Assembly (NCBI RefSeq): GCF_014696715.1
Contig: NZ_JACJQO010000005.1
Coordinates: forward strand, 558,001-622,000
Source: Pseudanabaena sp. FACHB-2040
GTDB taxonomy: Bacteria > Cyanobacteriota > Cyanobacteriia > Phormidesmidales > Phormidesmidaceae
Direction of reading: 5' to 3'
DNA length: 64,000 nt
Part shown: piece after piece, positions 1 to 64,000 of the stretch
Position numbering within the stretch: the stretch's first letter is position 1
Layout: every line of letters begins with the position of its first letter
Position numbers and translations under genes: made by a program
The notes under the pieces: generated by a model
What the model was told of the DNA's origin: nothing
Seen by the model: only the letters and a program-made list of their open reading frames with translations
Databases searched by the model: none

Positions 1-1334
1 CCTTTGTCAAAGCCACCTTTGCCCGCCAGAGCCAGCAGCGCCCCCTCGGTAGGGTCGCCCAAAATCGTCCAGATGCTGCCCTGTTTTTGCAGGTTGGCAT
101 CGTTGCAGAGGGCGCAGGTCTGCATCAGCGTTTGTACTTCGGGCTGCTGCTCCAGGTCAACAGCCTGGTTTTGCCGCAGCAGTTCACCCGACGGTGCGTA
201 GCCTTCCCCAGTCACCTGCAGGAGGTCGCTGGGGGTGGCAATTTGCTGCACCACCATCTTGTTTTGGGTTAAGGTGCCAGTCTTGTCAGAGCAGATAGTG
301 GTGACTGAGCCTAGGGTTTCCACCGCCGGTAGCTTACGGATCAGGGCATGGCGGCGTACCATCCGCTGAGTTCCCAAGGCTAGGGTGACAGTGATGACGG
401 CAGGCAAGCCCTCTGGCACCACGGCAACAGCCATACTCAGAGACACTTCCAGCAGCTCGTCAAACAGGCTCAGGTCGCCGGTTCGCACCAAGCCGAAAAT
501 CACCACCAGTACCACCAGCACCATGGCCCCTGTGACCAGCACGTTGCCCAGCTGAGTCATACGCTGCTGCAGCGGCGTGGGCTCAGACTCGACTGACTGC
601 AGCATGGTGGCAATGCGGCCCAGCTCAGTGTTCATGGCAGTGCCCGTGACCAGCACCTTGCCCCGCCCCTGCAAAACTTCGGTGCCCTGAAACACCAGGT
701 TGAGCCGATCGCCTAGGGAAGCGTCTGCCTCTAATACCAACCCAGGCTGCTTATGCACTGCCTCAGCTTCACCAGTTAGAGCGGCCTCTCGAATTTGCAG
801 ATTAGAGGCTTCTAGCAGACGGCCATCAGCAGGTACCTGCACCCCCGACTCCAGCAGCAGAATGTCGCCGGGAATCAGCTCTTTAGCCGCGACCTCCTGC
901 TCCTGCTCGCTGCGGATCACCCGCACCCGGGGAGAGGTCATGTTCTTGAGGGCTGCCAGCGCCTTCTCAGCTCGGCTTTCCTGCACGTATCCCAAAATGC
1001 CGTTGAGGATGACGATGGCGAAAATTGCGATCGCATCCTTAGGAAACCCGCCCGCCCGCAGATCCAAGAACAGCGACACCAGCGCTACTGCAATCAGCAT
1101 CAGCAGCATGATGTTTTTAAACTGATCCCACAGGATTTCTAGAGCGCTGCGGCCAGCCGTCTCCTCCAGCTCATTAGGGCCATATTGGCTCTGCCGGTCC
1201 GCCACTTGGTCTAGGGTCAGCCCCACTTGGCGGTCACTATTGAGCAAAACCACAGCCTTATCAGGAGAGAGCGCATGCCAAGCCGTCGAGGATGCCTCAA
1301 GGGGAGCTGTTTTCAGGGAAGGACTGCTAGCCAT
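1..1334 (-). CDS. P2A-type cation-transporting ATPase (calcium pump), partial
   Basis: The gene reads leftward from ATG at 1334 and runs off the left edge, so only about 445 residues of a protein normally near 900 are visible. P2A pumps export Ca2+ (sometimes Mn2+ or other cations) across the plasma membrane using ATP. Visible signatures are an N-terminal cation-ATPase domain, the actuator loop LTGEAE, the M4 motif PEGLPA typical of P2 pumps, and CSDKTGTLT with the phosphorylated Asp at residue 350, the same place as in SERCA. The start of the nucleotide-binding domain (GDPTEGALL) follows. It is PacL-like; the ion cannot be decided because M5-M6 lie outside the window. It is divergent from the ATPase gene at 1490. 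Confidence 0.93.
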
Positions 1335-1407
1335 AAAAGATGCGTATTTTGAAATTGCTTATTTCGGGAACCAGGGAGACGGGCACTATAGAAAAGTACT
1401 CTGTTAG

Positions 1408-1440
1408 CCTTTATAGCACTATTTAATAGTGCTATAAAGG
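1408..1440. promoter_or_regulatory. perfect 33-bp palindrome between divergent genes
   Basis: Two perfect 16-bp arms (CCTTTATAGCACTATT and its reverse complement) surround one central T. The palindrome lies 73 bp upstream of the calcium pump start (1334) and 49 bp upstream of the ATPase gene (1490). The position and symmetry suit an operator for a dimeric regulator acting on both genes. It is AT-rich, has no U-run in either direction, and follows no gene end, so a terminator is unlikely. No regulator family is recognised. Confidence 0.5.
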
Positions 1441-1489
1441 TGTAAGGTTAAAGTCTTAATGCCATTAAGAATCATGCCCAACCTATTTC

Positions 1490-2584
1490 ATGGTCAATAG
1501 TCCCTTCCTGCCGCAGCAGTTGATTGGCCGAAAAGCAGAGCTGCACCAGATCTGCCAGCTTTTAGACCAAGACAGCGACTTTCTAGTTGTCGGTGTTTCC
1601 GGCATTGGGCGGCGCACCCTGATTCAGGCTGCAGCCCACGCAGTGGGGGCTAGAATCATGACTATCGACTGCTTGCGGTGCCGCAACGGCAGTCAGTTTT
1701 TGCGGCTGTTGGCCGACAGCCTGACAGAAACATTCGCTACTTTAGGCGAACTGGCCCTAATGCAGCGGTGGATCACTGAGCACCCCCTTTCCCTAGATCA
1801 GGTTTCTTCCCCACCCCGCCTCACTTGGCCAGAAGGGTCGGGCCATGAGTGGTCCCGCTTTGAGGCCCTGCTGGCGCTGCCGCAACATTTGGCAGAAGCT
1901 CTCGACTGTCAGGTGGTGATTGTATTCCATAACCTGTCCCACATTCGCTCCTGGGATCGCAAGGGCCGCTGGGAGACCCATCTCAGGCAAAAAATCCAGG
2001 CCCATAGCCGGGTCAGCTATGCCCTCATTGCCACCATGGCCGAACCCTGGGTCTACGACAGTGGCCTACCTGTCATCCACCTCGACCCCCTGGCTGATGC
2101 CGACCTTGAATCTTGGATGGTCACGACGATGGCCACTGAAGGACTCAAGTTCGACCCAGACAGTCAGGCCCTAAAGCTTTTTCTCAGCTATGTTCAGGGC
2201 CACTTTGGCGATGCCATTGCCTTAGCCCAACGACTTTGGCTAGAGCATCAGGTCTTTGTTGCCAGAGACTGCCCTGGGCTAATTCAGGCGCACCATGTTC
2301 AGCGCAGCCTACTGGGTCTAGTGCAGGATATGGCCGTTACCTTTGAGGCGCTAATTCTGCTGCTACCGCCCACCCAAGCTCGGGTACTGGAGATCCTGGC
2401 CCTCGATCCTACCGATAGCCCCCAGTCGCAGGCCTATATCAAAAAACATCAGCTCTCGCGCGGGGGCGGTTTGCAGGGAGCCCTTAACAGCCTGGAGCAA
2501 AAGGGCTTGATTTACGGGCCTAACTTAAGCTACCGAATTGCCCTGCCCCTGCTGAACTTTTGGCTAAAGCAGCGGCTGAATTAA
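1490..2584 (+). CDS. STAND/AAA-like ATPase domain protein with degenerate P-loop and C-terminal winged helix
   Basis: This 364-residue protein resembles small cyanobacterial P-loop proteins related to archaeal-type ATPases. After an IGRKAEL box (residues 12-18), which usually precedes the ATPase domain of this class, comes GVSGIGRRT, where the Walker A lysine is replaced by Arg. The Walker B-like strand CQVVIVFHNL has no clear acidic pair. The last 80 residues (VLEILA...LQGALNSLEQKGLIY) look like a winged-helix domain. Nucleotide hydrolysis is therefore doubtful; nucleotide sensing or a scaffold role is possible. Its function is unknown. It shares its upstream region with the calcium pump. 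Confidence 0.75.
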   Translation: MVNSPFLPQQLIGRKAELHQICQLLDQDSDFLVVGVSGIGRRTLIQAAAHAVGARIMTIDCLRCRNGSQFLRLLADSLTETFATLGELALMQRWITEHPLSLDQVSSPPRLTWPEGSGHEWSRFEALLALPQHLAEALDCQVVIVFHNLSHIRSWDRKGRWETHLRQKIQAHSRVSYALIATMAEPWVYDSGLPVIHLDPLADADLESWMVTTMATEGLKFDPDSQALKLFLSYVQGHFGDAIALAQRLWLEHQVFVARDCPGLIQAHHVQRSLLGLVQDMAVTFEALILLLPPTQARVLEILALDPTDSPQSQAYIKKHQLSRGGGLQGALNSLEQKGLIYGPNLSYRIALPLLNFWLKQRLN

Positions 2585-2615
2585 GAAGCTACTTGAGAAG
2601 TCGCAGCGCTTACCT

Positions 2616-2657
2616 GGATTCCCCTAAGTCCCCTACAAAAGGGAGGTTGGGAGGATC
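2616..2657 (+). terminator. hairpin repeat after the ATPase gene, terminator-like
   Basis: An imperfect inverted repeat (GGATTCCCCTAAGTCCCCT ... AGGGAGGTTGGGAGGATC) starts 32 bp after the stop at 2584. It resembles the GATCCCCCTAAATCCCCC-type intergenic repeat often seen in cyanobacteria. It lacks a clean U-run, so termination is inferred from position only. Confidence 0.4.
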
Positions 2658-2848
2658 TTACTGGCTAAGCGTGCTGAGAGGAACTTTTCAAACAGCCTTT
2701 AACTTCGTAGCAGACCGCTGCTGTGAAGTTCATAGGAATAACCAGAAATTCACTGCTTAAGCCTTCTCTCTGGCCGAGAAGATTGCCCTACTTAAGAAGA
2801 AATGCTAATTTCGATGGAAACTCACAAAGTTCTTGTCCCATTGAGTCA

Positions 2849-2961
2849 GCCTAATTCAGCCCCCTGGGTTGAAGCGGAGGAACCAGTTTCCAAGGGGGCA
2901 AACCTCGCCTCAGGCGAGGGGGAGACCTCTCACTCCCAGCCCGTCAGCTAACTTCGTCGGC
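2849..2961 (+). promoter_or_regulatory. candidate c-di-AMP riboswitch (ydaO-yuaA type)
   Basis: The leader of the permease gene contains the ydaO-motif landmarks in order: GCCTAATTC (family GCUUAAU), a strong stem TTCAGCCC/GGGTTGAA, then GCGGAGGAACCA (family GCGGGGGAACCA), GGGGGCAAACC (family GGGGUGAAUC), a hairpin CTCGCC-TCA-GGCGAG, and the diagnostic 3' block CCGTCAGCTAACTTCGTCGGC (family CCGUCAGCUAACCUCGUAAGC). The P1 stem is short, with GCC pairing GGC. In this family c-di-AMP binding normally turns genes off, often ion or osmolyte transporters and wall hydrolases. The element ends about 133 nt before the start codon, leaving room for an expression platform. Identification is by eye. Confidence 0.75.
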
Positions 2962-2993
2962 ATTGAGGGCAGACTCGCTAGAAGCAATATTGT

Positions 2994-3015
2994 CCTATGT
3001 CTTTGCAGACATAGG
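2994..3015 (+). other. hairpin between riboswitch and permease start
   Basis: A perfect 9-bp stem (CCTATGTCT / AGACATAGG) encloses a TTGC loop 33 nt after the riboswitch core. It may be part of the expression platform. No U-tract follows it, so intrinsic termination is not evident. Confidence 0.4.
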
Positions 3016-3094
3016 CAAATTCACCTTCTGCCGATCTCCTGACCCTGGTCTTGTATCTGGATGTCTGAAATTTGGGTGTCTGTAAGGAGACGAC

Positions 3095-4456
3095 ATGGAA
3101 GGCGTGCCTGCGATCGCAACCTCTTTTGGCCAACTGGCAGCACTGGCGATCTTCGCCAGCGTTATTTTTCTGATCATTACCGAATGGCTGCACCTGACGA
3201 TTGCCGCCCTGTTGGGTGCCCTCTTGCTGGTGTTTCTGAATGTGCTGACGCTGGATGAGGCGATCAGCTACATTGGCCGCAGCCATGCCACCCTGGCCCT
3301 ATTCTTTGGCGTCATGGTAATGGTGCGGGCCTTTGAGCCTACCCGCATTTTTGAGTATTTAGCCACCCAGATGGTGCTACTGGCGAAAGGCCAGGGTAAA
3401 CGGCTGTTGCTGGGCATCGTGGCCCTAACCACGCCCGTCTGCGCGGTTTTGCCGAATGCCACCACGGTGATGCTGCTGGCCCCACTGATTCCGCCGCTGG
3501 CTGCCGATATCGGGGTTGACTATGTGCCCCTGCTGATTCTCATGGTGTTTGTAGCCAACAGCGCTGGCCTGCTAACGCTAGTGGGCGACCCGGCAACTTT
3601 CATTGTGGGGGATGCCATCAATATGAGCTTTCTTGAGTACCTGACGAAGCTGAGTCTAGGCGGCGTTGTGGCTCTGGTAACCCTAGTATTTCTAGTACCC
3701 TTTCTGTTTTCAGAGATTTGGAACCGACAGCTTGACGATCTGTCAAATCTGCCCCAGCCCGAGGTGAACCACCCCCGCATGCTGGCCTTTGGGGGGGTGG
3801 TTGTGGCCCTGGTGCTGATCTTTTTTGTGATTGGAGAGAGCCTGCCCGTTCCCATTCCGCCAGCCCTGGTGGCACTGCTGGGGGCGACCCTGTGCCTACT
3901 GCTAACCCACCAAAGCAAAATCGACTCCATTCAGAACGTGCTGCGGGACGTGGACTGGAGCACCCTGATTTTCTTTATGAGCATTTTTGTGCTGATTGGG
4001 GGGCTGGAGAAAACTGGTGTCATCAGCGGGGCCTCGGGCGTTCTCGCCCTGCTATTGGGCCAGAACATTGTCCTAGGCTCGATTTTGCTCCTGCTGTTTG
4101 TCGGCTTGCTCTCTAGTGTGGTGCCCAATATTCCTCTGGTGGTGGCAATGGTGCCGCTGCTAAAGGAGTACTTAGTGACTGTGGGCATGGCTCCCCCAGA
4201 AGTTCTCAGCGCGGGCTACACCGGCAGTTTCCCCCCCGAAACACTGCCCCTGTTCTACGCCATGATGTTTGGTGCAACCCTAGGTGGCAATGGCACTCTG
4301 GTCGGCGCTTCCTCTAATATTGTGGCCGCAGGCATTGCTGAACAGCACGGTAAGGCTATCTCGTTTCAAACCTTCCTGCGTTACGGCATGCCCCTGATGG
4401 CCATGCAGCTGACCACGGCTGGACTGTTTGTGCTGGTTCGGTTTCTGCTGGTGTAA
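3095..4456 (+). CDS. SLC13/ArsB-type (ion transporter superfamily) permease
   Basis: This 453-residue integral membrane protein has about 11 hydrophobic segments and two similar halves. Each half has the Asn/Pro-rich hairpin typical of the ArsB/CitM/P-protein group (VCAVLPNATTVMLLAPLIP near residue 115; SSVVPNIPLVVAMVP near 345). The motif LVGDPATFIVGDAIN near residue 170 (family GDPxNxI) supports the assignment. Substrates in the superfamily include arsenite, dicarboxylates, sulfate and Na+/H+ exchange, so the substrate is open. A strong ribosome site (AAGGAG) precedes ATG 3095. The c-di-AMP riboswitch upstream hints at an ion or osmotic role. Confidence 0.88.
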   Translation: MEGVPAIATSFGQLAALAIFASVIFLIITEWLHLTIAALLGALLLVFLNVLTLDEAISYIGRSHATLALFFGVMVMVRAFEPTRIFEYLATQMVLLAKGQGKRLLLGIVALTTPVCAVLPNATTVMLLAPLIPPLAADIGVDYVPLLILMVFVANSAGLLTLVGDPATFIVGDAINMSFLEYLTKLSLGGVVALVTLVFLVPFLFSEIWNRQLDDLSNLPQPEVNHPRMLAFGGVVVALVLIFFVIGESLPVPIPPALVALLGATLCLLLTHQSKIDSIQNVLRDVDWSTLIFFMSIFVLIGGLEKTGVISGASGVLALLLGQNIVLGSILLLLFVGLLSSVVPNIPLVVAMVPLLKEYLVTVGMAPPEVLSAGYTGSFPPETLPLFYAMMFGATLGGNGTLVGASSNIVAAGIAEQHGKAISFQTFLRYGMPLMAMQLTTAGLFVLVRFLLV

Positions 4457-4539
4457 GGGGGGTAGAGGCGAGCCGTGTTTACTGTATTGGGCGGGTCTTG
4501 AAGGATTGAGAAAAGGGGTAAAGTCCTCCATTAAACCTG

Positions 4540-4610
4540 CCCCTACCCCCATCCCCCCTATCTCCCCCATCCCCCCTATCCCCGCGTCTCCCCATCCCCC
4601 CGTCCCCCTG
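4540..4610. repeat. C-rich short-repeat tract
   Basis: This tract is built of repeated CCCCATCCCCCCTATC-like heptamers between the permease and proA. It belongs to the same general class as tracts at 22503, 25836, 56190 and 60142. It is non-coding and probably a short tandemly repeated repetitive sequence. Confidence 0.6.
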
Positions 4611-4657
4611 TTTTTGGTAAACTTTCAGTCTGCACCCTGGATTTACTGGGCCTAATC

Positions 4658-5974
4658 ATGACTGTTTTTCCCACAGCTTCTCAGGCAGTTTCTCTAACTG
4701 CGATCGCACTTCAAACCCGGCAGGCGGCTGGGGCGTTGGCGGGGCTTTCGAGTGAGGCGAAGAACGGAGCAATTGAAGCGATTGCGGCGGCGCTAGAGGC
4801 CCACGAGTCAGAAATTTTAGCAGCGAACCAGGCTGACTGTGAGGCGGCGCTGGCTGAAGAGTTGGCTAAGCCGCTCTACGGGCGGCTAAAGCTGGATGCT
4901 GTGAAGTTGAAAGGTGCGATCGCAGGGGTGCGTGATGTGGCTAAGCTGCCCGACCCAGTGGGCACAGTGCAGATTAATCGGGAGCTAGACGAGGGCCTGA
5001 TTCTGCAGCGGGTGGCCTGTCCGCTGGGGGTGCTGGGGGTGATCTTTGAGTCGCGGCCCGATGCGGTGATGCAGATTTCGTCGCTGGCAGTAAAGTCGGG
5101 CAACGGGGTGATTCTCAAGGGTGGCAAGGAGGCGGTGCGCTCTTGTCAGGCATTGGTCAAAGCGATTAAGCAGGGGCTGGAAACGGCGGGGGTAGATCCG
5201 GCAGCGGTGCAGCTCTTGACCACGCGGGAAGAGACTCGCGCCCTGCTGCAGCTTGATGGTTTTGTAGACCTGATTATTCCGCGCGGCTCTAATTCTTTTG
5301 TTCGATATGTGCAGGAAAACACCCGCATTCCGGTGCTGGGCCATGCTGACGGCATTTGTCACCTCTATGTAGATGCAGCGGCAGATCTGGCTCAGGCCGT
5401 TGCCATTGCGGTAGATGCCAAAGCCGGATACCCCTCTGCCTGCAACGCGATTGAAACGCTGCTGGTGCATCGGGGCGTAGCCGCAACCTTTTTGCCCCAA
5501 GTCGCTGAGGCGCTGCAGGCGGCGGGGGTGAAGCTGCGGGGAGATGAGGCGACCCGCGCCGTGCTGCCAGATATTGCGGCGGCAACTGAAGAAGACTGGG
5601 CGACGGAGTACAGTGATCTAATTTTGGCAGTGAAGGTGGTGGATTCTTTGGAGGCTGCGATTGACCACATTAATCGCTACGGGTCGCGCCACACCGATGC
5701 GATCGCAACCCAAGACCCCCAGGCCGCAGCCACCTTTATGAATCAGGTTGATGCGGCTGGGGTTTACCACAACTGCTCGACCCGCTTTGCCGATGGCTTC
5801 CGCTATGGCTTTGGTGCAGAGGTCGGCATCAGCACCCAGAAAATGCCGCCACGCGGCCCTGTCGGTTTGGAGGGGCTGGTGACCTACAAGTACAAAGTTG
5901 TTGGCAAGGGTCACATTGTCGCCACCTACTCGGGCGAGCAGGCCAAACCCTTCACCCACCGCGATCTAGGTTAA
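4658..5974 (+). CDS. proA: glutamate-5-semialdehyde dehydrogenase (gamma-glutamyl phosphate reductase)
   Basis: The 438-residue protein catalyses NADPH reduction of gamma-glutamyl phosphate to glutamate semialdehyde, the second step of proline synthesis, in the cytosol. Family signatures are clear: [12 protein letters not shown]-like nucleotide region ([13 protein letters not shown]), the catalytic-cysteine region [15 protein letters not shown], and the C-terminal signature [29 protein letters not shown]. The length is normal for the family. The downstream folB begins 15 bp after its stop, so the two are probably cotranscribed. No proB is near. Confidence 0.97.
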
Positions 5975-5988
5975 ATTTGAACAATCTC

Positions 5989-6351
5989 ATGGATCAGCTT
6001 CACATCACGGGCATTCGCGCCTACGGATATACGGGCGCTCTGCCAGAAGAAAACGTGTTGGGCCAGTGGTTTGAGGTTGATCTGACGCTCTGGCTAGATC
6101 TGACGCTGGCCGGAAAAAGCGATGCTCTAGCCGACACTCACAACTATGTCTACGTCGTACAGGCAGTGCAGCAGCTAATGCGAGAAAGCCGATTTCAGCT
6201 AATTGAGCGACTGGCAGATGCGATCGCAACCACTGTTCTCACCTCAGATGCTCGCCTGCACCAGGTCAAAGTGCGCCTGATCAAGCTCACGCCGCCTATT
6301 CCCGACTTCAGCGGCCAGATTGCAGTAGAGATAGTGCGACAGAAAGATTAA
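5989..6351 (+). CDS. folB: dihydroneopterin aldolase
   Basis: A 120-residue FolB enzyme converts 7,8-dihydroneopterin to 6-hydroxymethyl-dihydropterin and glycolaldehyde in folate synthesis. The family pattern is present: ITGIRAYGYTGALPEE near the N-terminus (GxxGxxxEE), a central NYVYV segment, and LIERLADAIA with the conserved Glu. I prefer ATG 5989 over the in-frame TTG at 5977, because the first family residue (LHITGIRA) follows closely. It is likely translated from the proA transcript. Confidence 0.93.
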   Translation: MDQLHITGIRAYGYTGALPEENVLGQWFEVDLTLWLDLTLAGKSDALADTHNYVYVVQAVQQLMRESRFQLIERLADAIATTVLTSDARLHQVKVRLIKLTPPIPDFSGQIAVEIVRQKD

Positions 6352-6796
6352 AAGCGCCCTTTAAAGAAGTAGCAGCCCCATAAATTGAACACCGAAGGGA
6401 GTCGCATGGGGCTGGAGACGCAGTTAGGAGGTATCTTTTCTAAAGGTTATCCACTGCCAGATAGATAGCAGCTACTTTTAATAAGTTCTTAATGTGTAAA
6501 AGCGGTAGGTTGCGGATTGTTAACATTCCAGGCACATAAACAATCTATACAACTTATTTGCGGGCTTATAATTCTATTGGCACAGTAAAGAGAGATACAA
6601 AACTTGGGGTCATTAGCCAGTTTTTCGATATCTTTTTTGTTTTAGTTTTTAATTCTGGTAGGGCACGGTTAGGGTAAGCCGGATTTTGCCCAAGTGAGAA
6701 AGGCTCCGACTGCTAGGAACTAGGCCCATACGGATGCCTGTTGTCAAACTGTTTTTATGGCTATGACCTCATTCGATACATAGAGGAGGTCGGGAT
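6352..6796. other. 445-bp intergenic region, promoter of the succinate-semialdehyde operon
   Basis: There is no credible ORF or RNA gene. A TATAAT hexamer at 6567-6572 could be a -10 box for the downstream operon, but no good -35 is placed 17 bp upstream. T-rich stretches occur at 6628-6655. An AGGAGG ribosome site at 6783 directly serves the gene starting at 6797. Confidence 0.4.
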
Positions 6797-8188
6797 ATGG
6801 GAATTGCCAGTATTAATCCCGCAACTGGAGAAACGATCAAAACGTTCAACGCCTTAACGGATGCTGAACTTGAGGCGAAACTCGCGCAGGCTGACGCGAC
6901 CTATCAAACTTACCGCAAGACTTCTTTTGAGCAGCGCACTGCCTGGATGCACGCTGCCGCTCAAGTGCTCGAAGATAATAAGCTAGCCTATGGTCGCATT
7001 ATGACTTTGGAGATGGGTAAGCCCTTAAAAGCTGCCATCACCGAAGTCGAAAAAAGTGCCTGGGTGTGTCGCTTCTATGCGGACCATGCCGCCGAGTTTC
7101 TGGCCGATGCGCCGGGGCAAACCGATGCCAGCCAGAGCTTCGTTCGGTATCAGCCGATGGGCGCTATTTTGGCCGTTATGCCCTGGAATTTTCCGTTCTG
7201 GCAGGTGTTTCGGTTTGCGGCCCCAGCGCTGATGGCGGGCAATGTGGGGCTTCTAAAGCACGCCTCGAATGTGCCTCAGTCAGCCCTAGCGATTGAGGAA
7301 GTGTTTAGCAAAGCGGGATTTCCAGTGGGGGCTTTTCAGACCCTACTCATTGGGGCCAGCAAAGTAGCCGATCTGGTAGCCGATGATCGCATTAAAGCTG
7401 CAACCTTGACTGGCAGTGAGCCTGCTGGGGCTAGCCTGGCTTCAGCCTGCGGTCAGCACATTAAAAAAACGGTGCTGGAGCTGGGCGGCAGCGACCCCTT
7501 CATTGTTATGCCCAGCGCTGATCTGGAGGATGCGATCGCAACCGCCGCCAACGCCCGCATGATCAATAGCGGCCAGTCCTGTATCGCAGCCAAGCGATTC
7601 ATTGTGGCAGAGTCGATTGCGGAGCAGTTTGAGCAGGGGCTTAAAGCCAAGTTTGAGGCCCTTACCATTGGCGATCCGTTAGACGAGGGCGTCGAGGTGG
7701 GGCCGCTAGCCACAGCCTCAATTCGAGATGAGCTAACGGCTCAGGTCAAAACCTGTGCCGAGCAGGGGGCAACCGTTTTGACCGGGGGTGATGTGCCTGC
7801 CCTGATGGCTAAGCTGCCAGAACGGCTACAGCCGGGACACTATTTCCCGCCCACCATTCTCAGCCAGATCCCGCCCGGCACCCCAGCAGATCAGGAAGAA
7901 TTCTTTGGCCCTGTGGCCTTGGTGTTTCGCGTGCCGGATCTCGATACGGCCATTCGCGTCGCCAACTCAACGCCGCTGGGATTAGGAGCCAGCGCTTGGA
8001 CAAATGACCCTGAAGAACGGGAACGCTTAGTCAATGAGGTAGAAGCGGGCGCTGTTTTTATTAACGGCATGGTTAAGTCCGACCCCCGGCTACCCTTTGG
8101 CGGCACCAAACACTCTGGCTATGGCCGCGAACTTGGCAGCCAGGGTATTCAGGAGTTCGTCAACATCAAAACCGTCTGGATTAAGTAG
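6797..8188 (+). CDS. gabD: succinate-semialdehyde dehydrogenase
   Basis: This 463-residue aldehyde dehydrogenase oxidises succinic semialdehyde to succinate with NAD(P)+. Seen: the MPWNFPFWQ Rossmann motif near residue 130, GSEPAG, the general base motif LELGGSDPF and the catalytic cysteine in NSGQSCIAAKRF. The length and sequence style match the bacterial YneI/GabD-like enzymes of cyanobacteria. The AGGAGG box supports ATG 6797. It lies 117 bp before a thiamine-diphosphate enzyme. In other cyanobacteria the same two genes are adjacent and together convert 2-oxoglutarate to succinate, so that role is inferred here. Cofactor preference is not read from sequence. Confidence 0.92.
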   Translation: MGIASINPATGETIKTFNALTDAELEAKLAQADATYQTYRKTSFEQRTAWMHAAAQVLEDNKLAYGRIMTLEMGKPLKAAITEVEKSAWVCRFYADHAAEFLADAPGQTDASQSFVRYQPMGAILAVMPWNFPFWQVFRFAAPALMAGNVGLLKHASNVPQSALAIEEVFSKAGFPVGAFQTLLIGASKVADLVADDRIKAATLTGSEPAGASLASACGQHIKKTVLELGGSDPFIVMPSADLEDAIATAANARMINSGQSCIAAKRFIVAESIAEQFEQGLKAKFEALTIGDPLDEGVEVGPLATASIRDELTAQVKTCAEQGATVLTGGDVPALMAKLPERLQPGHYFPPTILSQIPPGTPADQEEFFGPVALVFRVPDLDTAIRVANSTPLGLGASAWTNDPEERERLVNEVEAGAVFINGMVKSDPRLPFGGTKHSGYGRELGSQGIQEFVNIKTVWIK

Positions 8189-8304
8189 CTTTTTCCAGAT
8201 AAAGACATCGTTAACCTGACGAGAGTGGTGGCTCCTCTGCAAAACAGTCTGCCACCATTCTCATCAAGGGCTGAATCACTTGAGCATAGTTAAGTAGAGG
8301 CAAT

Positions 8305-9942
8305 ATGAATACAGCAGAGCTGCTGGTACGCTGTTTGGAGAACGAGGATGTGGAGTACATTTTCGGCGTACCGGGAGAGGAGAACCTGCAGTTTCTGCAG
8401 GCGCTCAAACACTCATCGATTCAGTTCATTACAACTCGGCACGAGCAGGGCGCAGCCTTTATGGCAGACGTCTACGGGCGGCTGACGGGTAAGGCTGGTG
8501 TCTGCCTCTCTACCCTAGGACCTGGCGCAACCAACCTGATGACCGGAGTGGCCGATGCAACGCTGGATCGGGCTCCCCTGGTAGCGATCACAGGTCAGGT
8601 GGGCACCGACCGAATGCACATCGAGTCTCACCAGTATCTCGATCTGGTGGCCATGTTTTCACCCGTGACCAAGTGGAATGCGCAGATTGTGCGGCCCAGC
8701 ATCACTTCCGAAATTGTGCGTAAAGCCTTTAAGCTGGCTCAGTCTGAGAAGCCAGGCGCAGTTCACATCGACCTGCCCGAAAATATTGCGGCGATGGAGG
8801 CCCCCGGTGCCCCCCTACGGCGCGACAGCCAGGAAAAAACCTACGCTTCCCTCCAAAGCATTCAGCAGGCAGCAGTAGCGATTTCTCAGGCTACTAACCC
8901 AGTCATTTTGGTAGGTAACGGGGCAATTCGAGATAAAGCCAGCGAGTCGCTGACTGAGTTTGCCACCCAGCTCAATATTCCTGTCGCCAACACCTTCATG
9001 GGCAAGGGCGTGATTCCCTACACCCATCCCCTGGCAATGTGGACATTTGGGCTGCAGCAGCGTGACTACATTACCTGCGCCCTAGAGCGAGCTGATCTGG
9101 TGGTAGCAGTAGGCTACGACCTGATAGAGTATTCGCCCAAGCGCTGGAACCTAGATGGTAAGCTGCCCATTCTCCATATCAACCCCAACCAGGCCGAGAT
9201 TGACAGCAGCTATATCCCCCGCGTAGAAGTAATTGGCGATATCTCTGACTCGCTCTATGAGATTCTCAAGCGAGTTAATCGCCAGGGCCGCCCTGACCCC
9301 ATCAACCTCAAAGTGCGTGAGGAAATTGTTGCTGACTATGAGCAATACGCGGATGACTTTGGCTTCCCGATCAAGCCTCAAAAGCTGATCTACGACCTGC
9401 GGCAGGTTTTGGCAGCCGACGATATTGTGATCTCCGATGTGGGGGCTCACAAAATGTGGATTGCCCGCAATTACCACTGCCTCAAGCCCAACACCTGCCT
9501 AATCTCCAACGGGTTTGCAGCGATGGGAATTGCCATACCGGGTGCGCTCGCAGCCAAGCTAGTCCACCCGTCACGCAAAGTCGTTGCGGTCACTGGTGAT
9601 GGCGGCTTCATGATGAACTGCCAGGAACTGGAGACGGCCCTGCGGGTCGGTACGGCTTTTGTCACAATCATCTTTAACGACGGTGGCTATGGTCTGATCG
9701 AGTGGAAGCAGATCAACCACTACGGCGAATCGACCTACGTCCACTTCAACAACCCCGACTTTGTAAAGCTGGCAGAAAGCATGGGCCTTAAGGGCTACCG
9801 GATCGAGTCTGCCGAAGACTTTGTCCCCACGCTGAAAAAGGCCCTAGAAGAGGATGTCCCTGTCGTTATTGATTGCCCCGTCGATTATCGGGAAAATCTT
9901 CTCTTCAGCCAGAAGACCTCGGACCTAAACTGCACAGTATAA
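8305..9942 (+). CDS. 2-oxoglutarate decarboxylase (thiamine-diphosphate enzyme, acetolactate-synthase-like)
   Basis: A 545-residue ThDP-dependent enzyme with the three-domain layout of the acetolactate synthase family: the N-terminal catalytic Glu in TRHEQGAAFMADVYGR, a central Rossmann domain, and the C-terminal ThDP-binding motif from GDGGFMMN to FNDGGYG. By homology alone it would be called IlvB, but it has no small-subunit gene nearby and sits directly behind succinate-semialdehyde dehydrogenase. That arrangement matches the cyanobacterial pair in which this protein decarboxylates 2-oxoglutarate to succinic semialdehyde, bypassing the missing 2-oxoglutarate dehydrogenase. Family assignment is secure; the substrate is an inference from neighbourhood and lineage. 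Confidence 0.85.
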   Translation: MNTAELLVRCLENEDVEYIFGVPGEENLQFLQALKHSSIQFITTRHEQGAAFMADVYGRLTGKAGVCLSTLGPGATNLMTGVADATLDRAPLVAITGQVGTDRMHIESHQYLDLVAMFSPVTKWNAQIVRPSITSEIVRKAFKLAQSEKPGAVHIDLPENIAAMEAPGAPLRRDSQEKTYASLQSIQQAAVAISQATNPVILVGNGAIRDKASESLTEFATQLNIPVANTFMGKGVIPYTHPLAMWTFGLQQRDYITCALERADLVVAVGYDLIEYSPKRWNLDGKLPILHINPNQAEIDSSYIPRVEVIGDISDSLYEILKRVNRQGRPDPINLKVREEIVADYEQYADDFGFPIKPQKLIYDLRQVLAADDIVISDVGAHKMWIARNYHCLKPNTCLISNGFAAMGIAIPGALAAKLVHPSRKVVAVTGDGGFMMNCQELETALRVGTAFVTIIFNDGGYGLIEWKQINHYGESTYVHFNNPDFVKLAESMGLKGYRIESAEDFVPTLKKALEEDVPVVIDCPVDYRENLLFSQKTSDLNCTV

Positions 9943-9970
9943 AGAAACGAACTGCTCAAGCAGGAGTAGC

Positions 9971-10286
9971 TGAACCAGAAACCGGGTTTCTTCGCCTACT
10001 CGCGCCTAACCTAAAGCTGCGCTGAACTAGAAACTGGGTTTCTTCGCCTGCTCGAACTTAACCTAAAGCTGCGCTGAACCAGAAACCGGGTTTCTTCCTC
10101 GCCTGCTTGAACTTGACCTAAAGCTGCCAAGTAGAAACCCGGTTTCTTTAACTGCAGGAGTAGTTGAACCAGAAACCAGGTTTCTTCGCCTGCTCGAACT
10201 TAACCCAAAGCTGCGCTGAACCAGAAACCGGGTTTCTTCGCCTGCTTGAACTTAACCCAAAGCTGCCAAGTAGAAACCCGGTTTCT
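9971..10286. repeat. interspersed repeat array, left block (AGAAACCSGGTTTCT family)
   Basis: Seven copies of a 15-bp palindrome (AGAAACCGGGTTTCT or its reverse) lie at 9977, 10029, 10081, 10133, 10171, 10223 and 10272. Copies are about 40-50 bp apart and are separated by a conserved filler, roughly CTTCGCCTGCTCGAACTTAA followed by CCTAAAGCTGC. The last part repeats as a unit of two forward copies and one reverse copy (10023-10147 and 10165-10286). It follows the decarboxylase gene and abuts the dipeptidase gene. It is non-coding. It is not CRISPR, because the spacers are themselves conserved. Confidence 0.9.
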
Positions 10287-10314
10287 TGACTGCCTTGTGG
10301 ATTACCGCTACCAG

Positions 10315-10974
10315 CTATAGAATGCTTTTCGATAACGCAGTGACCTCACTATAAGGCGCAAAAGCATGACCTTTTGCAGCTGCCCAAATTTGGTTGCCAA
10401 AATCGAAATGCCACCATTCAAACTCGTCGAATCGAAAATCTTCGGCCGACATCGCTTCTCGCAGTAAGCGGCGGTTTTCGCGAACTTGGGGATCCCGGCC
10501 CTCTTCTTCGAAGTACAGTGAGGCTGCCTCTGGCCCAAAGTAATCAAAGCCAGTGCCCATATCAAGCTCATCACCATTTGGCTCTACCAGCGTGAGATCC
10601 ACTGCACCTCCCGTAGAGTGCGGAGGGATGATGTCTGGGGAGGGCGGAGCTACAAAAATAGCTATCTCTTGGTCTAGACGAGCCTTATCCCATGCTGGGT
10701 GCTTGGCTGCGAGTTGGTTGCGGTAATAGGTGTAAAGCTCAGCTTGGATCTCTCGTGATCTCCAAGGGTCCCAGATTTTTAGCCTGTGCCCAAGGAGGTT
10801 CTTTTGAACCCGTTGAAGTTTTTCAGCGACCCGTTCTCGCAGGAAACAGGCGGGCGAGTCACCTACTCCCTGCTTGAAGTACATCGGGTCCAGCACAAAG
10901 TTGAACTTTGATAAGTCAACAAGCGGTTCACCACACTCTTCAACAGGGATGTGCTGCCAAACAACTCGGTTCAT
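10315..10974 (-). CDS. ddpX: D-alanyl-D-alanine dipeptidase (M15D, VanX/DdpX family)
   Basis: The 219-residue zinc dipeptidase hydrolyses D-Ala-D-Ala. The M15D fingerprint is complete: the transition-state Arg in KIWDPWRS near residue 70, the zinc motif SxHxxGxAxD as HSTGGAVD near residue 119, and EWWHFDFG near residue 189 with catalytic Glu and zinc His. No signal peptide is evident, so it is probably cytosolic. In non-resistant bacteria such enzymes recycle wall dipeptide or use D-Ala as nutrient; no VanA or VanH is nearby, so a glycopeptide-resistance role is not supported. The gene is bracketed on both sides by the same repeat family, which suggests it arrived as a cassette or that repeats spread around it. 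Confidence 0.93.
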   Translation of the reverse strand: MNRVVWQHIPVEECGEPLVDLSKFNFVLDPMYFKQGVGDSPACFLRERVAEKLQRVQKNLLGHRLKIWDPWRSREIQAELYTYYRNQLAAKHPAWDKARLDQEIAIFVAPPSPDIIPPHSTGGAVDLTLVEPNGDELDMGTGFDYFGPEAASLYFEEEGRDPQVRENRRLLREAMSAEDFRFDEFEWWHFDFGNQIWAAAKGHAFAPYSEVTALSKSIL

Positions 10975-11029
10975 GAGAAATTCCTGTTAGCCCTCTTTGA
11001 CCACTTTAATTGCCCTAAGATGGCTCAGC

Positions 11030-11154
11030 TGAACCAGAAACCGGGTTTCTTCTTCGCCTGCTCGAACTTAACCTAAAGCTACGCTGAACCAGAAGCCGGG
11101 TTTCTTCGCTTGCTCGAACTTAATTTAGAACTGCCAAGTAGAAACCCGGTTTCT
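11030..11154. repeat. interspersed repeat array, right block
   Basis: Three more copies of the 15-bp palindrome at 11036, 11091 (AGAAGCCGGGTTTCT) and 11140 repeat the forward-forward-reverse unit of the left array, with the same filler sequence. It lies just upstream of the dipeptidase start at 10974, so that gene is flanked by two matching units. Confidence 0.9.
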
Positions 11155-11172
11155 CTCTAAGGCTTGTGCCCT

Positions 11173-11192
11173 CTCCTGAGATAACTCAGGAG
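11173..11192. other. short perfect hairpin
   Basis: CTCCTGAG-ATAA-CTCAGGAG forms a perfect 8-bp stem between the repeat array and the next hairpin. Its function is unknown; it may help terminate transcription of the small gene at 11285-11533. Confidence 0.35.
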
Positions 11193-11215
11193 AAGTTGGA
11201 GCCTATTTATCCCAG

Positions 11216-11255
11216 CCACCAACCGCCAGCCAAAAAGATGGCTGACGGTCGGTGG
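11216..11255 (-). terminator. long stem-loop after the 82-residue gene
   Basis: A 16-bp stem with two mismatches (CCACCAACCGCCAGCC and its near complement) and an A-rich loop lies 30 bp beyond the stop of the leftward gene at 11285. Position supports termination; the following U-run is weak. Confidence 0.5.
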
Positions 11256-11284
11256 CTTTGCTGCTATGCGTTTGGCGGGGAGGC

Positions 11285-11533
11285 CTAGTCTAGAGCTGCA
11301 TCAGAGGCTTCTCTGCGAGTCAAGATAGACAGGTACTCGCCGGATCTGCCGGTGGGGATGGGCTGTGTCCAGTGTTTCGGCTCAGCGTAATTGAAGGTGG
11401 CGAGGGCGTGAATAGTCTTGACGATCGCACCATAGTCACCGAGCAGAATGTGCCTTAGCGTCTCCTGGTTAGGAGCCAGGGGAATTGACTGAAGCAGTTC
11501 GGAGCGGGCTGGGAGTTTGTTTTCTTCACACAT
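11285..11533 (-). CDS. conserved cyanobacterial hypothetical protein (82 aa)
   Basis: This small soluble protein has no signal peptide or membrane segment. It resembles short cyanobacterial proteins with the pattern LPxxxELLQSIPLAPNxETLRHILLGD, followed by a Tyr-Ala-Glu/Trp region and ending LSILTRR. I cannot assign a function. The start ATG 11533 fits the conserved N-terminus (MCEENKLP). It stands alone between the repeat array and a 736-bp gene-poor stretch. Confidence 0.65.
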   Translation of the reverse strand: MCEENKLPARSELLQSIPLAPNQETLRHILLGDYGAIVKTIHALATFNYAEPKHWTQPIPTGRSGEYLSILTRREASDAALD

Positions 11534-12269
11534 GGTTGTTCTACCTTCCGTATTGGTTTAGGAAAGTAGAACTTAAGCGCTAGTCCCTCTTACAAATTAG
11601 GCGCAGCGGGATAGGACTAGGTCTAAAATGACGCTAGCCTTTCAGCTTACCTGGATTAAGGTGAGAGGTCAGGGGGTTAGAGAGGCTGCAATCCTCTCTA
11701 ATCCCTGTCTAGTCTTAAGTCCTACATAACTGCAAAATGGGCTGATTTCTCAGCTTGCAAGAGACAGTATCAGAAAAATCAAAGGAGTTCAACCGTACGA
11801 CGAATTAAAGTGCAAGGGAGTTACTCTTCTTTGTTCCAAGGCTTTGCCTTGAAATGTTTAGACAACTACTCTTTTCTAATCTGCAAAGCAATACCCATGC
11901 AAATCCTAGGAACAGGATTTGCATGGGTTGAGGTTAGGCATTCTTTGGGAGTGTTGGGTCGCGCTGCGCTTGACCCAACCTACTTGTGCTTCTATTTTCC
12001 GGCTTTGATGTGGGCGGCTTCTAAAATACCCCAGGATAGGATGGTGGACATTGAGGCTGCGATCGCAAGCATGGTCAGCCCGTTGTGCCAAAGTTCAATA
12101 TTTTCCATTGCACATAACCCGATTGACGATAGCCCAAGCATTCCCAACAAACCTACTCGAAAAAGCTGAACTCGCCTAAGTTCAGTCGTTTCACGGAACT
12201 AGACTGTTGGGCAATCTTGCCACATCAGGGAATTTTGGGAGACCCCAAGAGAGCCAGCACAACGAAGCT
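11534..12269. other. 736-bp gene-poor region with several inverted repeats
   Basis: The stretch holds a hairpin at 11674-11705 (GGGTTAGAGAGG paired across CTGCAAT), a perfect 15-bp inverted repeat at 11893-11928 (ACCCATGCAAATCCT / complement, 6-bp spacer), and a GTTGGGTCGCGCTGCGCTTGACCCAAC element near 11953-11981. The last resembles an interspersed element also seen at 63520-63600. A possible 49-residue leftward ORF is listed separately. The rightward frame 11810-12169 crosses these inverted repeats and looks spurious. Confidence 0.55.
11992..12141 (-). CDS. possible small membrane protein (49 aa)
   Basis: The leftward frame from ATG 12141 to TAG 11992 encodes a hydrophobic peptide that begins MLGLSSIGLCAMENIELWH and continues with a likely transmembrane stretch (LTMLAIAASMSTILSWGIL) ending AAHIKAGK. 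The hydrophobic-then-polar pattern looks protein-like, and a HIP1-related GCGATCGCA lies inside it. There is no convincing ribosome site, and the frame is open a little upstream without an ATG. It could be a real small gene or the tail of a decayed one. Confidence 0.3.
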   Translation of the reverse strand: MLGLSSIGLCAMENIELWHNGLTMLAIAASMSTILSWGILEAAHIKAGK

Positions 12270-13259
12270 TTAGGTGTAGAGAGAAGCTACATACTCGCCG
12301 TAGCCGTTGTAGATCACTGTTGGCTGCGTCTCCCAAGCGTAGGGATTTGTGCCCTCACCTAATAGCCGCTCCTTAGATTGCGACCAGCGGGGATGAGGAA
12401 CTTCAGGTTCTACGTTGGCCTCAAAGGCGTACTCATTGGGCGAAATCGTATTCCAATAGGTGGCGGGCTGCTCGGCCACAAACTCGATCTTGACGATTGA
12501 TTTGGCCCCTTTAAAGCCGTACTTCCAGGGCACCACCATGCGAATAGGGGCACCGTGCTGCTTGGGCAGCGTGCGGCCATAGATGCCGACGGCAAAAAAG
12601 GCCAAATCGTTTGCCATTTCCTCAACGGTTAGCCCTTCCACATAGGGCCAGGGCAGATTGAGGGCAAACCCCCAGGCTGGGCCGGGGCACACCTCAGCAT
12701 CATAGAAGGAGGTAAAGCGAACAAACTTGGCCTGGGAAGTGGGTTCAACCGCCTCCATCAGCCGCTTCATGGGAAAGCCAATCCAGGGCACCACCATGGC
12801 CCAGGCTTCGACGCAGCGGAAGCGGTAGATCCGCTCCTCTAAGGGAAAGCGCTGGGTAAGATCGTCTAGGTCGTAGGTTTGTGGATTTTTCACCAAGCCC
12901 GACACTTCGACGGTCCAGGGATCGGTCGGCAGGTTTTGAGCGATGGGCCAGATGGTTTTGGTGCCGCCATACTCATAGAAGTTGTTGTAGCGGCTGGCGT
13001 AGGTCTGCTTCGTTAGGTCGCGCCCAGCATTCAAAAAGTTAGGGTTGCGCTCAATGCCCGAAAGCGGTTGGCCCAGCGTCTTTTCTAGCTCTGGGTCTAC
13101 GGCCTCTGGCGGCTGGCAGGCAGTCAGGCCCACGGTAGCAGCCCCAGCTCCGGCACCAATCAGGGCTTTCATAAAACGGCGACGATTCATGAAGGCCAAT
13201 TCGGGAGTAATCAGTTTTTCGGGCAGTTGCCAGGACGGGGGCGTGTGGATGAAGGGCAT
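12270..13259 (-). CDS. msrP: protein-methionine-sulfoxide reductase catalytic subunit (molybdoenzyme)
   Basis: A 329-residue YedY/MsrP-type enzyme reduces periplasmic methionine sulfoxide using a mono-Mo cofactor. A twin-arginine export signal (NRRRFMKALIGAG) starts at about residue 25, after the short extension usual in this family. The oxidoreductase domain follows, with the molybdenum-ligating Cys in RFRCVEAWAMVVPW near residue 150 and the later HGAPIRMVVPWKYGFKG block. The length is normal. The haem membrane partner MsrQ is not seen nearby, so electrons must come from a gene elsewhere. The gene is isolated, reading left. Confidence 0.93.
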   Translation of the reverse strand: MPFIHTPPSWQLPEKLITPELAFMNRRRFMKALIGAGAGAATVGLTACQPPEAVDPELEKTLGQPLSGIERNPNFLNAGRDLTKQTYASRYNNFYEYGGTKTIWPIAQNLPTDPWTVEVSGLVKNPQTYDLDDLTQRFPLEERIYRFRCVEAWAMVVPWIGFPMKRLMEAVEPTSQAKFVRFTSFYDAEVCPGPAWGFALNLPWPYVEGLTVEEMANDLAFFAVGIYGRTLPKQHGAPIRMVVPWKYGFKGAKSIVKIEFVAEQPATYWNTISPNEYAFEANVEPEVPHPRWSQSKERLLGEGTNPYAWETQPTVIYNGYGEYVASLYT

Positions 13260-13346
13260 GAAACGCTCGCAGAGGTTGACCGACTTAAATTGTTACACTT
13301 TTCTCATCCAGAGGCATGAGTGGGAGCTTAGAGAGCTTTGGCTAAA

Positions 13347-14237
13347 CTACGCCTCGTTTTCTAGGATCTCCCTGGCCACCTGAAGCTGCTTGAGATGCTC
13401 GGAGTTAACTTGTGGATAGGCCAGATTCAAGGATTTCATCTTCTCAGCAATAAAGTAGGCCACTGATAAGCGAGTAAACCACTTGTGGTCGGCTGGAATA
13501 ACGTGCCAGGGTGCCCAGTCGGTGCTGGTGTTATTAAAGACATCCTCATAGGAGGCCATGTAGTCATCCCAATAGGCCCGCTCTTTGGCATCGCTAGGAG
13601 ATAGTTTCCAGTTCTTTTCGGGGCGGTTGATTCGCTCCATGAAGCGTTTTTTTTGCTCCTCTTTGGAGACATGCAAAAAGAACTTGAGAACCAAAATGCC
13701 GTTGTTAACTAAATATTTTTCGAAGTGATTGATTTCTTCAAACCGCTGTTGCCAGATGTGATCACCTTTGGCAGTCGGGGGCAGCTGCTGCTTCTCCAAC
13801 AGCTTGGGGTGAACCCGTACGGCTAATACTTCTTCGTAATAGGAGCGGTTAAAGATGCCAATTCGACCTCTTTCGGGCAGCGCTTTGAAGCAGCGCCAGA
13901 GGTAGTCGTGGTCTAGCTCTTCGGCGGAAGGGGCTTTGAAGCTAAAAACCTGACAGCCCTGAGGGTTAAGCCCTGACATGACGTGCTTGATGGTGCCATC
14001 TTTGCCCGCCGCATCCATAGCCTGCAAAATAATAAGCAGGGCATAGGTATCTTGAGCATAGAGCATATCTTGAAAGCGGGCCAGCTGCTCTTTGCTCTGC
14101 TGCAGAAAATCTTGGGAATCAATTTTGCTCAGCGTTCCGGTAAAGCTGGCATCAAATTCTTTCAGCGTTACAACTTGACCTGGCTTTACCACCATTCCTT
14201 GAGGCTGAAGCGCCTCCACAAAGGTTTCGGTTCTCAT
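13347..14237 (-). CDS. polyphosphate kinase 2 family protein
   Basis: The 296-residue PPK2-type phosphotransferase moves phosphate between polyphosphate and nucleotides in the cytosol. It has the Walker A-like AMDAAGKDGTIKHV near residue 73, the lid/basic motif near GVFSF-PSxEELDHDYLWR, the Walker B-like IGIFNRSYYEEV, and the C-terminal WHVIPADHKWFTRL block. The size matches the short single-domain PPK2 group (class I or III), whose members phosphorylate AMP, ADP or both. Which nucleotide is used cannot be read here. Confidence 0.92.
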   Translation of the reverse strand: MRTETFVEALQPQGMVVKPGQVVTLKEFDASFTGTLSKIDSQDFLQQSKEQLARFQDMLYAQDTYALLIILQAMDAAGKDGTIKHVMSGLNPQGCQVFSFKAPSAEELDHDYLWRCFKALPERGRIGIFNRSYYEEVLAVRVHPKLLEKQQLPPTAKGDHIWQQRFEEINHFEKYLVNNGILVLKFFLHVSKEEQKKRFMERINRPEKNWKLSPSDAKERAYWDDYMASYEDVFNNTSTDWAPWHVIPADHKWFTRLSVAYFIAEKMKSLNLAYPQVNSEHLKQLQVAREILENEA

Positions 14238-14335
14238 AGTTCTTTCCAGCCAGAAAAACCTGATCCTACCTGCTCAGATCGGCGGTGACATCTGGATTTA
14301 GGCTGTTTAATTCTTTAGCTTTATAGTGTTCAGGA

Positions 14336-15259
14336 ATGCCGCCGCAGCGCTTTGGGGGAACAGGCGTGACTACATCTTTTTATATTGGCTGTGCCGTTTG
14401 GGCTTATAAGGACTGGGTGGGCAATTTTTATCCCAAGGGCAGCAAGGCGCGAGATTTCCTGGGACTGTATTGCGATCGCTTCACAGCTGTCGAAGGCAAC
14501 ACGACTTTTTATTCCCTACCCGATGCCAAAACGGTGGAGCGTTGGGCAGCAGAAATGCCGCCGACCTTTCGCTTCTGCCCCAAGCTGCCCAAGGTCTTTT
14601 CGCACCAGGGCAAGCTGGGGCCTCACCGAGAAGGAGCGCTGCAGTTTCTAGAGTCACTGAAGCCTTTGGGCTCGCGTCTAGGTCCGCTGTTTATTCAGCT
14701 GCCGCCTAGCTATAGTCCGGCGCTGTTTTCTGATCTGCGAGAATTTCTTACGGACTGGCCTCGGCAGGCATTTCCTCTGGCGGTGGAGGTGCGGCACCTA
14801 GACTGGTTTCAAGACCCAGTCGCTAGCCGATTGAACCAAATGCTGTCTGCGCTGGGGGTCGGTCGGGTGCTGCTAGACACGCGCCCCATTTACGACAGCA
14901 TCGAGACTCCTGCCGACGATCCGCAAATTGGCTCAGAACGCAAAAAGCCGCAGGTTCCCCTACAGCCTGTGGTGACGGCTCCTTTTACCCTAGTTCGCTA
15001 TATCAGCCATCCAGACCTGGCGCAGAATCAGCCCTACTTTAAGGAGTGGGTGCCCCGCCTGAAGCAGTGGCTAGATGAGGGAACAGAAGTGTACTTCTTT
15101 GCTCACTGCCCAAAAGAGGAATACTCCCCTGAGCTGGCTCGTTACGTCTATCACCAGCTGCAGGAGGAGGGGGCAAGCATACCCCCTCTGCAATGGGACT
15201 TGACTGAAGCTAAAGGCGGTGACGATCAGGAGCCGCCAGCCCAATTAAGTTTGTTTTGA
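14336..15259 (+). CDS. DUF72 domain protein
   Basis: This 307-residue protein belongs to the DUF72 (YecE) family, a TIM-barrel-like fold of unknown activity. The N-terminal FYIGCAVWAYKDW and the FYSLP, FCPKLPK and FFAHCPKE motifs are characteristic. The start at ATG 14336 gives a short extra N-terminus; GTG 14366 would also work. It is divergent from the PPK2 gene, with about 100 bp between. Catalytic role unknown. Confidence 0.85.
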   Translation: MPPQRFGGTGVTTSFYIGCAVWAYKDWVGNFYPKGSKARDFLGLYCDRFTAVEGNTTFYSLPDAKTVERWAAEMPPTFRFCPKLPKVFSHQGKLGPHREGALQFLESLKPLGSRLGPLFIQLPPSYSPALFSDLREFLTDWPRQAFPLAVEVRHLDWFQDPVASRLNQMLSALGVGRVLLDTRPIYDSIETPADDPQIGSERKKPQVPLQPVVTAPFTLVRYISHPDLAQNQPYFKEWVPRLKQWLDEGTEVYFFAHCPKEEYSPELARYVYHQLQEEGASIPPLQWDLTEAKGGDDQEPPAQLSLF

Positions 15260-15283
15260 GGCGTTTGTTCCGGAGCAGGGAAT

Positions 15284-15505
15284 TTAGTCGTTTTCCCAGT
15301 CTTCTCGGCCCATCAGGTCGCTAATGCGATCGCGCAGTAAATAGCCCTCGGTTTCCAGTTCCCCTTCAACCAGCGCCCACTCACGGGCAGGAATGTAGCG
15401 ACAGAGCGTGTAGATCGGCTGTTGGCGGCTGACGGCACCCTTTTGCACAAGTTGCCGAGCTTCGTCACGGATAACGTCAATAGTGTAGCGAAGAGACTGA
15501 AGCAT
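15284..15505 (-). CDS. DUF4327 family protein (73 aa)
   Basis: This small soluble protein is found in cyanobacteria and has the DUF4327 pattern: YTIDVIRDEARQLVQKG, then RQQPIYTLCRYIPAREW and a C-terminal LLRDRISDLMGREDWEND. Function is unknown. It reads left, convergent with the DUF72 gene and separated from it by 24 bp. Confidence 0.85.
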   Translation of the reverse strand: MLQSLRYTIDVIRDEARQLVQKGAVSRQQPIYTLCRYIPAREWALVEGELETEGYLLRDRISDLMGREDWEND

Positions 15506-15931
15506 ACCTCATCCTTAGAAAAACGTCGGGTCTTGCAGCGGGAACATCAAGAAATGTAGACAAGAAACTTTGCAAACTGTATCTAATATTACTGATATTC
15601 CCAGAGGTCTGGCTAGCTAACGTCCATTTATTCTCACCCCAATCATCTATTTACAGCATTAATAAATGTTGTAGTTCCCTGTAAGCAGGGCCTCAAAATG
15701 CTGTATATCTAGATTTTGGTCTTTTTGGCTAAGAAATCGGCATATTCTTGGTTTCTGGGCTTCTGATATAGCCAAGTAGGTTTTACAGAAGATTAAGAGT
15801 TGCAGGCCAGCAGGCCAAGGTAACGCGATTGCCACAAATTTTGCCGCAATCGCGCGAGAAAGCTACCTGAATCATGACTTAGGCAGGTTAAACCAGCCCT
15901 AAGCTTTTTAGCCAGCACTATTAACTTGCTC
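15506..15931. other. 426-bp intergenic region
   Basis: The stretch lies between the end of pdxA and the start of the DUF4327 gene, both leftward. AT-rich sequence around 15570-15730 probably holds the DUF4327 promoter. I see no RNA gene or coding frame that looks real; the leftward frame from 16119 is a shadow of pdxA. Confidence 0.4.
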
Positions 15932-17008
15932 TTAAGCCTGGGTAAGGGACGGGGTGAGGTTTTTTTGTCGTTGGGCAACCAGCTCAACAGCCAATTCGAT
16001 AGCGGCAACCATGCTGGTGGCGTCGGCAATGCCCTGCCCCGCAATGTCAAAAGCGGTGCCGTGGTCGGGCGACGTGCGCACAAAGGGCAGCCCCACGGTA
16101 GTATTGACTGCCCGATCAAAGGCCATCAGCTTGACCGGAATTAGGCCCTGATCGTGATAGAGCGCCAGATAGGCATCGTGGGCACGAGCAACTGCTGCCG
16201 TGTCGGTGCCAAACCAGGCTTGCCCTGGCAGCACCCACATTGTGTCGGGCGGCAGCGGCCCTACTAGGTGAACTTGGGGGTAGCGGTGGCGCTGCTCCTC
16301 TAGCCAAGGAATAAGCCAGTCTTGCTCTTCGCGGCCTAGCTGCCCCTGCTCGCCGCTGTGGGGGTTGAGCCCTGCGATCGCAATGCGCGGCGTCTCTAAA
16401 CCAAAGTCTTGGCGCAGGTGCTCAATCAAGAGATCGAGCTTGCGGCTCAAGAGGTCTGCCGACAGCACCTGAGGCACCTGGGCTAGGGAAATGTGGGTGG
16501 TGGCTAGGAGCGATCGCAACGTCCAGCCCGTATGGGGAGAGCGGGCTACAAACGCCATGCCAAAGCGATCGGTGCCCGCTCCTTCGGCCAGCAGCTCAGT
16601 TTGACCGGGGTAGAGGTGCCCGGCTGCTTTCCAGGCCGACTTGGCAATGGGAGCTGTAACAATGCCATCGAAGTGCCCTGCCACAGTTTTTGCGATCGCA
16701 CTTTTAAGAAAAGCAAAGCTAGCCGCCCCGCTGCTGGCATCGCCCTGCCCCGTCTGAAGGGCCTCTAGAGAAGTCCCTAGCGGTACTTCCAGCAGCGTTA
16801 GCGAGTTTAGGAGCGGCAATCCGGCCAGGCTGGGCAACTCATCGTAGGCCCGCTTCAAGAGGGCAGCAGTGCCAACCACGGTAATATCAGCCACCTCATG
16901 CCAGGGTTTTGCCCCCAAGGCTTTTAGCACCACTTCTGGCCCAATTCCAGCCGGATCGCCTAGGGTAATGGCCAGCCGAGGCCGCTGCTTACGTGTCGTA
17001 GTAGGCAT
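15932..17008 (-). CDS. pdxA: 4-hydroxythreonine-4-phosphate dehydrogenase
   Basis: The 358-residue NAD-dependent enzyme oxidises 4-phosphohydroxy-L-threonine in DXP-dependent pyridoxal phosphate synthesis. The fingerprint [20 protein letters not shown] opens the protein; [30 protein letters not shown] and [14 protein letters not shown], with zinc-binding His residues, follow, then [19 protein letters not shown]. The length is normal. It is divergent from petM. Confidence 0.96.
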
Positions 17009-17132
17009 ATTAAATAGAGGTATAGAGCGGTTAGAGGGGTAGACAAACTGTTCTAAAATGAGGCTGCTAGGAACACAGGTTTTATACCTGGTACCCGCAT
17101 GTTGGCACTGTTTCAGGAGGTTTTAGGCAGCT

Positions 17133-17237
17133 ATGACTAGCGAAATTCTCAGTACTGCGATCATACTTTTCACACTGGTGCTTGTGGGCTTGGGTGCTGG
17201 CTTTGTGCTGCTCCGCCTACAGGGGGGTGAGGAGTAA
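17133..17237 (+). CDS. petM: cytochrome b6f complex subunit VII
   Basis: A 34-residue single-pass thylakoid membrane peptide (MTSEILSTAIILFTLVLVG..., ending LLRLQGGEE). PetM is one of the small peripheral subunits that surround the cytochrome b6f core and stabilise the dimer. The one-helix structure and the terminal LRLQGGE are hallmarks. A good ribosome site (CAGGAGG at 17114) precedes ATG 17133. It is followed at 86 bp by ycf39, also a thylakoid-assembly gene. Confidence 0.92.
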   Translation: MTSEILSTAIILFTLVLVGLGAGFVLLRLQGGEE

Positions 17238-17322
17238 CCTCAGGCATATCTGTCTCCTGTCGAACCGGATGGGAGACATCTGATATCCTTAGAGTAAGGT
17301 TACATTTTGTTTCAAATCCCTC

Positions 17323-18279
17323 ATGAAAATTTTGATTGTAGGTGCTACCGGCACATTAGGAAGACAGATTGTACGCCGCGCCCTAGATGAGGGATACGAG
17401 GTGCGTTGTTTGGTCAGGAGCTTCCAGCGGGCCGCTTTTTTGAGGGAGTGGGGGGTAGAGCTGGTTAGGGGCGATCTGGTCAAGCCAGAGACTCTCATAA
17501 AACCCTTAGAAGGGGTTGAGGCGGTAATTGATGCCGCTACCGCTAGGCCGACCGAACGAGCAGAGGCAGTCGATTGGCAGGGGCAAGTCAATCTAATTAA
17601 GGCCACTCAAGTAGCTGGCATTAAGCGCTTTATCTTTATTTCTATTTTGGATGCTGAGAAGTTTCCTCACGTGCCGCTGATGGAAATCAAGCGCTGCACT
17701 GAGAAGTACTTGGCAGAATCGGGGCTGGAGTATACGATTTTGCGGCCCTGTGGTTTTTTGCAGGGATTGATTGGGCAATACGCCATTCCTACCCTGGAAA
17801 AGCAGGCAATCTGGGTCATGGGCGAAGCCGGCCCGATTGCTTATATGGATACTCAAGATATTGCTAAATTTGCTGTTAAGGCCCTATCGCTACCCGCTAC
17901 GATCAACCGCAGCTTTCCGCTCGCCGGACCTCGGGCCTGGGGCGCTTATGAAATTCTTCGCCTGTGTGAGCGCAAGTCGGGGCAGACTGCTCGGGTTTCG
18001 CGCATTTCAATGGGCCTGCTAAAGCAGATCCGTCGAGTTGCCCAATTTTTTCAATGGGGCTGGAATTTTGCTGACCGGCTGGCCTTTATTGAAGTCGTTG
18101 CAGGCAGCCAGCCCATTGATGCGCCGATGGAGGAGGTCTATCAGGTCTTTGAAATCGACCCTAATGAGATTACAACCCTGGAAGACTACATGCAGGAATA
18201 CTTCAGCCGCATTATGAAGAAGCTGAAGGAACTCGAGTTTGACAGCGATAAGGCCAACAGAAAGAAACTGCCGTTCTAG
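17323..18279 (+). CDS. ycf39: Ycf39-type NAD(P)-binding protein, photosystem II assembly
   Basis: The 318-residue atypical SDR has the N-terminal Rossmann motif VGATGTLGRQIVRRAL and the characteristic GYEVRCLVRSFQRAAFLREWG and FISILDAEKFPHVPLMEIK blocks of Ycf39. In Synechocystis, Ycf39 binds high-light-inducible proteins and helps deliver chlorophyll to newly made D1. The size and C-terminal IMKKLKELEFD tail fit. It follows petM in the same direction and is followed by a strong terminator. Confidence 0.94.
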   Translation: MKILIVGATGTLGRQIVRRALDEGYEVRCLVRSFQRAAFLREWGVELVRGDLVKPETLIKPLEGVEAVIDAATARPTERAEAVDWQGQVNLIKATQVAGIKRFIFISILDAEKFPHVPLMEIKRCTEKYLAESGLEYTILRPCGFLQGLIGQYAIPTLEKQAIWVMGEAGPIAYMDTQDIAKFAVKALSLPATINRSFPLAGPRAWGAYEILRLCERKSGQTARVSRISMGLLKQIRRVAQFFQWGWNFADRLAFIEVVAGSQPIDAPMEEVYQVFEIDPNEITTLEDYMQEYFSRIMKKLKELEFDSDKANRKKLPF

Positions 18280-18309
18280 AGCGCTGAACCAAGATTCTTG
18301 AACGAGGTT

Positions 18310-18337
18310 ATAGAGACGCGATTAATCGCGTCTCTAT
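18310..18337. terminator. 28-bp perfect palindrome, terminator of ycf39
   Basis: ATAGAGACGCGATT and its exact complement form a perfect 28-bp palindrome 30 bp after the ycf39 stop, followed by CTTTTT. It lies between convergent genes and can serve both. The TAGAGACGC core recurs at 44677 and 49323, so this is a repeat family used as terminators. Confidence 0.75.
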
Positions 18338-18348
18338 CTTTTTGGCAA

Positions 18349-18834
18349 TTATCGGCAGCCCAAAGAATCGCGGGTATCAACGCCAGTTTTGGGGTTGGTG
18401 CCGCTTGCGATCGCACACAGCTTTCTCACCTGAGCCCCATCAAGCAGCGCCCCCGAAAAGTCGGCCCCAGTAATGTCAGTTTCTTCAAAGCGGGCACGCA
18501 ACAAAATCGTGTCTGCCAAAACAGCGTCTCTCAGGTTAGCGCGGGTAAACGTAACTACGTCTAGCATCCCCGTTGTAAAGTCAGCTCCCTGAAAGTTCGT
18601 TTCAGTCGCCACCGAGCCGCTAAAAATTGCGCCCCGCACATCGGCATCGCTAAAGTTTGCCCGCTCTAAGTTGGCATTAGAAAATTCAGCCGCTTGCAGG
18701 GTCTGACCAGAGAAGTCTTTTCCTTTTAGCTCAGAATTGCTGTAGGAAAGCGGCGGCGGATAGTCGTTGGCCAAAGCTGGCTGTCCACCCACTAAGCACA
18801 GCAGCAAGCACAGAGCAAACATCAAACGGAGCAT
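18349..18834 (-). CDS. exported pentapeptide-repeat protein (lumenal type)
   Basis: This protein of about 161 residues begins with a signal peptide ([17 protein letters not shown], cut after PALA). An array of A(D/N)LxX pentapeptides follows ([18 protein letters not shown]..., [29 protein letters not shown]), forming a right-handed quadrilateral beta helix. The C-terminal [23 protein letters not shown], with two Cys, matches thylakoid-lumen pentapeptide proteins. Function is unknown. I start at ATG 18834, because the upstream in-frame ATG 18894 would put 20 polar residues before the signal peptide. It converges with ycf39. Confidence 0.85.
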
Positions 18835-18941
18835 CCTGGAGTTCCTCAGTGAGAGAGTAGAGGCAATAGCAGAGGACTTTAACACTATCTCCAAGCGTCA
18901 TACAACTGGCCCTACAAAAACTTCTGCCCTCTGCCCTCTCC

Positions 18942-21900
18942 CTACCCAACCAGCCTAAGAATTAATTCAACCAGCCGATCCGAATCAACCGGCTTGGGCA
19001 CGTGGATGTTGAAACCGGCCTCGAAAGCCCGTCGGTGATCGAGTTCACCCGCATAGGCCGTGAGCGCGATCGCAGGCAGCGTGCCGCCCCGCTCGGGAGG
19101 TTGCGATCGCAGCGATCGCACCAGCGTGTAGCCATCCATGCCCGGCATGCCGATATCGCTAATCAAAATATCAGGCAGCGACTCCTCTAGCGCCAATAGC
19201 GCGGCTGGGGCTGAAGCAACAGCTGTGACCGTAGCACCCATTTGTTGCAGCATGAAAGTGATAAATTCGCGGGTGTCTGCCTCATCTTCGGCCACTAAAA
19301 TGCGAACACCTTCTAGAGAAAGGGGGCATAACGGCTGGTGCAGACCATCCTCGGCCGAGAGCACTGGTTCGAGCTGCTCTGCACAGGGAATCCGCAGGGT
19401 AAAAACAGAACCTAACCCTTCACCAGGGCTGTCAGCGCTGACGGTGCCGCCGTGCATTTCAACTAAATAGCGAACAATTGCCAGGCCCAAGCCGAGGCCG
19501 CCAAACCGCCGGGTGGTAGAGCCATCTTCTTGGCGGAAATACTCAAACACATGGGGCAAGAAGCTGGGGCTAATGCCTTTGCCGGTGTCCTGCACCTGCA
19601 CCTGAATCTCATTGCCAACCTGGTCTAGCCAAATCGTAATCTGGCCGCCATTGGGGGTGAACTTGACAGCGTTGGAGAGAAGGTTCCAGATAATCTGCTG
19701 TAGCCGTCCGGCATCTCCTCGAACTCGACCGGTGCCTCTGGCGAACTGCGTTTGCACCTCAATGGTTTTAGCTTCGGCAGAGAGCCGGACCGTTTCAATG
19801 GCAGCGGTGATTACGGTCGAGAGATCGACCGACTCTAGATTCAGATTGAGCTTGCCGCGCAAAATGCGGGAGACATCAAGCAGATCGTCGATCAGCTGGA
19901 GCTGGAGCTTGATGTTGCGCTCAATTGTGGTCAGCGCTTTTTCTAAGGTCTTTTCATCGACCTTGCGACGCTGCAGCAGGGTGGCCCAGCCCAAAATGGG
20001 GTTGAGAGGCGACCTCAGTTCATGGGAGAGCACTGCCAAAAATTCGTCTTTGATGCGGTTGGCTTGCTCAGCTTCGGCTCGGGCCGCTTTTTCTAGCGCC
20101 AGCAGACGATCGCGCTCAGCTTCGGCTCGCTGGCGCTCACTCAGGTCGATGATGAAGGTGACGGCCTCTGTGCGCACCGGCTCTACTAGAGAAAACCCCA
20201 CCAGTACTGGTACCCGGCTGCCGTCCTTGCGAATGTATTCCTTTTCAAAGGGGGTGCAGGCTCCCTTGTCTTGGGCCTCGGCAATGCGTTCGGCCTCCTG
20301 CGGCAGGTACTCAGGTGGGGTGATGTCAGTCCAGCGCAGCAGACCCGACTCCAAATCTTGCCGGGAGTAGCCAATAATTCTCAGCAGCTCATCGTTGGCT
20401 CCCCGAATACCGCCATAGATATCGGCAAAGAGAATGCCGATGACGTTGGCCTCTACAAAGCTATTGAGCTTAGACTCGCTGATTTGGATCTGGGCTTCGA
20501 CGGCTTTGCGATCGCGAATGTCGCGCACAAATAGCTGCCAACGACCATCGGCCAAAATCTTGGCGCTAATTTCTACGGGCAGCAGCTTGCCCAGAGCATC
20601 AATCAGCCGCCATTCGCCAACGTGAGTTTCGCCGCTGGCCAGGGTAATCTGAACCGACTCTAGCAGCGGCAACTCCTCTTGGGGCAGCAGGTCGACGAAT
20701 TGTTTGCCAATCAGTTCGGTGGATTCGTACTGCAACAGGCGACAGGCATTGGTATTGACGTCGATCAAAATGCCCTGATGGTTGGCAATAAAAATAGCGT
20801 CGGGAGCATCTTCAAACAGCGCTCGAAAGCGTTCTTTGCTGCGGCGCAGCGCTGCCTCGGCAGCTTTGCGATCGCTAATATTAATCGTGCTGCCCACAAT
20901 CCTCAGTGGGTTGCCAGCAGCATCTCGCTCGGCAATCAGCCCCTGATCAAGGACATCGACATACTGGTTGTCGCGGTTGAGCACCCGGTACTCATTGGTG
21001 TAGTAGTCGTTAGTGAATTGGGACACTCCCTGTTCAATCAGGCGCTTCAGGTCTTCGGGATGCATGCGATCGCGCCACCAATCCGCAGTCGGCTCTGCCT
21101 CCTCTAGGGGAAACCCCACAACATGTATCAGCCCCTCAGTTCGCTCCACCCAATTGTTAGGCACATCCCAGTCGTAGATCAGAGACTTAACAGCGCGGGC
21201 AGCCAGCTGAAACCGCTCATTGGCTCTTTTTAGCTGTTCCTGGCTCTGGCGCAGCGCTGCTTCGGCCTGCTTCCGCGCAGTGACATCTAAAAAGGCCCCC
21301 ACCACACCCCGCACATTGCCCTGCTCATCTCGCAGAGGTACCGCTTTGCCATACAGGGAATGTATGTCATCCTCCCCAAAAGCAAACTCAAACTCCTCCT
21401 CAATCGCCTGCCCAGTTTTACCCGCCCGCTGCATGGGCAGATGCTCCGCAGCAATCACCTGGCCATCTTTATAAAGCTTAAAGGGAAACTGAAACTGCCG
21501 ATTTTGGGGCGATTGGCCTGTGATTGAGCCCAGCGGCATCCGCATCAGATCATAGGCTGTCCGGTTGGCTGTCATGGACTGGCAGTCTGGATCAGAGGCC
21601 ACCCAGACCGCTGCCGGCACCGTCTCCATAATGGTTTCCAATTCTTCTGCCTTGGCTCTAGCTACCTCTTCGCTAGATCGCAGTGCCGCTTCTGTTCGCT
21701 GACGCTCCTGCACCTCCTGCTGCAGCTGTTGGTTCGTCAGAGCCAGCTCTGCAGTGCGCTCCTGCACCCTCTGCTCTAGCAGGTTTTGAGACTGGCGGAG
21801 ATTTTCTTCAGCCTGCAGACGCTCCTGAATTTGAATACTCAGCGCTTTGTTTGCCTCTTCCAACTGAGCCGGACTGGGCAGCGCCAACGCCAGCGGCACC

Positions 21901-22268
21901 AGCGGAATCAGCTCCAGCGCGGTAAAGACCGAAATCAAGGCGGTCAATGCTTTGATTAAGCCAGATAGCCAGTAGGTTGGGTACCAGAGGGTCCAAATTT
22001 CCGCTAGGTGGGTTGTTCCACAAGAGACAATAAAGGCCGCAAATAGCAGAAAGATCCGGTTAAAGGGCAGATCTTCCCTCTTGCGAACAAAGTACAGCAG
22101 GGTAATAGGGATGGAGTAATAGGCAGCCGCTATCAGCGCATCGGAAACCAAGTGGAGAGAAACAAGCTCTGGTTTCCAGAGATAGCAGTGGCCATGAGGA
22201 ATAAAAGGCCCGCTCAACAACCCAAACATTTTTAGCAAGTCGTCCATAGACAGGCAAGGAAGACCCAA
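18942..22268 (-). CDS. hybrid histidine kinase with ethylene-binding-like membrane domain
   Basis: A 1108-residue membrane sensor. Residues 30-130 form a three-helix domain like plant ETR1: Asp43, Tyr50, Ile53, Pro54, Cys83 and His87 fall at exactly the ETR1 spacing of D25, Y32, I35, P36, C65 and H69, and C/H are the copper ligands for ethylene. A coiled coil (about 140-200) and several PAS domains (about 205-735) follow, then HisKA (SHELRSP, His749), HATPase (NLLSNAVKF, GGLGLGLAIV) and a C-terminal receiver with phospho-Asp near 1038 (ISDIGMPGMDG). No DNA-binding output domain is attached, so a partner regulator must act elsewhere. ATG 22247 (MDDLLKMF) is an alternative start. Ethylene sensing is inferred. 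Confidence 0.93.
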   Translation of the reverse strand: MGLPCLSMDDLLKMFGLLSGPFIPHGHCYLWKPELVSLHLVSDALIAAAYYSIPITLLYFVRKREDLPFNRIFLLFAAFIVSCGTTHLAEIWTLWYPTYWLSGLIKALTALISVFTALELIPLVPLALALPSPAQLEEANKALSIQIQERLQAEENLRQSQNLLEQRVQERTAELALTNQQLQQEVQERQRTEAALRSSEEVARAKAEELETIMETVPAAVWVASDPDCQSMTANRTAYDLMRMPLGSITGQSPQNRQFQFPFKLYKDGQVIAAEHLPMQRAGKTGQAIEEEFEFAFGEDDIHSLYGKAVPLRDEQGNVRGVVGAFLDVTARKQAEAALRQSQEQLKRANERFQLAARAVKSLIYDWDVPNNWVERTEGLIHVVGFPLEEAEPTADWWRDRMHPEDLKRLIEQGVSQFTNDYYTNEYRVLNRDNQYVDVLDQGLIAERDAAGNPLRIVGSTINISDRKAAEAALRRSKERFRALFEDAPDAIFIANHQGILIDVNTNACRLLQYESTELIGKQFVDLLPQEELPLLESVQITLASGETHVGEWRLIDALGKLLPVEISAKILADGRWQLFVRDIRDRKAVEAQIQISESKLNSFVEANVIGILFADIYGGIRGANDELLRIIGYSRQDLESGLLRWTDITPPEYLPQEAERIAEAQDKGACTPFEKEYIRKDGSRVPVLVGFSLVEPVRTEAVTFIIDLSERQRAEAERDRLLALEKAARAEAEQANRIKDEFLAVLSHELRSPLNPILGWATLLQRRKVDEKTLEKALTTIERNIKLQLQLIDDLLDVSRILRGKLNLNLESVDLSTVITAAIETVRLSAEAKTIEVQTQFARGTGRVRGDAGRLQQIIWNLLSNAVKFTPNGGQITIWLDQVGNEIQVQVQDTGKGISPSFLPHVFEYFRQEDGSTTRRFGGLGLGLAIVRYLVEMHGGTVSADSPGEGLGSVFTLRIPCAEQLEPVLSAEDGLHQPLCPLSLEGVRILVAEDEADTREFITFMLQQMGATVTAVASAPAALLALEESLPDILISDIGMPGMDGYTLVRSLRSQPPERGGTLPAIALTAYAGELDHRRAFEAGFNIHVPKPVDSDRLVELILRLVG

Positions 22269-22300
22269 GCCAGAAGCTGCCCGATAGCAGAAAAACTTAA

Positions 22301-22330
22301 AAGCCTAACGCTGGGTCGTCCGTTAGGCTT
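22301..22330 (-). terminator. intrinsic terminator of the alpha/beta hydrolase gene
   Basis: A perfect 10-bp stem (AAGCCTAACG / CGTTAGGCTT) with a 10-nt loop is followed on the minus strand by TTTTAAGTTTTT. It lies downstream of the leftward gene ending at 22567 and 33 bp upstream of the kinase start. Confidence 0.8.
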
Positions 22331-22502
22331 CTGCTGGCATTTCTATACGCTTTGAGCAGGCAAAACCTGTATTTTTCTACGGTCTACCCCTAGGACGATA
22401 GAGCATTTTTTATACCTAATGTCTCTGCCTTAGGGGAGAACACATAGGCAACCTAAGCTGATACGCCAGCCGCTATCAGCGGTTTCACTATGGTAGCGAT
22501 TA

Positions 22503-22559
22503 TGGGGACGTGGGGACACGGAGACGTGAGGATACGAGGGCACGGAGATGGGGGAGATG
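22503..22559. repeat. purine-rich short-repeat tract
   Basis: Repeats of GGGGACGTGGGGACACGGAGACG-like heptamers sit immediately beyond the stop of the hydrolase gene. They are non-coding and of the same general type as the tracts at 4540 and 25836. Confidence 0.55.
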
Positions 22560-22566
22560 CATATTG

Positions 22567-23586
22567 CTAATACCTGCGGCCTTTGGAACTGAGTTCTCGG
22601 CTGACCACAATAGCCCACTTATCGACCATCGTCATCATGGCAGGCATGTCTTTAGAGACTTTGGCCTCTAGCCCTAAATCAGCCACCACTGAGCGAAAAG
22701 TACGGCCTTTGGTCATGTAGTAGGCAATTTCCTCGACTTCAATCCAGGTCAGTTTGCTCTCAACAAAAGCTTGAGTCATGACAATTAACAGATTTTGATA
22801 GCGGTTTCCCTCCTGTTCCGTCATCATCGTGTGGGGAATATCGAGCACTTTGTCAAAGCGGTTGTACCAGGTCAGCGGCTGTTGCTTGAGGGCTGCTTCA
22901 AAAAAGCGTTTGTGGTCAAGGTTGCTAACGGCCTTGTCGCTCTCGCTGGAGATGGTAAAGGTAGGGGCTACAGGGGATTGACGAACCCGCTTCAGGCAGT
23001 GCTGACCAATATCGAGGATGGCCCGTAGCGCTGCTATGTCAAATCCGGCGTAGGAGGGGGCTACGGTCTTGGTCCAGCTAAAAAAAGTATCGACGTGTTG
23101 GACGAACAGATCGATGACTTTACTGCTGCCGCTTAAATAGGGAGCAAACAAGATTGCCCGCTCAATGGCAGTGGCCCTTTCCAAAGCTAACCAGGCCGCT
23201 AGAGTGCCACCCCCAGAAAGACCGCAGACAACTACCCGGTGCCCTAAACGCTGGGCTAGGTTGAGCCACTGCACCGCAAACTGAAGATACTCCTTGGGGT
23301 CTTCCGGCAGGGGCGGCGGATTGTCTTTGCCCCAGTTACCCGCTCTACCGTGGCCGGGCAGAAGTGGAACTACAACGTTGTACCCAGCATTGAAAAAACG
23401 TCGGCCCAGGGGCTCAAACTGGTACGGGCCAGCTGTAAAGCCGTGAAAGCAGAGGCAGACGCGTTCGGTGGGCTTTCTGTGGAGCAACATCAAACTGTGA
23501 AATGCCTCGCCCATCAGAGGGTAGGCCCGCTCTTGCTGCCTCAGCTCAGTCTCCAAAAGGGTCTTGACGGTAATGTAGTCGGTCAT
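22567..23586 (-). CDS. alpha/beta hydrolase (S33-like, lipase/esterase type)
   Basis: This 339-residue soluble protein has the hydrolase core: FHGFTAGPYQFEPLGRRF (oxyanion-hole HG), PLLPGHG, and the nucleophile elbow GLSGGGTLAAWLA with Ser in GLSGG near residue 124. The remaining triad members probably lie in the SESD (after 205) and IPHTMM regions. The fold and PLLPGHG motif recall carboxylesterases and monoacylglycerol lipases. The substrate is unknown. It is transcribed left, with its own terminator. Confidence 0.85.
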   Translation of the reverse strand: MTDYITVKTLLETELRQQERAYPLMGEAFHSLMLLHRKPTERVCLCFHGFTAGPYQFEPLGRRFFNAGYNVVVPLLPGHGRAGNWGKDNPPPLPEDPKEYLQFAVQWLNLAQRLGHRVVVCGLSGGGTLAAWLALERATAIERAILFAPYLSGSSKVIDLFVQHVDTFFSWTKTVAPSYAGFDIAALRAILDIGQHCLKRVRQSPVAPTFTISSESDKAVSNLDHKRFFEAALKQQPLTWYNRFDKVLDIPHTMMTEQEGNRYQNLLIVMTQAFVESKLTWIEVEEIAYYMTKGRTFRSVVADLGLEAKVSKDMPAMMTMVDKWAIVVSRELSSKGRRY

Positions 23587-23731
23587 GGTAGATCGAGCCG
23601 ATTGTTTAAGGTGGCAGTTGTTTTTGCATTTATAGCAATTGCCGGAGAAATTAGAACATTTCTAGGGAAGCAATCAGTCCCAACCTTTGCTTCAACCTTC
23701 TGGCCCTCTGTAAAAACTGGGTATAGCTAAC

Positions 23732-23761
23732 AAAAAAAGCGGATGGAATTTATCCATCCGC
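23732..23761 (-). terminator. intrinsic terminator of dnaK
   Basis: GCGGATGGA / TCCATCCGC forms a 9-bp perfect stem with a 5-nt loop; on the minus strand it is followed by TTTTTTTG. It lies 63 bp past the dnaK stop. Confidence 0.9.
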
Positions 23762-23823
23762 CTCTTGCTAGCCGGAGCAAGTCCAGGCGCTAAGTTTTAA
23801 GGTCTCTTAAATGGCCTGATTAC

Positions 23824-25731
23824 TTACTTGTTCTCAGGTTCGGAAAACTCAGCGTCAATCACGTCGTCACCGCCACTGCTGTCGCTGGCGCTAGGCTCAG
23901 GGCCGCCTGCGGCTGCCTCTGCTTCACTGCCAGCCTGTTGATACAGGTTGGTGCTGATGGCGTAGAGGGTTTGCTGCAGTTCGGTGGTCAGGGACTTGAT
24001 CTTGTCGAAGTCTTCGCCTGCGATCGCATCCTTGAGCTCCTTAATCTGCCCTTCTGCCTTTTCCTTGTCAGCAGCAGGTACCTTGTCAGCCATATCGGTG
24101 AGCTGTTTCTCTGCCTGGTAAGTTAGAGAGTCGGCCTGGTTCTTCAGGTCAATCCGCTCACGACGCTCTCGGTCAGCAGTAGAGTTGGCCTCAGCATCAC
24201 GCACCATACGCTCAACTTCCTTCTCATCCAAGGTAGAAGCACCCGAGATGGTAATGGACTGCTCTTTGCCGGTGCCCTTGTCTTTAGCAGTAACGTTCAA
24301 GATACCGTTAGCATCGATGTCGAAGATGACTTCGATTTGGGGCACGCCACGAGGAGCCGGGGGAATGCCGTCTAGACGGAAAACACCCAGGTCTTTGTTG
24401 TCGTTGGCCATTTCCCGCTCACCCTGCAGGACGTGGATTTCCACGTTGGTCTGACCATCTACAGCAGTTGAGAACACTTCGGACTTCTTGGTAGGAATCG
24501 TAGTGTTGCGGGTGATCAGCTTGGTCATTACGCCGCCTAGGGTTTCTACACCCAGAGATAGCGGGGTGACATCCAGCAGCAGAATGTCCTTGACTTCACC
24601 GGCTAGCACACCACCCTGAATAGCTGCGCCAACAGCAACCACTTCATCGGGGTTAACGGTTTCGTTGGGCTCTTTGTCCAAAACCCGCTGCACCAGCGAC
24701 TTGATCGCCGGAATTCGGGTGGAACCACCCACTAGAACCACTTCATCAATGTCGGTCTTGCTCAGCTTCGCATCCTTGAGGGCTTGCTCAACTGGCACGC
24801 GGCAGCGGTCAATCAGATCAGCGCACAGTTCTTCAAACTTGGCGCGGGTCAGAGACATTTCCAGGTGCTTCGGCCCGTCTTGGGTGGCGGTGATGAAGGG
24901 CAGGTTGACTTCTGCCTGGGTCACACTGGAAAGTTCGATCTTGGCTTTTTCAGCAGCTTCGGTTAGGCGCTGTAGGGCCTGCTTGTCTTTGCGCAGCTCA
25001 ATGCCTTCGTTGCGCTGAAACTCCGCGGCTAAGTAGTCCACGATCTTCTTATCGAAGTCGTCGCCGCCTAGGTGGGTGTCACCTGATGTGGCCAGCACTT
25101 CAAATACGCCCTCGCCTACTTCCAGAATAGACACGTCGAAGGTACCGCCGCCCAAGTCAAAGACCAGGATGGTTTCGTTGCTCTTCTTGTCTAGGCCGTA
25201 GGCCAGAGAAGCTGCAGTTGGCTCGTTGATGATCCGCAGCACTTCTAGACCAGCAATCTTCCCGGCATCTTTGGTGGCCTGACGCTGGGAGTCGTTGAAG
25301 TACGCAGGAACGGTGATGACAGCCTGGGTCACTTTCTCGCCCAGGTATTTGCTGGCGTCATCGGCCAGCTTCCGCAGCACTTGAGCGGAAATTTCTTCGG
25401 GGGAAAACTGCTTCCCTGCAATGGGGCAGTCCAGCTTTACACTGTTGCCCGCTGTGAGAACTTTGTAAGCAACTTCAGTAGATTCGTTGCTCACCTCATC
25501 CACACGACGGCCGATAAAGCGCTTCACAGAGTAAAAGGTGTTCTCTGTGTTCATAACGGCCTGACGCTTGGCGATTTGACCAACCAGGCGGTCACCGTTT
25601 TTGGCGTAGGCCACGACCGAAGGCGTGGTTCGGAAACCTTCAGCATTTGCAATGACGGTGGGCTTACCGCCTTCCATAACGGCCACTACCGAGTTGGTGG
25701 TGCCTAAGTCGATACCGACTACCTTACCCAT
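23824..25731 (-). CDS. dnaK: molecular chaperone DnaK (Hsp70)
   Basis: The 635-residue Hsp70 is an ATP-driven chaperone that cycles with DnaJ and GrpE. The opening [20 protein letters not shown], the phosphate motif [32 protein letters not shown], and the linker region [20 protein letters not shown] are all present, and the C-terminus ends in a DDVIDAEF-type tail. Cyanobacteria have several DnaK paralogues; the size and tail fit the main DnaK2-like form. It stands alone, without grpE or dnaJ, and has its own terminator. Confidence 0.97.
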
Positions 25732-25835
25732 AAGTTTTCTTACTCCGGCTTGACAGATATCTCTATAGTGCGTGGCTGGGCCTTTTATCTGAAGGAGGGG
25801 ATACCGAACAAGAGGGTTGGGGTTGCGCGGTTTTG

Positions 25836-25911
25836 GGTAGATGAGTGAGTGGGGGATGGGTGAGTGAGTCGACGGGTAGAGGGGTGGATGAGGGGATGGG
25901 GGGATAGGTGA
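25836..25911. repeat. G-rich short-repeat tract upstream of dnaK
   Basis: GGGTAGATGAGTGAGTGGGGGATGGGTGAGTGAG-like heptamer repeats fill much of the dnaK upstream region (25732-26026). They resemble the tracts within the glycan operon at 60142. No CIRCE element was seen. Confidence 0.6.
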
Positions 25912-26026
25912 TACGTTCTTGAAAGAGATTGCAAGGTTTTCCGTCTTCGGCTAGCGTTTGGTTGTAGCTGTTGCATCTAGGAATGCGAGCGTTGGTTGCA
26001 AAGCGACGTAAGCAGTAAGCATTAGT

Positions 26027-26455
26027 TTGGCAGGTTTGGATTTGGCGTCTTTAAACTCCAAAACAGAATTCATTAAATTGGCAGTCAATGGCACCCTAAT
26101 GCGGGGGCTGGAGCTGAATCAAAACTTGCTGCAGGTGGGAGCCGAGTTTGTTTGCGAGGCGACGACGGCTCCGGTGTACCGGCTGTGGTCGATTGGAGAT
26201 GTGCATCCGGCAATGGTGCGGGTGCGGCAGGGGGGAGTTGCGATCGCACTCGAAGTCTGGGCCGTCCCTGCACTCGGTCTGATCCAGGTGCTGCAGCAAG
26301 AGCCGCCTGGGCTCTGCATTGGCAAGGTAACGCTAGCCGATGGCGAAGAAGTGCTGGGAGTGCTGGGGGAGCCGATTCTCTGTGAAGGGCAAAAAGAGAT
26401 TACCGAATACGGCGGCTGGCGAGCCTACCTCAAAGCCAGCGACAAATCGGCGTAA
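26027..26455 (+). CDS. allophanate-hydrolase C-terminal-like (gamma-glutamylcyclotransferase fold) protein
   Basis: This protein of about 142 residues resembles the C-terminal domain of allophanate hydrolase: VNGTLMRGLELN near residue 24, Thr/Ala-Pro-Val-Tyr-Arg-Leu-Trp-Ser-Ile in the centre, and a GxVxLADGxEVLGVLGE block. No ATG lies upstream of the conserved VNGTLM, so the gene must use a non-ATG start; TTG 26027, TTG 26036, TTG 26042 or TTG 26075 are all possible. It lies 155 bp upstream of the formamidase gene, suggesting linked nitrogen-compound use. Its own activity is unknown. Confidence 0.75.
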   Translation: MAGLDLASLNSKTEFIKLAVNGTLMRGLELNQNLLQVGAEFVCEATTAPVYRLWSIGDVHPAMVRVRQGGVAIALEVWAVPALGLIQVLQQEPPGLCIGKVTLADGEEVLGVLGEPILCEGQKEITEYGGWRAYLKASDKSA

Positions 26456-26610
26456 TTGGTAACAGAATTGCGGCCCCCAAACCCTCAGATTAGAAACACA
26501 TCCTGTAGAGGGTAGGGGCTGACAGTGCGGCGCAGGCTGAGAGCCGCAAGACCATTCCCGCAATGCTATGCTTCCACGACCCCTGTAACAGTTCAACCTG
26601 AGGAAAATCT

Positions 26611-27636
26611 ATGAGCGGACTCGGCGGACTTAACAAAACTCCCAACGGCGTAGTGCTAGGCATGGTGCAGCTGCAGCTGCCCAACGTGGTCACCCCAGCC
26701 GACCTGGCAGCCCAAACCCAACGCATTGTAGACATGGTTGGCAAAGCCCGACGCAACCTGCCCACAATGGATCTGGTGGTGTTTCCTGAATACTCCCTGC
26801 ATGGCCTATCGATGGACACCAACCCCGACATCATGTGCCGGCTTGATGGGCCAGAGGTAGAAGCGTTTCGCAAAGCCTGCATCGACAACGACATTTGGGG
26901 CTGCTTCTCCATCATGGAGTACAACCCTAGCGGCAACCCTTACAACAGCGGCATCATTATCGATAACTCTGGGGAACTCAAGCTCTACTACCGCAAGCTC
27001 CACCCCTGGGTGCCGGTAGAGCCTTGGGAACCGGGCAACCTAGGCATTCCTGTGTGCGATGGCCCCAACGGCAGCAAGCTTGCCCTGATCATTTGCCACG
27101 ACGGCATGTTCCCAGAGATGGCCCGCGAATGTGCCTACAAAGGGGCCGAAATCATGATTCGCACCGCAGGCTACACAGCCCCCATTCGCCATTCTTGGCA
27201 GGTGACTAACCAGGTCAATGCCTTCTGCAACCTGATGGTGACCGCTTCGGTCTGTATGTGCGGCTCTGATGGCACCTTTGACTCGATGGGCGAAGGGATG
27301 ATCGTCAACTTCGATGGCACTCCGCTAGTCATGGGCAGCCACCGCCCGGATGAAATCATTACTGCCGAAGTCCGTCCTGACTTGGTGCGTGAGGCCCGCC
27401 TTCACTGGAGCGTGGAAAACAATATTTATCAGTTTGGCCACCGGGGCTATGTGGCCGTTAAAGGCGGTGCCCAAGACTGCCCTTACACCTACATGAAAGA
27501 CATGGTAGACGGCTCTTACCGCCTGCCTTGGGAAGACCAAGTCATCCACAAAGATGGCACTGCCTGCGGTTTCCCGAGCCCAACACGAGAGTACAAGGGT
27601 GAGGAACTGCCGCCAAGGCTAGCCCGAGCTGAGTAG
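26611..27636 (+). CDS. amiF: formamidase (aliphatic amidase, nitrilase superfamily)
   Basis: The 341-residue cytosolic enzyme should hydrolyse formamide to formate and ammonia. The Glu-Lys-Cys triad is visible: Glu in VVFPEYSLHG (near residue 60), Lys in LYYRKLHPW (near 133), and Cys in LIICHDGMFPEMARE (near 166). Similarity to the AmiF/AmiE group extends through the C-terminal YGHRGYVAVKGG-like FGHRGYVAVKGGAQDCPYTY. AmiE and AmiF differ in substrate; size and overall look favour AmiF. GAGGAAAATCT before ATG 26611 gives a plausible ribosome site. Confidence 0.87.
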   Translation: MSGLGGLNKTPNGVVLGMVQLQLPNVVTPADLAAQTQRIVDMVGKARRNLPTMDLVVFPEYSLHGLSMDTNPDIMCRLDGPEVEAFRKACIDNDIWGCFSIMEYNPSGNPYNSGIIIDNSGELKLYYRKLHPWVPVEPWEPGNLGIPVCDGPNGSKLALIICHDGMFPEMARECAYKGAEIMIRTAGYTAPIRHSWQVTNQVNAFCNLMVTASVCMCGSDGTFDSMGEGMIVNFDGTPLVMGSHRPDEIITAEVRPDLVREARLHWSVENNIYQFGHRGYVAVKGGAQDCPYTYMKDMVDGSYRLPWEDQVIHKDGTACGFPSPTREYKGEELPPRLARAE

Positions 27637-27717
27637 GTACGCTGAGTAGGTGCGTTGACAAAGGGGCTAGTACCGAGGCTTTTAAGAAGCCCCTCAGTCT
27701 ATCCGGGATTGCGTTCT

Positions 27718-27764
27718 CAGGGATTGCTTCGCGGCCCGCAATGACTATAGCGGAGCAATCCCTG
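27718..27764. repeat. inverted repeat (CAGGGATTGCT) between genes
   Basis: Two perfect 11-bp arms (CAGGGATTGCT / AGCAATCCCTG) flank GCGGCCCGCAATGAC-type sequence. This resembles a GCAATGAC-containing interspersed repeat frequent in cyanobacterial intergenic DNA. A second stem (AGGGGCT ... AGCCCCT, 27662-27693) precedes it and may terminate the formamidase transcript. Confidence 0.55.
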
Positions 27765-27872
27765 ATCAAGCCCTTTGCAGATGCGATTAGTACTGGGATG
27801 TCGGGTAGACCGCTATGCTGAAATAGAGCGATCCCAACGGATCGAAATTTGACTCAGCCTCATCGAGCAACT

Positions 27873-28757
27873 ATGACAACTCCCCAGGCCCAGTCTCCGG
27901 AACCCACTTGGCGTTTAGTTTTTCGGCTGCTGCGGTGGGATAAGCCTACCGGGCGGCTGATTCTGATGGTACCGGCCCTGTGGTCTGTGTTTTTGGCTGC
28001 TGGGGGTACGCCGCCGTGGCAGTTGGTAGGGGTGATTATTCTAGGTACTTTGGCCACGAGTGCCGCCGGTTGTGTAGTCAATGACCTGTGGGACCGCAAC
28101 ATCGATCCTCGGGTGCAGCGCACCCGCAACCGACCGCTGGCCTCACGGGCGTTGTCGGTGCAGGTGGGGCTGGTGGTGTTTGCGGTGTCGCTGGTGTGTG
28201 CCTACGGCCTGTCGCTCTATCTCAATGTTTTGAGCTTTGTGCTCTGTGTGCTGGCGGTGCCGGTGATTGTGCTGTACCCGCTAGCGAAGCGAAAATTTGC
28301 GGTGCCGCAGCTGGTGCTTGCGATCGCATGGGGCTTTGCTGTTCTGATTCCCTGGGCTGCCGTCGCCGGAAACTTGACCCTGCCTGCCTGGATTCTCTGG
28401 CTAGCAGTGGTGCTGTGGACTCTGGGCTTCGATACAGTCTACGCCATTCCCGATCGGCAGTACGATACGCAGCTTGGCATCAACTCCAGCGCTATTTTCT
28501 TTGGCGACCAGACGCCCCAAGCTGTGGGCTTTTTCTACCTAGGTACCTGGCTGATGCTGATCTGGTTGGGGCTGGTGATGGCGCTGGCCTGGCCGTTTTG
28601 GGTGGGGCTTGCGATCGCACTGCTAATCTGGGCCCGCCAAACCTATCGGCTCAATCAGTACAACCCGCCCGCCAAACTCTACGGCCAAGTGTTTCGGCAA
28701 AACGTTCTGCTGGGCTTTGTTTTGCTGGTGGGAATGATCTCTGGGAGTTTACTGTAG
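27873..28757 (+). CDS. UbiA-type prenyltransferase, probably 4-hydroxybenzoate solanesyltransferase
   Basis: This 294-residue multi-pass membrane enzyme carries the two aspartate-rich motifs of the UbiA family: NDLWDRNID (near residue 77) and YAIPDRQYDTQLG (near 195). RPLASRALS follows the first motif as in UbiA. In cyanobacteria the UbiA homologue attaches the solanesyl chain to 4-hydroxybenzoate on the route to plastoquinone, which is the likely role. I start at ATG 27873 instead of the in-frame TTG 27849. It has about nine transmembrane segments. Confidence 0.9.
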   Translation: MTTPQAQSPEPTWRLVFRLLRWDKPTGRLILMVPALWSVFLAAGGTPPWQLVGVIILGTLATSAAGCVVNDLWDRNIDPRVQRTRNRPLASRALSVQVGLVVFAVSLVCAYGLSLYLNVLSFVLCVLAVPVIVLYPLAKRKFAVPQLVLAIAWGFAVLIPWAAVAGNLTLPAWILWLAVVLWTLGFDTVYAIPDRQYDTQLGINSSAIFFGDQTPQAVGFFYLGTWLMLIWLGLVMALAWPFWVGLAIALLIWARQTYRLNQYNPPAKLYGQVFRQNVLLGFVLLVGMISGSLL

Positions 28758-28856
28758 AGAGCTTATCTGGGCTGATATCTCAAGCAGATCGTTTGACATG
28801 GCTGGGTAGTCTAGTTACGGGGCGCTACCGTAGGAGTTGGAGACGCCGCATGAGCC

Positions 28857-30365
28857 ATGAACGACATTGACCGCTGCTTTGAGATTTTAGAATTAAAGCC
28901 AGGGGCCTCAAAACAGCAGATCAAGGAAGCCTATCGCAGGCTCGCTAAAATTTGGCACCCAGATCAGTTTGGGCAAAGTGAGCCGCAAAGGCGGCAGGCT
29001 GAAGAAAAGATTAAGCGCATTAATGACGCGTACCAGAAGCTCAAAGAAATTTCAGTTTCTCAGCCCACCAAACCTTCTTCATCTCAAGCTGTCAGAACTG
29101 ACTTTAAGACTCGGCCAATTACCCCTCAAGAGTACTGTGAAGAAGCTAACGCTCTGGTTCAGGACGGGAAATATCAGGAGGCTACAGAGATTCTTGGCAT
29201 CGTCATAAAACGGTATCCTGACTATGCCGATGCTTACCGCTATCGAGGGTTAATCTACTCTGTACTGGGCTATGAATTACGGGCTGAAGCTGACTTAAAC
29301 AAGGCCAATTCTCTAGGTTTCAAAAAGACTCAAGCCTCACGAAGAAGCGCTAAAAATGCCCAGCCTAGCCAGCCTCGCCAGGCAGCTTGGGCGACCCGTC
29401 AACCCTCGAAGACTGAAGCTGGCCCCTTCAAAGCTGAAGCCCGCCCACGGCCAGAAAGCTCCTTTTCGGTTGAAATAGCGTGCCAGCTGACCTTTGCCGA
29501 AAGTTCAGTGCCACTAAATGCGATCGCAGTTAGCCCCAATGTCAAACTGATGGCGGCTGGGGGTGAAAATGGCGTGATTTATTTGTGGAATTACAAAACT
29601 AGGAAGGCATTCCATACCCTGGCAGACCATACTGGAGCAATTCATGCCCTGCTCTTTAGTGAAGATAGCCAGTTCCTATTTAGCAGCAGCGCAGACGGCA
29701 CCATTAAGCTTTGGCATTTAGCCTCAGGCAGTTTGATCAGAACATTGGCTGGTCATACAGGAGGTGTTGCCAGTATTGCCATTAGCTGGCCTCACAAAGT
29801 GTTAGTTAGTGGCGGTGACGATGGCACCGTTGGAGTTTGGGATCTCAAAAGCAACCAGCTCATCCGCAAGGTCTTGAATCAAGATGTGCCGGTGCAAGCT
29901 GTGGCCTTAAATCCGGACGGTGAGATTGCCATCTGCGGCAGCGTAGACGGTTCGATCAAGCTGTGCCATGTGTTGCGCGGCGGCATTTTGCAATGGTCAG
30001 AGCAGCATCGGGCTCCGATATCTGCGATCGCAACCTCCCCAACAGGCAAATACTTTGTCTCAGGGTCTAAAGACGGACAGGTGGTGCTATGGGATATGGC
30101 TGGAGACTATTTGCGATCGCTTCAGCCCCCAGGGCAGAGCGTGACGGCGCTACTGCTGGCGCACCAGGATACTGTCGTTATCGGGGGCGGAGCAGACGGT
30201 TATTTAAGGGCTTGGGATGCTGAAACAGGGCATCTTCTGCAGAGTCAACCTGCTCACTCAGGCCCGATTCAAGGGCTTTGTGCAGTCCCCAGCACAGAGT
30301 ACTCCCTTAGCCTGGGTGCCGACAGAACGATTAAGCTATGGCAGGTGCTACAAGTAAGCGGCTAA
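28857..30365 (+). CDS. DnaJ-TPR-WD40 fusion protein
   Basis: The 502-residue protein has three parts. Residues 1-65 are a J-domain (CFEILELKPGAS...AYRRLAKIWHPDQFG) with the HPD motif that stimulates DnaK. Residues 85-150 resemble a tetratricopeptide pair (ALVQDGKYQEATEILGIVIKRYPDYADAYRYRG). Residues 205-500 are about seven WD40 repeats ending in IKLW/VGVWD-type blades. The design suggests a scaffold that brings a client to Hsp70. Clients are unknown. It lies 100 bp after the prenyltransferase gene. Confidence 0.9.
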   Translation: MNDIDRCFEILELKPGASKQQIKEAYRRLAKIWHPDQFGQSEPQRRQAEEKIKRINDAYQKLKEISVSQPTKPSSSQAVRTDFKTRPITPQEYCEEANALVQDGKYQEATEILGIVIKRYPDYADAYRYRGLIYSVLGYELRAEADLNKANSLGFKKTQASRRSAKNAQPSQPRQAAWATRQPSKTEAGPFKAEARPRPESSFSVEIACQLTFAESSVPLNAIAVSPNVKLMAAGGENGVIYLWNYKTRKAFHTLADHTGAIHALLFSEDSQFLFSSSADGTIKLWHLASGSLIRTLAGHTGGVASIAISWPHKVLVSGGDDGTVGVWDLKSNQLIRKVLNQDVPVQAVALNPDGEIAICGSVDGSIKLCHVLRGGILQWSEQHRAPISAIATSPTGKYFVSGSKDGQVVLWDMAGDYLRSLQPPGQSVTALLLAHQDTVVIGGGADGYLRAWDAETGHLLQSQPAHSGPIQGLCAVPSTEYSLSLGADRTIKLWQVLQVSG

Positions 30366-30421
30366 AGCTCCGAAAAGCCGTCTAAAATGCCGGACATCAC
30401 GTCTTACAGAAGGGGACACGT

Positions 30422-31567
30422 ATGTCTAGCAGCGCACCCTGGTTGGTTCAGGCTGAGGAGCAGAGCTATGTGGGTTATGCCTACGACGAACCGGGCAGCC
30501 TACCTGGAACTTTAAGGATTAAGGCAGACGCGGCACCACCAACGATTGTGCTGATTGACTACAACGAGGCTGAAGCAATTCGGGTCACGCTAGAAACTCC
30601 TGAAGAATGCGCTGATTACCTGGATACAGAGTCGGTTTCCTGGATTGATTTGCAGGGGTTCGGCAGTGAGGATGTCTTGCAACGGTTGGGGCAAGTGTTC
30701 CAGCTACACCCAGTAGTGCTGGAGGATGTAGTCAATGTGCCGCAGCGACCCAAAACCGAGAACTACGAGGACCAGCTGCTGATTGTGCTGCACATGGCGG
30801 TGGCGCTGCCCGATCAGTCTCGCTACGTCAGGGAGCAGGTGAGCCTGGTGCTGGGGCCGAACTACCTGCTGACGGTGCAGGAGGAGCCGGACTACGATCC
30901 GTTTGAGCCGATTCGCGATCGCATTCGCTACAAAAAGGGCACCATTCGCCAGCGGGGGGCTGACTACCTGGCTTATGCCCTGATTGATGCTGTTGTCGAT
31001 GGCCTCTTTCCGGTTCTAGAACTCTTTGGCGAGCGAATTGAGTTTCTAGAAGATGAGGTGATTCGCCAGCCCAACGCTCAAACTCTAGCCAAGATCCATC
31101 AAATCAAGCGGGAACTGCTGGCCCTGCGCCGATCAATCTGGCCCCAGCGCGATGCGATCGCAGCCCTGCTGCGCGACGACTGCCCCCTGATCAGACCAGA
31201 GGTGAGAGTTTACCTAAAAGACTGCTACGACCACACGGTGCAAATTCTCGACATGGTTGAAACGTACCGAGAGCTGGCCTCTAGCCTCATGGATGTGTAC
31301 CTATCCTCAGCCAGCAACAAGATGAATGAGGTGATGAAGACCCTCACCGTTATTTCCACTATCTTTATCCCACTGACCTTTATTGCTGGGATCTACGGCA
31401 TGAACTTCAACCCCGACGCTTCGCCCTTTAACATGCCGGAGCTGAACTGGTACTGGGGCTACCCGCTGGCTTGGGGTCTGATGATTGCGATCGCGCTGGG
31501 GCTGATTTATTTCTTCAAGCGGCGGGGCTGGTTTGAGGACTTTTCTACTGTGGCAAACAAGCCATGA
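30422..31567 (+). CDS. corA: CorA-type magnesium/cobalt transporter
   Basis: This 381-residue inner-membrane channel takes up Mg2+ (and Co2+). The cytoplasmic alpha/beta funnel covers about residues 1-310. The two transmembrane helices close the protein, with the signature YGMNFN between them (IYGMNFNPDASPFNMPELNWYWGYPLAW) and the usual positively charged tail (FKRRGWFEDF). It is monocistronic, with a bidirectional terminator right after it. Confidence 0.95.
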   Translation: MSSSAPWLVQAEEQSYVGYAYDEPGSLPGTLRIKADAAPPTIVLIDYNEAEAIRVTLETPEECADYLDTESVSWIDLQGFGSEDVLQRLGQVFQLHPVVLEDVVNVPQRPKTENYEDQLLIVLHMAVALPDQSRYVREQVSLVLGPNYLLTVQEEPDYDPFEPIRDRIRYKKGTIRQRGADYLAYALIDAVVDGLFPVLELFGERIEFLEDEVIRQPNAQTLAKIHQIKRELLALRRSIWPQRDAIAALLRDDCPLIRPEVRVYLKDCYDHTVQILDMVETYRELASSLMDVYLSSASNKMNEVMKTLTVISTIFIPLTFIAGIYGMNFNPDASPFNMPELNWYWGYPLAWGLMIAIALGLIYFFKRRGWFEDFSTVANKP

Positions 31568-31585
31568 GATTAGCCTAAATAGACA

Positions 31586-31620
31586 AAGACCCCTGGGTTC
31601 TTCAGGAACTCAGGGGTCTT
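31586..31620. terminator. bidirectional terminator between corA and alaS
   Basis: A 15-bp stem (AAGACCCCTGGGTTC / GAACTCAGGGGTCTT, one G-U) with a 5-nt loop lies between the two convergent genes. It is flanked by short T-containing stretches on both strands. Confidence 0.85.
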
Positions 31621-31637
31621 GCGAGCCTGTCTTTTAG

Positions 31638-34292
31638 TTAGCTCAGGGCTTCGAGCAGCTGTTGTTTAGCGCTCTCTAAGGCCTCTGGCAGCTTGGCCGC
31701 ATCTCGGCCTCCAGCCTGGGCTAGGTTGGGCCGACCACCGCCGCCGCCGCCGCAGATCTTGGCGATGCCGCCAATGAACTTACCGGCCTGTAGCTTTTGA
31801 GCAATCACCGCAGGGCTAAAGGCGGCTACTAGGCTAACCTTGCCCTCTTCAGGCACAGAACCCAGCACGACGGCTCCTTCCCCCAGTTTTTGCAGCAGTC
31901 GCTCGGCTGCCGTTTTTAAAGACTCAGGATCAACGCCAGGCAGGTCAGCCACCAAAATCTTCAGACTGCCAACGGCCTCTGCCTGATTCAGGAGCTGGTC
32001 TGACTTAAGCACCGCCAACTCAGACTTCAGCCCATCTCGCTCCTTCTGAACTGCTTTCAACTCGTTTTGCAGGTTGGTGACCCGCTCGGGCAGCTCCTCC
32101 GGCTTGGCTTTGAAGCGATCGCTCAGGTCGCGCACCACGCTATCGCGCAGGTTCAAGTACTCCAACACGGCTGGGCCTGCCACTGCCTCGATCCGCCGCA
32201 CGCCTGCCGCCACGCCCGACTCAGAGATGATCTTAAACAGACCAATCTCAGCGGTATTGGTAACGTGGGTGCCGCCGCACAGCTCCATCGAGACGCCAGG
32301 GAAGTCAATCACCCGCACTTCGCTGCTGTATTTCTCGCCAAACATTGCGATCGCGCCGCGAGCCTTAGCATCATCAATCGGCATGACTGCCACATCCGCC
32401 TGGTGCCCTTCTGCAACCCAGGTATTCACCTGCTCCTCTACCTGCTGCACTTCCTCGGGCGTGAGGGCGCGAGGACAGTTGAAGTCAAACCGCAGGCGGT
32501 CAAAGGTCACCAAAGAGCCAGCCTGAGAAATGCCGTCATCAACCAGCTTTTTCAGCGCTGCCTGTAGCAGGTGAGTGGCAGTATGGTTAGCCTGAACGCG
32601 GCGACGACAGGCCCGATCAATCTGCGCCGTGACCGCGTCACCCTTTTTAATCGTGCCCCGCTCCACCCGGCCATAGTGGACAAAGAAGTCGCCGTCCTTC
32701 TGCACATCCTCAACGCGAATCACCCAGTCTTGGCCCGACAGATAGCCGCGATCGCCCACCTGCCCGCCCGACTCAGCATAAAAGGGCGTCTGATCTAGCA
32801 CCACCTGAACCGGGCTGCCTGCTTCTGCAGCTTCAACCGGCTGCCCTTCTACCAGCAGCACCTCGACCCGACTGGTGCTCGACACCTCGGAGTAGCCTAA
32901 AAACTCGGTCGAATGGATGTCTTCGGCCAGGCTATCAAGGCTGCCCTGCACCGTTAGATCAATGGTTTCGTGGGCGTCTTTAGAGCGCTGCCGCTGCTTC
33001 TCCATCTCGGCTTCAAAGCCTGAGAGGTCAACGCTCAGGCCCTGTTCCTCGGCAATCTCTTGGGTCAACTCCAGCGGAAAGCCGTAGGTGTCGTAGAGGA
33101 CAAAGGCATCGGCCCCAGAAATTTGCTTCGCGGCAGACTGGCTTTCGCGCTGCAGCACTTCTGCCAGCAGCTTTTCGCCGCGCTCTAGCGTTTCTAAGAA
33201 GCGAGCCTCTTCTCGATCCAGTTCAGCCTTGATGTTGGCTTCTCGCTGCCGCACATTGGGATAGACCGCTTCTGAGAGCTGCATCGCGGTTTCAGCCACC
33301 TGACTGACAAAAGCGCCCTCAATACCGATTAGCCTGCCGTGGCGCACCACCCGCCGGATCAGCCGCCGCAGCACATAGCCCCGGCCCACGTTAGAGGCTG
33401 TAATGTTGTCGGCAATCATGTGCACCACCGCCCGCACGTGGTCGCCAATCACCTTGAGCGAAACCTGGGTTCTCTCATCGCAGTCGGCGTAGGTGATCCC
33501 AGCAAGTTTTGCCGCTGTTTCAATGATCGGAAAGATCAGGTCGGTTTCGTAGTTGTTGGGCACCTTCTGCAAAATCTGGGCCATGCGCTCTAGCCCTAGC
33601 CCGGTGTCAATATTCTGGTTTTGCAGCGGCGTTAGGGTGCCTTCAGCATCCCGGTTGTACTGCATAAACACCAGGTTGTAGAACTCGATGAAGCGCGTGT
33701 CGTCCTCTAAATCAATCGAGTCGTCGCCCAGTTCGGGGTGAAAGTCGTAATAAATCTCAGAGCAGGGGCCACAGGGCCCCGTCGGGCCTGAGGTCCAAAA
33801 GTTATCGGCTTCGTCCATGCGCTGGATGCGGTGAGCCGGAATGCCGATCTGGTCGCGCCAAATGGCAAAGGCTTCGTCGTCTTCGCGAAAAACGCTGACC
33901 ACTAGCTGCTCTGGCGGTAGCCGAAAAACTTGGGTAGACAGTTCCCAGGCCCATGCGATCGCTTTTTCTTTGAAGTAGTCGCCAAAGCTAAAGTTGCCCA
34001 GCATTTCAAAGAAGGTATGGTGCCGGGCGGTGCGGCCTACGTTCTCGATATCGTTGGTGCGAATACATTTCTGGGAAGTCGTGGCCCGAGGAACCTCTGC
34101 CTGCCGCTGCCCCAAAAAGATCGGCTTAAACGGCAGCATGCCTGCAATTGTCAGCAGCACAGTCGGATCTTCCGGCACCAGGGAGGCGCTGGGCAAAATC
34201 TGATGTCCCCGGGCCGCATAAAACTCTAGGAATGTTTGGCGGATAGCGGCTCCGCTGGTAGCAGTTTGGGGTTGGGACTGAGGCTTAGACAT
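31638..34292 (-). CDS. alaS: alanyl-tRNA synthetase
   Basis: The 884-residue enzyme charges tRNA-Ala and edits misacylated Ser and Gly. The N-terminal class II core opens with [28 protein letters not shown]; the editing domain has the zinc motifs HTATHLL and CGGTH; a coiled-coil region (residues 700-760) leads to the glycine-rich C-Ala end ([17 protein letters not shown]). The length is standard. It is convergent with corA. Confidence 0.98.
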
Positions 34293-35022
34293 GGGATTTG
34301 CGGCGCAGGCTGCGATTCAGTGTAGTAAAGGCATCGAAATAGTCAGATATCTATTGTGACTGATGTTTGCCTCAGCATCAGCCCAAGCTAGCGCTTTCTC
34401 TCAGTAAATTCTTGGCTTGAACGGCTTCTTGCCCAGAATCTAGCGTTAAGCGTTAGGCCGCTACCCCTCCGTTGACCTGATCTTGAAGGTAAGCCGATTG
34501 AAGTCTCTCCTACGTTGGAGGTCACAAGCGCTTAGTCTGTTCAATAATAGGCGCACGTAACCCGAAGACGGCCGACAGTATCAGCTAGTGCAAAAGCCAG
34601 TAATCCAAAATCCCTAAAGGGTATCTATCTTGAGTAGAAAATCCTAATCAGAAGGACAGTCTGCTTTGTGGATCTGATTGAATCCAGCTCAACTTCAATG
34701 GGCTATTCTGTCCGGAAAAACTGTTTCATCCGGAAAAACCAGGACTCCATTGAAGAGTTTAGATACTGGCAAAGTTAGCGAATTACCCTGCATACAGTGT
34801 GACCCCAAACCGACTAAAACAGGGTTAGGGTCGCCTGGTTGTTGGTAGCCCTCACCCACACCGATGTTTATCCCGCCTGTTTCCTTAACGTCAACTGATT
34901 TAGTCCAGGAAATTCCTAGAGGAATCAGGCCCAGCCCCTGCCAGCCTGTCTATGACCATCGGGTGCTCAGCACGACTGATACGTGCTGCTTTGAACTACC
35001 AACTGACTGCCGCCTACCCTCC
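34293..35022. other. 730-bp upstream region of the diguanylate cyclase gene
   Basis: At 34693-34755 two 9-bp inverted arms (CTTCAATGG / CCATTGAAG) flank two direct copies of TCCGGAAAAAC (34711 and 34730). This may be a regulatory site. An open frame from ATG 34864 continues into the cyclase, but its first 53 residues look unlike any domain. No RNA gene seen. Confidence 0.45.
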
Positions 35023-36006
35023 ATGAATTCCTCGGTTTTAATCGTTGGGGAGGATGACTTCCCGTCTCGCGTCATCAGCCGAGTCAGGGGGCTTGCCGCT
35101 CTCACACTCCGCACAGTCGCATCGGCTCAAGAAGCAGAAGACCTAATTCAGGCCGACCCTTCAGAACTCATGATTCTCCAGGCCAGCCGTGCTGAAACCT
35201 GGGAACTGTGCCGTCGCCTGAAGCAGCAGCGCACTCTAAACAGCATTTATTGCCTTTTAGTAGACGATCGCTCTTGTCCTGCTGACCAAGCAGAAGAATC
35301 TCTGCTAGGGCGCTATACCAGTTTGATGACCACAGCGCTAGAAACGGGGGCCGACGCCTACGTGTGGTTGGGAGAAGACAACCCAGATCAGGCTGAGCTG
35401 GGCTTTGCTGACCATCAGAGCCGCCTGTTTCAGGCTCAGCTCAGGCTGGGGCTGCGGCGCATTCAGTCTTACCGAGAGCTGTCGCGAGCCAATGATTTGC
35501 TCTCTGCGATCGCACTTTCCGATCCCCTCACTCAACTGAGCAACCGCCGCGCCTTTGACTGGGAACTGCCCCGCCAAATTCAGGCAGCTCGGGAGCAAGG
35601 AGCAGCGCTCAGTCTGCTGATTTTAGACATCGACCACTTCAAGTCGGTCAATGACCAATACGGCCACCTGATCGGAGATCAGGTACTGCAGCTCGTAGCC
35701 GAACGACTCAGCCACAATATGCGATTTTACGAAACCCCCTTTCGCTATGGCGGTGAGGAGTTTGTAGTCATCCTCAACAGCACCAGCGCCGACGCAGCCC
35801 TGATGATTGGCGACCGGCTCTGTCGGCTGATCGGCGACCATCCCTTTGCCGTTAGCGAAACCTTGGATCTTTCGATCACGATTAGCGTTGGCGTTTCCTG
35901 CCTCACCTCAGACGACGACGAACGCGGCGTCAGCCTGCTCGATCGCGCCGACCAAAACCTGCTCAAGGCCAAGCTAGAAGGCCGCAACCGAGTTGTGCAG
36001 AGCTAA
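35023..36006 (+). CDS. diguanylate cyclase with degenerate receiver domain
   Basis: This 327-residue protein makes c-di-GMP. Residues 1-100 look like a receiver fold (SSVLIVGEDDFPSR... VASAQEAEDLIQADPSELMIL), but the usual phospho-Asp position is a Gln/Ala (LMILQASR), so it is probably not phosphorylated. The GGDEF domain follows (DPLTQLSNRRAFD, ILDIDHFKSVNDQYGH, RYGGEEF). The active-site variant GGEEF is normally active. The RxxD inhibitory site five residues upstream reads RFYE, so product inhibition may be lost. ATG 35023 is preferred over 34864 because it starts the domain. It overlaps the convergent gene by 4 bp. Confidence 0.88.
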   Translation: MNSSVLIVGEDDFPSRVISRVRGLAALTLRTVASAQEAEDLIQADPSELMILQASRAETWELCRRLKQQRTLNSIYCLLVDDRSCPADQAEESLLGRYTSLMTTALETGADAYVWLGEDNPDQAELGFADHQSRLFQAQLRLGLRRIQSYRELSRANDLLSAIALSDPLTQLSNRRAFDWELPRQIQAAREQGAALSLLILDIDHFKSVNDQYGHLIGDQVLQLVAERLSHNMRFYETPFRYGGEEFVVILNSTSADAALMIGDRLCRLIGDHPFAVSETLDLSITISVGVSCLTSDDDERGVSLLDRADQNLLKAKLEGRNRVVQS

Positions 36007-36698
36007 GCTGCCTCTGCTCTAGTCCCATGTTGTTGAATAATCTGCTGGCAAACCGCTACCGGCTGCCGCTGATCCATCGCTTCAACTAGCTGCTCAAACG
36101 CCGCCTGATTGGCCTGCAGCAGAGTCTTGGCCTGTAGCACTGCCCAACGCTGCTTGAGCTGAGCTTCGGCAGCAGGCCGATCCATCTGCTGCCAGAGCTG
36201 AGCAAACTTTTGCCGGTCATCGAAGCCACCTTGTGCATCGCCGTAGGTAATTTGCTCCGCCGCAATGCCCGCCATCCACACTCGGCAATAGCGATCTACC
36301 ATCGTCGCTGGGATCTGGCCTTGGGCAAAGGTCTGCTCTAGCGCTGCTGTATCAAAGACCACGCCGCCCTGCCCCGGCAACCCCTGTTTCCAAGCTTCCC
36401 AGGTGTTGAGGGTGTAGCCTACCACGGGGATTTCTAGCAGGCTGGCGACCAGGAAGTGACCTGCTTCGTGGCGGAGCACCCGCTGACGATGCTCAGCGGA
36501 AGTCCAGGCAGCCCAGTCCACCACAATATTGCCCATGCGCCCCTCTAGCCCCAGCTGATCTAGTGTTGCCAGCCCCAGCAGACCCGCTGCCGCCACTGCC
36601 GGAACGGCCGGAGACAGGCTGAGCATCGGCCCCAGCAGGCTGAGCATCGTGAAGCTAAAAACAGAGATGGCAATCAGGTTGAGGGTAGAGTCGCGCAT
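36003..36698 (-). CDS. FtsH-related M41 peptidase-like membrane protein without AAA domain
   Basis: This 231-residue protein has two hydrophobic segments in the first 48 residues. A domain like the protease part of FtsH follows, with RHEAGHFLVASLL holding the zinc motif HEAGH (near residue 77). The AAA+ ATPase is absent. A downstream AGIAAEQITYGDAQGG resembles the second FtsH metal region (AGRVAEEIxFG). Similar ATPase-free FtsH relatives exist in cyanobacteria and plastids. It may be an active peptidase or a partner of FtsH; this cannot be settled here. Confidence 0.78.
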   Translation of the reverse strand: MRDSTLNLIAISVFSFTMLSLLGPMLSLSPAVPAVAAAGLLGLATLDQLGLEGRMGNIVVDWAAWTSAEHRQRVLRHEAGHFLVASLLEIPVVGYTLNTWEAWKQGLPGQGGVVFDTAALEQTFAQGQIPATMVDRYCRVWMAGIAAEQITYGDAQGGFDDRQKFAQLWQQMDRPAAEAQLKQRWAVLQAKTLLQANQAAFEQLVEAMDQRQPVAVCQQIIQQHGTRAEAA

Positions 36699-36752
36699 AG
36701 CAGAGGGAAAGGCTTAGGGGGACGGAACCGGGCTGAGAAGGTAACCACAGCT

Positions 36753-37736
36753 CTATTCATTATCTGCTGTTCTGGGAGTTGCGCCTTCCTCCTCGGTTTC
36801 ACCAGTATCGGTCTGATAAAACGTCTCCAGGCTTTCGCGATCGCCGACAAATCGCCAGTGCCAAGGCTCAAAGGCGACACCCTGAGGGTTGTTGCGGTCA
36901 AAGGAGAGCTCAAAGCCATAGTAGGCAGCATTTTGCTGCAGCCAACGATAGGCTTCGGTTTGCTCAAAGGATGGCTCTACATCAGTCGCCGGCCTTCTGC
37001 CATCTCCAATATCCAAGGCATAGCCGGTATGGTGCTCACTGTAGCCAGGTGGAGCACTAACCTCGGCTCGGGTGCTGGCTGTCTCACCTCGGTCAGCCTT
37101 GATCTCAAAAAACAAGCGAGACTGGTCTTCCTGAGAGCGAAAACCGGATAGCGGCACCAAAATGACGCCCTCGGCTGCCGCTGCCGCTGCCATATCTTGA
37201 AACTTATCGGCGGCTGCCTGCCGCAGCCGAATCTGACCATCGGCCGTGAGCGCGACTAGGTCGTTAGCAGGGGCATCCTCGTAGGCTCGATGGCCCAGCA
37301 GCACCTTTTGGATCGGCACCAAGGGGGCTGCCGCAGCGGCATCTGGAGTAGACGAGTCTGCTGCAGTCGCCGTAGGTTCAGGAGGGGTAGTAATGCCACG
37401 AATTGGTTCTGGCTCCGATAGACCTGCTTGGCGCACCGAAGCCAGCAGCAGTCCACCGCTCAGAAGTGCGATCGCACCCAATCCTCCCCCCAACCAAAGC
37501 CAGGTTCGACCGCTTTTCGCCGGTCTTTGGTCAGATTCGACCAACTCCCGTCGAGCTTCGGGAACATCGTCAATCGGCGGCAGAGAGCCATCCTTTGCCT
37601 GATCCATTTCTTCTTTTCCCACCTGGTCATGCTCCAGATCTGACACTCGCTGCAGGCGCTTACCCAGCTTAACGTGCTGTCTGCCCGTCGGGTTATGCGT
37701 CTGCCCGTGATTATTATGGCCTGTCCCTGGAGTCAT
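36753..37736 (-). CDS. membrane-anchored D-alanyl-D-alanine carboxypeptidase (M15B, VanY-like)
   Basis: The 327-residue protein has a basic, polar cytoplasmic N-terminus, one membrane helix (WLWLGGGLGAIALLSGGLLLA, about residues 75-96), a Pro/Ala-rich linker and a periplasmic M15B domain. Zinc ligands are seen in SEHHTGYALDIGD (near residue 235) and WHWRFVGD (near 295); GFRSQEDQ provides the usual Arg. It should trim the terminal D-Ala of peptidoglycan stems. The N-terminus is long, so a later start such as M44 is possible. Confidence 0.9.
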   Translation of the reverse strand: MTPGTGHNNHGQTHNPTGRQHVKLGKRLQRVSDLEHDQVGKEEMDQAKDGSLPPIDDVPEARRELVESDQRPAKSGRTWLWLGGGLGAIALLSGGLLLASVRQAGLSEPEPIRGITTPPEPTATAADSSTPDAAAAAPLVPIQKVLLGHRAYEDAPANDLVALTADGQIRLRQAAADKFQDMAAAAAAEGVILVPLSGFRSQEDQSRLFFEIKADRGETASTRAEVSAPPGYSEHHTGYALDIGDGRRPATDVEPSFEQTEAYRWLQQNAAYYGFELSFDRNNPQGVAFEPWHWRFVGDRESLETFYQTDTGETEEEGATPRTADNE

Positions 37737-37874
37737 TGATGCGGAGCCGGGAAGCCGAGGAACGGATTGAAAAAGCTTTACCCCCTTGCCCCCTTACCTC
37801 ATCTGACTCTGCCTGCTTGACGCTCCCGCTTTCTGCACCAACCATAGGTACTCAGTCCCCTCAGGGAGGTGGGT

Positions 37875-38858
37875 GTGCCTACTCTGTTAGTTTTAGTTCG
37901 GCTCTATATCCCTTTGGTGGCAACAGTGCTGCTGGGGGTGGGTGTCAGTGCACTGCTGGCGCTGCCTGTCGTGCAGCGGGTTGGAGGGGGGCTAGCGGCG
38001 AGAGCGCCTGTGGCCCTGGGCCAATTTTTGTTTTGGGTAGGTGTGCCGCTGGGCATCATCAGCTTTCTGCACCGGGCAAATCTGTCGGAGGGGGTTTTTC
38101 TGGCCCCAGTGGTGGCCTGGAGCGCTATGCTGCTGTGCCTGGGTTGCGGCTCACTGTGGCTCAAGCCTTACCGCAAACGCTGGTCTCGCCCCAGCCAGGG
38201 CAGTTTCTCTCTGGCCTCCATGTTGGGCAATACAGGCTCTATTGGCTACCCGGTCGTGCTGCTGCTGCCTCAGCTCGGCCCCGACTATTTTGGCTGGGCA
38301 CTGCTGTACGATGCTCTGGGCACACTGCCGGGAGCCTACGGGTTTGGGGTGGTTTTGGCCTCTCGCTATGGCGATCGTCCGCTGCCTCGGGCTGAGGCTG
38401 CGGCCCGCTGGCTCACCCCAGTACTGCAAGTGGTTGGCAACCCCAATATCATTGCCTTTTTCGTTGCCATTGCGCTGCGCCCAGTACCCTTTCCGCCGCT
38501 GCTCGATCAGGGACTGTACGGATTCGCCTGGTTGGGAGTAATGCTGTCGCTGGTGCTGATGGGCATGCGGCTGCAGCAGATCACGTCTTGGCGAGCTTTG
38601 CAGCCTGCGACCATCGCTGTCAGCATCAAAATGCTGCTGATCCCGCTGGTCATTGGCATAGCCCTAACGCTAATTGGCTTGGATGGCCCGTCTCGCCTGG
38701 TGCTAGTGGTGCAGGCGGGTATGCCCTGTGCCTTTGCCAACCTAATTTTGGCCGAGGCTTACAGCCTAGATCGGCAGCTGACTGTAACCTGTGTCGGCCT
38801 TAGCTCAGGATTGCTGCTGCTGACGTTGCCTCTCTGGCTGTGGGGCTTTGCCCCTTAA
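37875..38858 (+). CDS. AEC (auxin efflux carrier) family transporter
   Basis: This 327-residue protein has about ten transmembrane helices, with the conserved MLGNTGSIGYPVVLL block near residue 120 (family GNTGFLGLP) and VGNPNIIAFFVAI near 195. AEC members in bacteria move organic acids or similar anions; the substrate here is unknown. The start is GTG: AGGGAGG at 37863-37869 places GTG 37875 at the right distance, better than GTG 37869. It is upstream of the peptidoglycan-binding/xylanase pair, with 138 bp between. Confidence 0.87.
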   Translation: MPTLLVLVRLYIPLVATVLLGVGVSALLALPVVQRVGGGLAARAPVALGQFLFWVGVPLGIISFLHRANLSEGVFLAPVVAWSAMLLCLGCGSLWLKPYRKRWSRPSQGSFSLASMLGNTGSIGYPVVLLLPQLGPDYFGWALLYDALGTLPGAYGFGVVLASRYGDRPLPRAEAAARWLTPVLQVVGNPNIIAFFVAIALRPVPFPPLLDQGLYGFAWLGVMLSLVLMGMRLQQITSWRALQPATIAVSIKMLLIPLVIGIALTLIGLDGPSRLVLVVQAGMPCAFANLILAEAYSLDRQLTVTCVGLSSGLLLLTLPLWLWGFAP

Positions 38859-38996
38859 GTCAAGCACGCTTGGGGGCAGATCCAAAGTCACTTCACGACC
38901 CGGCGGGAACAGCTCTAAAACAGGGCTGTTACTATGGCCCTTAGTGTTGTTAAGAGGATGGACTGTGCAGAGGTCAGCGAAGGAGTTGATCGGGTT

Positions 38997-39605
38997 ATGA
39001 GGCGTCGCTTTTGGAGAAGCGGAGCAGGCGTGGTGGCTGGGCTGTTGAGCGTTGCTTCGGCTGGCGGCATGGTTGGAGCGCGATCGCAATCGGCTCCCGC
39101 TACAGCTCACCCGGCTTTGCTCTCGCTCAACCAATCGGCTCCTCCACTGCAGCAAAGCACTCCAGCAGAAGAGCCGCTGCTGCGGCCTGGCAGCGATGGG
39201 CCAACCGTAGAGAAGCTACAGCAGCATCTAGAGCGTCTGGGACACTACGCTGGCCCGATTGATGGGCGGTATGGGACGAGGACAGCTGAAGCTGTGCGGG
39301 ATTTTCAAAGCCAGCACGGTCAGGTAGCCGACGGAGTCGTGGGCGCAGACACCTGGCGGACCTTGTCCATCACCCTCAATGCGGAGGCCCAAATCGTTCC
39401 GATTCAACTGCCGGCAGTCACCCCTCCAGCCTTCACGCTGCTGCAGGTTGCTTCTCCCCAGCCACCGCCCTCCCGGCTCTGGCTGCTGTTGATGCCGATG
39501 GTGCCTCTGGCTGGCGGCGGGCTGACCTATCTGACGCGCCGAATCAGCTCTAAAGATCCCTTTGCTCCGTCTGAGCCGCCCCCTCCACCCAACCCGTCTC
39601 CATGA
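38997..39605 (+). CDS. exported peptidoglycan-binding domain protein
   Basis: The protein has about 202 residues if started at ATG 38997 (MRRRFWRSGAGVVAG), which puts a twin-arginine-like signal at the N-terminus; ATG 38934 would add 21 residues. A PG_binding_1 domain follows (RPGSDGPTVEKLQQHLERLG ... GRYGTRTAEAVRDFQ), then a linker, a possible transmembrane helix (LWLLLMPMVPLAGGGLTYL) and a Pro-rich tail. Its stop overlaps the GH10 start as ATGA, so the two are translationally coupled. Confidence 0.83.
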   Translation: MRRRFWRSGAGVVAGLLSVASAGGMVGARSQSAPATAHPALLSLNQSAPPLQQSTPAEEPLLRPGSDGPTVEKLQQHLERLGHYAGPIDGRYGTRTAEAVRDFQSQHGQVADGVVGADTWRTLSITLNAEAQIVPIQLPAVTPPAFTLLQVASPQPPPSRLWLLLMPMVPLAGGGLTYLTRRISSKDPFAPSEPPPPPNPSP

Positions 39606-41173
39606 AACGTCGTCAGTTTTTAGCGGGGTCTGCCGGTGGTTTGGCCCTTACCCAACTGCACCCAGCCTCAGCTTTCTGGCCAAGTGCAGACCTAACGCTG
39701 CGGGCCTGGCTGCCAGAGGGGCAGCCCCTCCCCGTTGAGCAGCTGCGGCAGCTCTATTTTCTGGATTTACAGGATGAACCCCTGCCTAATCCGCCTCGCG
39801 CAGTGGCCCCAGGGCACCTGAAATCTCAGGCTCCGACTCATTGGCCTGTTGCGATCGCACTGCGGATGCCGGTATCGGGCTTTGGTCAGGTCGCTCTCTA
39901 TGCCGATAACCGGGGGCAGGGATTTTTGCCCAGCGATTTTCCACTCAGCCTGAATGAGGTCTTTGCTCGCGATCGCATTCACCGAGTTCAAACCGCCCTG
40001 ACTCAGTGGCGGCAGGCAGGCTACACCTTTGCGGCCAGAATTGAGGCGCGATTAGCCAAAGCTGGCCAGCTACTGGAGCAGGCCGCCGCTACTGACAGCC
40101 TTCCTGCCCAGGTGCACCTGTGGAACGACTCTCTGGTAGAAAGCCTGTGGGCCGGGGAGGAAAGTGCGATCGCTCGGGCCCAACAGCGTATCCAGCAGCG
40201 CCCGCCACGCCAGGATTTTTTGTTTGGCTGCAATTTCTTTGGCCACCCTCATCAAGGCGACGTTTACGACCAACGCTTTCGCCAAATCTTCAACTTTGCT
40301 ACAGTGCCTTTTTACTGGCAGGGCTTCGAGCCCGTCCAGGGTGACCCCCAATATGCCCCTATAGATCGCCAGGTAGCATGGCTGCGGCAGGCAGGTATCA
40401 TACCCAAAGGGCATCCGCTGGTATGGTTCCACGACGTCAGCGTACCCGACTGGCTGCGGGACTTACCCTACCCCGAGGTAAAAGGCTTAGTGCAGCGTCG
40501 GGTACGCCAAATTACTCAGCGCTATGGCAGCCAGATTCCCTACTACGATGTCATCAATGAGGCCCATGACGTCCCCTGGGCCAACGCACTAAACTTCTCT
40601 GATGACCAGTTCCTAGATCTCACTCAAGCAGCCTGTGAAGCCGCCCAGCAGGGGTACTCGCAGGTCAACCGCATCGTCAATAGCTGCTGCCTCTGGGCCC
40701 AAAATGTAGCCTACAACGGCCCGCCCCAGCGCAGCCCCTACCGCTACCTACGGGCCTGCCTAGACGCCGGAATCGAGTTTGAAACCATTGGCCTGCAGCT
40801 GTATTACCCCGACCAGGACATGTTTGAAATCGATCGATTGCTAGATCGCTTTGCTGGTCTAGGCAAGCCGCTGCACATCACAGAAATGGCGACTTCTTCA
40901 AATTCGGGAGTCGATGAACAGTCACAGCTGCAGGAAGCTAGGGGCCTTTGGCATGCACCCTGGAGCGAGTCGGTGCAGGCAGATTGGGTTGAGCAAATCT
41001 ACACCTTGGGCTACAGCAAACCTGAGGTGCAGGCCATTACCTGGTGGGATTTTTCTGATTTGGGTGTGTTTTGGCCCTTTGGGGGGCTGCTAGATCGAGA
41101 CTTGCAGCCCAAAGCAGCTTTTGAGCGGCTACGGCACCTGCTGCAAAGCTGGCAAGTCCCCCACGTTCTGTAA
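39602..41173 (+). CDS. GH10 family endo-1,4-beta-xylanase-like glycoside hydrolase
   Basis: The 523-residue protein has a Tat-type signal (MKRRQFLAGSAGGLAL) and an N-terminal region of about 200 residues with no clear family. A GH10 catalytic barrel then begins near FGCNFFGHPHQGDVYDQRF. The acid/base Glu is in YYDVINEAHD (near residue 320) and the nucleophile Glu in LHITEMATSS (near 430); the substrate residues in GHPLVWFHD are present. It is predicted to be exported and to cleave a beta-1,4-xylan or related polysaccharide. The partner gene upstream binds peptidoglycan. Endogenous wall or sheath remodelling is an alternative to plant-polymer digestion. Confidence 0.88.
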   Translation: MKRRQFLAGSAGGLALTQLHPASAFWPSADLTLRAWLPEGQPLPVEQLRQLYFLDLQDEPLPNPPRAVAPGHLKSQAPTHWPVAIALRMPVSGFGQVALYADNRGQGFLPSDFPLSLNEVFARDRIHRVQTALTQWRQAGYTFAARIEARLAKAGQLLEQAAATDSLPAQVHLWNDSLVESLWAGEESAIARAQQRIQQRPPRQDFLFGCNFFGHPHQGDVYDQRFRQIFNFATVPFYWQGFEPVQGDPQYAPIDRQVAWLRQAGIIPKGHPLVWFHDVSVPDWLRDLPYPEVKGLVQRRVRQITQRYGSQIPYYDVINEAHDVPWANALNFSDDQFLDLTQAACEAAQQGYSQVNRIVNSCCLWAQNVAYNGPPQRSPYRYLRACLDAGIEFETIGLQLYYPDQDMFEIDRLLDRFAGLGKPLHITEMATSSNSGVDEQSQLQEARGLWHAPWSESVQADWVEQIYTLGYSKPEVQAITWWDFSDLGVFWPFGGLLDRDLQPKAAFERLRHLLQSWQVPHVL

Positions 41174-41256
41174 TCGCTAGACTTGGTGCGTCACGCGCTG
41201 CGATGACACACCTTACAGGGCTGCACCTTTGGCCTTGTCAGACTGGGAGAGCCAGC

Positions 41257-41448
41257 CTAAGCAGACTGCAGGTTCATCTGCTGAAAGTCGTCAGGGTCTA
41301 CCACTCGAAACACCTGGGGCGGACGCTGGAGAACCGGCTCGGGCCGATCCCCTGACTTCGGGATCACGGTGACCCAATAGCCAGTATCTGGGTCACGGTA
41401 GGTCAAAAATGGGTTGGTCCGCAGCTTTTGTTGGGGAGGCATTTTCAT
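41257..41448 (-). CDS. small conserved hypothetical protein (63 aa)
   Basis: A soluble protein with a two-strand core (NPFLTYRDPDTGYWVTVIPKSGD) and a Pro-rich end. It has no signal or membrane helix. Similar short proteins occur in cyanobacteria, but I know no function. It reads left, convergent with the GH10 gene. Confidence 0.6.
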   Translation of the reverse strand: MKMPPQQKLRTNPFLTYRDPDTGYWVTVIPKSGDRPEPVLQRPPQVFRVVDPDDFQQMNLQSA

Positions 41449-41746
41449 AGGTGCAATTTCGTAGCTAACCCTGATGGTAGAGAGCTCAAATCTATGGCTT
41501 GGTACGAAAAGCCTTGGACAACGTCAATCTGCCCATCCCCTAAACTGGGGAACTTTTTGTCGCAACTGCCCCAAGCCCGGTGGCAGCTGCGACAGCCGCT
41601 AGCGAGATGAGTCGCTTAGCTTTCACTATGCGTGACTGGAAACACTCAGGCATCAGATAAATCCCGGAGATTGGGGATGAATCTACACCTTTGCAGGCAA
41701 CCATATCAGTAGGATGAGGGAGACCGCAATTGGGCAGAGACCCCCT

Positions 41747-43294
41747 ATGACTAAAACGGAGGAATTGCTAGCCAATCTGTCGGAAAATCCGCTGAATGGC
41801 TTACGTCAAGCCGATCGGCTGTGGCAGCAATACCGGCAGGGCACCCTTCCCGTTGCCGATAGCGTCAAAAAAAATACTGAAGCCCTGGGTCAGACAGATT
41901 GGGATGTGGTGATCAGCGGCGGTACGTTGGGCGTGCTATTGGCTGTTGGCCTGGCTCAGCGAGGCTGGCGAGTGGCGCTGCTAGAGCGCGGCAAGCTCAA
42001 GGGCAGGCAGCAAGAGTGGAACATTTCCCGGCGAGAGCTGCAGGATTTAGTCGAACTGGGGTTATTGAGCGAGGCAGAACTGGGCAATGCGATCGCATCC
42101 GAATACAACCCAGCCCGCATTCAGTTTCATGGGGGCGACCCCCTCTGGGTGCGCGACATTCTCAACGTCGGCGTTGACCCGATCTACTTGCTAGAAACCC
42201 TGAAGCAAACGTTTCTGCAAGCAGGCGGTCAGCTGTTCGAAAACACCCCTTTTGAAACAGCAGTTGTGCATCCAGATGGCGTCAATGTGCAGGCAGGGCA
42301 GAGCTTTAAAACTCGGCTGCTGATTGATGCCATGGGCCACTTTTCACCCATTGTTCGGCAGGCTCGTGAGGGGCAGCAGCCCGATGCCGCTTGCCTCGTT
42401 GTGGGCACCTGCGCCGAAGGCTATACCCGCAACGACAGCGGCGACCTGATCGTCTCCTTTACCCCCATTCGCAATCAGTGCCAGTATTTTTGGGAAGCCT
42501 TTCCAGCTAAAGACGGTCGCACTACCTATCTCTTTACCTATCTCGATGCTCATCCTGACCGAATCAGCCTAGGAACCCTGTTTGAGGAATACTGGACCCT
42601 GCTGCCGCAGTACCAAGACACACCTCTAGCGCAGATTAGCCCCAAGCGGGCCCTGTTTGGCTTTTTTCCCTGCTACCGCAACAGCCCTTTGCAATACCCT
42701 TGGGATCGGCTGCTGCCTATCGGCGATAGCAGCGGCAGTCAGTCGCCTCTCAGCTTTGGCGGCTTTGGTGCGCTGATTCGCCACCTCACCCGGCTCACCC
42801 ACGGCGTTGACGACGCCCTGCGGCAAGACTGCATCGATGCCTCTGCTCTAGGCTGGCTGCAGCCCTATCAGCCCAATCTATCGGTCACCTGGCTATTTCA
42901 GCGCTCTATGAGTGTGGGCATAAACCAGCAGATTTCAGAGCAGCAGATTAATCAGATGCTGGCAGCTATCTTTGCCGATATGGCCGCCTTAGGCGATTCA
43001 ACCCTGAGGCCATTTTTGCAAGATGTAGTGCAATTTCCGGCCCTAACTAAGACTTTGGCGGTCACAGCGGTCAAACATCCTACTTTAGTTGCCAAAATAA
43101 TCCCTCAGGTAGGGCTTGCCCCACTGCTGGATTGGATGAGACACTACGCTAGCCTGGCTGCGTATAGTGCCCTCTACCCGCTAGGCCAAGCCGCTAGTCC
43201 TCTGCTGGAATCCTTATCTGGCCCCCAGCAGTACCTTGGTCATCGTTGGCTGGAGGCTCTACGATACGGCACCGGCAACGACTACAGCCGCTAA
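41747..43294 (+). CDS. cruP: CruP-type FAD-dependent lycopene cyclase paralogue
   Basis: This 515-residue flavoprotein matches the CruP family. An N-terminal dinucleotide fold (DVVISGGTLGVLLAVGLAQRGW) is followed by the characteristic QEWNISRRELQDL, LVVGTCAEGY, RTTYLFTYLDAHP, FGFFPCYRNSPLQYP, IGDSSGSQSPLSFGGFGAL and PNLSVTWLFQRSMS blocks, all shared with plant CruP. CruA and CruP were first described as lycopene cyclases; plant CruP instead helps prevent build-up of a carotene epoxide. The true cyanobacterial role is unsettled. I prefer ATG 41747 (MTKTEELL) to ATG 41714. Confidence 0.9.
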   Translation: MTKTEELLANLSENPLNGLRQADRLWQQYRQGTLPVADSVKKNTEALGQTDWDVVISGGTLGVLLAVGLAQRGWRVALLERGKLKGRQQEWNISRRELQDLVELGLLSEAELGNAIASEYNPARIQFHGGDPLWVRDILNVGVDPIYLLETLKQTFLQAGGQLFENTPFETAVVHPDGVNVQAGQSFKTRLLIDAMGHFSPIVRQAREGQQPDAACLVVGTCAEGYTRNDSGDLIVSFTPIRNQCQYFWEAFPAKDGRTTYLFTYLDAHPDRISLGTLFEEYWTLLPQYQDTPLAQISPKRALFGFFPCYRNSPLQYPWDRLLPIGDSSGSQSPLSFGGFGALIRHLTRLTHGVDDALRQDCIDASALGWLQPYQPNLSVTWLFQRSMSVGINQQISEQQINQMLAAIFADMAALGDSTLRPFLQDVVQFPALTKTLAVTAVKHPTLVAKIIPQVGLAPLLDWMRHYASLAAYSALYPLGQAASPLLESLSGPQQYLGHRWLEALRYGTGNDYSR

Positions 43295-43309
43295 TGTCCT
43301 GTTAATGTG

Positions 43310-44140
43310 ATGGAATTTTCGCCCGCTCGCCAACGGTTTTATCAGGAAATACAGCAGCCAGAGGAGCAGATTGATCTGGCCGCTGCCGCCCTCTACATTG
43401 CCCAAGAAAACTACCCTGACCTCGAAGTTGAGGCCTATCTCAATGCCCTGGATACCATGGCAGATGAGGTGCGGGAGCGCCTGCCCGAAGAAGCCTACCC
43501 GCTCAAAATTATTCGCACCCTCAACCAGTATCTGTTCACAGACCTGGGGTTTAAGGGCAATACCGACGACTACTACGACCCGCGCAACAGCTTCTTGAAT
43601 GAGGTGATTGAGCGCCGCACCGGCATTCCCATCTCGCTTTCGCTGGTTTACCTGGAGGTGGCTCGACGCATCGACTTTCCGATGGCGGGAGTGGGGCTGC
43701 CTGGACATTTTTTGATTCGACCGACGCTCGAAGAGATGGCCATCTTTGTCGATCCGTTCCACGAAGGCGAAATTTTGTTTGAGGCAGACTGCCGCGACCG
43801 GCTGCAGGCAATCTACGGCGAAGGGGCAAAGCTGCAGCCTGAGCACCTAGAGGTGATTAGCCCCAAAGCGCTGCTGGCGCGTCTGCTGAGCAACCTCAAG
43901 ATTATCTATCTGCATCATCGAGACAGGATCAAAGCGCTGGGAACAATGGACCGCATCTTGCTGATGTTCCCTAACGCTGCGCCTGAACTGCGAGACCGGG
44001 GCCTAATTTACTACCAGCAAGGCCGTTTGACCGAAGCCCGCTACGACCTAGAACTGTATCTGTATGAACGACCGGATGCGGCAGATGCTTTCGAAGTGCG
44101 GCAGGTGATTGAGCAAATTGAGCGGGTCAAAGACAGCTGA
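43310..44140 (+). CDS. SirB1-like (transglutaminase-fold plus TPR) protein
   Basis: This 276-residue soluble protein belongs to the SirB1 family. Residues 1-190 match the SirB1 domain (NSFLNEVIERRTGIPISLSLVYLEVARR, GVGLPGHFLIRP, FVDPFHEGEIL); a TPR-like helical region (LMFPNAAPELRDRGLIYYQQGRLTEARYDLELYL) ends it. No Cys sits at the transglutaminase nucleophile position, so it is probably non-catalytic. It starts 16 bp after cruP and is probably cotranscribed. ATG 43310 is preferred over GTG 43307. Confidence 0.87.
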   Translation: MEFSPARQRFYQEIQQPEEQIDLAAAALYIAQENYPDLEVEAYLNALDTMADEVRERLPEEAYPLKIIRTLNQYLFTDLGFKGNTDDYYDPRNSFLNEVIERRTGIPISLSLVYLEVARRIDFPMAGVGLPGHFLIRPTLEEMAIFVDPFHEGEILFEADCRDRLQAIYGEGAKLQPEHLEVISPKALLARLLSNLKIIYLHHRDRIKALGTMDRILLMFPNAAPELRDRGLIYYQQGRLTEARYDLELYLYERPDAADAFEVRQVIEQIERVKDS

Positions 44141-44165
44141 TATCAGGCAGTTCTTTTCTAAGGAA

Positions 44166-44205
44166 AAGCGGGCATGCTGAAGCGTGAAAGACATTTAGCC
44201 CGCTT
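44166..44205 (+). terminator. intrinsic terminator after the SirB1-like gene
   Basis: The stem AAGCGGGC / GCCCGCTT with a 24-nt loop is followed by CTTTCTT. It is 25 bp past the stop at 44140. Confidence 0.7.
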
Positions 44206-44456
44206 CTTTCTTCATGAATCGACTGAAGCCGGTTTTTTCTGATTTCTGCTGCTGAGTGGGCTTAGGGGCCTAATTAGAACCCTTCTATGGGGTCAGGCGG
44301 CCGAGTTCGATGTGGGTTAACATGTTGAAACGAAATGGGGCACGCATAAGTGGCTCCTAAAGCTAGAAAGTAGAGCTAGAGAGAGTTTGTCAGCATCTGC
44401 CCTCTACTGCTTTAAGAAAATTGCTGTTTTAGCGATGGTTGCTTCCTGGTATCCCC
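44206..44456. other. gap before the small hypothetical gene
   Basis: Together with the terminator this forms a 316-bp stretch (44141-44456) without a convincing gene. It has mixed composition and no obvious repeat or RNA. A promoter for the gene at 44457 may lie here, but I see no clear boxes. Confidence 0.35.
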
Positions 44457-44645
44457 ATGAGGAAACGTTGTCTACCTTCTAAACTAATTGTCCGCAATGT
44501 AGTCTTCCTGCTAGTAGCTTGGATTGGTGCGTTGTTGGTGGCTGTAGAAACCCACGACACCGCTAACCAACAGTCACAACGCTCTGAGGAACTGCGTCGC
44601 CTGTTCCTCTATCGGGTTGTGACGAAATTGGAGCAGGGCAGTTAG
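44457..44645 (+). CDS. small membrane protein, hypothetical (62 aa)
   Basis: MRKRCLPSKLIVRN is followed by one hydrophobic segment (VVFLLVAWIGALLVAV) and a polar tail. It looks like a single-pass membrane peptide or a signal anchor. There is no known family. ATG 44457 is preferred over the upstream in-frame TTG. A palindromic terminator follows 31 bp after the stop, which supports real transcription. Confidence 0.45.
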   Translation: MRKRCLPSKLIVRNVVFLLVAWIGALLVAVETHDTANQQSQRSEELRRLFLYRVVTKLEQGS

Positions 44646-44676
44646 GAAATTTGCTTCACAACCTAAACGCGATCAA

Positions 44677-44708
44677 CGGTAGAGACGCAGTCAACTGCGT
44701 CTCTACCG
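44677..44708. terminator. palindromic terminator, TAGAGACGC family
   Basis: Two perfect 15-bp arms (CGGTAGAGACGCAGT and complement) are separated by CA, with CAAAAA after on the plus strand. It lies between the convergent small gene and argG. It shares its TAGAGACGC core with the palindrome at 18310. Confidence 0.75.
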
Positions 44709-44729
44709 CAAAAATTCACCTATACCTGA

Positions 44730-45935
44730 TCAGCCCTGTCGGGTCTTTTCCGACCAAACGCGGGTAGGCAGACCCCAGACGTAGATAAAGCCTTCAGCGG
44801 CTTTGTGGTCAAACTGATCGTCGGAGCTGTAGGTTGCCAGTTCTTCGGTGTAGAGAGCCTTGTCAGACTTGCGGCCGACAATGGTCGCTGTGCCTTTAAA
44901 GAGCTTCACCCGAACTGTGCCTGTCACTCGCTCCTGGGTCTTTTGAATAAAGGCATCCAGGGCATTTTTCAGGGGGCTGTACCAGAGACCGTTGTAAACC
45001 AGCTGGCTGTAGGTTTCTTCGATGCCCCGCTTGTAGTGGGTAACATCGGCGGTCAGAGTTAGGCTTTCGAGATCGCGATGGGCTGCAATCAGCACCAGCA
45101 GGGCCGGAGCTTCGTAAATTTCGCGGGACTTGATGCCTACTAAGCGATTTTCGACCATATCAATTCGACCAACGCCGTGGCGGCCTGCCAGGTCGTTGAG
45201 CTGGGTCACCAGCGCAACAGGGGAAAGGTCGCTACCGTTAAGGCTGGTGGGAATGCCCTGAACAAAACCAATTTCGACGTACTCCGGCTCGTTTGGAGTG
45301 TCGGCAATGCCCTTGGTCATCAAGAAGACTTCTTCCAGAGGCTCGTTCCAGGGGTCTTCGAGGGGACCAGCTTCGATGCTGCGGCCCAGCAGGTTGCGGT
45401 CGATGCTGTAGGGGGAGGATTTTTTGACGGGCAACTCTAGACCACACTTTTCGCCAAAGGCAATGGTCTCCTCGCGGCTCATACCCCACTCGCGAGCGGG
45501 GGCCAGCACCTTGAGGCTGGGGTTGAGGGCAGAGATGGATACATCAAAGCGCACCTGATCATTGCCTTTGCCGGTGCAGCCGTGGGCCACAGCGTCGGCT
45601 CCGTACTTGGCGGCAGCTTCGACTAAGGCCCTGGCAATTAACGGGCGGGCTAGAGCGGTTGAGAGGGGGTAGCGGTTTTCGTAAAGGGCGTTGGCCGCAA
45701 TGGCGGGAAAGGCGTATTCGGTGATGAACTCTTCTGTGAGGTCGGCAACCAGAGACTGGGTTGCGCCTGCCGTTAGGGCTTTTTTGCGGATTGGTTCGAG
45801 TTCGTCTCCCTGGCCTAAGTCTGCTGCTAGGGTGATAATTTCTTTCACGCCCCACTCATTCATTAAGTAGGGAATGCAAACTGTGGTGTCTACCCCGCCA
45901 GAGTAGGCCAGTACAACTTTTTCAGCACGACCCAT
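44730..45935 (-). CDS. argG: argininosuccinate synthase
   Basis: The 401-residue ATP-dependent enzyme joins citrulline and aspartate in arginine synthesis. The pyrophosphatase-loop [18 protein letters not shown], the [17 protein letters not shown] motif, [17 protein letters not shown] and the central [22 protein letters not shown] block are typical. The usual SGGLDT reads SGGVDT, a mild change. The length is normal. It is monocistronic. Confidence 0.97.
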
Positions 45936-46262
45936 GATTCTTTGACCTGCTAATCCATATATGAGCGTTCTATTATCTATCGTTTTGCGATCGCATCTCA
46001 GTTCCTTTCAAACAATCTGCTGACATTTGAGGTGCTAGAGCAGCAGCGCGGCTACTGTGTTTCCGTTGAGCGGTAATAAATTGTGATCAACTGACTTAAA
46101 AACTAGGCTATCGGCTAGCCACGTAATAGTTGAGGGGACGCTACCTCAGTAGCGCCCCCGCTCCATGCCAGTCCCCTATCTACGAAGCGCCGAGGGCCCC
46201 GCCCCCGCAAGGGCCTGATTCGGGCTGCAGCCCAGAGACTGGCAAACCTACTGGCGTTTAGC
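45936..46262. other. 327-bp intergenic region with GC-rich hairpin
   Basis: A strong hairpin at 46134-46159 (GGGGACGCTAC / GTAGCGCCCCC, CTCA loop) and further GC-rich segments (GGGCTGCAGCCC near 46219-46235) lie downstream of the cupin gene. They may terminate the cupin transcript or belong to an unknown RNA; no known riboswitch is recognised. The argG promoter lies at its left end. Confidence 0.4.
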
Positions 46263-46715
46263 CTACTTTTGAATTAGCTGCACGCCATGCTTGATGCAGA
46301 TCTCTTGAAAAACCTCCGCGTTGGGCGGCAAAGAGGTGATTTTTTCGCTAGTCTCGCGGTAAAAGGCTTCTGCATAGGCAGGAATCATGACCAGAAAGCG
46401 CACTGTAGGAGAAACGATCGTGAAATCGTGAGCACAGTTTTCGGGCACGTACAGAGTGCTGCCAGCTGTCGCTCGAACCTTGCGGTTGCCCACCTGCAGC
46501 TCCAGTTCGCCCTCTAATATGTAGAAAACCTCGTACCAAGGGTGGGTATGAAGCGGTGCGCCAAAGCCAGCAACGTCGGTGACTTCAACCATTACCCAAT
46601 CGCCATTAGTTTCTGCAGCATCAACTTTTTTGGTGAAGGTATGGCTCAACATCTTTGAGGTTTCACCTTCACCAGCCAGCAGAACTTTGGGGCGAGATAG
46701 TACTTGTGCAGTCAT
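46263..46715 (-). CDS. cupin domain protein
   Basis: The 150-residue protein has a single cupin barrel: motif 1 GAPLHTHPWYEVFYILEGELEL (two His and Glu as metal ligands) and motif 2 GSTLYVPENCAHDF with the third His. Such proteins bind a metal and act as small dioxygenases, isomerases or sensors; the substrate is unknown. It is isolated, reading left. Confidence 0.82.
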   Translation of the reverse strand: MTAQVLSRPKVLLAGEGETSKMLSHTFTKKVDAAETNGDWVMVEVTDVAGFGAPLHTHPWYEVFYILEGELELQVGNRKVRATAGSTLYVPENCAHDFTIVSPTVRFLVMIPAYAEAFYRETSEKITSLPPNAEVFQEICIKHGVQLIQK

Positions 46716-46900
46716 TTTGATTCTCCAATTCAGTGGGGGGAAATATGTTCTAGCTTTCTATTAGCTTGAGGCGCTTTCGGCTGCTGAACATATCTCTAGA
46801 ATAGAGAACCCTTCAAGCAAAGTCAGGGAGAAAAGTCGCACGTTTCGAGGCATTTCAGGCAAGAGACATTGCATAAAAGTGCAGCCTGCTTCCATCGTTA

Positions 46901-46961
46901 GAAACCGGATTTCTTGTCCAGTGGTCAAGCCTTTGCAGTAGCACAGAAGAAATCCGGTTTT
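46901..46961 (-). terminator. repeat-derived terminator after the antiporter gene
   Basis: A perfect 14-bp inverted pair (AAACCGGATTTCTT at 46902 and AAGAAATCCGGTTT at 46947) starts one base after the antiporter stop. The arms are variants of the AGAAACCSGGTTTCT element seen at 10-11 kb. The sequence is self-complementary in each arm as well. Confidence 0.65.
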
Positions 46962-48587
46962 TTAATCGACCTGTTCGGCAACGACAATCACTGGAATTGG
47001 GCTGATTTCCAAAACTGCTTGGGAGACAGAGTCCATCCAAACAGCTTGCCCAGGGCGATGCCTTCGCTTGCCAATGACCACGTCGGTTACCTGCCGGGAC
47101 TGGGCTATTCGAACAATTTCTTCAGGGACAATTCCCGGCAGCGTCAAAAACTCAAAGCGAATATCGGCTAAGAACTTTTGAGCTTTCTGGCGCAGTTCAA
47201 CTACTGTAGATTGATCGCCTACGTTGTCTACATACAGCACAACGACCTCGCCGCTGCTGCGCCGCGCTAGATCAGCCGCTTTGAGCAACACCGGAGTTGC
47301 TAGGGGTGAGGCATCTACTGCTGCTAAAAATATTGGGCGGCCCGCGATCGCAACCTTAGTCGGATCGACTTCTCCCTTTTCTAAAAGGCGTGGGGCAAAG
47401 ACCTGAGTCGCCCACGCCCCAATGGGAGCTGTAGTCAGGATAGAAAGGGCTGCGATCGCTAAAATGATTTCTCCCCCTTCAATTCCTGCGGCTAACGGCA
47501 AGGCCCCGATTGCTGCCTGCATCGTTGCCTTTGCCATATTGCCAGGCAGCAGAAATAGCTTCTCCTTCCAGGTCCAATTGCTGCCTAGCGTTGAGAGATA
47601 CCAGCCCAGCCCCCGACCTACAATCAGCCCCATTGCTAACAGCAGCAGCCCCGGCAGCAACACATTTCCCAATATCTGAAGCTGGATGCTGGCACCGAGC
47701 AGCACAAACAGAACAATCTCTGCCACTGTCCATAAGACGTCGAATCCTCCCCGCAAGAAACGAGCCAAGGGCGCATCAAATTCAATCAAAAAGAACCCCA
47801 TTGCCATCACAGCCAGATAGCCCGAGTAATAAGGAAACACCCGAGCAAAGGTAACTAGAAAGAGCGCTACGCTAGCAGCGATAATCACGTCCTGAACGAC
47901 AGTGCGAGTCCAGTTTTGCTTGACCAACAGCAGCACTAGCAGTTGGGCTGCCAAAAAGCCAGCCGCCAGCCCCAAAGCAACTTCTAGCACCACCTGAAAC
48001 GGCAGCAGCTGTAGAGGGGATAAGGTAAGGCCCCCCGGCAACATCAACGTCTCCGCCCCATCCTGCCCTAGGAAGTTGAGCAGCAGCGCAAACACCAGCA
48101 GTAGCAGCACATCTGACAAGGCACTGCCGGTCAAAATCGCATCGGGAATGCCCTTGGTCACGCCCCAGCCCAGGCTTTTGAGCCGCAGCATCCCCGGCAC
48201 AATAACCGCAGGCGACTCAGCCCCAACCACGCAGCCCAGCAGCAGACCCGTCATAAAATCAAAGTTGAAAAAGAGCATGGCTGCGATCGCAACCACTACC
48301 ACCTCCGCTAAAGCAGGTAAAAACCCCAACCTCAGGGCAACCGTTCCCTGCTGAGCCAGCTTTTCCCGGTCTAGCCCCAGCCCAGCTTTCATCAAAATAA
48401 TCATCACGGCCACTAGCCGCAGATCGTCTGCTGCCCCCAACACTTCAGGGCCAATAAGGTCTGCAAACTGGGGGCCAATAGCAATGCCTATGAGAATCAT
48501 GCCAATCAGCGGCGGCGCACCCCATCGGCGGGCCAACTGACCCGCAAAAAAGCCCATGAACAAAATCCATAGGGCACTGTTTAGCAT
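46962..48587 (-). CDS. cation:proton antiporter with C-terminal UspA-like domain
   Basis: The 541-residue protein has about 12 membrane helices (residues 1-395) in the monovalent-cation antiporter fold: AGQLARRWGAPPLIGMILIGIAIGP near the start, then MKAGLGLD (transport site region) and ESPAVIVPGML. A soluble UspA-like domain follows (RPIFLAAVDASPLATPVLLKAADLARR ... DVVIGKRRHRPGQAVWMDSVSQAVLEISPIPVIVV), which often binds ATP or acts as a sensor. The exchanged ion (Na+, K+ or Li+) cannot be read. It is leftward, ending at a repeat-derived hairpin. Confidence 0.92.
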   Translation of the reverse strand: MLNSALWILFMGFFAGQLARRWGAPPLIGMILIGIAIGPQFADLIGPEVLGAADDLRLVAVMIILMKAGLGLDREKLAQQGTVALRLGFLPALAEVVVVAIAAMLFFNFDFMTGLLLGCVVGAESPAVIVPGMLRLKSLGWGVTKGIPDAILTGSALSDVLLLLVFALLLNFLGQDGAETLMLPGGLTLSPLQLLPFQVVLEVALGLAAGFLAAQLLVLLLVKQNWTRTVVQDVIIAASVALFLVTFARVFPYYSGYLAVMAMGFFLIEFDAPLARFLRGGFDVLWTVAEIVLFVLLGASIQLQILGNVLLPGLLLLAMGLIVGRGLGWYLSTLGSNWTWKEKLFLLPGNMAKATMQAAIGALPLAAGIEGGEIILAIAALSILTTAPIGAWATQVFAPRLLEKGEVDPTKVAIAGRPIFLAAVDASPLATPVLLKAADLARRSSGEVVVLYVDNVGDQSTVVELRQKAQKFLADIRFEFLTLPGIVPEEIVRIAQSRQVTDVVIGKRRHRPGQAVWMDSVSQAVLEISPIPVIVVAEQVD

Positions 48588-48961
48588 GGATTCCCTCTCT
48601 TAGTGGGTGAACTCAATGGAGACTTGAGCACTAGAGCAGAGGGGTCTTAAAAACAACAAAACCCCTACCCTCTAGCAACAAGCTAGACAAGTAGGAGCCA
48701 TCAGCTTAAGTGAACAGCTAAGTCACTTCAGCGGTCAGGGTGAGCTCCATCACCCATTAATGCAGGTGTCTTCCAGCCGTACTTTGCAGGAAGACGCTTC
48801 TCCAAAGCCTAACATGGCCGAGTTTCTGCATAGTTTTGCCCTGAGGTATGGCCGCCTTAAGTCATGTATCAAATTTAACCCTAATTGCAACAACCCGTAT
48901 TTACCCGCATATCAAGCAAAGTTCTTTAAAGCTAGAAATGAGGAACATTTAGAGAAATTCA
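48588..48961. other. 374-bp divergent promoter region with a stem
   Basis: Between the antiporter and the acidic repeat protein, a stem at 48631-48675 (CTAGAG...GGGGT / ACCCC...CTCTAG) lies in the leader of the antiporter. It may be a leader element, but it matches no class I know. The frame 48760-49002 overlaps the next gene and looks spurious. Confidence 0.4.
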
Positions 48962-49279
48962 ATGAAAAAGCTACTCGTGCTTGGCGGCGTTGCTCTGTAT
49001 AGTTTGATGCTAAGTCTGCCTGTGGTGGCTCAAGAAGTAGAGGTGTACGAGTATGAAGATGGCAGCGTGACGGCTGTAGACAGCGACGGTAATGCAGCTT
49101 ATGTCGATGAAGAAGGCAGCATCACTGCCGTCGACAGCGAAGGCAACGTCCTTCATGAGGATGTAGACGGTAGCACCACCGTAATTGACAGCGAAGGCAA
49201 CGCTGTTTATGTCGATGAAGAGGGCAACACCGTTTACGTGGATGAAGACGGCAACACGGCCGTGTTTATGGAAGAGTAA
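48962..49279 (+). CDS. exported acidic tandem-repeat protein (105 aa)
   Basis: A signal peptide (MKKLLVLGGVALYSLMLSLP, cut after VVA) precedes about 82 residues made of 18-residue repeats: EDGSVTAVDSDGNAAYVD, EEGSITAVDSEGNVLHED, VDGSTTVIDSEGNAVYVD and a shorter EEGNTVYVDEDGN end. About 25 of the mature residues are Asp or Glu and none is Lys or Arg. Each repeat pairs DGS and (D/E)GN turns with beta-rich segments, so a repetitive beta structure is likely. Asp/Asn/Gly-rich turns often bind Ca2+, which is plausible but untested. No family is recognised. A TAGAGACGC-type terminator follows. Confidence 0.85.
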   Translation: MKKLLVLGGVALYSLMLSLPVVAQEVEVYEYEDGSVTAVDSDGNAAYVDEEGSITAVDSEGNVLHEDVDGSTTVIDSEGNAVYVDEEGNTVYVDEDGNTAVFMEE

Positions 49280-49322
49280 GCCTCTAGATTTAGCTTTCTA
49301 CTTCCAAGATTAACGACAGCCT

Positions 49323-49361
49323 TAGAGACGTGACTGTAGATCCTGCAGATGCGCGTCTCTA
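49323..49361 (+). terminator. inverted repeat of the TAGAGACGC family
   Basis: TAGAGACG ... CGTCTCTA arms with a 23-nt middle are followed by GGGTTTTT, 44 bp after the stop of the acidic repeat protein. It is a less perfect member of the palindromes at 18310 and 44677. Confidence 0.6.
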
Positions 49362-49544
49362 GGGTTTTTGGTTCTAATACTGGGGTTCATTGCCTGGGGT
49401 AGAATCCATACCCCAGAGGGAGGGGAAGTCCCCCCTGAGAGCCCTCTTGGGCTCAAAACCCCGCGCCACAATAGAAACAGGCGCATTTGTAAAGAAACAT
49501 TGCTAACTGAAACTGCAACCGCCCCAACCAAGACTCGTCTGTGG

Positions 49545-50567
49545 ATGCCGGAACGGGTTCTCTTCACCCCAGCTGCACTAGACGAACCGTGGGGACAGCA
49601 CATTTTAGAGCGGGTCAAGGCCCTAGATTTGCCCATCGAGGAGCTGCCGCGCAACCGCGTGACTGGTCTGCGGGGTGAGACTGAGCGAGAGACATATGCG
49701 ATCGCAAAGCGCACCCTGGCCGTTGTCACCGCTCCACCCAGCCAGTTCAAGCTCAGCCCCATTCCTCCGTCTGCCGACTGGCAGTTCCACTTAGCTGAAG
49801 GCTGCCCGGCCCACTGCCAATACTGCTATCTGGCAGGCAGTTTGCAGGGACCACCCGTGATTCGGGTCTACGCCAACTTGCCTCAGATCCTGGGCAACCT
49901 GGCGAATTATGAGAAGCCCGACAAAGATACCTCTTTTGAGGTGAGCTGCTACACCGACCCGCTCGGCATTGAGCACCTAACTGGTGGCCTAGCTGAGTGC
50001 ATCCGATACTTCGGCACCCGTGAGACAGGCTACCTGCGATGGGTCTCTAAGTTTGATGCAGTCGAACCCCTGCTAGATCTGCCCCACAACGGCCATACCC
50101 GCTGCCGTCTCAGCGTCAACGCAGCCCCCGTCTCTACCCGCATGGAAGGCGGTACCGCTGCCGTCAAAGATCGCTTGAGTGCCGTGCGGCGTTTGGCGTT
50201 GCCTCGCTCTGAAGGTGGCGGCGCTTACCCAGTGGGGTTGGTGATTGCTCCAATTATGGCGATCGAGGACTGGCAGAGTCACTATACCCAGCTGCTTGAC
50301 GACATTGAAGCAGCCCTTGATTTTGACTGCGATCTTACCTTTGAGCTCATTTCCCACCGCTTTACGCCTGGCTCTAAAGAGGTGTTGAACCAGTGGTACC
50401 CCAATAGCAAAGTAGACCTAGATGAAGCCAACCGCAGCATTAAACGCAATAAGTTTGGTGGCACCAAGTATGTCTATGAAGCTGACATAATGAAGGCCCT
50501 AAAGAGCTTCTTTTATGAAGAGATCGGTCGCCGTTTTCCTCAGGCGAACATTCTCTACTGGACTTAA
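49545..50567 (+). CDS. spore photoproduct lyase family radical SAM enzyme
   Basis: This protein of about 340 residues belongs to the SPL/SplB family. It has the radical-SAM motif CPAHCQYCY (CxxxCxxC, near residue 92) and continues with YCYLAGS, FEVSCYTDPLGIEHL (the Cys equivalent to SplB Cys141, the hydrogen donor), WVSKFDAVEPLLDLPHNGHTR and FELISHRFTPGSKEVL, all collinear with Bacillus SplB. SplB reverses a UV thymine lesion. Cyanobacteria do not sporulate, so its substrate here is unclear. ATG 49545 starts at the family N-terminus; TTG 49500 or GTG-type starts further left are alternatives. Confidence 0.88.
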   Translation: MPERVLFTPAALDEPWGQHILERVKALDLPIEELPRNRVTGLRGETERETYAIAKRTLAVVTAPPSQFKLSPIPPSADWQFHLAEGCPAHCQYCYLAGSLQGPPVIRVYANLPQILGNLANYEKPDKDTSFEVSCYTDPLGIEHLTGGLAECIRYFGTRETGYLRWVSKFDAVEPLLDLPHNGHTRCRLSVNAAPVSTRMEGGTAAVKDRLSAVRRLALPRSEGGGAYPVGLVIAPIMAIEDWQSHYTQLLDDIEAALDFDCDLTFELISHRFTPGSKEVLNQWYPNSKVDLDEANRSIKRNKFGGTKYVYEADIMKALKSFFYEEIGRRFPQANILYWT

Positions 50568-50829
50568 TTCGTAGCTAAAAATACAGAATTTAAGGGTTCT
50601 GATTTTCGCTAGAAATTATCGCTAACAGCCGTCTTCTACAAAATTTACGAAGGCGGCCTATTTCTAATGGCATTTCCCCCTCTTCAGGCAGACGCATGTT
50701 TAGCCACTTGGTGCAAATTAATCTGGACTCGCGATAGAGGAAGGTAATGAATTCTATTGTTAACTTTTGAAAATACAGCCTTGCAAAAAAGGCCGTTGCT
50801 CCTAACAACCTATCTCTAGTGATTCGAGT

Positions 50830-51795
50830 ATGTTTAGCGACGTCATAGAAAACCAGGACTTTCCTGGTTCTTTGGAAGATAAGTTTGCAGTAGAGCGATC
50901 GCTCTACAACCGGATTATGAAGACGGCGGTCTGGGTGATCGGTATTCCAGCTTGGCTTTTTGGAGTCGCTGACAGGGGAGTCGCCGCTTTCTTCGACCAC
51001 AGCGTTACTACCAGCGAAGTTTCCCAACTGCTGTTCGTCTCCATCATTTTCGTTAGCTGGCTGCTGCTAAAGCCTGAAGAAACGGCTTCTGTGAGTAACC
51101 TGAGGGCGCTGCGCAATCATAATGTATTTTCATCTATATCTCAGCCCCAGGAGAAAGCTAAAAGCAAGACCCAGCGACGCATGCAGGAGCTGAGTGATCA
51201 ATTCATCACCAGCCAAGAACACACGCTGCCCTTCCCTTACTACTGCCAGATCTATCACCTGCTGAACCTGAAGCATCTAGAGGACATTCACAGCTTTAGC
51301 CTAGGCAACCTGAAGATTGTAGAGGTTAGCGAATTTCAGGCTACTCAAGAGGGCGGAAAACTGAAGTTCAAGACTCTGCTCGATTCGCCTATGAACATTT
51401 TGCGGCTCTGGCGCGATGCCACCGTTGAGGTTGAGCTAACGCTGCACAATCCCTACACAGTTGAGCTGCGAATCCCGGCCTACGCAGGCAAGGAAGTCTC
51501 GGTTATCTTTAATGCGATGCCGATTGATGAGTCGAGCCACAAGCTATACATCGATATGTACTCTGACTTGGGTTGGCCTAAGCCTTTGCTGCGCTTTGTT
51601 TTCCATATGGCGGCTATTCTCACCCTACTAGAAGATCTGCCCTACCTGCGGAAATTGGCAGAGCGCAACATTCAGCACCTGATTAACAAGCAGCGAGTTT
51701 CACGCCATAATTCGATGCAGCTCTTTAATCGCTTCATCGATTTGTATGGGGGGTCCGAAGCAGCTATGCTGCAGCCTCAGGCACAAGGAGTTTAA
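50830..51795 (+). CDS. uncharacterised membrane protein (321 aa)
   Basis: I do not recognise a family. Two hydrophobic segments near the N-terminus (TAVWVIGIPAWLFGVADRG and VSQLLFVSIIFVSWLLL) suggest a hairpin anchor. A soluble domain of about 230 residues follows, with helix (PFPYYCQIYHLLNLKHLEDIHSFSLGNL) and beta (VEVELTLHNPYTVELRIPAYAGKE) regions. The C-terminal helices end FNRFIDLYGG. A START-like fold is a guess. It stands alone between the SPL gene and a palindromic repeat. Confidence 0.75.
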   Translation: MFSDVIENQDFPGSLEDKFAVERSLYNRIMKTAVWVIGIPAWLFGVADRGVAAFFDHSVTTSEVSQLLFVSIIFVSWLLLKPEETASVSNLRALRNHNVFSSISQPQEKAKSKTQRRMQELSDQFITSQEHTLPFPYYCQIYHLLNLKHLEDIHSFSLGNLKIVEVSEFQATQEGGKLKFKTLLDSPMNILRLWRDATVEVELTLHNPYTVELRIPAYAGKEVSVIFNAMPIDESSHKLYIDMYSDLGWPKPLLRFVFHMAAILTLLEDLPYLRKLAERNIQHLINKQRVSRHNSMQLFNRFIDLYGGSEAAMLQPQAQGV

Positions 51796-51845
51796 GTAGA
51801 TGCGGGTAAGCAGTCTCCTAGGCGCTCCCACTCTGTTTTCCTTTG

Positions 51846-51921
51846 CGCACCTACGGGCTTAGCTAAGTCATTCTCTGAGAGAAATCTTCTGTAGCATGGC
51901 TTAGCTAAGCCTGTAGGTGCG
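51846..51921. repeat. 76-bp inverted-repeat element (mini-element or terminator)
   Basis: Arms of 22 bp (CGCACCTACGGGCTTAGCTAAG and its complement, one mismatch) flank 32 bp. The whole 76-bp unit lies between two convergent genes. It could be a bidirectional terminator or a non-autonomous mobile element. CTTAGCTAAG inside each arm is itself a palindrome. Confidence 0.6.
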
Positions 51922-51941
51922 GATAGCTGAGGATAGCTAGG

Positions 51942-53045
51942 TTAATCCCGAGGTCTGGGTATCCAGAGCCGGGATTTTTGCGGTTGGGTCAGAAGTTTTT
52001 GCCAGAGGGCTTCGTACTGGTGAGTCATGTGGGTAACGGTGAACTGGGCAGAAGCGATCGCACGTGCCCGCTGCCCCAACTGTGCCCTCAGTGTAGGATC
52101 GTCCCGCAGTTGCCGCAGCGCTGCCGCTAGCCCCTCTACGTCATCTTTTTCGATCAGCAGGCCGGTCTGGCCATGTGCGATCGCTTCTGCCACACTGCCC
52201 ACCCGTGTCGCGATCACCGGACGGCTGGCCAGCATCGCTTCTACCACAGTCAAGGGAAAACCCTCGGAGCGAGAAGGCTGGGCAATCACATCAAAAGTAC
52301 TAAGGTAGGGGCGCGGCTGCTCCACCCACCCCAGCAGCTTAACCCGCTCTTGAATGCCCAGTTCTGCCGCTAGCTGCTCTAGCTGAGGCCGAAAAGCCCC
52401 TTCCCCCAAAATCACCAGCCGAGTACGCTCCACCTGAGCCAATGCCCGCAGCAGCACATCGTGGCCTTTCATTGGGTCTAGGCGGCCAATGCTGCCGACC
52501 TGTAGCCAGCCGTCTGCGGGCGCTAGAGAAACTGCCTCTAGACAAGGCTCATCTGGCACGCCATTAGGGATAGATTCCACCGTGTTGCGGCCCAAAGCGT
52601 AAAAATCTTCCATTCTCCGGCTGCTGGCAATGCCCACTGCCACATGAGCATCTACCCGCAGCGACAGCAGCCGCACCCGCAACCAAGTCCAAAAATCCGT
52701 CGTTCGCAGCGGCAGCTGATCGACCCGCACTACTCGCGCCTGAGGAACACTCAGGGCCGCCAGCAGACCTACCATTCCAGCCCAGGGTGTACATAGGTTG
52801 AAGTGAATCAGGTCGGGCCGCAGGCGGTAAAAGGTGCCGAAATGAGCCAGCAGGGAAGGTAGCCCAGCACCCGGTAAGACGACCGTTGCAATTTGGGGCC
52901 GCCCTGCTGCTACAGCTTCTACAACAGCCTGACTAACACCGACCACAATAAGCTCAGTCTCAGCAGCAGCGGCTTTAACCAAATGACCCAGGCTAATTTC
53001 AGCCCCACCAACCCCGGCCGCATCGGTGTAGACAACCACACGCAT
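51942..53045 (-). CDS. GT4-family glycosyltransferase
   Basis: The 367-residue enzyme has the two-Rossmann GT-B fold. N-terminal: a GGAEISLGHLVKAA motif that binds acceptor. C-terminal: GSIGRLDPMKGHDVLL, ILGEGAFRPQLEQLA, and the donor motif SRSEGFPLTVVEAMLASRPVIATRVGSV with the conserved Glu. Donor and acceptor are unknown. It lies 3 bp after the CdaR-type regulator gene, so the two form one operon reading left, away from the heptose operon. Confidence 0.9.
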   Translation of the reverse strand: MRVVVYTDAAGVGGAEISLGHLVKAAAAETELIVVGVSQAVVEAVAAGRPQIATVVLPGAGLPSLLAHFGTFYRLRPDLIHFNLCTPWAGMVGLLAALSVPQARVVRVDQLPLRTTDFWTWLRVRLLSLRVDAHVAVGIASSRRMEDFYALGRNTVESIPNGVPDEPCLEAVSLAPADGWLQVGSIGRLDPMKGHDVLLRALAQVERTRLVILGEGAFRPQLEQLAAELGIQERVKLLGWVEQPRPYLSTFDVIAQPSRSEGFPLTVVEAMLASRPVIATRVGSVAEAIAHGQTGLLIEKDDVEGLAAALRQLRDDPTLRAQLGQRARAIASAQFTVTHMTHQYEALWQKLLTQPQKSRLWIPRPRD

Positions 53046-53048
53046 GGT

Positions 53049-54236
53049 TCACCGCTGCCTTGCTTTTAGAGGCTTAAGCTCCTGCAGCAGCATAGCCAGG
53101 CGAATTTGAATAGCCTCATCGAACTGGCGTGGATCAAGCCCGGTTAGAGAGGTAATCTTGTCTAGCCGGTAGCTTAGCGTGTTGCGATGAATTAGCAGCC
53201 GCTTAGCCGTGGAAGACAACGCACAGTCTTCATCAAAAAAGACTTTCAGGGTTTCCAGCAAATCTGGCTCGGCATCGAGAGGGCTGAGCAGATGCCGGGC
53301 CAGCTCTACCTTAGTACGCTCATCAGCCACACAGGCAAAGGCTGCGATGCCCAGCCGATCCAAACAGTACACCTGATTTTGCCCGTTGAACTGCCGCCCC
53401 AGCCGTAGCGCCATACGCGCATCTTGGTAAGAGCGAGACAGCCCCAATACGCCCGGATGATAGCGCCCGATACCGACACTGACAGCGGCCCCCGTATCCT
53501 GCCGGAGCCGCAGCAGCAGCGCATCCCCTGCCCGCTTCAGGGCCTCTAGGTTAGTCCAAGAACTGGCCGCTTCCTGGGAAGTCAGGCTGCCTGCAGCCCA
53601 AGTGCCCATATTTTTAGTATCGCTGGCCTTGAGCACTGCAAACTCACCGTCTCCCAGATCGGTACAGATCGTGTCATCCGGCAGATAAAAGAAACGGACC
53701 ACACTTTCGATGATGCGCTGGGCTCGCTTGTGCTGCTCAAAACCAGAGCGTTCAGGCGGATCTTGATCGGAGTGAATGAAGTCAGTTGCATCGATCAAAA
53801 TGACGGCCCGAGGCGGGGCTAGATCTAGACCCAAGAGCTTGGACTGCCTGAGCACCAGGGATTCATCCTGGATATGACCGTGCAAAAGGCTCTGAATCAC
53901 CTGATTTTTCTGAGTTTGCTCGTCAGGCAGCAAGACGGGTTGGGTAATCTGGCTCAGAACTAGGTCCAAAAAGGCTTGGGCGATTCGGGGGGAAATGACT
54001 TCGCCACCCGTAGATTGCTCAATTAAAACTTCTCCTGCCTGGTCTTGAATATGTAGAGGAAAGCGAAGAAAATGGCCCGCTTCAGGATTAGCTTCACTCG
54101 ATGTAGCAGGCTTAGACCCCAGTAATCCACTGGCTACCACACTGCCCTGAGAATTGCTGACAATCACCTCTCTTTGCAGAATTTCAGTCAATCTATTGGC
54201 AACAACACTAGCAATCTGAGTAAACTTTGTAGACAC
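53049..54236 (-). CDS. CdaR/PucR-type transcriptional regulator
   Basis: The 395-residue protein has an N-terminal diacid-recognition-like domain (residues 1-135: LTEILQREVIVSNSQGSVVASG), a middle region related to degenerate GGDEF domains (about 150-280), and a C-terminal helix-turn-helix of the HTH_30 type (CALSSTAKRLLIHRNTLSYRLDKI). Family members sense sugar diacids or purine-pathway compounds. Here it is cotranscribed with a glycosyltransferase and divergent from a heptose cluster, so it may control surface-glycan genes. The ligand is unknown. Confidence 0.88.
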   Translation of the reverse strand: MSTKFTQIASVVANRLTEILQREVIVSNSQGSVVASGLLGSKPATSSEANPEAGHFLRFPLHIQDQAGEVLIEQSTGGEVISPRIAQAFLDLVLSQITQPVLLPDEQTQKNQVIQSLLHGHIQDESLVLRQSKLLGLDLAPPRAVILIDATDFIHSDQDPPERSGFEQHKRAQRIIESVVRFFYLPDDTICTDLGDGEFAVLKASDTKNMGTWAAGSLTSQEAASSWTNLEALKRAGDALLLRLRQDTGAAVSVGIGRYHPGVLGLSRSYQDARMALRLGRQFNGQNQVYCLDRLGIAAFACVADERTKVELARHLLSPLDAEPDLLETLKVFFDEDCALSSTAKRLLIHRNTLSYRLDKITSLTGLDPRQFDEAIQIRLAMLLQELKPLKARQR

Positions 54237-54581
54237 GGTTACACGCTACTGTGATTGAGGCTACAGCTAAAAGTAGATGACTAATGCTTGGCGTCTGTCA
54301 TGTCAGATTGATAAAAACACTTTTATGTCAGCCTAATGAAGATGTTATGAGAGCGGTCAATCTGTCGCCTGCATCACTAAACGGCCCATAACGAGGCAGT
54401 TTGAGAAAGCAGGCGAAGTCTCTATCGGAAGACGGGTTGACTCGCTCTTATACCTATCTAAGGACGTAGACAAAGTGTCTTTTAGGTCTAACCAAAGTAA
54501 TAGAGAAAATGCTGCAAAGGCACTTTTCATTTTTGTTAAAAAAAAGTGTTTGTTCATCTTTCCCAAGAGAGATTGATAACA

Positions 54582-54664
54582 TGCACAAGCATGCTTGTGC
54601 AAATGCCCAATTAATACTTTCAGGAAAGTAAAATTCTTCTGGCAAATGCCCAATGAAATTCATT
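54582..54664. promoter_or_regulatory. palindromes and direct repeats upstream of the heptose operon
   Basis: In the 496-bp region between the regulator and the GT9 gene: a perfect 20-bp palindrome TGCACAAGCATGCTTGTGCA (54582-54601), two direct copies of CAAATGCCCAAT (54600 and 54643), and a second palindrome AATGAAATTCATT (54652-54664). The spacing of 43 bp between direct repeats is near four helical turns. These are candidate operator sites for the adjacent CdaR-type protein. The rest of 54237-54732 shows no gene. Confidence 0.5.
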
Positions 54665-54732
54665 AGCTACCCCCCCTAGGATGCAGATCATAGAATGCGC
54701 TTTGGGTTCAGAAATTGGCATTTCAACTATCT

Positions 54733-55764
54733 ATGGCTCCTGTTGGACGAATCGTGGTGGTGCGATCGCTTCCCGGTCTTGGTGATCTGCTGTGCACCGT
54801 TCCGGCGTTGCGGGCATTGCGGTCAGCTTTTCCGGCGGCCCATATCACTCTATTGGGCCTACCGGGCAGCCGTTGGATGGTTGAGCGTTTTCCCGATCTA
54901 CTAGATGACTGGCTGGCCTTTCCGGGCTACCCCGGTATCCCAGAAGGCTGGCAGAGTGTGCAGACTACTGTTCAATTTTTAGCTCAAACTCAGGCGCAGC
55001 CCTTTGATCTAGCTATTCAAATGCACGGCAACGGCAGCTACATGAACTCCTTTGTCACCTTACTAGGGGCAAAGCAGACGGCAGGCTTTTACATGCCGGG
55101 GTTGTTTTGCCCTAGCCCTGAGTCTTTTTTGCCCTACCCTCAAGACGCCCCAGAAGTTGAGCGTATGCTTCAGCTCATGGAGTTTTTAGGAATTCCTTCG
55201 CAGGGCAGCGAGATGGCCTTTCCGGTCACTGAGGCTGAGGTGCGATCGCACCAGCAACTAGCCACTGCCCACGGGCTACAACCCTACCGATACCTCTGCC
55301 TCCACCCTGGCGCTAGCGACGCTAGCCGCCGCTGGTCTCCAGCTAACTTTGCCCAAGTCGCTGACCACTTAGCGATAAAGGGATACCGCATTGTGCTGAC
55401 CGGCACCGATGAAGAGCAGCCGATTATCGAATCTGTCATTAGCCAAATGCACACCCAGCCGATCAACCTGGCCGGCAAGACCAACTTAGGCACCTTAGCG
55501 GCCCTACTTCAGCAGACCGCTTTGCTGATCTGCAACGATACCGGCGTCTCCCATCTGGCCGCCGCTCTCAAAACGCCCAGCATCGTGATTTTTAGCAACT
55601 CCGAAGTCAAGCGTTGGGCTCCTCTTAACCGGCAATACCACCGCCCCATCGACTGCCGAGAAGCCGGCATTGCCACCACAGCAGCTGTCTTAGTGCAGGC
55701 CAACGAGTTTCTGCGGCAGCTACCCAAATCCTTATCCCGTGAAGAGGTTAGTCATGCCGTTTGA
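54733..55764 (+). CDS. GT9 family (heptosyltransferase-like) glycosyltransferase
   Basis: A 343-residue GT-B enzyme of the ADP-heptose:LPS heptosyltransferase family. It begins VGRIVVVRSLPGLGDLLCTVPALRALR (the GDLL/GD motif), with LCLHPGASDASRRWSPANFAQVADHL (GASxxxRRW) and LICNDTGVSHLAAALKTPSIVIF (donor motif). The product matches WaaF/WaaC/WaaQ relatives. ATG 54733 is used; the TTG at 54715 would add only six residues. It is the first gene of the rightward operon. Confidence 0.92.
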   Translation: MAPVGRIVVVRSLPGLGDLLCTVPALRALRSAFPAAHITLLGLPGSRWMVERFPDLLDDWLAFPGYPGIPEGWQSVQTTVQFLAQTQAQPFDLAIQMHGNGSYMNSFVTLLGAKQTAGFYMPGLFCPSPESFLPYPQDAPEVERMLQLMEFLGIPSQGSEMAFPVTEAEVRSHQQLATAHGLQPYRYLCLHPGASDASRRWSPANFAQVADHLAIKGYRIVLTGTDEEQPIIESVISQMHTQPINLAGKTNLGTLAALLQQTALLICNDTGVSHLAAALKTPSIVIFSNSEVKRWAPLNRQYHRPIDCREAGIATTAAVLVQANEFLRQLPKSLSREEVSHAV

Positions 55765-56155
55765 AGACTGGGCAGCCCTGCAGCGGCTCTTAATTTGGAG
55801 TGCAGATAGCCCAAAAGCCCTACAGCCTGCCCTAGAAGCCCTGCATCAGGCATTACCAGAAACAGCATTGACAGTCTTAGAAAGTCCGGCTCGCCCTAAA
55901 AGCCAGCTCAACGAACCGCTCCAAACCGTGCAGTGGCTGCAGCAGCACCCCTTTGACGCAGCCATTATTTTCTCTGCCCCCAACCAGTCCCCCTATGCCC
56001 CAGCCTACCTCTGCTACTTGGCAGGCATTCCTGTGCGGATCGGCCAATCCCGAGAATTTGGCGGCCAGGTGCTCTCTCACTGCTTTGAACCCCCTGCTCC
56101 CCTAGAGCCAGTCGATCCACATCTGCATCTGCTGCAAGCCGCTGGTCTGCTATGA
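55754..56155 (+). CDS. stand-alone N-terminal half of a GT9-like glycosyltransferase
   Basis: This 133-residue protein matches the N-terminal Rossmann domain of GT9 enzymes: LIWSADSPKALQPALEALHQALP and FDAAIIFSAPNQSPYAPAYLCYLAGIPVRIGQ, parallel to FDAAIIFTVYSQNPLPSAF in the GT9 at 62309. It stops before the C-terminal donor-binding domain. It overlaps the preceding GT9 by 11 bp (ATG 55754), which suggests coupled translation. It may be a partner subunit, an acceptor-binding protein, or the remnant of a full gene. Confidence 0.78.
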   Translation: MPFEDWAALQRLLIWSADSPKALQPALEALHQALPETALTVLESPARPKSQLNEPLQTVQWLQQHPFDAAIIFSAPNQSPYAPAYLCYLAGIPVRIGQSREFGGQVLSHCFEPPAPLEPVDPHLHLLQAAGLL

Positions 56156-56189
56156 GGCGGAGGCACAAGAAGGGCGGAGAAACAAAGCT

Positions 56190-56265
56190 GTATCAATCCT
56201 CTCCCCCATCATCCCACCTCCCCCATCTCATCTCCTGCCCACTCTCCCCTGCCCCTACTCCCACG
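56190..56265. repeat. pyrimidine-rich short-repeat tract in the operon
   Basis: CCCCCATCATCCCACCTCCCCCATC-like repeats occupy most of the 112-bp gap before the next gene, adjacent to ATG 56268. They are similar to tracts at 4540 and 60200. Confidence 0.55.
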
Positions 56266-56267
56266 CC

Positions 56268-57248
56268 ATGAAACGACTCCGCATTCTCACCTGGCACATC
56301 CACGGCAGCTACCTCTACTACCTAACTCAGGCACCCCACGAGTTTTACCTGCCAGTCAAGCCCAATAAACCAGAGGGCTACGGGGGAAAGCTGTCGGGCT
56401 TTGCCTGGGGCGACAACGTCCATGAGGTCGCAGCAGAAGAGGTGCAAAATCTCGAATTTGACTGCGTCTTGTTCCAGTCGCAGCGCAACTATTTGCAGGA
56501 TCAGCACGACATTCTTTCCCCCGCTCAGCGGCAGCTGCCCCGCCTGTTTTTGGAACACGACCCCCCTCGCGAGCACCCGACCGATACCCGGCATGTAGTG
56601 GACGATCCGGCGGTGCTGCTGGTACACGTCACGGCTTTCAATCAGCTGATGTGGGACAGCGGCAGGACACCTACGCGGGTGGTGGATCATGGGGTGATCG
56701 TGCCCTCCGGTGTGCAGTACACAGGCGAGATTCCCAAGGGCATTGTGGTGGTGAATGGGTTGCGATCGCGCGGTCGTCGCCTTGGCCTCGATATTTTTGA
56801 GGCCATCCGTGAGGAAATACCTCTAGATCTGGTGGGTATGGGCTCAGAAGCGCTGGGCGGTCTGGGGGAGGTGTCTCACGCTGAGCTGCCCGCTTTGATG
56901 GCTCGCTACCGCTTTTTCTTCCATCCCATTCGCTACACCAGCTTGGGGCTGGCACTGTGCGAAGCGATGACGCTGGGCCTGCCGGTGGTAGGGTTAGCCA
57001 CCACAGAGTTGACCACCGTCGTTGAAAACGGCATTTCTGGCTACATCGACACCTGCCTGCCCAAGTTGGTACAGCACATGCAAACCCTGCTCGACGATGC
57101 CCGACTGGCCCGACGGCTCGGTGAGGGGGCCAAGTGGCAGGCCCAAGAGCGCTTTAGCATCCAACGCTTTATCCGCGATTGGGAGGATGTTTTTGCCGAA
57201 GCGATTGCCCGCAACCGGGAACAACAGCCCCTGGTAATGGGCCGATGA
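56268..57248 (+). CDS. GT4-like glycosyltransferase
   Basis: This 326-residue GT-B protein begins RLRILTWHIHGSYLYYLTQAPHEFYLPVK. The C-terminal half contains VNGLRSRGRRLGLDIFEAI, FFFHPIRYTSLGLALCEAMTLGLPVVGLATTE (donor motif with Glu) and GRRLGEGAKWQAQERFS-like ending. It lacks a membrane segment. It is one of two GT4-type enzymes in the rightward operon. Substrates are unknown. Confidence 0.85.
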   Translation: MKRLRILTWHIHGSYLYYLTQAPHEFYLPVKPNKPEGYGGKLSGFAWGDNVHEVAAEEVQNLEFDCVLFQSQRNYLQDQHDILSPAQRQLPRLFLEHDPPREHPTDTRHVVDDPAVLLVHVTAFNQLMWDSGRTPTRVVDHGVIVPSGVQYTGEIPKGIVVVNGLRSRGRRLGLDIFEAIREEIPLDLVGMGSEALGGLGEVSHAELPALMARYRFFFHPIRYTSLGLALCEAMTLGLPVVGLATTELTTVVENGISGYIDTCLPKLVQHMQTLLDDARLARRLGEGAKWQAQERFSIQRFIRDWEDVFAEAIARNREQQPLVMGR

Positions 57249-57357
57249 TTTGCGATTAGGGCACAGGCCGCCGCCTCTACCAATACGCACCTCTACCCAG
57301 TAGCAAGTGGGCGGTGCCCACCTATCCACTCCTCACCCCTCACCCCCCGAAATCGCT

Positions 57358-59337
57358 ATGACTAAACGGATTGCCCTGATCAGTGAACACGCTTCGCCCC
57401 TTGGGATTTTTGGAGGCACCGACAGCGGCGGCCAGAATGTCTACGTCGGCCAGATCGCCAAGCAGCTTGCGGCCATTGGCTACAGTGTGGACGTGTTTAC
57501 CCGGCGCGATCGCACCGACATCCCCGATGTCGTCACCTGGCACAATGGGGTCCGCATCATTCATGTGCCGGTGGGGCCAGCCCGGCCCATTCCCAAGGAA
57601 AGGCTGCTGCCCTACATGGAGGCGTTCACTGAGTTTGTTCTGGCCTTTATGCGGGAGGAGCGGCTAAAGCTCAATGGGTCTTTTAAAGGGCGACACTTCT
57701 ACGACCTGATCCACGCCAACTTCTGGATGTCGGCCCTGGTCGCTAACCAGATCAAGCAGCAAACGGGCGTACCCTTTGTCGTCACCTTCCACGCCCTAGG
57801 CCGAGTGCGGCGGCAACACCAAGGGCAGGCCGATGGCTTTCCCGATCGGCGCTTTGCCGTTGAAGACGAGATTGTGCAGGCGGCTGACTTCATTGTGGCT
57901 GAGTGCCCCCAAGACCGAGATGACCTGATTCAGCTCTACCAAGCCGATCCCAACAAGATTCGCATTATTCCCTGCGGCGTAGATGCCGCCGAGTTTTGGC
58001 CCATTCCTAAAGACAAGGCGCGGGCCACGCTGGGCCTGCCCCAGGACGAGCGCATTGTGCTGCAGCTGGGCCGGATGGTGCCGCGCAAGGGCGTAGATAA
58101 TGCATTGCGGGGCGTCGCTGCCCTTAACTATCAGGCGCAGATGCCGACTCGGCTGCTGGTGGTTGGGGGTGAGGCTTCTGAACCTGACCCAGCCCTCACG
58201 CCTGAGATTGGGCGGCTCCAAACCCTGGCTCAGGAGCTGAACCTGACGGATCGCGTCACCTTTGTCGGCCAGCGGGGCCGCGAGGTGCTGAAGTACTACT
58301 ACAGCGCTGCTGATATCTTCGTCACCACGCCCTGGTACGAGCCCTTTGGCATTACACCCCTAGAGGCGATGGCCTGCGGCACCCCCGTCATTGGCACAAA
58401 CGTGGGCGGTATCAAGTTCACAGTGAAGGATGGGGAAACGGGCTATCTGGTTGCGCCCAATGAACCGCAGGCACTGTGCGATCGCATGGCCTTTCTCTAC
58501 CGCAACCCCGCTATGCTCAACCTGTTTGGGCGGCAAGCGATCCGCCATGTGGCCAGCCAGTTTACCTGGCCCAAGGTGACCAGTGCGATCGCAGCTCTCT
58601 ACGAAGACGTGCTGACCCTAGAGCCCCAGCCCATTACCCTGCCCTCTCAAGACATCGGTGAACTGACCCGCATGGAGGACTGCTTTGATGCCGCCATTAT
58701 GGCTCTTAAACAGTCCCAACAAGTGCTCAGCACCGATATTCTGGCAGCGGCAAGGTTAATGGGCCAGTGCTTTACCCAGGGCGGCAAGGTGCTGGTCTGC
58801 GGCAATGGCGGTAGCGCTTCCGACTCTCAGCACTTCGCGGCTGAGCTGGTGGGCCGCTTTCGCTCGCCCCACCGGGCTGGGCTGCCTGTTATCGCCCTCA
58901 CTGCCGACACCGCCCTGATCACCGCTTGGTCCAACGATGTGGGCTACGAAGATATCTTCGCCCGCCAAGTCCACACCTTTGCCCAGCCAGGGGACGTGCT
59001 GCTCATGATGAGCACCAGCGGACGCTCCCCCAACCTGATTCGCGCCGTCGAGGCCGCTAGCACCCGCAATGTTTCCACCATTGCCTTACTCGGCGGCAGC
59101 GGCGGCGACCTGATGCCACTGGTAGATCTGCCCCTTTGCGTCCCTGCCAGCGACACCCAGCGAATTCAGGAAGTCCACATTTTGATCCTGCATCTGCTGT
59201 GCGAGTGGATTGAGGAAGATCTGCTGCGGGCCAAATGTCCCCAATCGGCCCCGGCTCTGTCGCCGGTTTCCGCCCCTGGGGTAGAGACACGGTTAGCCGC
59301 CTCTCTACGCCCTTCGACCCAAAAGCGCCTGCTTTAA
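57358..59337 (+). CDS. gmhA: GT4 glycosyltransferase fused to sedoheptulose-7-phosphate isomerase (GmhA)
   Basis: This 659-residue protein has two enzymes. Residues 1-430 are a GT-B glycosyltransferase (SEHASPLGIFGGTDSGGQNVYVG; VLQLGRMVPRKGVDNALRG; TPWYEPFGITPLEAMACGTPVIG), closest in style to sucrose-phosphate-synthase/MshA types. Residues 440-635 are a complete GmhA SIS domain (VLVCGNGGSASDSQHFAAELVGRF, LLMMSTSGRSPNLIRAVE, TQRIQEVHILILHLLCEWIE). GmhA converts sedoheptulose 7-phosphate to D-glycero-D-manno-heptose 7-phosphate. The frame is open across the junction without stop or frameshift. ATG 57358 is the natural start. gmhB and hldE follow. Confidence 0.93.
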   Translation: MTKRIALISEHASPLGIFGGTDSGGQNVYVGQIAKQLAAIGYSVDVFTRRDRTDIPDVVTWHNGVRIIHVPVGPARPIPKERLLPYMEAFTEFVLAFMREERLKLNGSFKGRHFYDLIHANFWMSALVANQIKQQTGVPFVVTFHALGRVRRQHQGQADGFPDRRFAVEDEIVQAADFIVAECPQDRDDLIQLYQADPNKIRIIPCGVDAAEFWPIPKDKARATLGLPQDERIVLQLGRMVPRKGVDNALRGVAALNYQAQMPTRLLVVGGEASEPDPALTPEIGRLQTLAQELNLTDRVTFVGQRGREVLKYYYSAADIFVTTPWYEPFGITPLEAMACGTPVIGTNVGGIKFTVKDGETGYLVAPNEPQALCDRMAFLYRNPAMLNLFGRQAIRHVASQFTWPKVTSAIAALYEDVLTLEPQPITLPSQDIGELTRMEDCFDAAIMALKQSQQVLSTDILAAARLMGQCFTQGGKVLVCGNGGSASDSQHFAAELVGRFRSPHRAGLPVIALTADTALITAWSNDVGYEDIFARQVHTFAQPGDVLLMMSTSGRSPNLIRAVEAASTRNVSTIALLGGSGGDLMPLVDLPLCVPASDTQRIQEVHILILHLLCEWIEEDLLRAKCPQSAPALSPVSAPGVETRLAASLRPSTQKRLL

Positions 59338-59379
59338 CCCGTTTTTGAACCCCTATTTTGAACCCCTAGGAGAATATCG

Positions 59380-60135
59380 ATGCAAACCCTTCCCCAAAAA
59401 ACGGCTTCCGATCAACCCCTAGCTAATAAAGTCGTCGTCGTCACTGGTGGTGCCCAAGGATTGGGTGAAGCCACCTGTTACTGTCTGGCTGAAGGCGGGC
59501 TGAAAGTCGTTGTAGCCGACGTGCAGCCCGCTCGGGGCCAACAGCTAGCTGAGAAAATCCAGGAACAGGCGGGAGATGCGATCGCACTGCCCCTCGACGT
59601 CAGCGATCCCGACCAGAGCACCCGCCTGGTTAACCAAGTGCTTGACCACTACGGCAAGATCGACGTTTTAATCAACAACGCCGGTATCGACGTCACCCTT
59701 TCCGTCGAAGAACTCGAGATCAACGACTGGCAGCGGGTTATGGGCGTCAACCTCAATGGCCCCTTCTATATGTCTAAAGCCGTCTTTCCCCACATGCGCG
59801 AACAGGGCAGCGGCCAGATCATCAACATCGTCTCCACCGCCGCCAAACGCGCCTGGGCCAACGCCTCTGCCTACCACGCCAGCAAGTGGGGCCTGCTCGG
59901 CTTCTCCCAAGCCCTCCATGTCGAAGGCCGCTTGCACAACATCAAAGTTACTTCAGTCATCGCAGGCGGCATGCGCACCCCCTTCCTGCTAGATCGCTTC
60001 CCCGACATCGACATCAACACTCTGCAAGACCCCATGAACGTGGCCGAAACCATCAAGTACCTGCTAATGCAGCCTAAAGACACCGTGATCTCAGAAATTA
60101 TGGTGCTGCCGATGAAGGAGACTTCCTGGCCGTAG
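59380..60135 (+). CDS. classical short-chain dehydrogenase/reductase
   Basis: A 251-residue NAD(P)-dependent oxidoreductase: cofactor motif VVVTGGAQGLGEATCY (TGxxxGxG), NNAGID, and the catalytic Ser/Tyr/Lys with YHASKWG. It has the size of 3-ketoacyl reductase-type SDRs, not the roughly 310-residue extended SDR fold of HldD. An AGGAGAA site precedes ATG 59380. It sits between gmhA and gmhB, so it may act on the heptose or on another sugar of the glycan; the substrate is unknown. Confidence 0.9.
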   Translation: MQTLPQKTASDQPLANKVVVVTGGAQGLGEATCYCLAEGGLKVVVADVQPARGQQLAEKIQEQAGDAIALPLDVSDPDQSTRLVNQVLDHYGKIDVLINNAGIDVTLSVEELEINDWQRVMGVNLNGPFYMSKAVFPHMREQGSGQIINIVSTAAKRAWANASAYHASKWGLLGFSQALHVEGRLHNIKVTSVIAGGMRTPFLLDRFPDIDINTLQDPMNVAETIKYLLMQPKDTVISEIMVLPMKETSWP

Positions 60136-60141
60136 AAAGGC

Positions 60142-60274
60142 AGGGGGTGGATGGGTGGTCGGGTAGATGGGTATAAAACCACAGCCTTCGATAACTCTTT
60201 ACTCCTACTTCCACTCATCCACTCTCTCACCCATCCACCCTCCCACTCCCCACCCATCCACTCCCTCTCCACTC
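60142..60274. repeat. G-rich/C-rich repeat tract that can form a long stem
   Basis: A G-rich block (60142-60172) and a C-rich block (60204-60274) face each other between the SDR and gmhB genes. Perfect 13-bp arms GGGTGGATGGGTG (60145-60157) and CACCCATCCACCC (60228-60240) could pair around about 70 nt. This may attenuate or stabilise the operon mRNA. Confidence 0.6.
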
Positions 60275-60865
60275 ATGCAGAAGGCTATCTTCCTCGACAA
60301 AGACGGAACCCTGATTGAAGACGTCCCCTACAACGTCGATCCAGCTCGCATGATGCTGTGTCCTAGGGCGTTGAGTGGCGTCCACAAGCTCTATCAGGCG
60401 GGCTACCAGCTGATTGTCATCACCAACCAGTCCGGCATTGCCCGAGGATATTTTGATGAATCGGCCCTGACTGCTGTAGAGCAGCGACTGCGCCAAATGC
60501 TGGAACTGCCGCTAGCAGGCTTTTACTATTGCCCTCACCACCCCAATGGCACAGTGGCGGAGTATGCCGTCTCCTGCGACTGCCGCAAACCTAAGCCAGG
60601 GATGCTGCTCCAGGCCGCTGCCGATCACGATATTGATCTGCATCAGTCTTGGTTTATTGGCGACATTTTGAACGATGTCGAAGCAGGGCTGCGGGCGGGC
60701 TGCCGCACAGTTCTGATCGACAACGGCAACGAAACCGAGTGGGTGCTCACGCCACAACGCACGCCCCATCATGCGACCACCAATCTCAGCCTTGCTGCCG
60801 ACTACATCCTCCACACCCAACCCGCCCATGACTACTCCAGACGCACAAACCAGCCGGTTGCTTGA
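60275..60865 (+). CDS. gmhB: D-glycero-beta-D-manno-heptose-1,7-bisphosphate 7-phosphatase
   Basis: This 196-residue HAD phosphatase begins AIFLDKDGTLIEDVPYNVDP (DxD: FLDKDGT, with K instead of the usual R). Also seen are IVITNQSGIARGYF, the GmhB zinc ligands in YYCPHHPNG ... CDCRKPKPGM, and IGDILNDVEAGLRAGC. It removes the C7 phosphate of the heptose bisphosphate. The predicted frame continues upstream, but family alignment and the C-rich tract make ATG 60275 the real start. Its 3' end overlaps hldE by 38 bp. Confidence 0.93.
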   Translation: MQKAIFLDKDGTLIEDVPYNVDPARMMLCPRALSGVHKLYQAGYQLIVITNQSGIARGYFDESALTAVEQRLRQMLELPLAGFYYCPHHPNGTVAEYAVSCDCRKPKPGMLLQAAADHDIDLHQSWFIGDILNDVEAGLRAGCRTVLIDNGNETEWVLTPQRTPHHATTNLSLAADYILHTQPAHDYSRRTNQPVA

Positions 60866-62312
60866 TCTGATCGATCGCTTTGCTCACCTGAAAGTACTGG
60901 TGATTGGCGAAGCTATTCTCGATAGCTACCTCCAGGGCGGAGCCACCCGCCTCTGCCGAGAAGCGCCCGTACCTATCGTTGACGTGGATCAGCGCCAGTA
61001 TGCGCCGGGAGGCGCGGCCAACACAGCAGCCAACGTGGCGAGGCTGGGCGGCGAGACGTACTTTTTGTCGGTGATTGGCTGCGATTACGAGGGCGATCGC
61101 CTACGGGAAGCCCTGACCGAGCGGAGTGTGCAGCTCGACGATCTGTTGAGCCACTCTGACCGACGCACGCTAGTAAAACAGCGGGTCATGGCCGATGCTC
61201 ACCTGCTGGTGCGATTTGACCAGGGCAGCACCGGAGCCATTTCAGAAGCCGCAGAGGCCCTGCTGATTCAAAAGCTGGTGCAGCGGTTCCCGCTTTGCGA
61301 TGCTGTAATTATTTCAGACTACGCCTATGGCATCTTCACGCCAGCGGTGATTGCAACTCTGCAACAGCTTCAGGCCCAATATCCACGGGTGATTGTGGCC
61401 GACTCCAAACGGCTGCAGGCTTATGCTGAAGTCGGCGTTACTGCAGTTAAGCCCAACTACGATGAGGCGGTGCGGCTGCTGAATTTGTCCCGGCTGAATG
61501 GACATGCCCGAGTTGAGCAAATTTCTCGTCACGGCCAGACGGTGCTGCAGCTAGCAGGCAGTCAAATGGCGGCCCTGACCTTGGACGAAGAGGGCGCAGT
61601 GATTTTTGTGGGCGACTTACCCCCCAGCCGCACCTTTGCCAAACCGGCCCCCAGTTCCCACGCTACTGGGGCAGGCGATACCTATGTGGCCGCCCTGGCT
61701 CTAGCTTTGGGTGCGGGCGCAGACCCCCATGCAGCAGCATCTCTTGCGGCGATGGCAACGGCGGTAATTGTGCAGGAGGAAGGCACTACCTGCTGCAATC
61801 CGCTGGCCTTGCGCCGGGCTCTGTTTGACCAGAACAAGCGCATCTTTAATCACACTGAGCTGGTGTCGCTGGTGGAGCAGCACCGCGCCCTGGGCAAACG
61901 AATTGTGTTTACTAACGGCTGCTTTGACATTCTCCACTCGGGCCATGTCACCTGCCTTGAGCAGGCCAAGGCCCTGGGGGATGTGCTGATTGTGGGGGTC
62001 AACAGCGATGAGAGCATTCGCCAGCTCAAGGGGCCAACCCGTCCGGTCAACTCGCTGGCGGATCGGCTGACGGTGCTGGCGGCTCTAGGCTGTGTGGATT
62101 ACGTGGTGCCCTTTGGCGATCTTTCTCCGCGTGAGCTGATTCGCATTATCCGCCCCAACGTATATGCCAAGGGCGGTGACTACACCCGCGACACTCTGCC
62201 CGAAACGCCGCTGATTGAAGAGCTGGGCGGCGAGGTGAAAATTTTGCCCTACCTGGGCGATCGCTCCACAACCCATCTAATTCAGCAAATTCTTGCAGGA
62301 CACGCCGAATGA
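60828..62312 (+). CDS. hldE: bifunctional heptose kinase / ADP-heptose synthase
   Basis: A 494-residue HldE with both domains in the E. coli order. Residues 1-325 are a PfkB-type kinase (VIGEAILDSYLQG, APGGAANTAANVARLGG, SHATGAGDTYVAALALAL) that makes heptose 1,7-bisphosphate. Residues 345-494 are the nucleotidyltransferase (RIVFTNGCFDILHSGHVTCLEQAK, GVNSDESIRQLKG) that makes ADP-D-glycero-beta-D-manno-heptose. ATG 60828 is chosen, within the end of gmhB, so the two genes are translationally linked. Confidence 0.95.
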   Translation: MTTPDAQTSRLLDLIDRFAHLKVLVIGEAILDSYLQGGATRLCREAPVPIVDVDQRQYAPGGAANTAANVARLGGETYFLSVIGCDYEGDRLREALTERSVQLDDLLSHSDRRTLVKQRVMADAHLLVRFDQGSTGAISEAAEALLIQKLVQRFPLCDAVIISDYAYGIFTPAVIATLQQLQAQYPRVIVADSKRLQAYAEVGVTAVKPNYDEAVRLLNLSRLNGHARVEQISRHGQTVLQLAGSQMAALTLDEEGAVIFVGDLPPSRTFAKPAPSSHATGAGDTYVAALALALGAGADPHAAASLAAMATAVIVQEEGTTCCNPLALRRALFDQNKRIFNHTELVSLVEQHRALGKRIVFTNGCFDILHSGHVTCLEQAKALGDVLIVGVNSDESIRQLKGPTRPVNSLADRLTVLAALGCVDYVVPFGDLSPRELIRIIRPNVYAKGGDYTRDTLPETPLIEELGGEVKILPYLGDRSTTHLIQQILAGHAE

Positions 62313-63469
62313 AGACTGCTGACTGGACCACAGCCAACCGCATTCTCTGCATTCGCCTAGACAGCCTGGGAGATGTGCTGATGACGACTCCGGCTCTCGG
62401 CGCAATTAAGGAGACGAACCCTCAAGCTCATCTGACGCTGATGACCTCAGAGGCGGGAAGTGCGATCGCACCCCTCCTCCCCATCATTGACGAAACTCTG
62501 GTCTACGATGCCCCCTGGCTTAAGGCCACTGCTCCCCGCACCAATAGCCAGCCCGAATATGCCCAGTTCGAGGCCCTGCGCCAGCAGTTTGATGCCGCCA
62601 TCATCTTTACGGTCTACAGCCAAAACCCGTTGCCCTCGGCTTTTATGACCTACATGGCAGATATTCCTCTGCGGCTGGCCCATTGCCGCGAAAACCCCTA
62701 CCAGCTTCTGACCCATACGGTCAAAGAACCGGAGCCAGAGCAGTTTATCCGTCATGAAGTGCAGCGCCAGCTCGACCTGGTCGCCAGCGTCGGCTTTCAC
62801 ACAGCCACTCCCCGCATGAGCCTCGATATTCCCCTCAAGGCCCAAAAGCGGGTCGCCCTGCTGCTGTCGGAACTGGGTCTGAGCAGTTCAAGCCCTTGGG
62901 TAGTCGTTCATGCTGGTGCATCGGCCCCCTCTCGCCGCTACTCGCCCGAGCAGTTTGCTCAGGTGGCTGATGCCCTTCAGACCAAAGGCATCCCAATCGT
63001 CTTCACCGGCACCAAAACCGAGCGTCCCCTGATTGACCAGATTCGGTCTCAAATGGGGACATCTTCTCTGTCTCTTGTGGGGATGCTGGATTTAGCGGGC
63101 TTAGCGGCCCTGCTCCAGACGGCACCGCTACTTCTGTCCAATAACACTGGCCCAGTTCACCTAGCAGCGGCGGTGGGAACCCCCGTCGTTGATCTGTACG
63201 CCCTAACCAATCTCCAGCATACTCCCTGGGGCGTGCCCAACCGGGTGCTCTACCACGAGGTGCCCTGCCGCCTTTGCTATAAGAGCATTTGCCCTGAGGG
63301 GCATCATGACTGTCTGCGGCGAGTGGAGCCAGAACAGGTAGTTGCGGCGGTTGTGGAGCTATTGGCCGAAACCCATCGCCCCTCCGATTCCTTTCCCTCC
63401 ATGGAGATGCAATTAGATAGTCCTTCGGGCAATAGCCCTTTGGGCATGGCTTCGTTAGGGTTTCGCTAG
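62309..63469 (+). CDS. GT9 family (heptosyltransferase-like) glycosyltransferase
   Basis: The 386-residue GT-B enzyme overlaps the hldE stop as ATGA. It has CIRLDSLGDVLMTTPALGAIK, VVVHAGASAPSRRYSPEQFAQVADAL and LLLSNNTGPVHLAAAVGTPVVDLYALTN, the standard GT9 motifs, plus a Cys-rich VPCRLCYKSICPEGHHDCLRRV segment (residues 315-335) common in this group. The last 20 or so residues, after SFPSMEMQL, are encoded by a repeat-like CCTTCGGGCAATAGCCCTTTGGGC sequence and probably are not functional. It is the likely ADP-heptose-using partner of the pathway genes upstream. Confidence 0.92.
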   Translation: MKTADWTTANRILCIRLDSLGDVLMTTPALGAIKETNPQAHLTLMTSEAGSAIAPLLPIIDETLVYDAPWLKATAPRTNSQPEYAQFEALRQQFDAAIIFTVYSQNPLPSAFMTYMADIPLRLAHCRENPYQLLTHTVKEPEPEQFIRHEVQRQLDLVASVGFHTATPRMSLDIPLKAQKRVALLLSELGLSSSSPWVVVHAGASAPSRRYSPEQFAQVADALQTKGIPIVFTGTKTERPLIDQIRSQMGTSSLSLVGMLDLAGLAALLQTAPLLLSNNTGPVHLAAAVGTPVVDLYALTNLQHTPWGVPNRVLYHEVPCRLCYKSICPEGHHDCLRRVEPEQVVAAVVELLAETHRPSDSFPSMEMQLDSPSGNSPLGMASLGFR

Positions 63470-63513
63470 GGCACAGAGGCCTGTGCTCCGACCAGATTAT
63501 TCTGCCCTGTGCC

Positions 63514-63605
63514 CTTCTATTGGGTCGTGCTGCGCTTGACACCAACCTACAAGACCTCCCTTCTGGGTTTTGGGTGGTTGCGCTGTGCTTAACCCCAACA
63601 AGCCT
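63514..63605. repeat. interspersed TTGGGT...ACCCAA elements
   Basis: Two imperfect copies (TTGGGTCGTGCTGCGCTTGACACCAACCTAC and GGTGGTTGCGCTGTGCTTAACCCCAAC) of the element seen at 11953. They are non-coding and lie between the GT9 and GT2-like genes. Confidence 0.55.
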
Positions 63606-63630
63606 TTTGTCCTTCCCCTCTGCTTTCTCC

Positions 63631-64000
63631 ATGTCCACCCTCAACGTCCTTATTCCTACCTACAATCGGCCTACGGTGCTAGCGATCACGCTGACTGGCC
63701 TGTGCGCCCAAACGTTTCAAGATTGCAGCGTAATTGTTTTTGACCAGACCGAAGGTCAGGCTGTAGTCAATGTCAGTGAAGTTCAGGCGGTGGCGAGAGG
63801 GTTGCGATCGCACCAGCACCCCGTCCAAATTCTCCAGCACCTGCCGCGCCAAGGCGTGGCCGAGCACCGTCAGTTCCTCTTGGAGCAGGCTACTGCGCCC
63901 GTGCTGGCCCAGCAGCGGGTGACGGCCCGCTACGGAGACTGCGGCATTCTGCCTTCAGGGGCCTACCACCAAGAGATGGTGACGACAATTTGCGATCGCA
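63631..64000 (+). CDS. GT2-like glycosyltransferase, partial, possibly internally deleted
   Basis: The gene runs off the right edge; 123 residues are visible. The N-terminus (MSTLNVLIPTYNRPTVLAIT) is a GT-A nucleotide-binding start, and LPRQGVAEHRQFLLEQATAP is the block that normally leads into the metal-binding DxD. Here ATAP continues directly as VLAQQRVTARYGDCGILPSG with no hydrophobic strand or Asp pair. That suggests an internal deletion, an unusual family, or a sequence error. Confidence 0.75.
   Translation, partial: MSTLNVLIPTYNRPTVLAITLTGLCAQTFQDCSVIVFDQTEGQAVVNVSEVQAVARGLRSHQHPVQILQHLPRQGVAEHRQFLLEQATAPVLAQQRVTARYGDCGILPSGAYHQEMVTTICDR

Follow-up and report, generated by a model that had tools for sequence, protein, structure and literature searches.

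The ADP-heptose genes in the window, by which we mean the whole 64,000-nucleotide stretch of Pseudanabaena sp. FACHB-2040 DNA that was analysed, probably form an autonomous heptose-glycan cassette under its own control, which would combine heptose supply, a Kdo-free glycan, and a regulator acting through a double palindrome. In the mechanism that we propose from the sequence, an ADP-heptose donor, most likely in the D,D form, would feed a heptose-containing glycan built without need for Kdo. GT9a, GT9b, and a double GT9 would add heptose, and the GT4 enzymes other sugars, while a divergently transcribed regulator of PucR/CdaR type would bind two palindromes with centres 43 bp apart, of which the right-hand one occupies the -35 position, and thereby activate the operon.

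The initial annotation had described a single rightward operon, and the run on the + strand is indeed continuous, with GT9, GT4, a GT4-GmhA fusion, SDR, GmhB, HldE, and a second GT9, all supported by Pfam or NCBIfam models and with intact catalytic motifs. The overlaps are exact as well, with 11 bp at 55754/55764, 38 bp at 60828/60865, and 4 bp at 62309/62312. The list of named enzymes stands, but the regulator, the operator, a half-GT9, a damaged GT2, and the double GT9 had been missed; the latter is a tandem protein of 708 aa, with which the run extends past the window. The comparison with picocyanobacteria is not supported; the source genome is 6.28 Mb in size (completeness 99.95%), has Nodosilinea and Leptolyngbya among its relatives, and is not that of a picocyanobacterium. 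The scores with most NCBIfam equivalog models fall short of the curated cut-offs, which marks the enzyme set as divergent; the only heptose model above its cut-off is that for the HldE adenylyltransferase domain (194 against 181.5 bits). No description of a cluster of this kind was found in the literature searched, and the dedicated regulator, the double operator, the conserved half-GT9, the core-deleted GT2, and the tandem double GT9 are new here.

The fusion gene (57358..59337, + strand) joins an SPS/MshA-like glycosyltransferase to a sedoheptulose 7-phosphate isomerase, as judged by profile matches (298 bits for MshA-like GT4, 185–212 bits for GmhA) and invariant residues. With TIGR00441, the GmhA part reaches 185 bits against a cut-off of 209. 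The metal-binding and catalytic residues His492, Glu496, Gln604, and His612, which we take to be H61, E65, Q172, and H180 in E. coli numbering, are invariant across 18 fusions with spacings as in E. coli, and by these residues the fusion qualifies as GmhA of the ADP-heptose pathway. As for GmhB, the heptose 1,7-bisphosphate 7-phosphatase (60275..60865, + strand), the beta-type model scores best; PRK08942 gives 147 bits against a cut-off of 178, and alignment to E. coli GmhB (3l8e) shows that the DxD and zinc motifs expected of the pathway enzyme are retained. HldE, the bifunctional heptose 7-phosphate kinase and heptose 1-phosphate adenylyltransferase (60828..62312, + strand; PRK11316 E=2e-106), has both domains of the pathway enzyme at full length with the motifs GAGDT, TNGCFDILHSGH, and RSTT; rfaE_dom_II lies above its cut-off, and domain I scores 232 against 345. 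The SDR (59380..60135, + strand; PF00106 E=5e-59), whose gene is present in 53 of 80 loci, is a classical SDR and is ruled out as the epimerase HldD, an extended SDR. The best match to HldD in the genome scores 116 bits against a cut-off of 274.6, and the heptose donor is therefore most likely to remain in the D,D form.

Compared with the E. coli-type pathway (GmhA, HldE, GmhB, and HldD, with WaaC, WaaF, and WaaQ), the same three supply enzymes are present with their motifs kept, whereas here GmhA is fused to a GT4, neither an HldD above cut-off nor a Kdo transferase is found, and the genes lie in a single regulated operon. Actinobacterial HldE/HENase fusions, mentioned as tridomain isomerase-kinase-nucleotidyltransferase proteins (PMC11573728), likewise fuse a GmhA-type isomerase to an enzyme of the pathway's neighbourhood, but in our case the partner is a glycosyltransferase and HldE is separate.

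GT9a (54733..55764, + strand, 343 aa; PF01075 E=2.7e-36) and GT9b (62309..63469, + strand, 386 aa; PF01075 E=9.2e-31) both exceed the PF01075 gathering score and carry the residues D13, E222, and H266. GT9a has the motifs LGD, RRW, with an arginine at the WaaC K192 position, and NDTGVSH (D261, H266), in agreement with the signature D(T/S)(G/A)xxH. GT9b also has an arginine at the K192 position, but its motif is NNTGPVH, with asparagine at the D261 position, and N(T)GxxH is found in all aligned members. The enzymes share the fold family of WaaC, WaaF, and WaaQ, but differ at these positions and score below every heptosyltransferase I/II/III cut-off. An arginine at the K192 position has been reported for D,D-heptosyltransferases, and WahF deviates at the D261 position and is still active (PMC3559599). 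The likeness to these enzymes of Aeromonas and Actinobacillus, which act on LPS core, concerns the K192 and D261 positions; K192 is replaced by arginine, and D261 by serine in WahF and by asparagine in GT9b (PMC3559599). Transfer of heptose by GT9a, GT9b, and the double GT9 is what we infer.

GmhA, GmhB, HldE, and GT9 are classical inner-core genes, and the locus might accordingly be read as one for a classical LPS core with a Kdo-Hep inner core. We regard this as extremely improbable. The initial annotation had seen no Kdo genes in the window, and the Kdo transferase KdtA (PF04413) has no match anywhere in the genome, although this is 99.95% complete and the E. coli, Caulobacter, and Bacteroides controls are positive; its lack rules out a Kdo-linked core. 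The sub-threshold HldD and the GT9 scores below all heptosyltransferase cut-offs also speak against this reading. Reviews describe cyanobacterial LPS as generally free of heptose and Kdo, with Spirulina platensis as a listed exception (PMC4390846, PMC4515613). With neither a Kdo transferase nor an HldD above cut-off, the genome is best read as supplying ADP-D,D-heptose to a Kdo-independent glycan. Its identity as a surface glycan is something we can only infer, and a surface or extracellular destination is a guess. The search for a flippase or other exporter was carried beyond the window, and none was found among the scanned flanking ORFs; the PF01943 matches in the genome, at C1 and C5:1048021, lie more than 400 kb from the locus. 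On the flippase side, the locus does not qualify as a polysaccharide locus of the Wzx/Wzy type.

The product could also be a small secreted heptoside or oligosaccharide, i.e., a specialised metabolite started by the SPS/MshA-type GT4 on a soluble acceptor, extended with heptose by the GT9s, and released by a small exporter. The GT4 domain of the fusion is nearest to the sucrose-phosphate synthase Tll1590 and to MshA, which use soluble phosphorylated acceptors, and ADP-heptose does serve natural products such as septacidin (PMC11573728). Furthermore, clusters in other phyla carry MFS or MsbA-type ABC exporters, a carbamoyltransferase, and an inositol-monophosphatase-family gene. The many glycosyltransferase domains, among them four full-length ones of GT9 type in the locus, fit this proposal poorly, no exporter was found among the ORFs scanned around the window's locus, and typical natural-product genes were not seen. 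We consider a secreted heptoside fairly unlikely, and retain the Kdo-independent glycan as the preferred product.

Several further glycosyltransferase genes accompany the heptose enzymes. The ORF at 55754..56155 (+ strand, 133 aa) has no Pfam match, but hhalign relates it with 99.8% probability to the N-terminal half of GT9b, and it represents the acceptor-side domain alone, without the LGD motif and the donor domain. It is kept in 24 loci with the invariant residues S/Y/Y/CYLA/R/G/EF/G. A structure model (pLDDT 84) retrieved generic Rossmann matches only in a fold search, none with E < 0.001, and it is the profiles, not the structure, that support the assignment to GT9. GT4b, a short GT4-type enzyme (56268..57248, + strand, 326 aa; PF00534 E=3e-10), adjoins the fusion gene in most loci. 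Another GT4 (51942..53045, - strand; PF13692 E=3.6e-39) follows the regulator gene after 3 bp and is conserved with the cluster, and its relative (56–63% identity) ends the main operon in L054, L056, L057, and L100. The divergent regulator and this GT4, at 51942–54236, are part of the module.

The GT2 gene (63631..64000, + strand, continuing to 64038 past the window) is a remnant with an in-frame deletion of residues 92–225. In a tblastn search with a full-length GT2 (L054:16952-17758, 268 aa), residues 5–91 and 226–268 are adjacent in a single frame. This loss of the core, together with a split HldE in one relative and a split regulator in another, could indicate an operon in decay, without product in the source strain. 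The remaining ORFs are all intact with catalytic motifs, and operator, overlaps, and order are maintained with respect to relatives whose proteins are about 70% identical, which makes decay highly unlikely.

The regulator (53049..54236, - strand; PF13556 E=5e-21, PF17853 E=6.5e-16) consists of a weak N-terminal Diacid_rec-like stretch, a GGDEF-like domain, and HTH_30, the latter with 74.7 bits against a gathering score of 27, as expected for the PucR family. Diacid_rec is sub-threshold (16.5 against 23.6 bits, over the first 31 positions alone). The protein shares HTH_30 and the GGDEF-like domain with E. coli CdaR, but an identity with CdaR is ruled out by the NCBIfam score of 80 against 612 bits and by the lack of a confident Diacid_rec. 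Among 65 family genomes, it occurs in exactly the 14 that have the fusion.

Upstream of GT9a, a candidate operator contains the palindrome TTGKGCAWWTGCMCAA twice, with the centres exactly 43 bp apart. The left copy, TTGTGCAAATGCCCAA (54595..54610), matches this consensus at 16 of 16 positions, and the right copy, TCTGGCAAATGCCCAA (54638..54653), at 14 of 16. Two geometries, a direct repeat at 43 bp or an inverted one at 50 bp, were replaced by this single one once the palindrome was recognised. Column conservation across 24 loci points to TAGGAT (54677..54682, + strand) as candidate -10 element, which in relatives is TANNAT, 22–23 bp past the right palindrome; a sigma-70 consensus scan of the region gave no match. 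Within the regulator-bearing group, 22 of 28 loci have the double palindrome, as against 0 of 20 cluster loci from outside this group. The 43-bp spacing occurs at 19 loci, compared with 5 pairs across 69 other spacings. The counts were made on the loci from which the consensus derives, and the genomes are related, so that p-values exaggerate the significance.

GabR of C. glutamicum, a PucR-family member, recognises two inverted repeats that lie immediately before the -35 element (PMC7652997) and likewise has HTH_30 and a divergent gene, but here the palindrome is different, the spacing is 43 bp, and the target would be an anabolic glycan. Site and gene co-occurrence is a correlation and binding by the regulator is predicted, so that another protein might recognise the palindromes while the PucR-type protein merely travels with the cluster. 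This seems unlikely in view of the GabR precedent (PMC7652997), and because the site persists where the gene has moved away and the regulator is still encoded (7 of 8 such genomes), whereas site-less cluster genomes encode it in 0 of 12 cases. Activation by the PucR-type regulator would be consistent with the observed co-occurrence and conserved sites.

The claim of a dedicated, syntenic operon for ADP-heptose and heptosyltransferases was borne out in other genomes, where the genes are not scattered. In a search anchored on the fusion (80 loci), the order GT4b > GT4(-GmhA) > SDR > GmhB > HldE > GT9b recurs in Cyanobacteria, Chloroflexi, Myxococcota, Acidobacteria, and Nitrosospira, and without the SDR in Bacteroidota; cyanobacteria are not the only group with the operon. 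HldE in the family is confined to fusion-bearing genomes, except for one distant 27% homologue, an association for which the independent-pairs test comprised few pairs only. Where the cluster lacks GmhA and HldE, a heptose-1-P adenylyltransferase is encoded in the genome (16 of 16). Full-length HldE of the cluster type is present in 24 of 291 sampled Cyanobacteriia genomes (about 8%). A GT4-domain tree, made by a quick method, has the phyla mostly clustered with some mixing, which makes transfer of the cluster between phyla likely, if not proven.

In favour of the cassette we count the enzyme motifs, the cross-phylum gene order, the absence of KdtA and of an HldD above cut-off, the arginine at K192, the joint occurrence of regulator and fusion (14 of 65), and the GabR precedent; against it, the scores below curated cut-offs, GT9b without D261, the damaged GT2, and the lack of an exporter in the scanned flanking ORFs. 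A bolder proposal, which we regard as possible but rather doubtful, is that the module moves between phyla and makes an undescribed D,D-heptose glycan, that in cyanobacteria and some Chloroflexi a dedicated PucR-type activator controls it through the 43-bp-phased double palindrome, and that the stand-alone GT9 acceptor domain serves a heptosyltransferase as an accessory subunit.

Cyanobacterial LPS is usually described without heptose, yet a complete gene set for activated heptose and its predicted attachment to a glycan is present, and in the window's family the heptose genes come as a complete regulated cassette. The cluster exposes a cross-phylum heptose-glycan module and a conserved half-glycosyltransferase, it provides an uncharacterised regulator with a sharply defined candidate operator, and heptose production by some cyanobacteria is now directly testable.

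The enzymes of the locus are encoded in a single rightward run, and two divergent genes form a unit to its left. The run comprises GT9a (54733–55764), a half-length GT9 (55754–56155), GT4b (56268–57248), a GT4-GmhA fusion (57358–59337), an SDR (59380–60135), GmhB (60275–60865), HldE (60828–62312) and GT9b (62309–63469), all on the plus strand. The initial annotation had read the region 54733–64000 as an ADP-heptose and glycosyltransferase operon; each enzyme that it named is backed by Pfam and NCBIfam, and the three start/stop overlaps that it listed hold exactly. The cluster enzymes are divergent members of their families, since most of their scores against NCBIfam equivalog models do not reach the curated cut-off; the HldE adenylyltransferase domain exceeds its own. 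Residues H492, E496, Q604 and H612 of the GmhA domain are intact, and the same in all of 18 fusions that span several phyla; GmhB keeps FLDKDGT and the zinc motif, and the GAGDT, TNGCFDILHSGH and RSTT motifs of HldE are all intact. At the window's edge lies a GT2 gene with residues 92–225 deleted in frame, and just beyond it a protein of 708 aa with two GT9 domains, so that four of the five PF01075 matches in the genome sit in the heptose locus. A dispersed intergenic repeat of about 30–45 bp with the core GGTCGTGCTGCGCTTGACACCAACC (63520–63560) has 20 further partial copies in the genome, and is the single copy in the window at three or fewer mismatches. A c-di-AMP riboswitch (2838–2977, plus strand, 65.8 bits) and a fluoride riboswitch (48685–48763, minus strand, 40.4 bits) score above the Rfam gathering scores.

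A synteny scan of one genome per species (84,980 species) yielded at least 80 loci, and the best 80 include Cyanobacteriota, Chloroflexota, Bacteroidota, Pseudomonadota, Myxococcota, Acidobacteriota, Planctomycetota and others. The order GT4b, GT4(-GmhA), SDR, GmhB, HldE, GT9b recurs among the loci listed, across several phyla, in line with an operon rather than scattered genes. Most Bacteroidota clusters are without the SDR, and those of Burkholderiales and part of the Bacteroidota have neither GmhA nor HldE. The fusion and HldE tend to occur together: among the best 80 loci, 45 hold both, 25 neither, and 10 are discordant, several of the latter being truncated by contig ends. A heptose-1-phosphate adenylyltransferase scored above cut-off in all 16 tested genomes whose clusters lack the supply genes, a test that is only moderately strong because this enzyme is expected in Burkholderiales anyway. 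Lineage-specific companions are a carbamoyltransferase (24 loci), a GT2, an inositol-monophosphatase-family gene and exporters of the ABC or MFS type. In two anammox Planctomycetota loci (L106 and L111), an unfused GT4 and GT9a, with GT4b additionally in L106, neighbour an MFS transporter, a glycogen-debranching-type glycoside hydrolase and a Rieske/FAD oxidoreductase. The fusions on two MAG contigs labelled ‘Chloroflexaceae’ (L067) and ‘Proteobacteria’ (L061) group with cyanobacterial ones; the contigs are possibly misbinned.

Of 291 sampled Cyanobacteriia, 24 encode a full-length HldE of the cluster type (once in two pieces), as do 10 of the 65 genomes of the window's family, all within the 14 that bear the fusion; one of these 10 genes is interrupted by a stop codon or a frameshift. 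In the remaining four (G023, G024, G025 and G035), the fusion sits where a contig ends, and no HldE turned up in the rest of the genome; their assemblies break at an identical place. A family member without the fusion (G034) holds a second, distant gmhA/hldE-like locus on C258 (HldE 27% identity). Stand-alone heptose-kinase-like genes, 44–52% identical to the HldE kinase domain, are common in another family of Cyanobacteriia (f15); these matches lack the adenylyltransferase domain, a hint of other heptose routes.

The half-GT9 gave no match in a Pfam search, but a profile of its family aligns at 99.8% probability to GT9b, over the N-terminal half. It is without the LGD motif and the entire donor domain, yet 24 loci from about 22 genomes conserve it, including an invariant block; in three loci (L063, L081 and L084) a full-length GT9 takes its place.

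The divergent regulator (53049–54236, minus strand), a GGDEF-like and HTH_30 protein of PucR/CdaR architecture, follows the fusion exactly within the family of 65 genomes: all 14 that bear the fusion have it and the other 51 lack it, a coincidence with a probability of 1/C(65,14) = 1.6e-14 for independent genomes, which these are not. Eight cyanobacterial genomes were picked for having no regulator gene in the flanking sequence retrieved; seven of them encode it at another place, and it was found in none of 12 cluster-bearing genomes from other lineages. Two 16-bp palindromes (54595–54610 and 54638–54653; consensus TTGKGCAWWTGCMCAA) precede the operon, with a centre-to-centre distance of 43 bp. 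In the regulator-bearing group of 28 loci, both score at least 12/16 in 22, a weaker pair occurs in four, and L083 and L067 are without the pair; as the consensus was derived from the scored loci, these absolute scores are not independent, and the comparisons of spacing and control lineages serve as the safeguard. The pair is absent from all 20 cluster loci of other lineages, and of the 70 spacings tried, 43 bp alone gives a peak. In 1.56 Mb of loci, 43-bp pairs occur in 19 loci, every one at the cluster, and the 69 other spacings combined give five pairs. Fischerella sp. PCC 9431 (L083) retains one site of a degraded double operator, and its genome matched no more than a fragment of the regulator, as if both had been lost together. 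A TANNAT hexamer lies 22–23 bp after the right palindrome, which places this palindrome at −35, as an activator site would be. In the PucR family, GabR recognises a pair of inverted repeats immediately upstream of −35, and both are required for it to bind strongly (PMC7652997). We infer that the regulator binds the double palindrome. The two 15-bp cores are the sole exact matches in the genome, and sites with one or two mismatches number no more than about twice those in the backward control; the heptose locus may therefore make up the whole regulon.

Several features point to ADP-D,D-heptose as the probable donor. KdtA has no match anywhere in the genome (99.95% complete), and no HldD scores over the cut-off. 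The position of WaaC K192 is R in both GT9a and GT9b, as has been reported for D,D-heptosyltransferases (PMC3559599). The D(T/S)(G/A)xxH signature is not kept in GT9b, where all aligned members have N at the D261 position; WahF, with S261, deviates in a comparable way (PMC3559599). Cyanobacterial LPS is generally without heptose and Kdo according to reviews (PMC4390846, PMC4515613), and heptoses are listed for that of Spirulina platensis (PMC4515613).

Each enzyme family of the cluster is already known, and heptose biosynthetic enzymes are widespread (PMC11573728). In the open-licence literature searched, we found no description, which may exist elsewhere, of the GT4-GmhA fusion cassette and its cross-phylum conservation, of the regulator/operator circuit or of the stand-alone half-GT9.

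While the regulator is active, the GmhA domain would divert sedoheptulose 7-phosphate, an intermediate of the Calvin cycle and the pentose-phosphate pathway, towards ADP-D,D-heptose, from which the GT9s would transfer heptose, with the GT4 enzymes attaching further sugars. A small secreted glycoside is a possible product, since the GT4 of the fusion is SPS/MshA-like and exporters are present in clusters of other phyla, but no such exporter is found among the scanned ORFs flanking this locus. Because many glycosyltransferases are involved, the product is most likely a surface or extracellular glycan.
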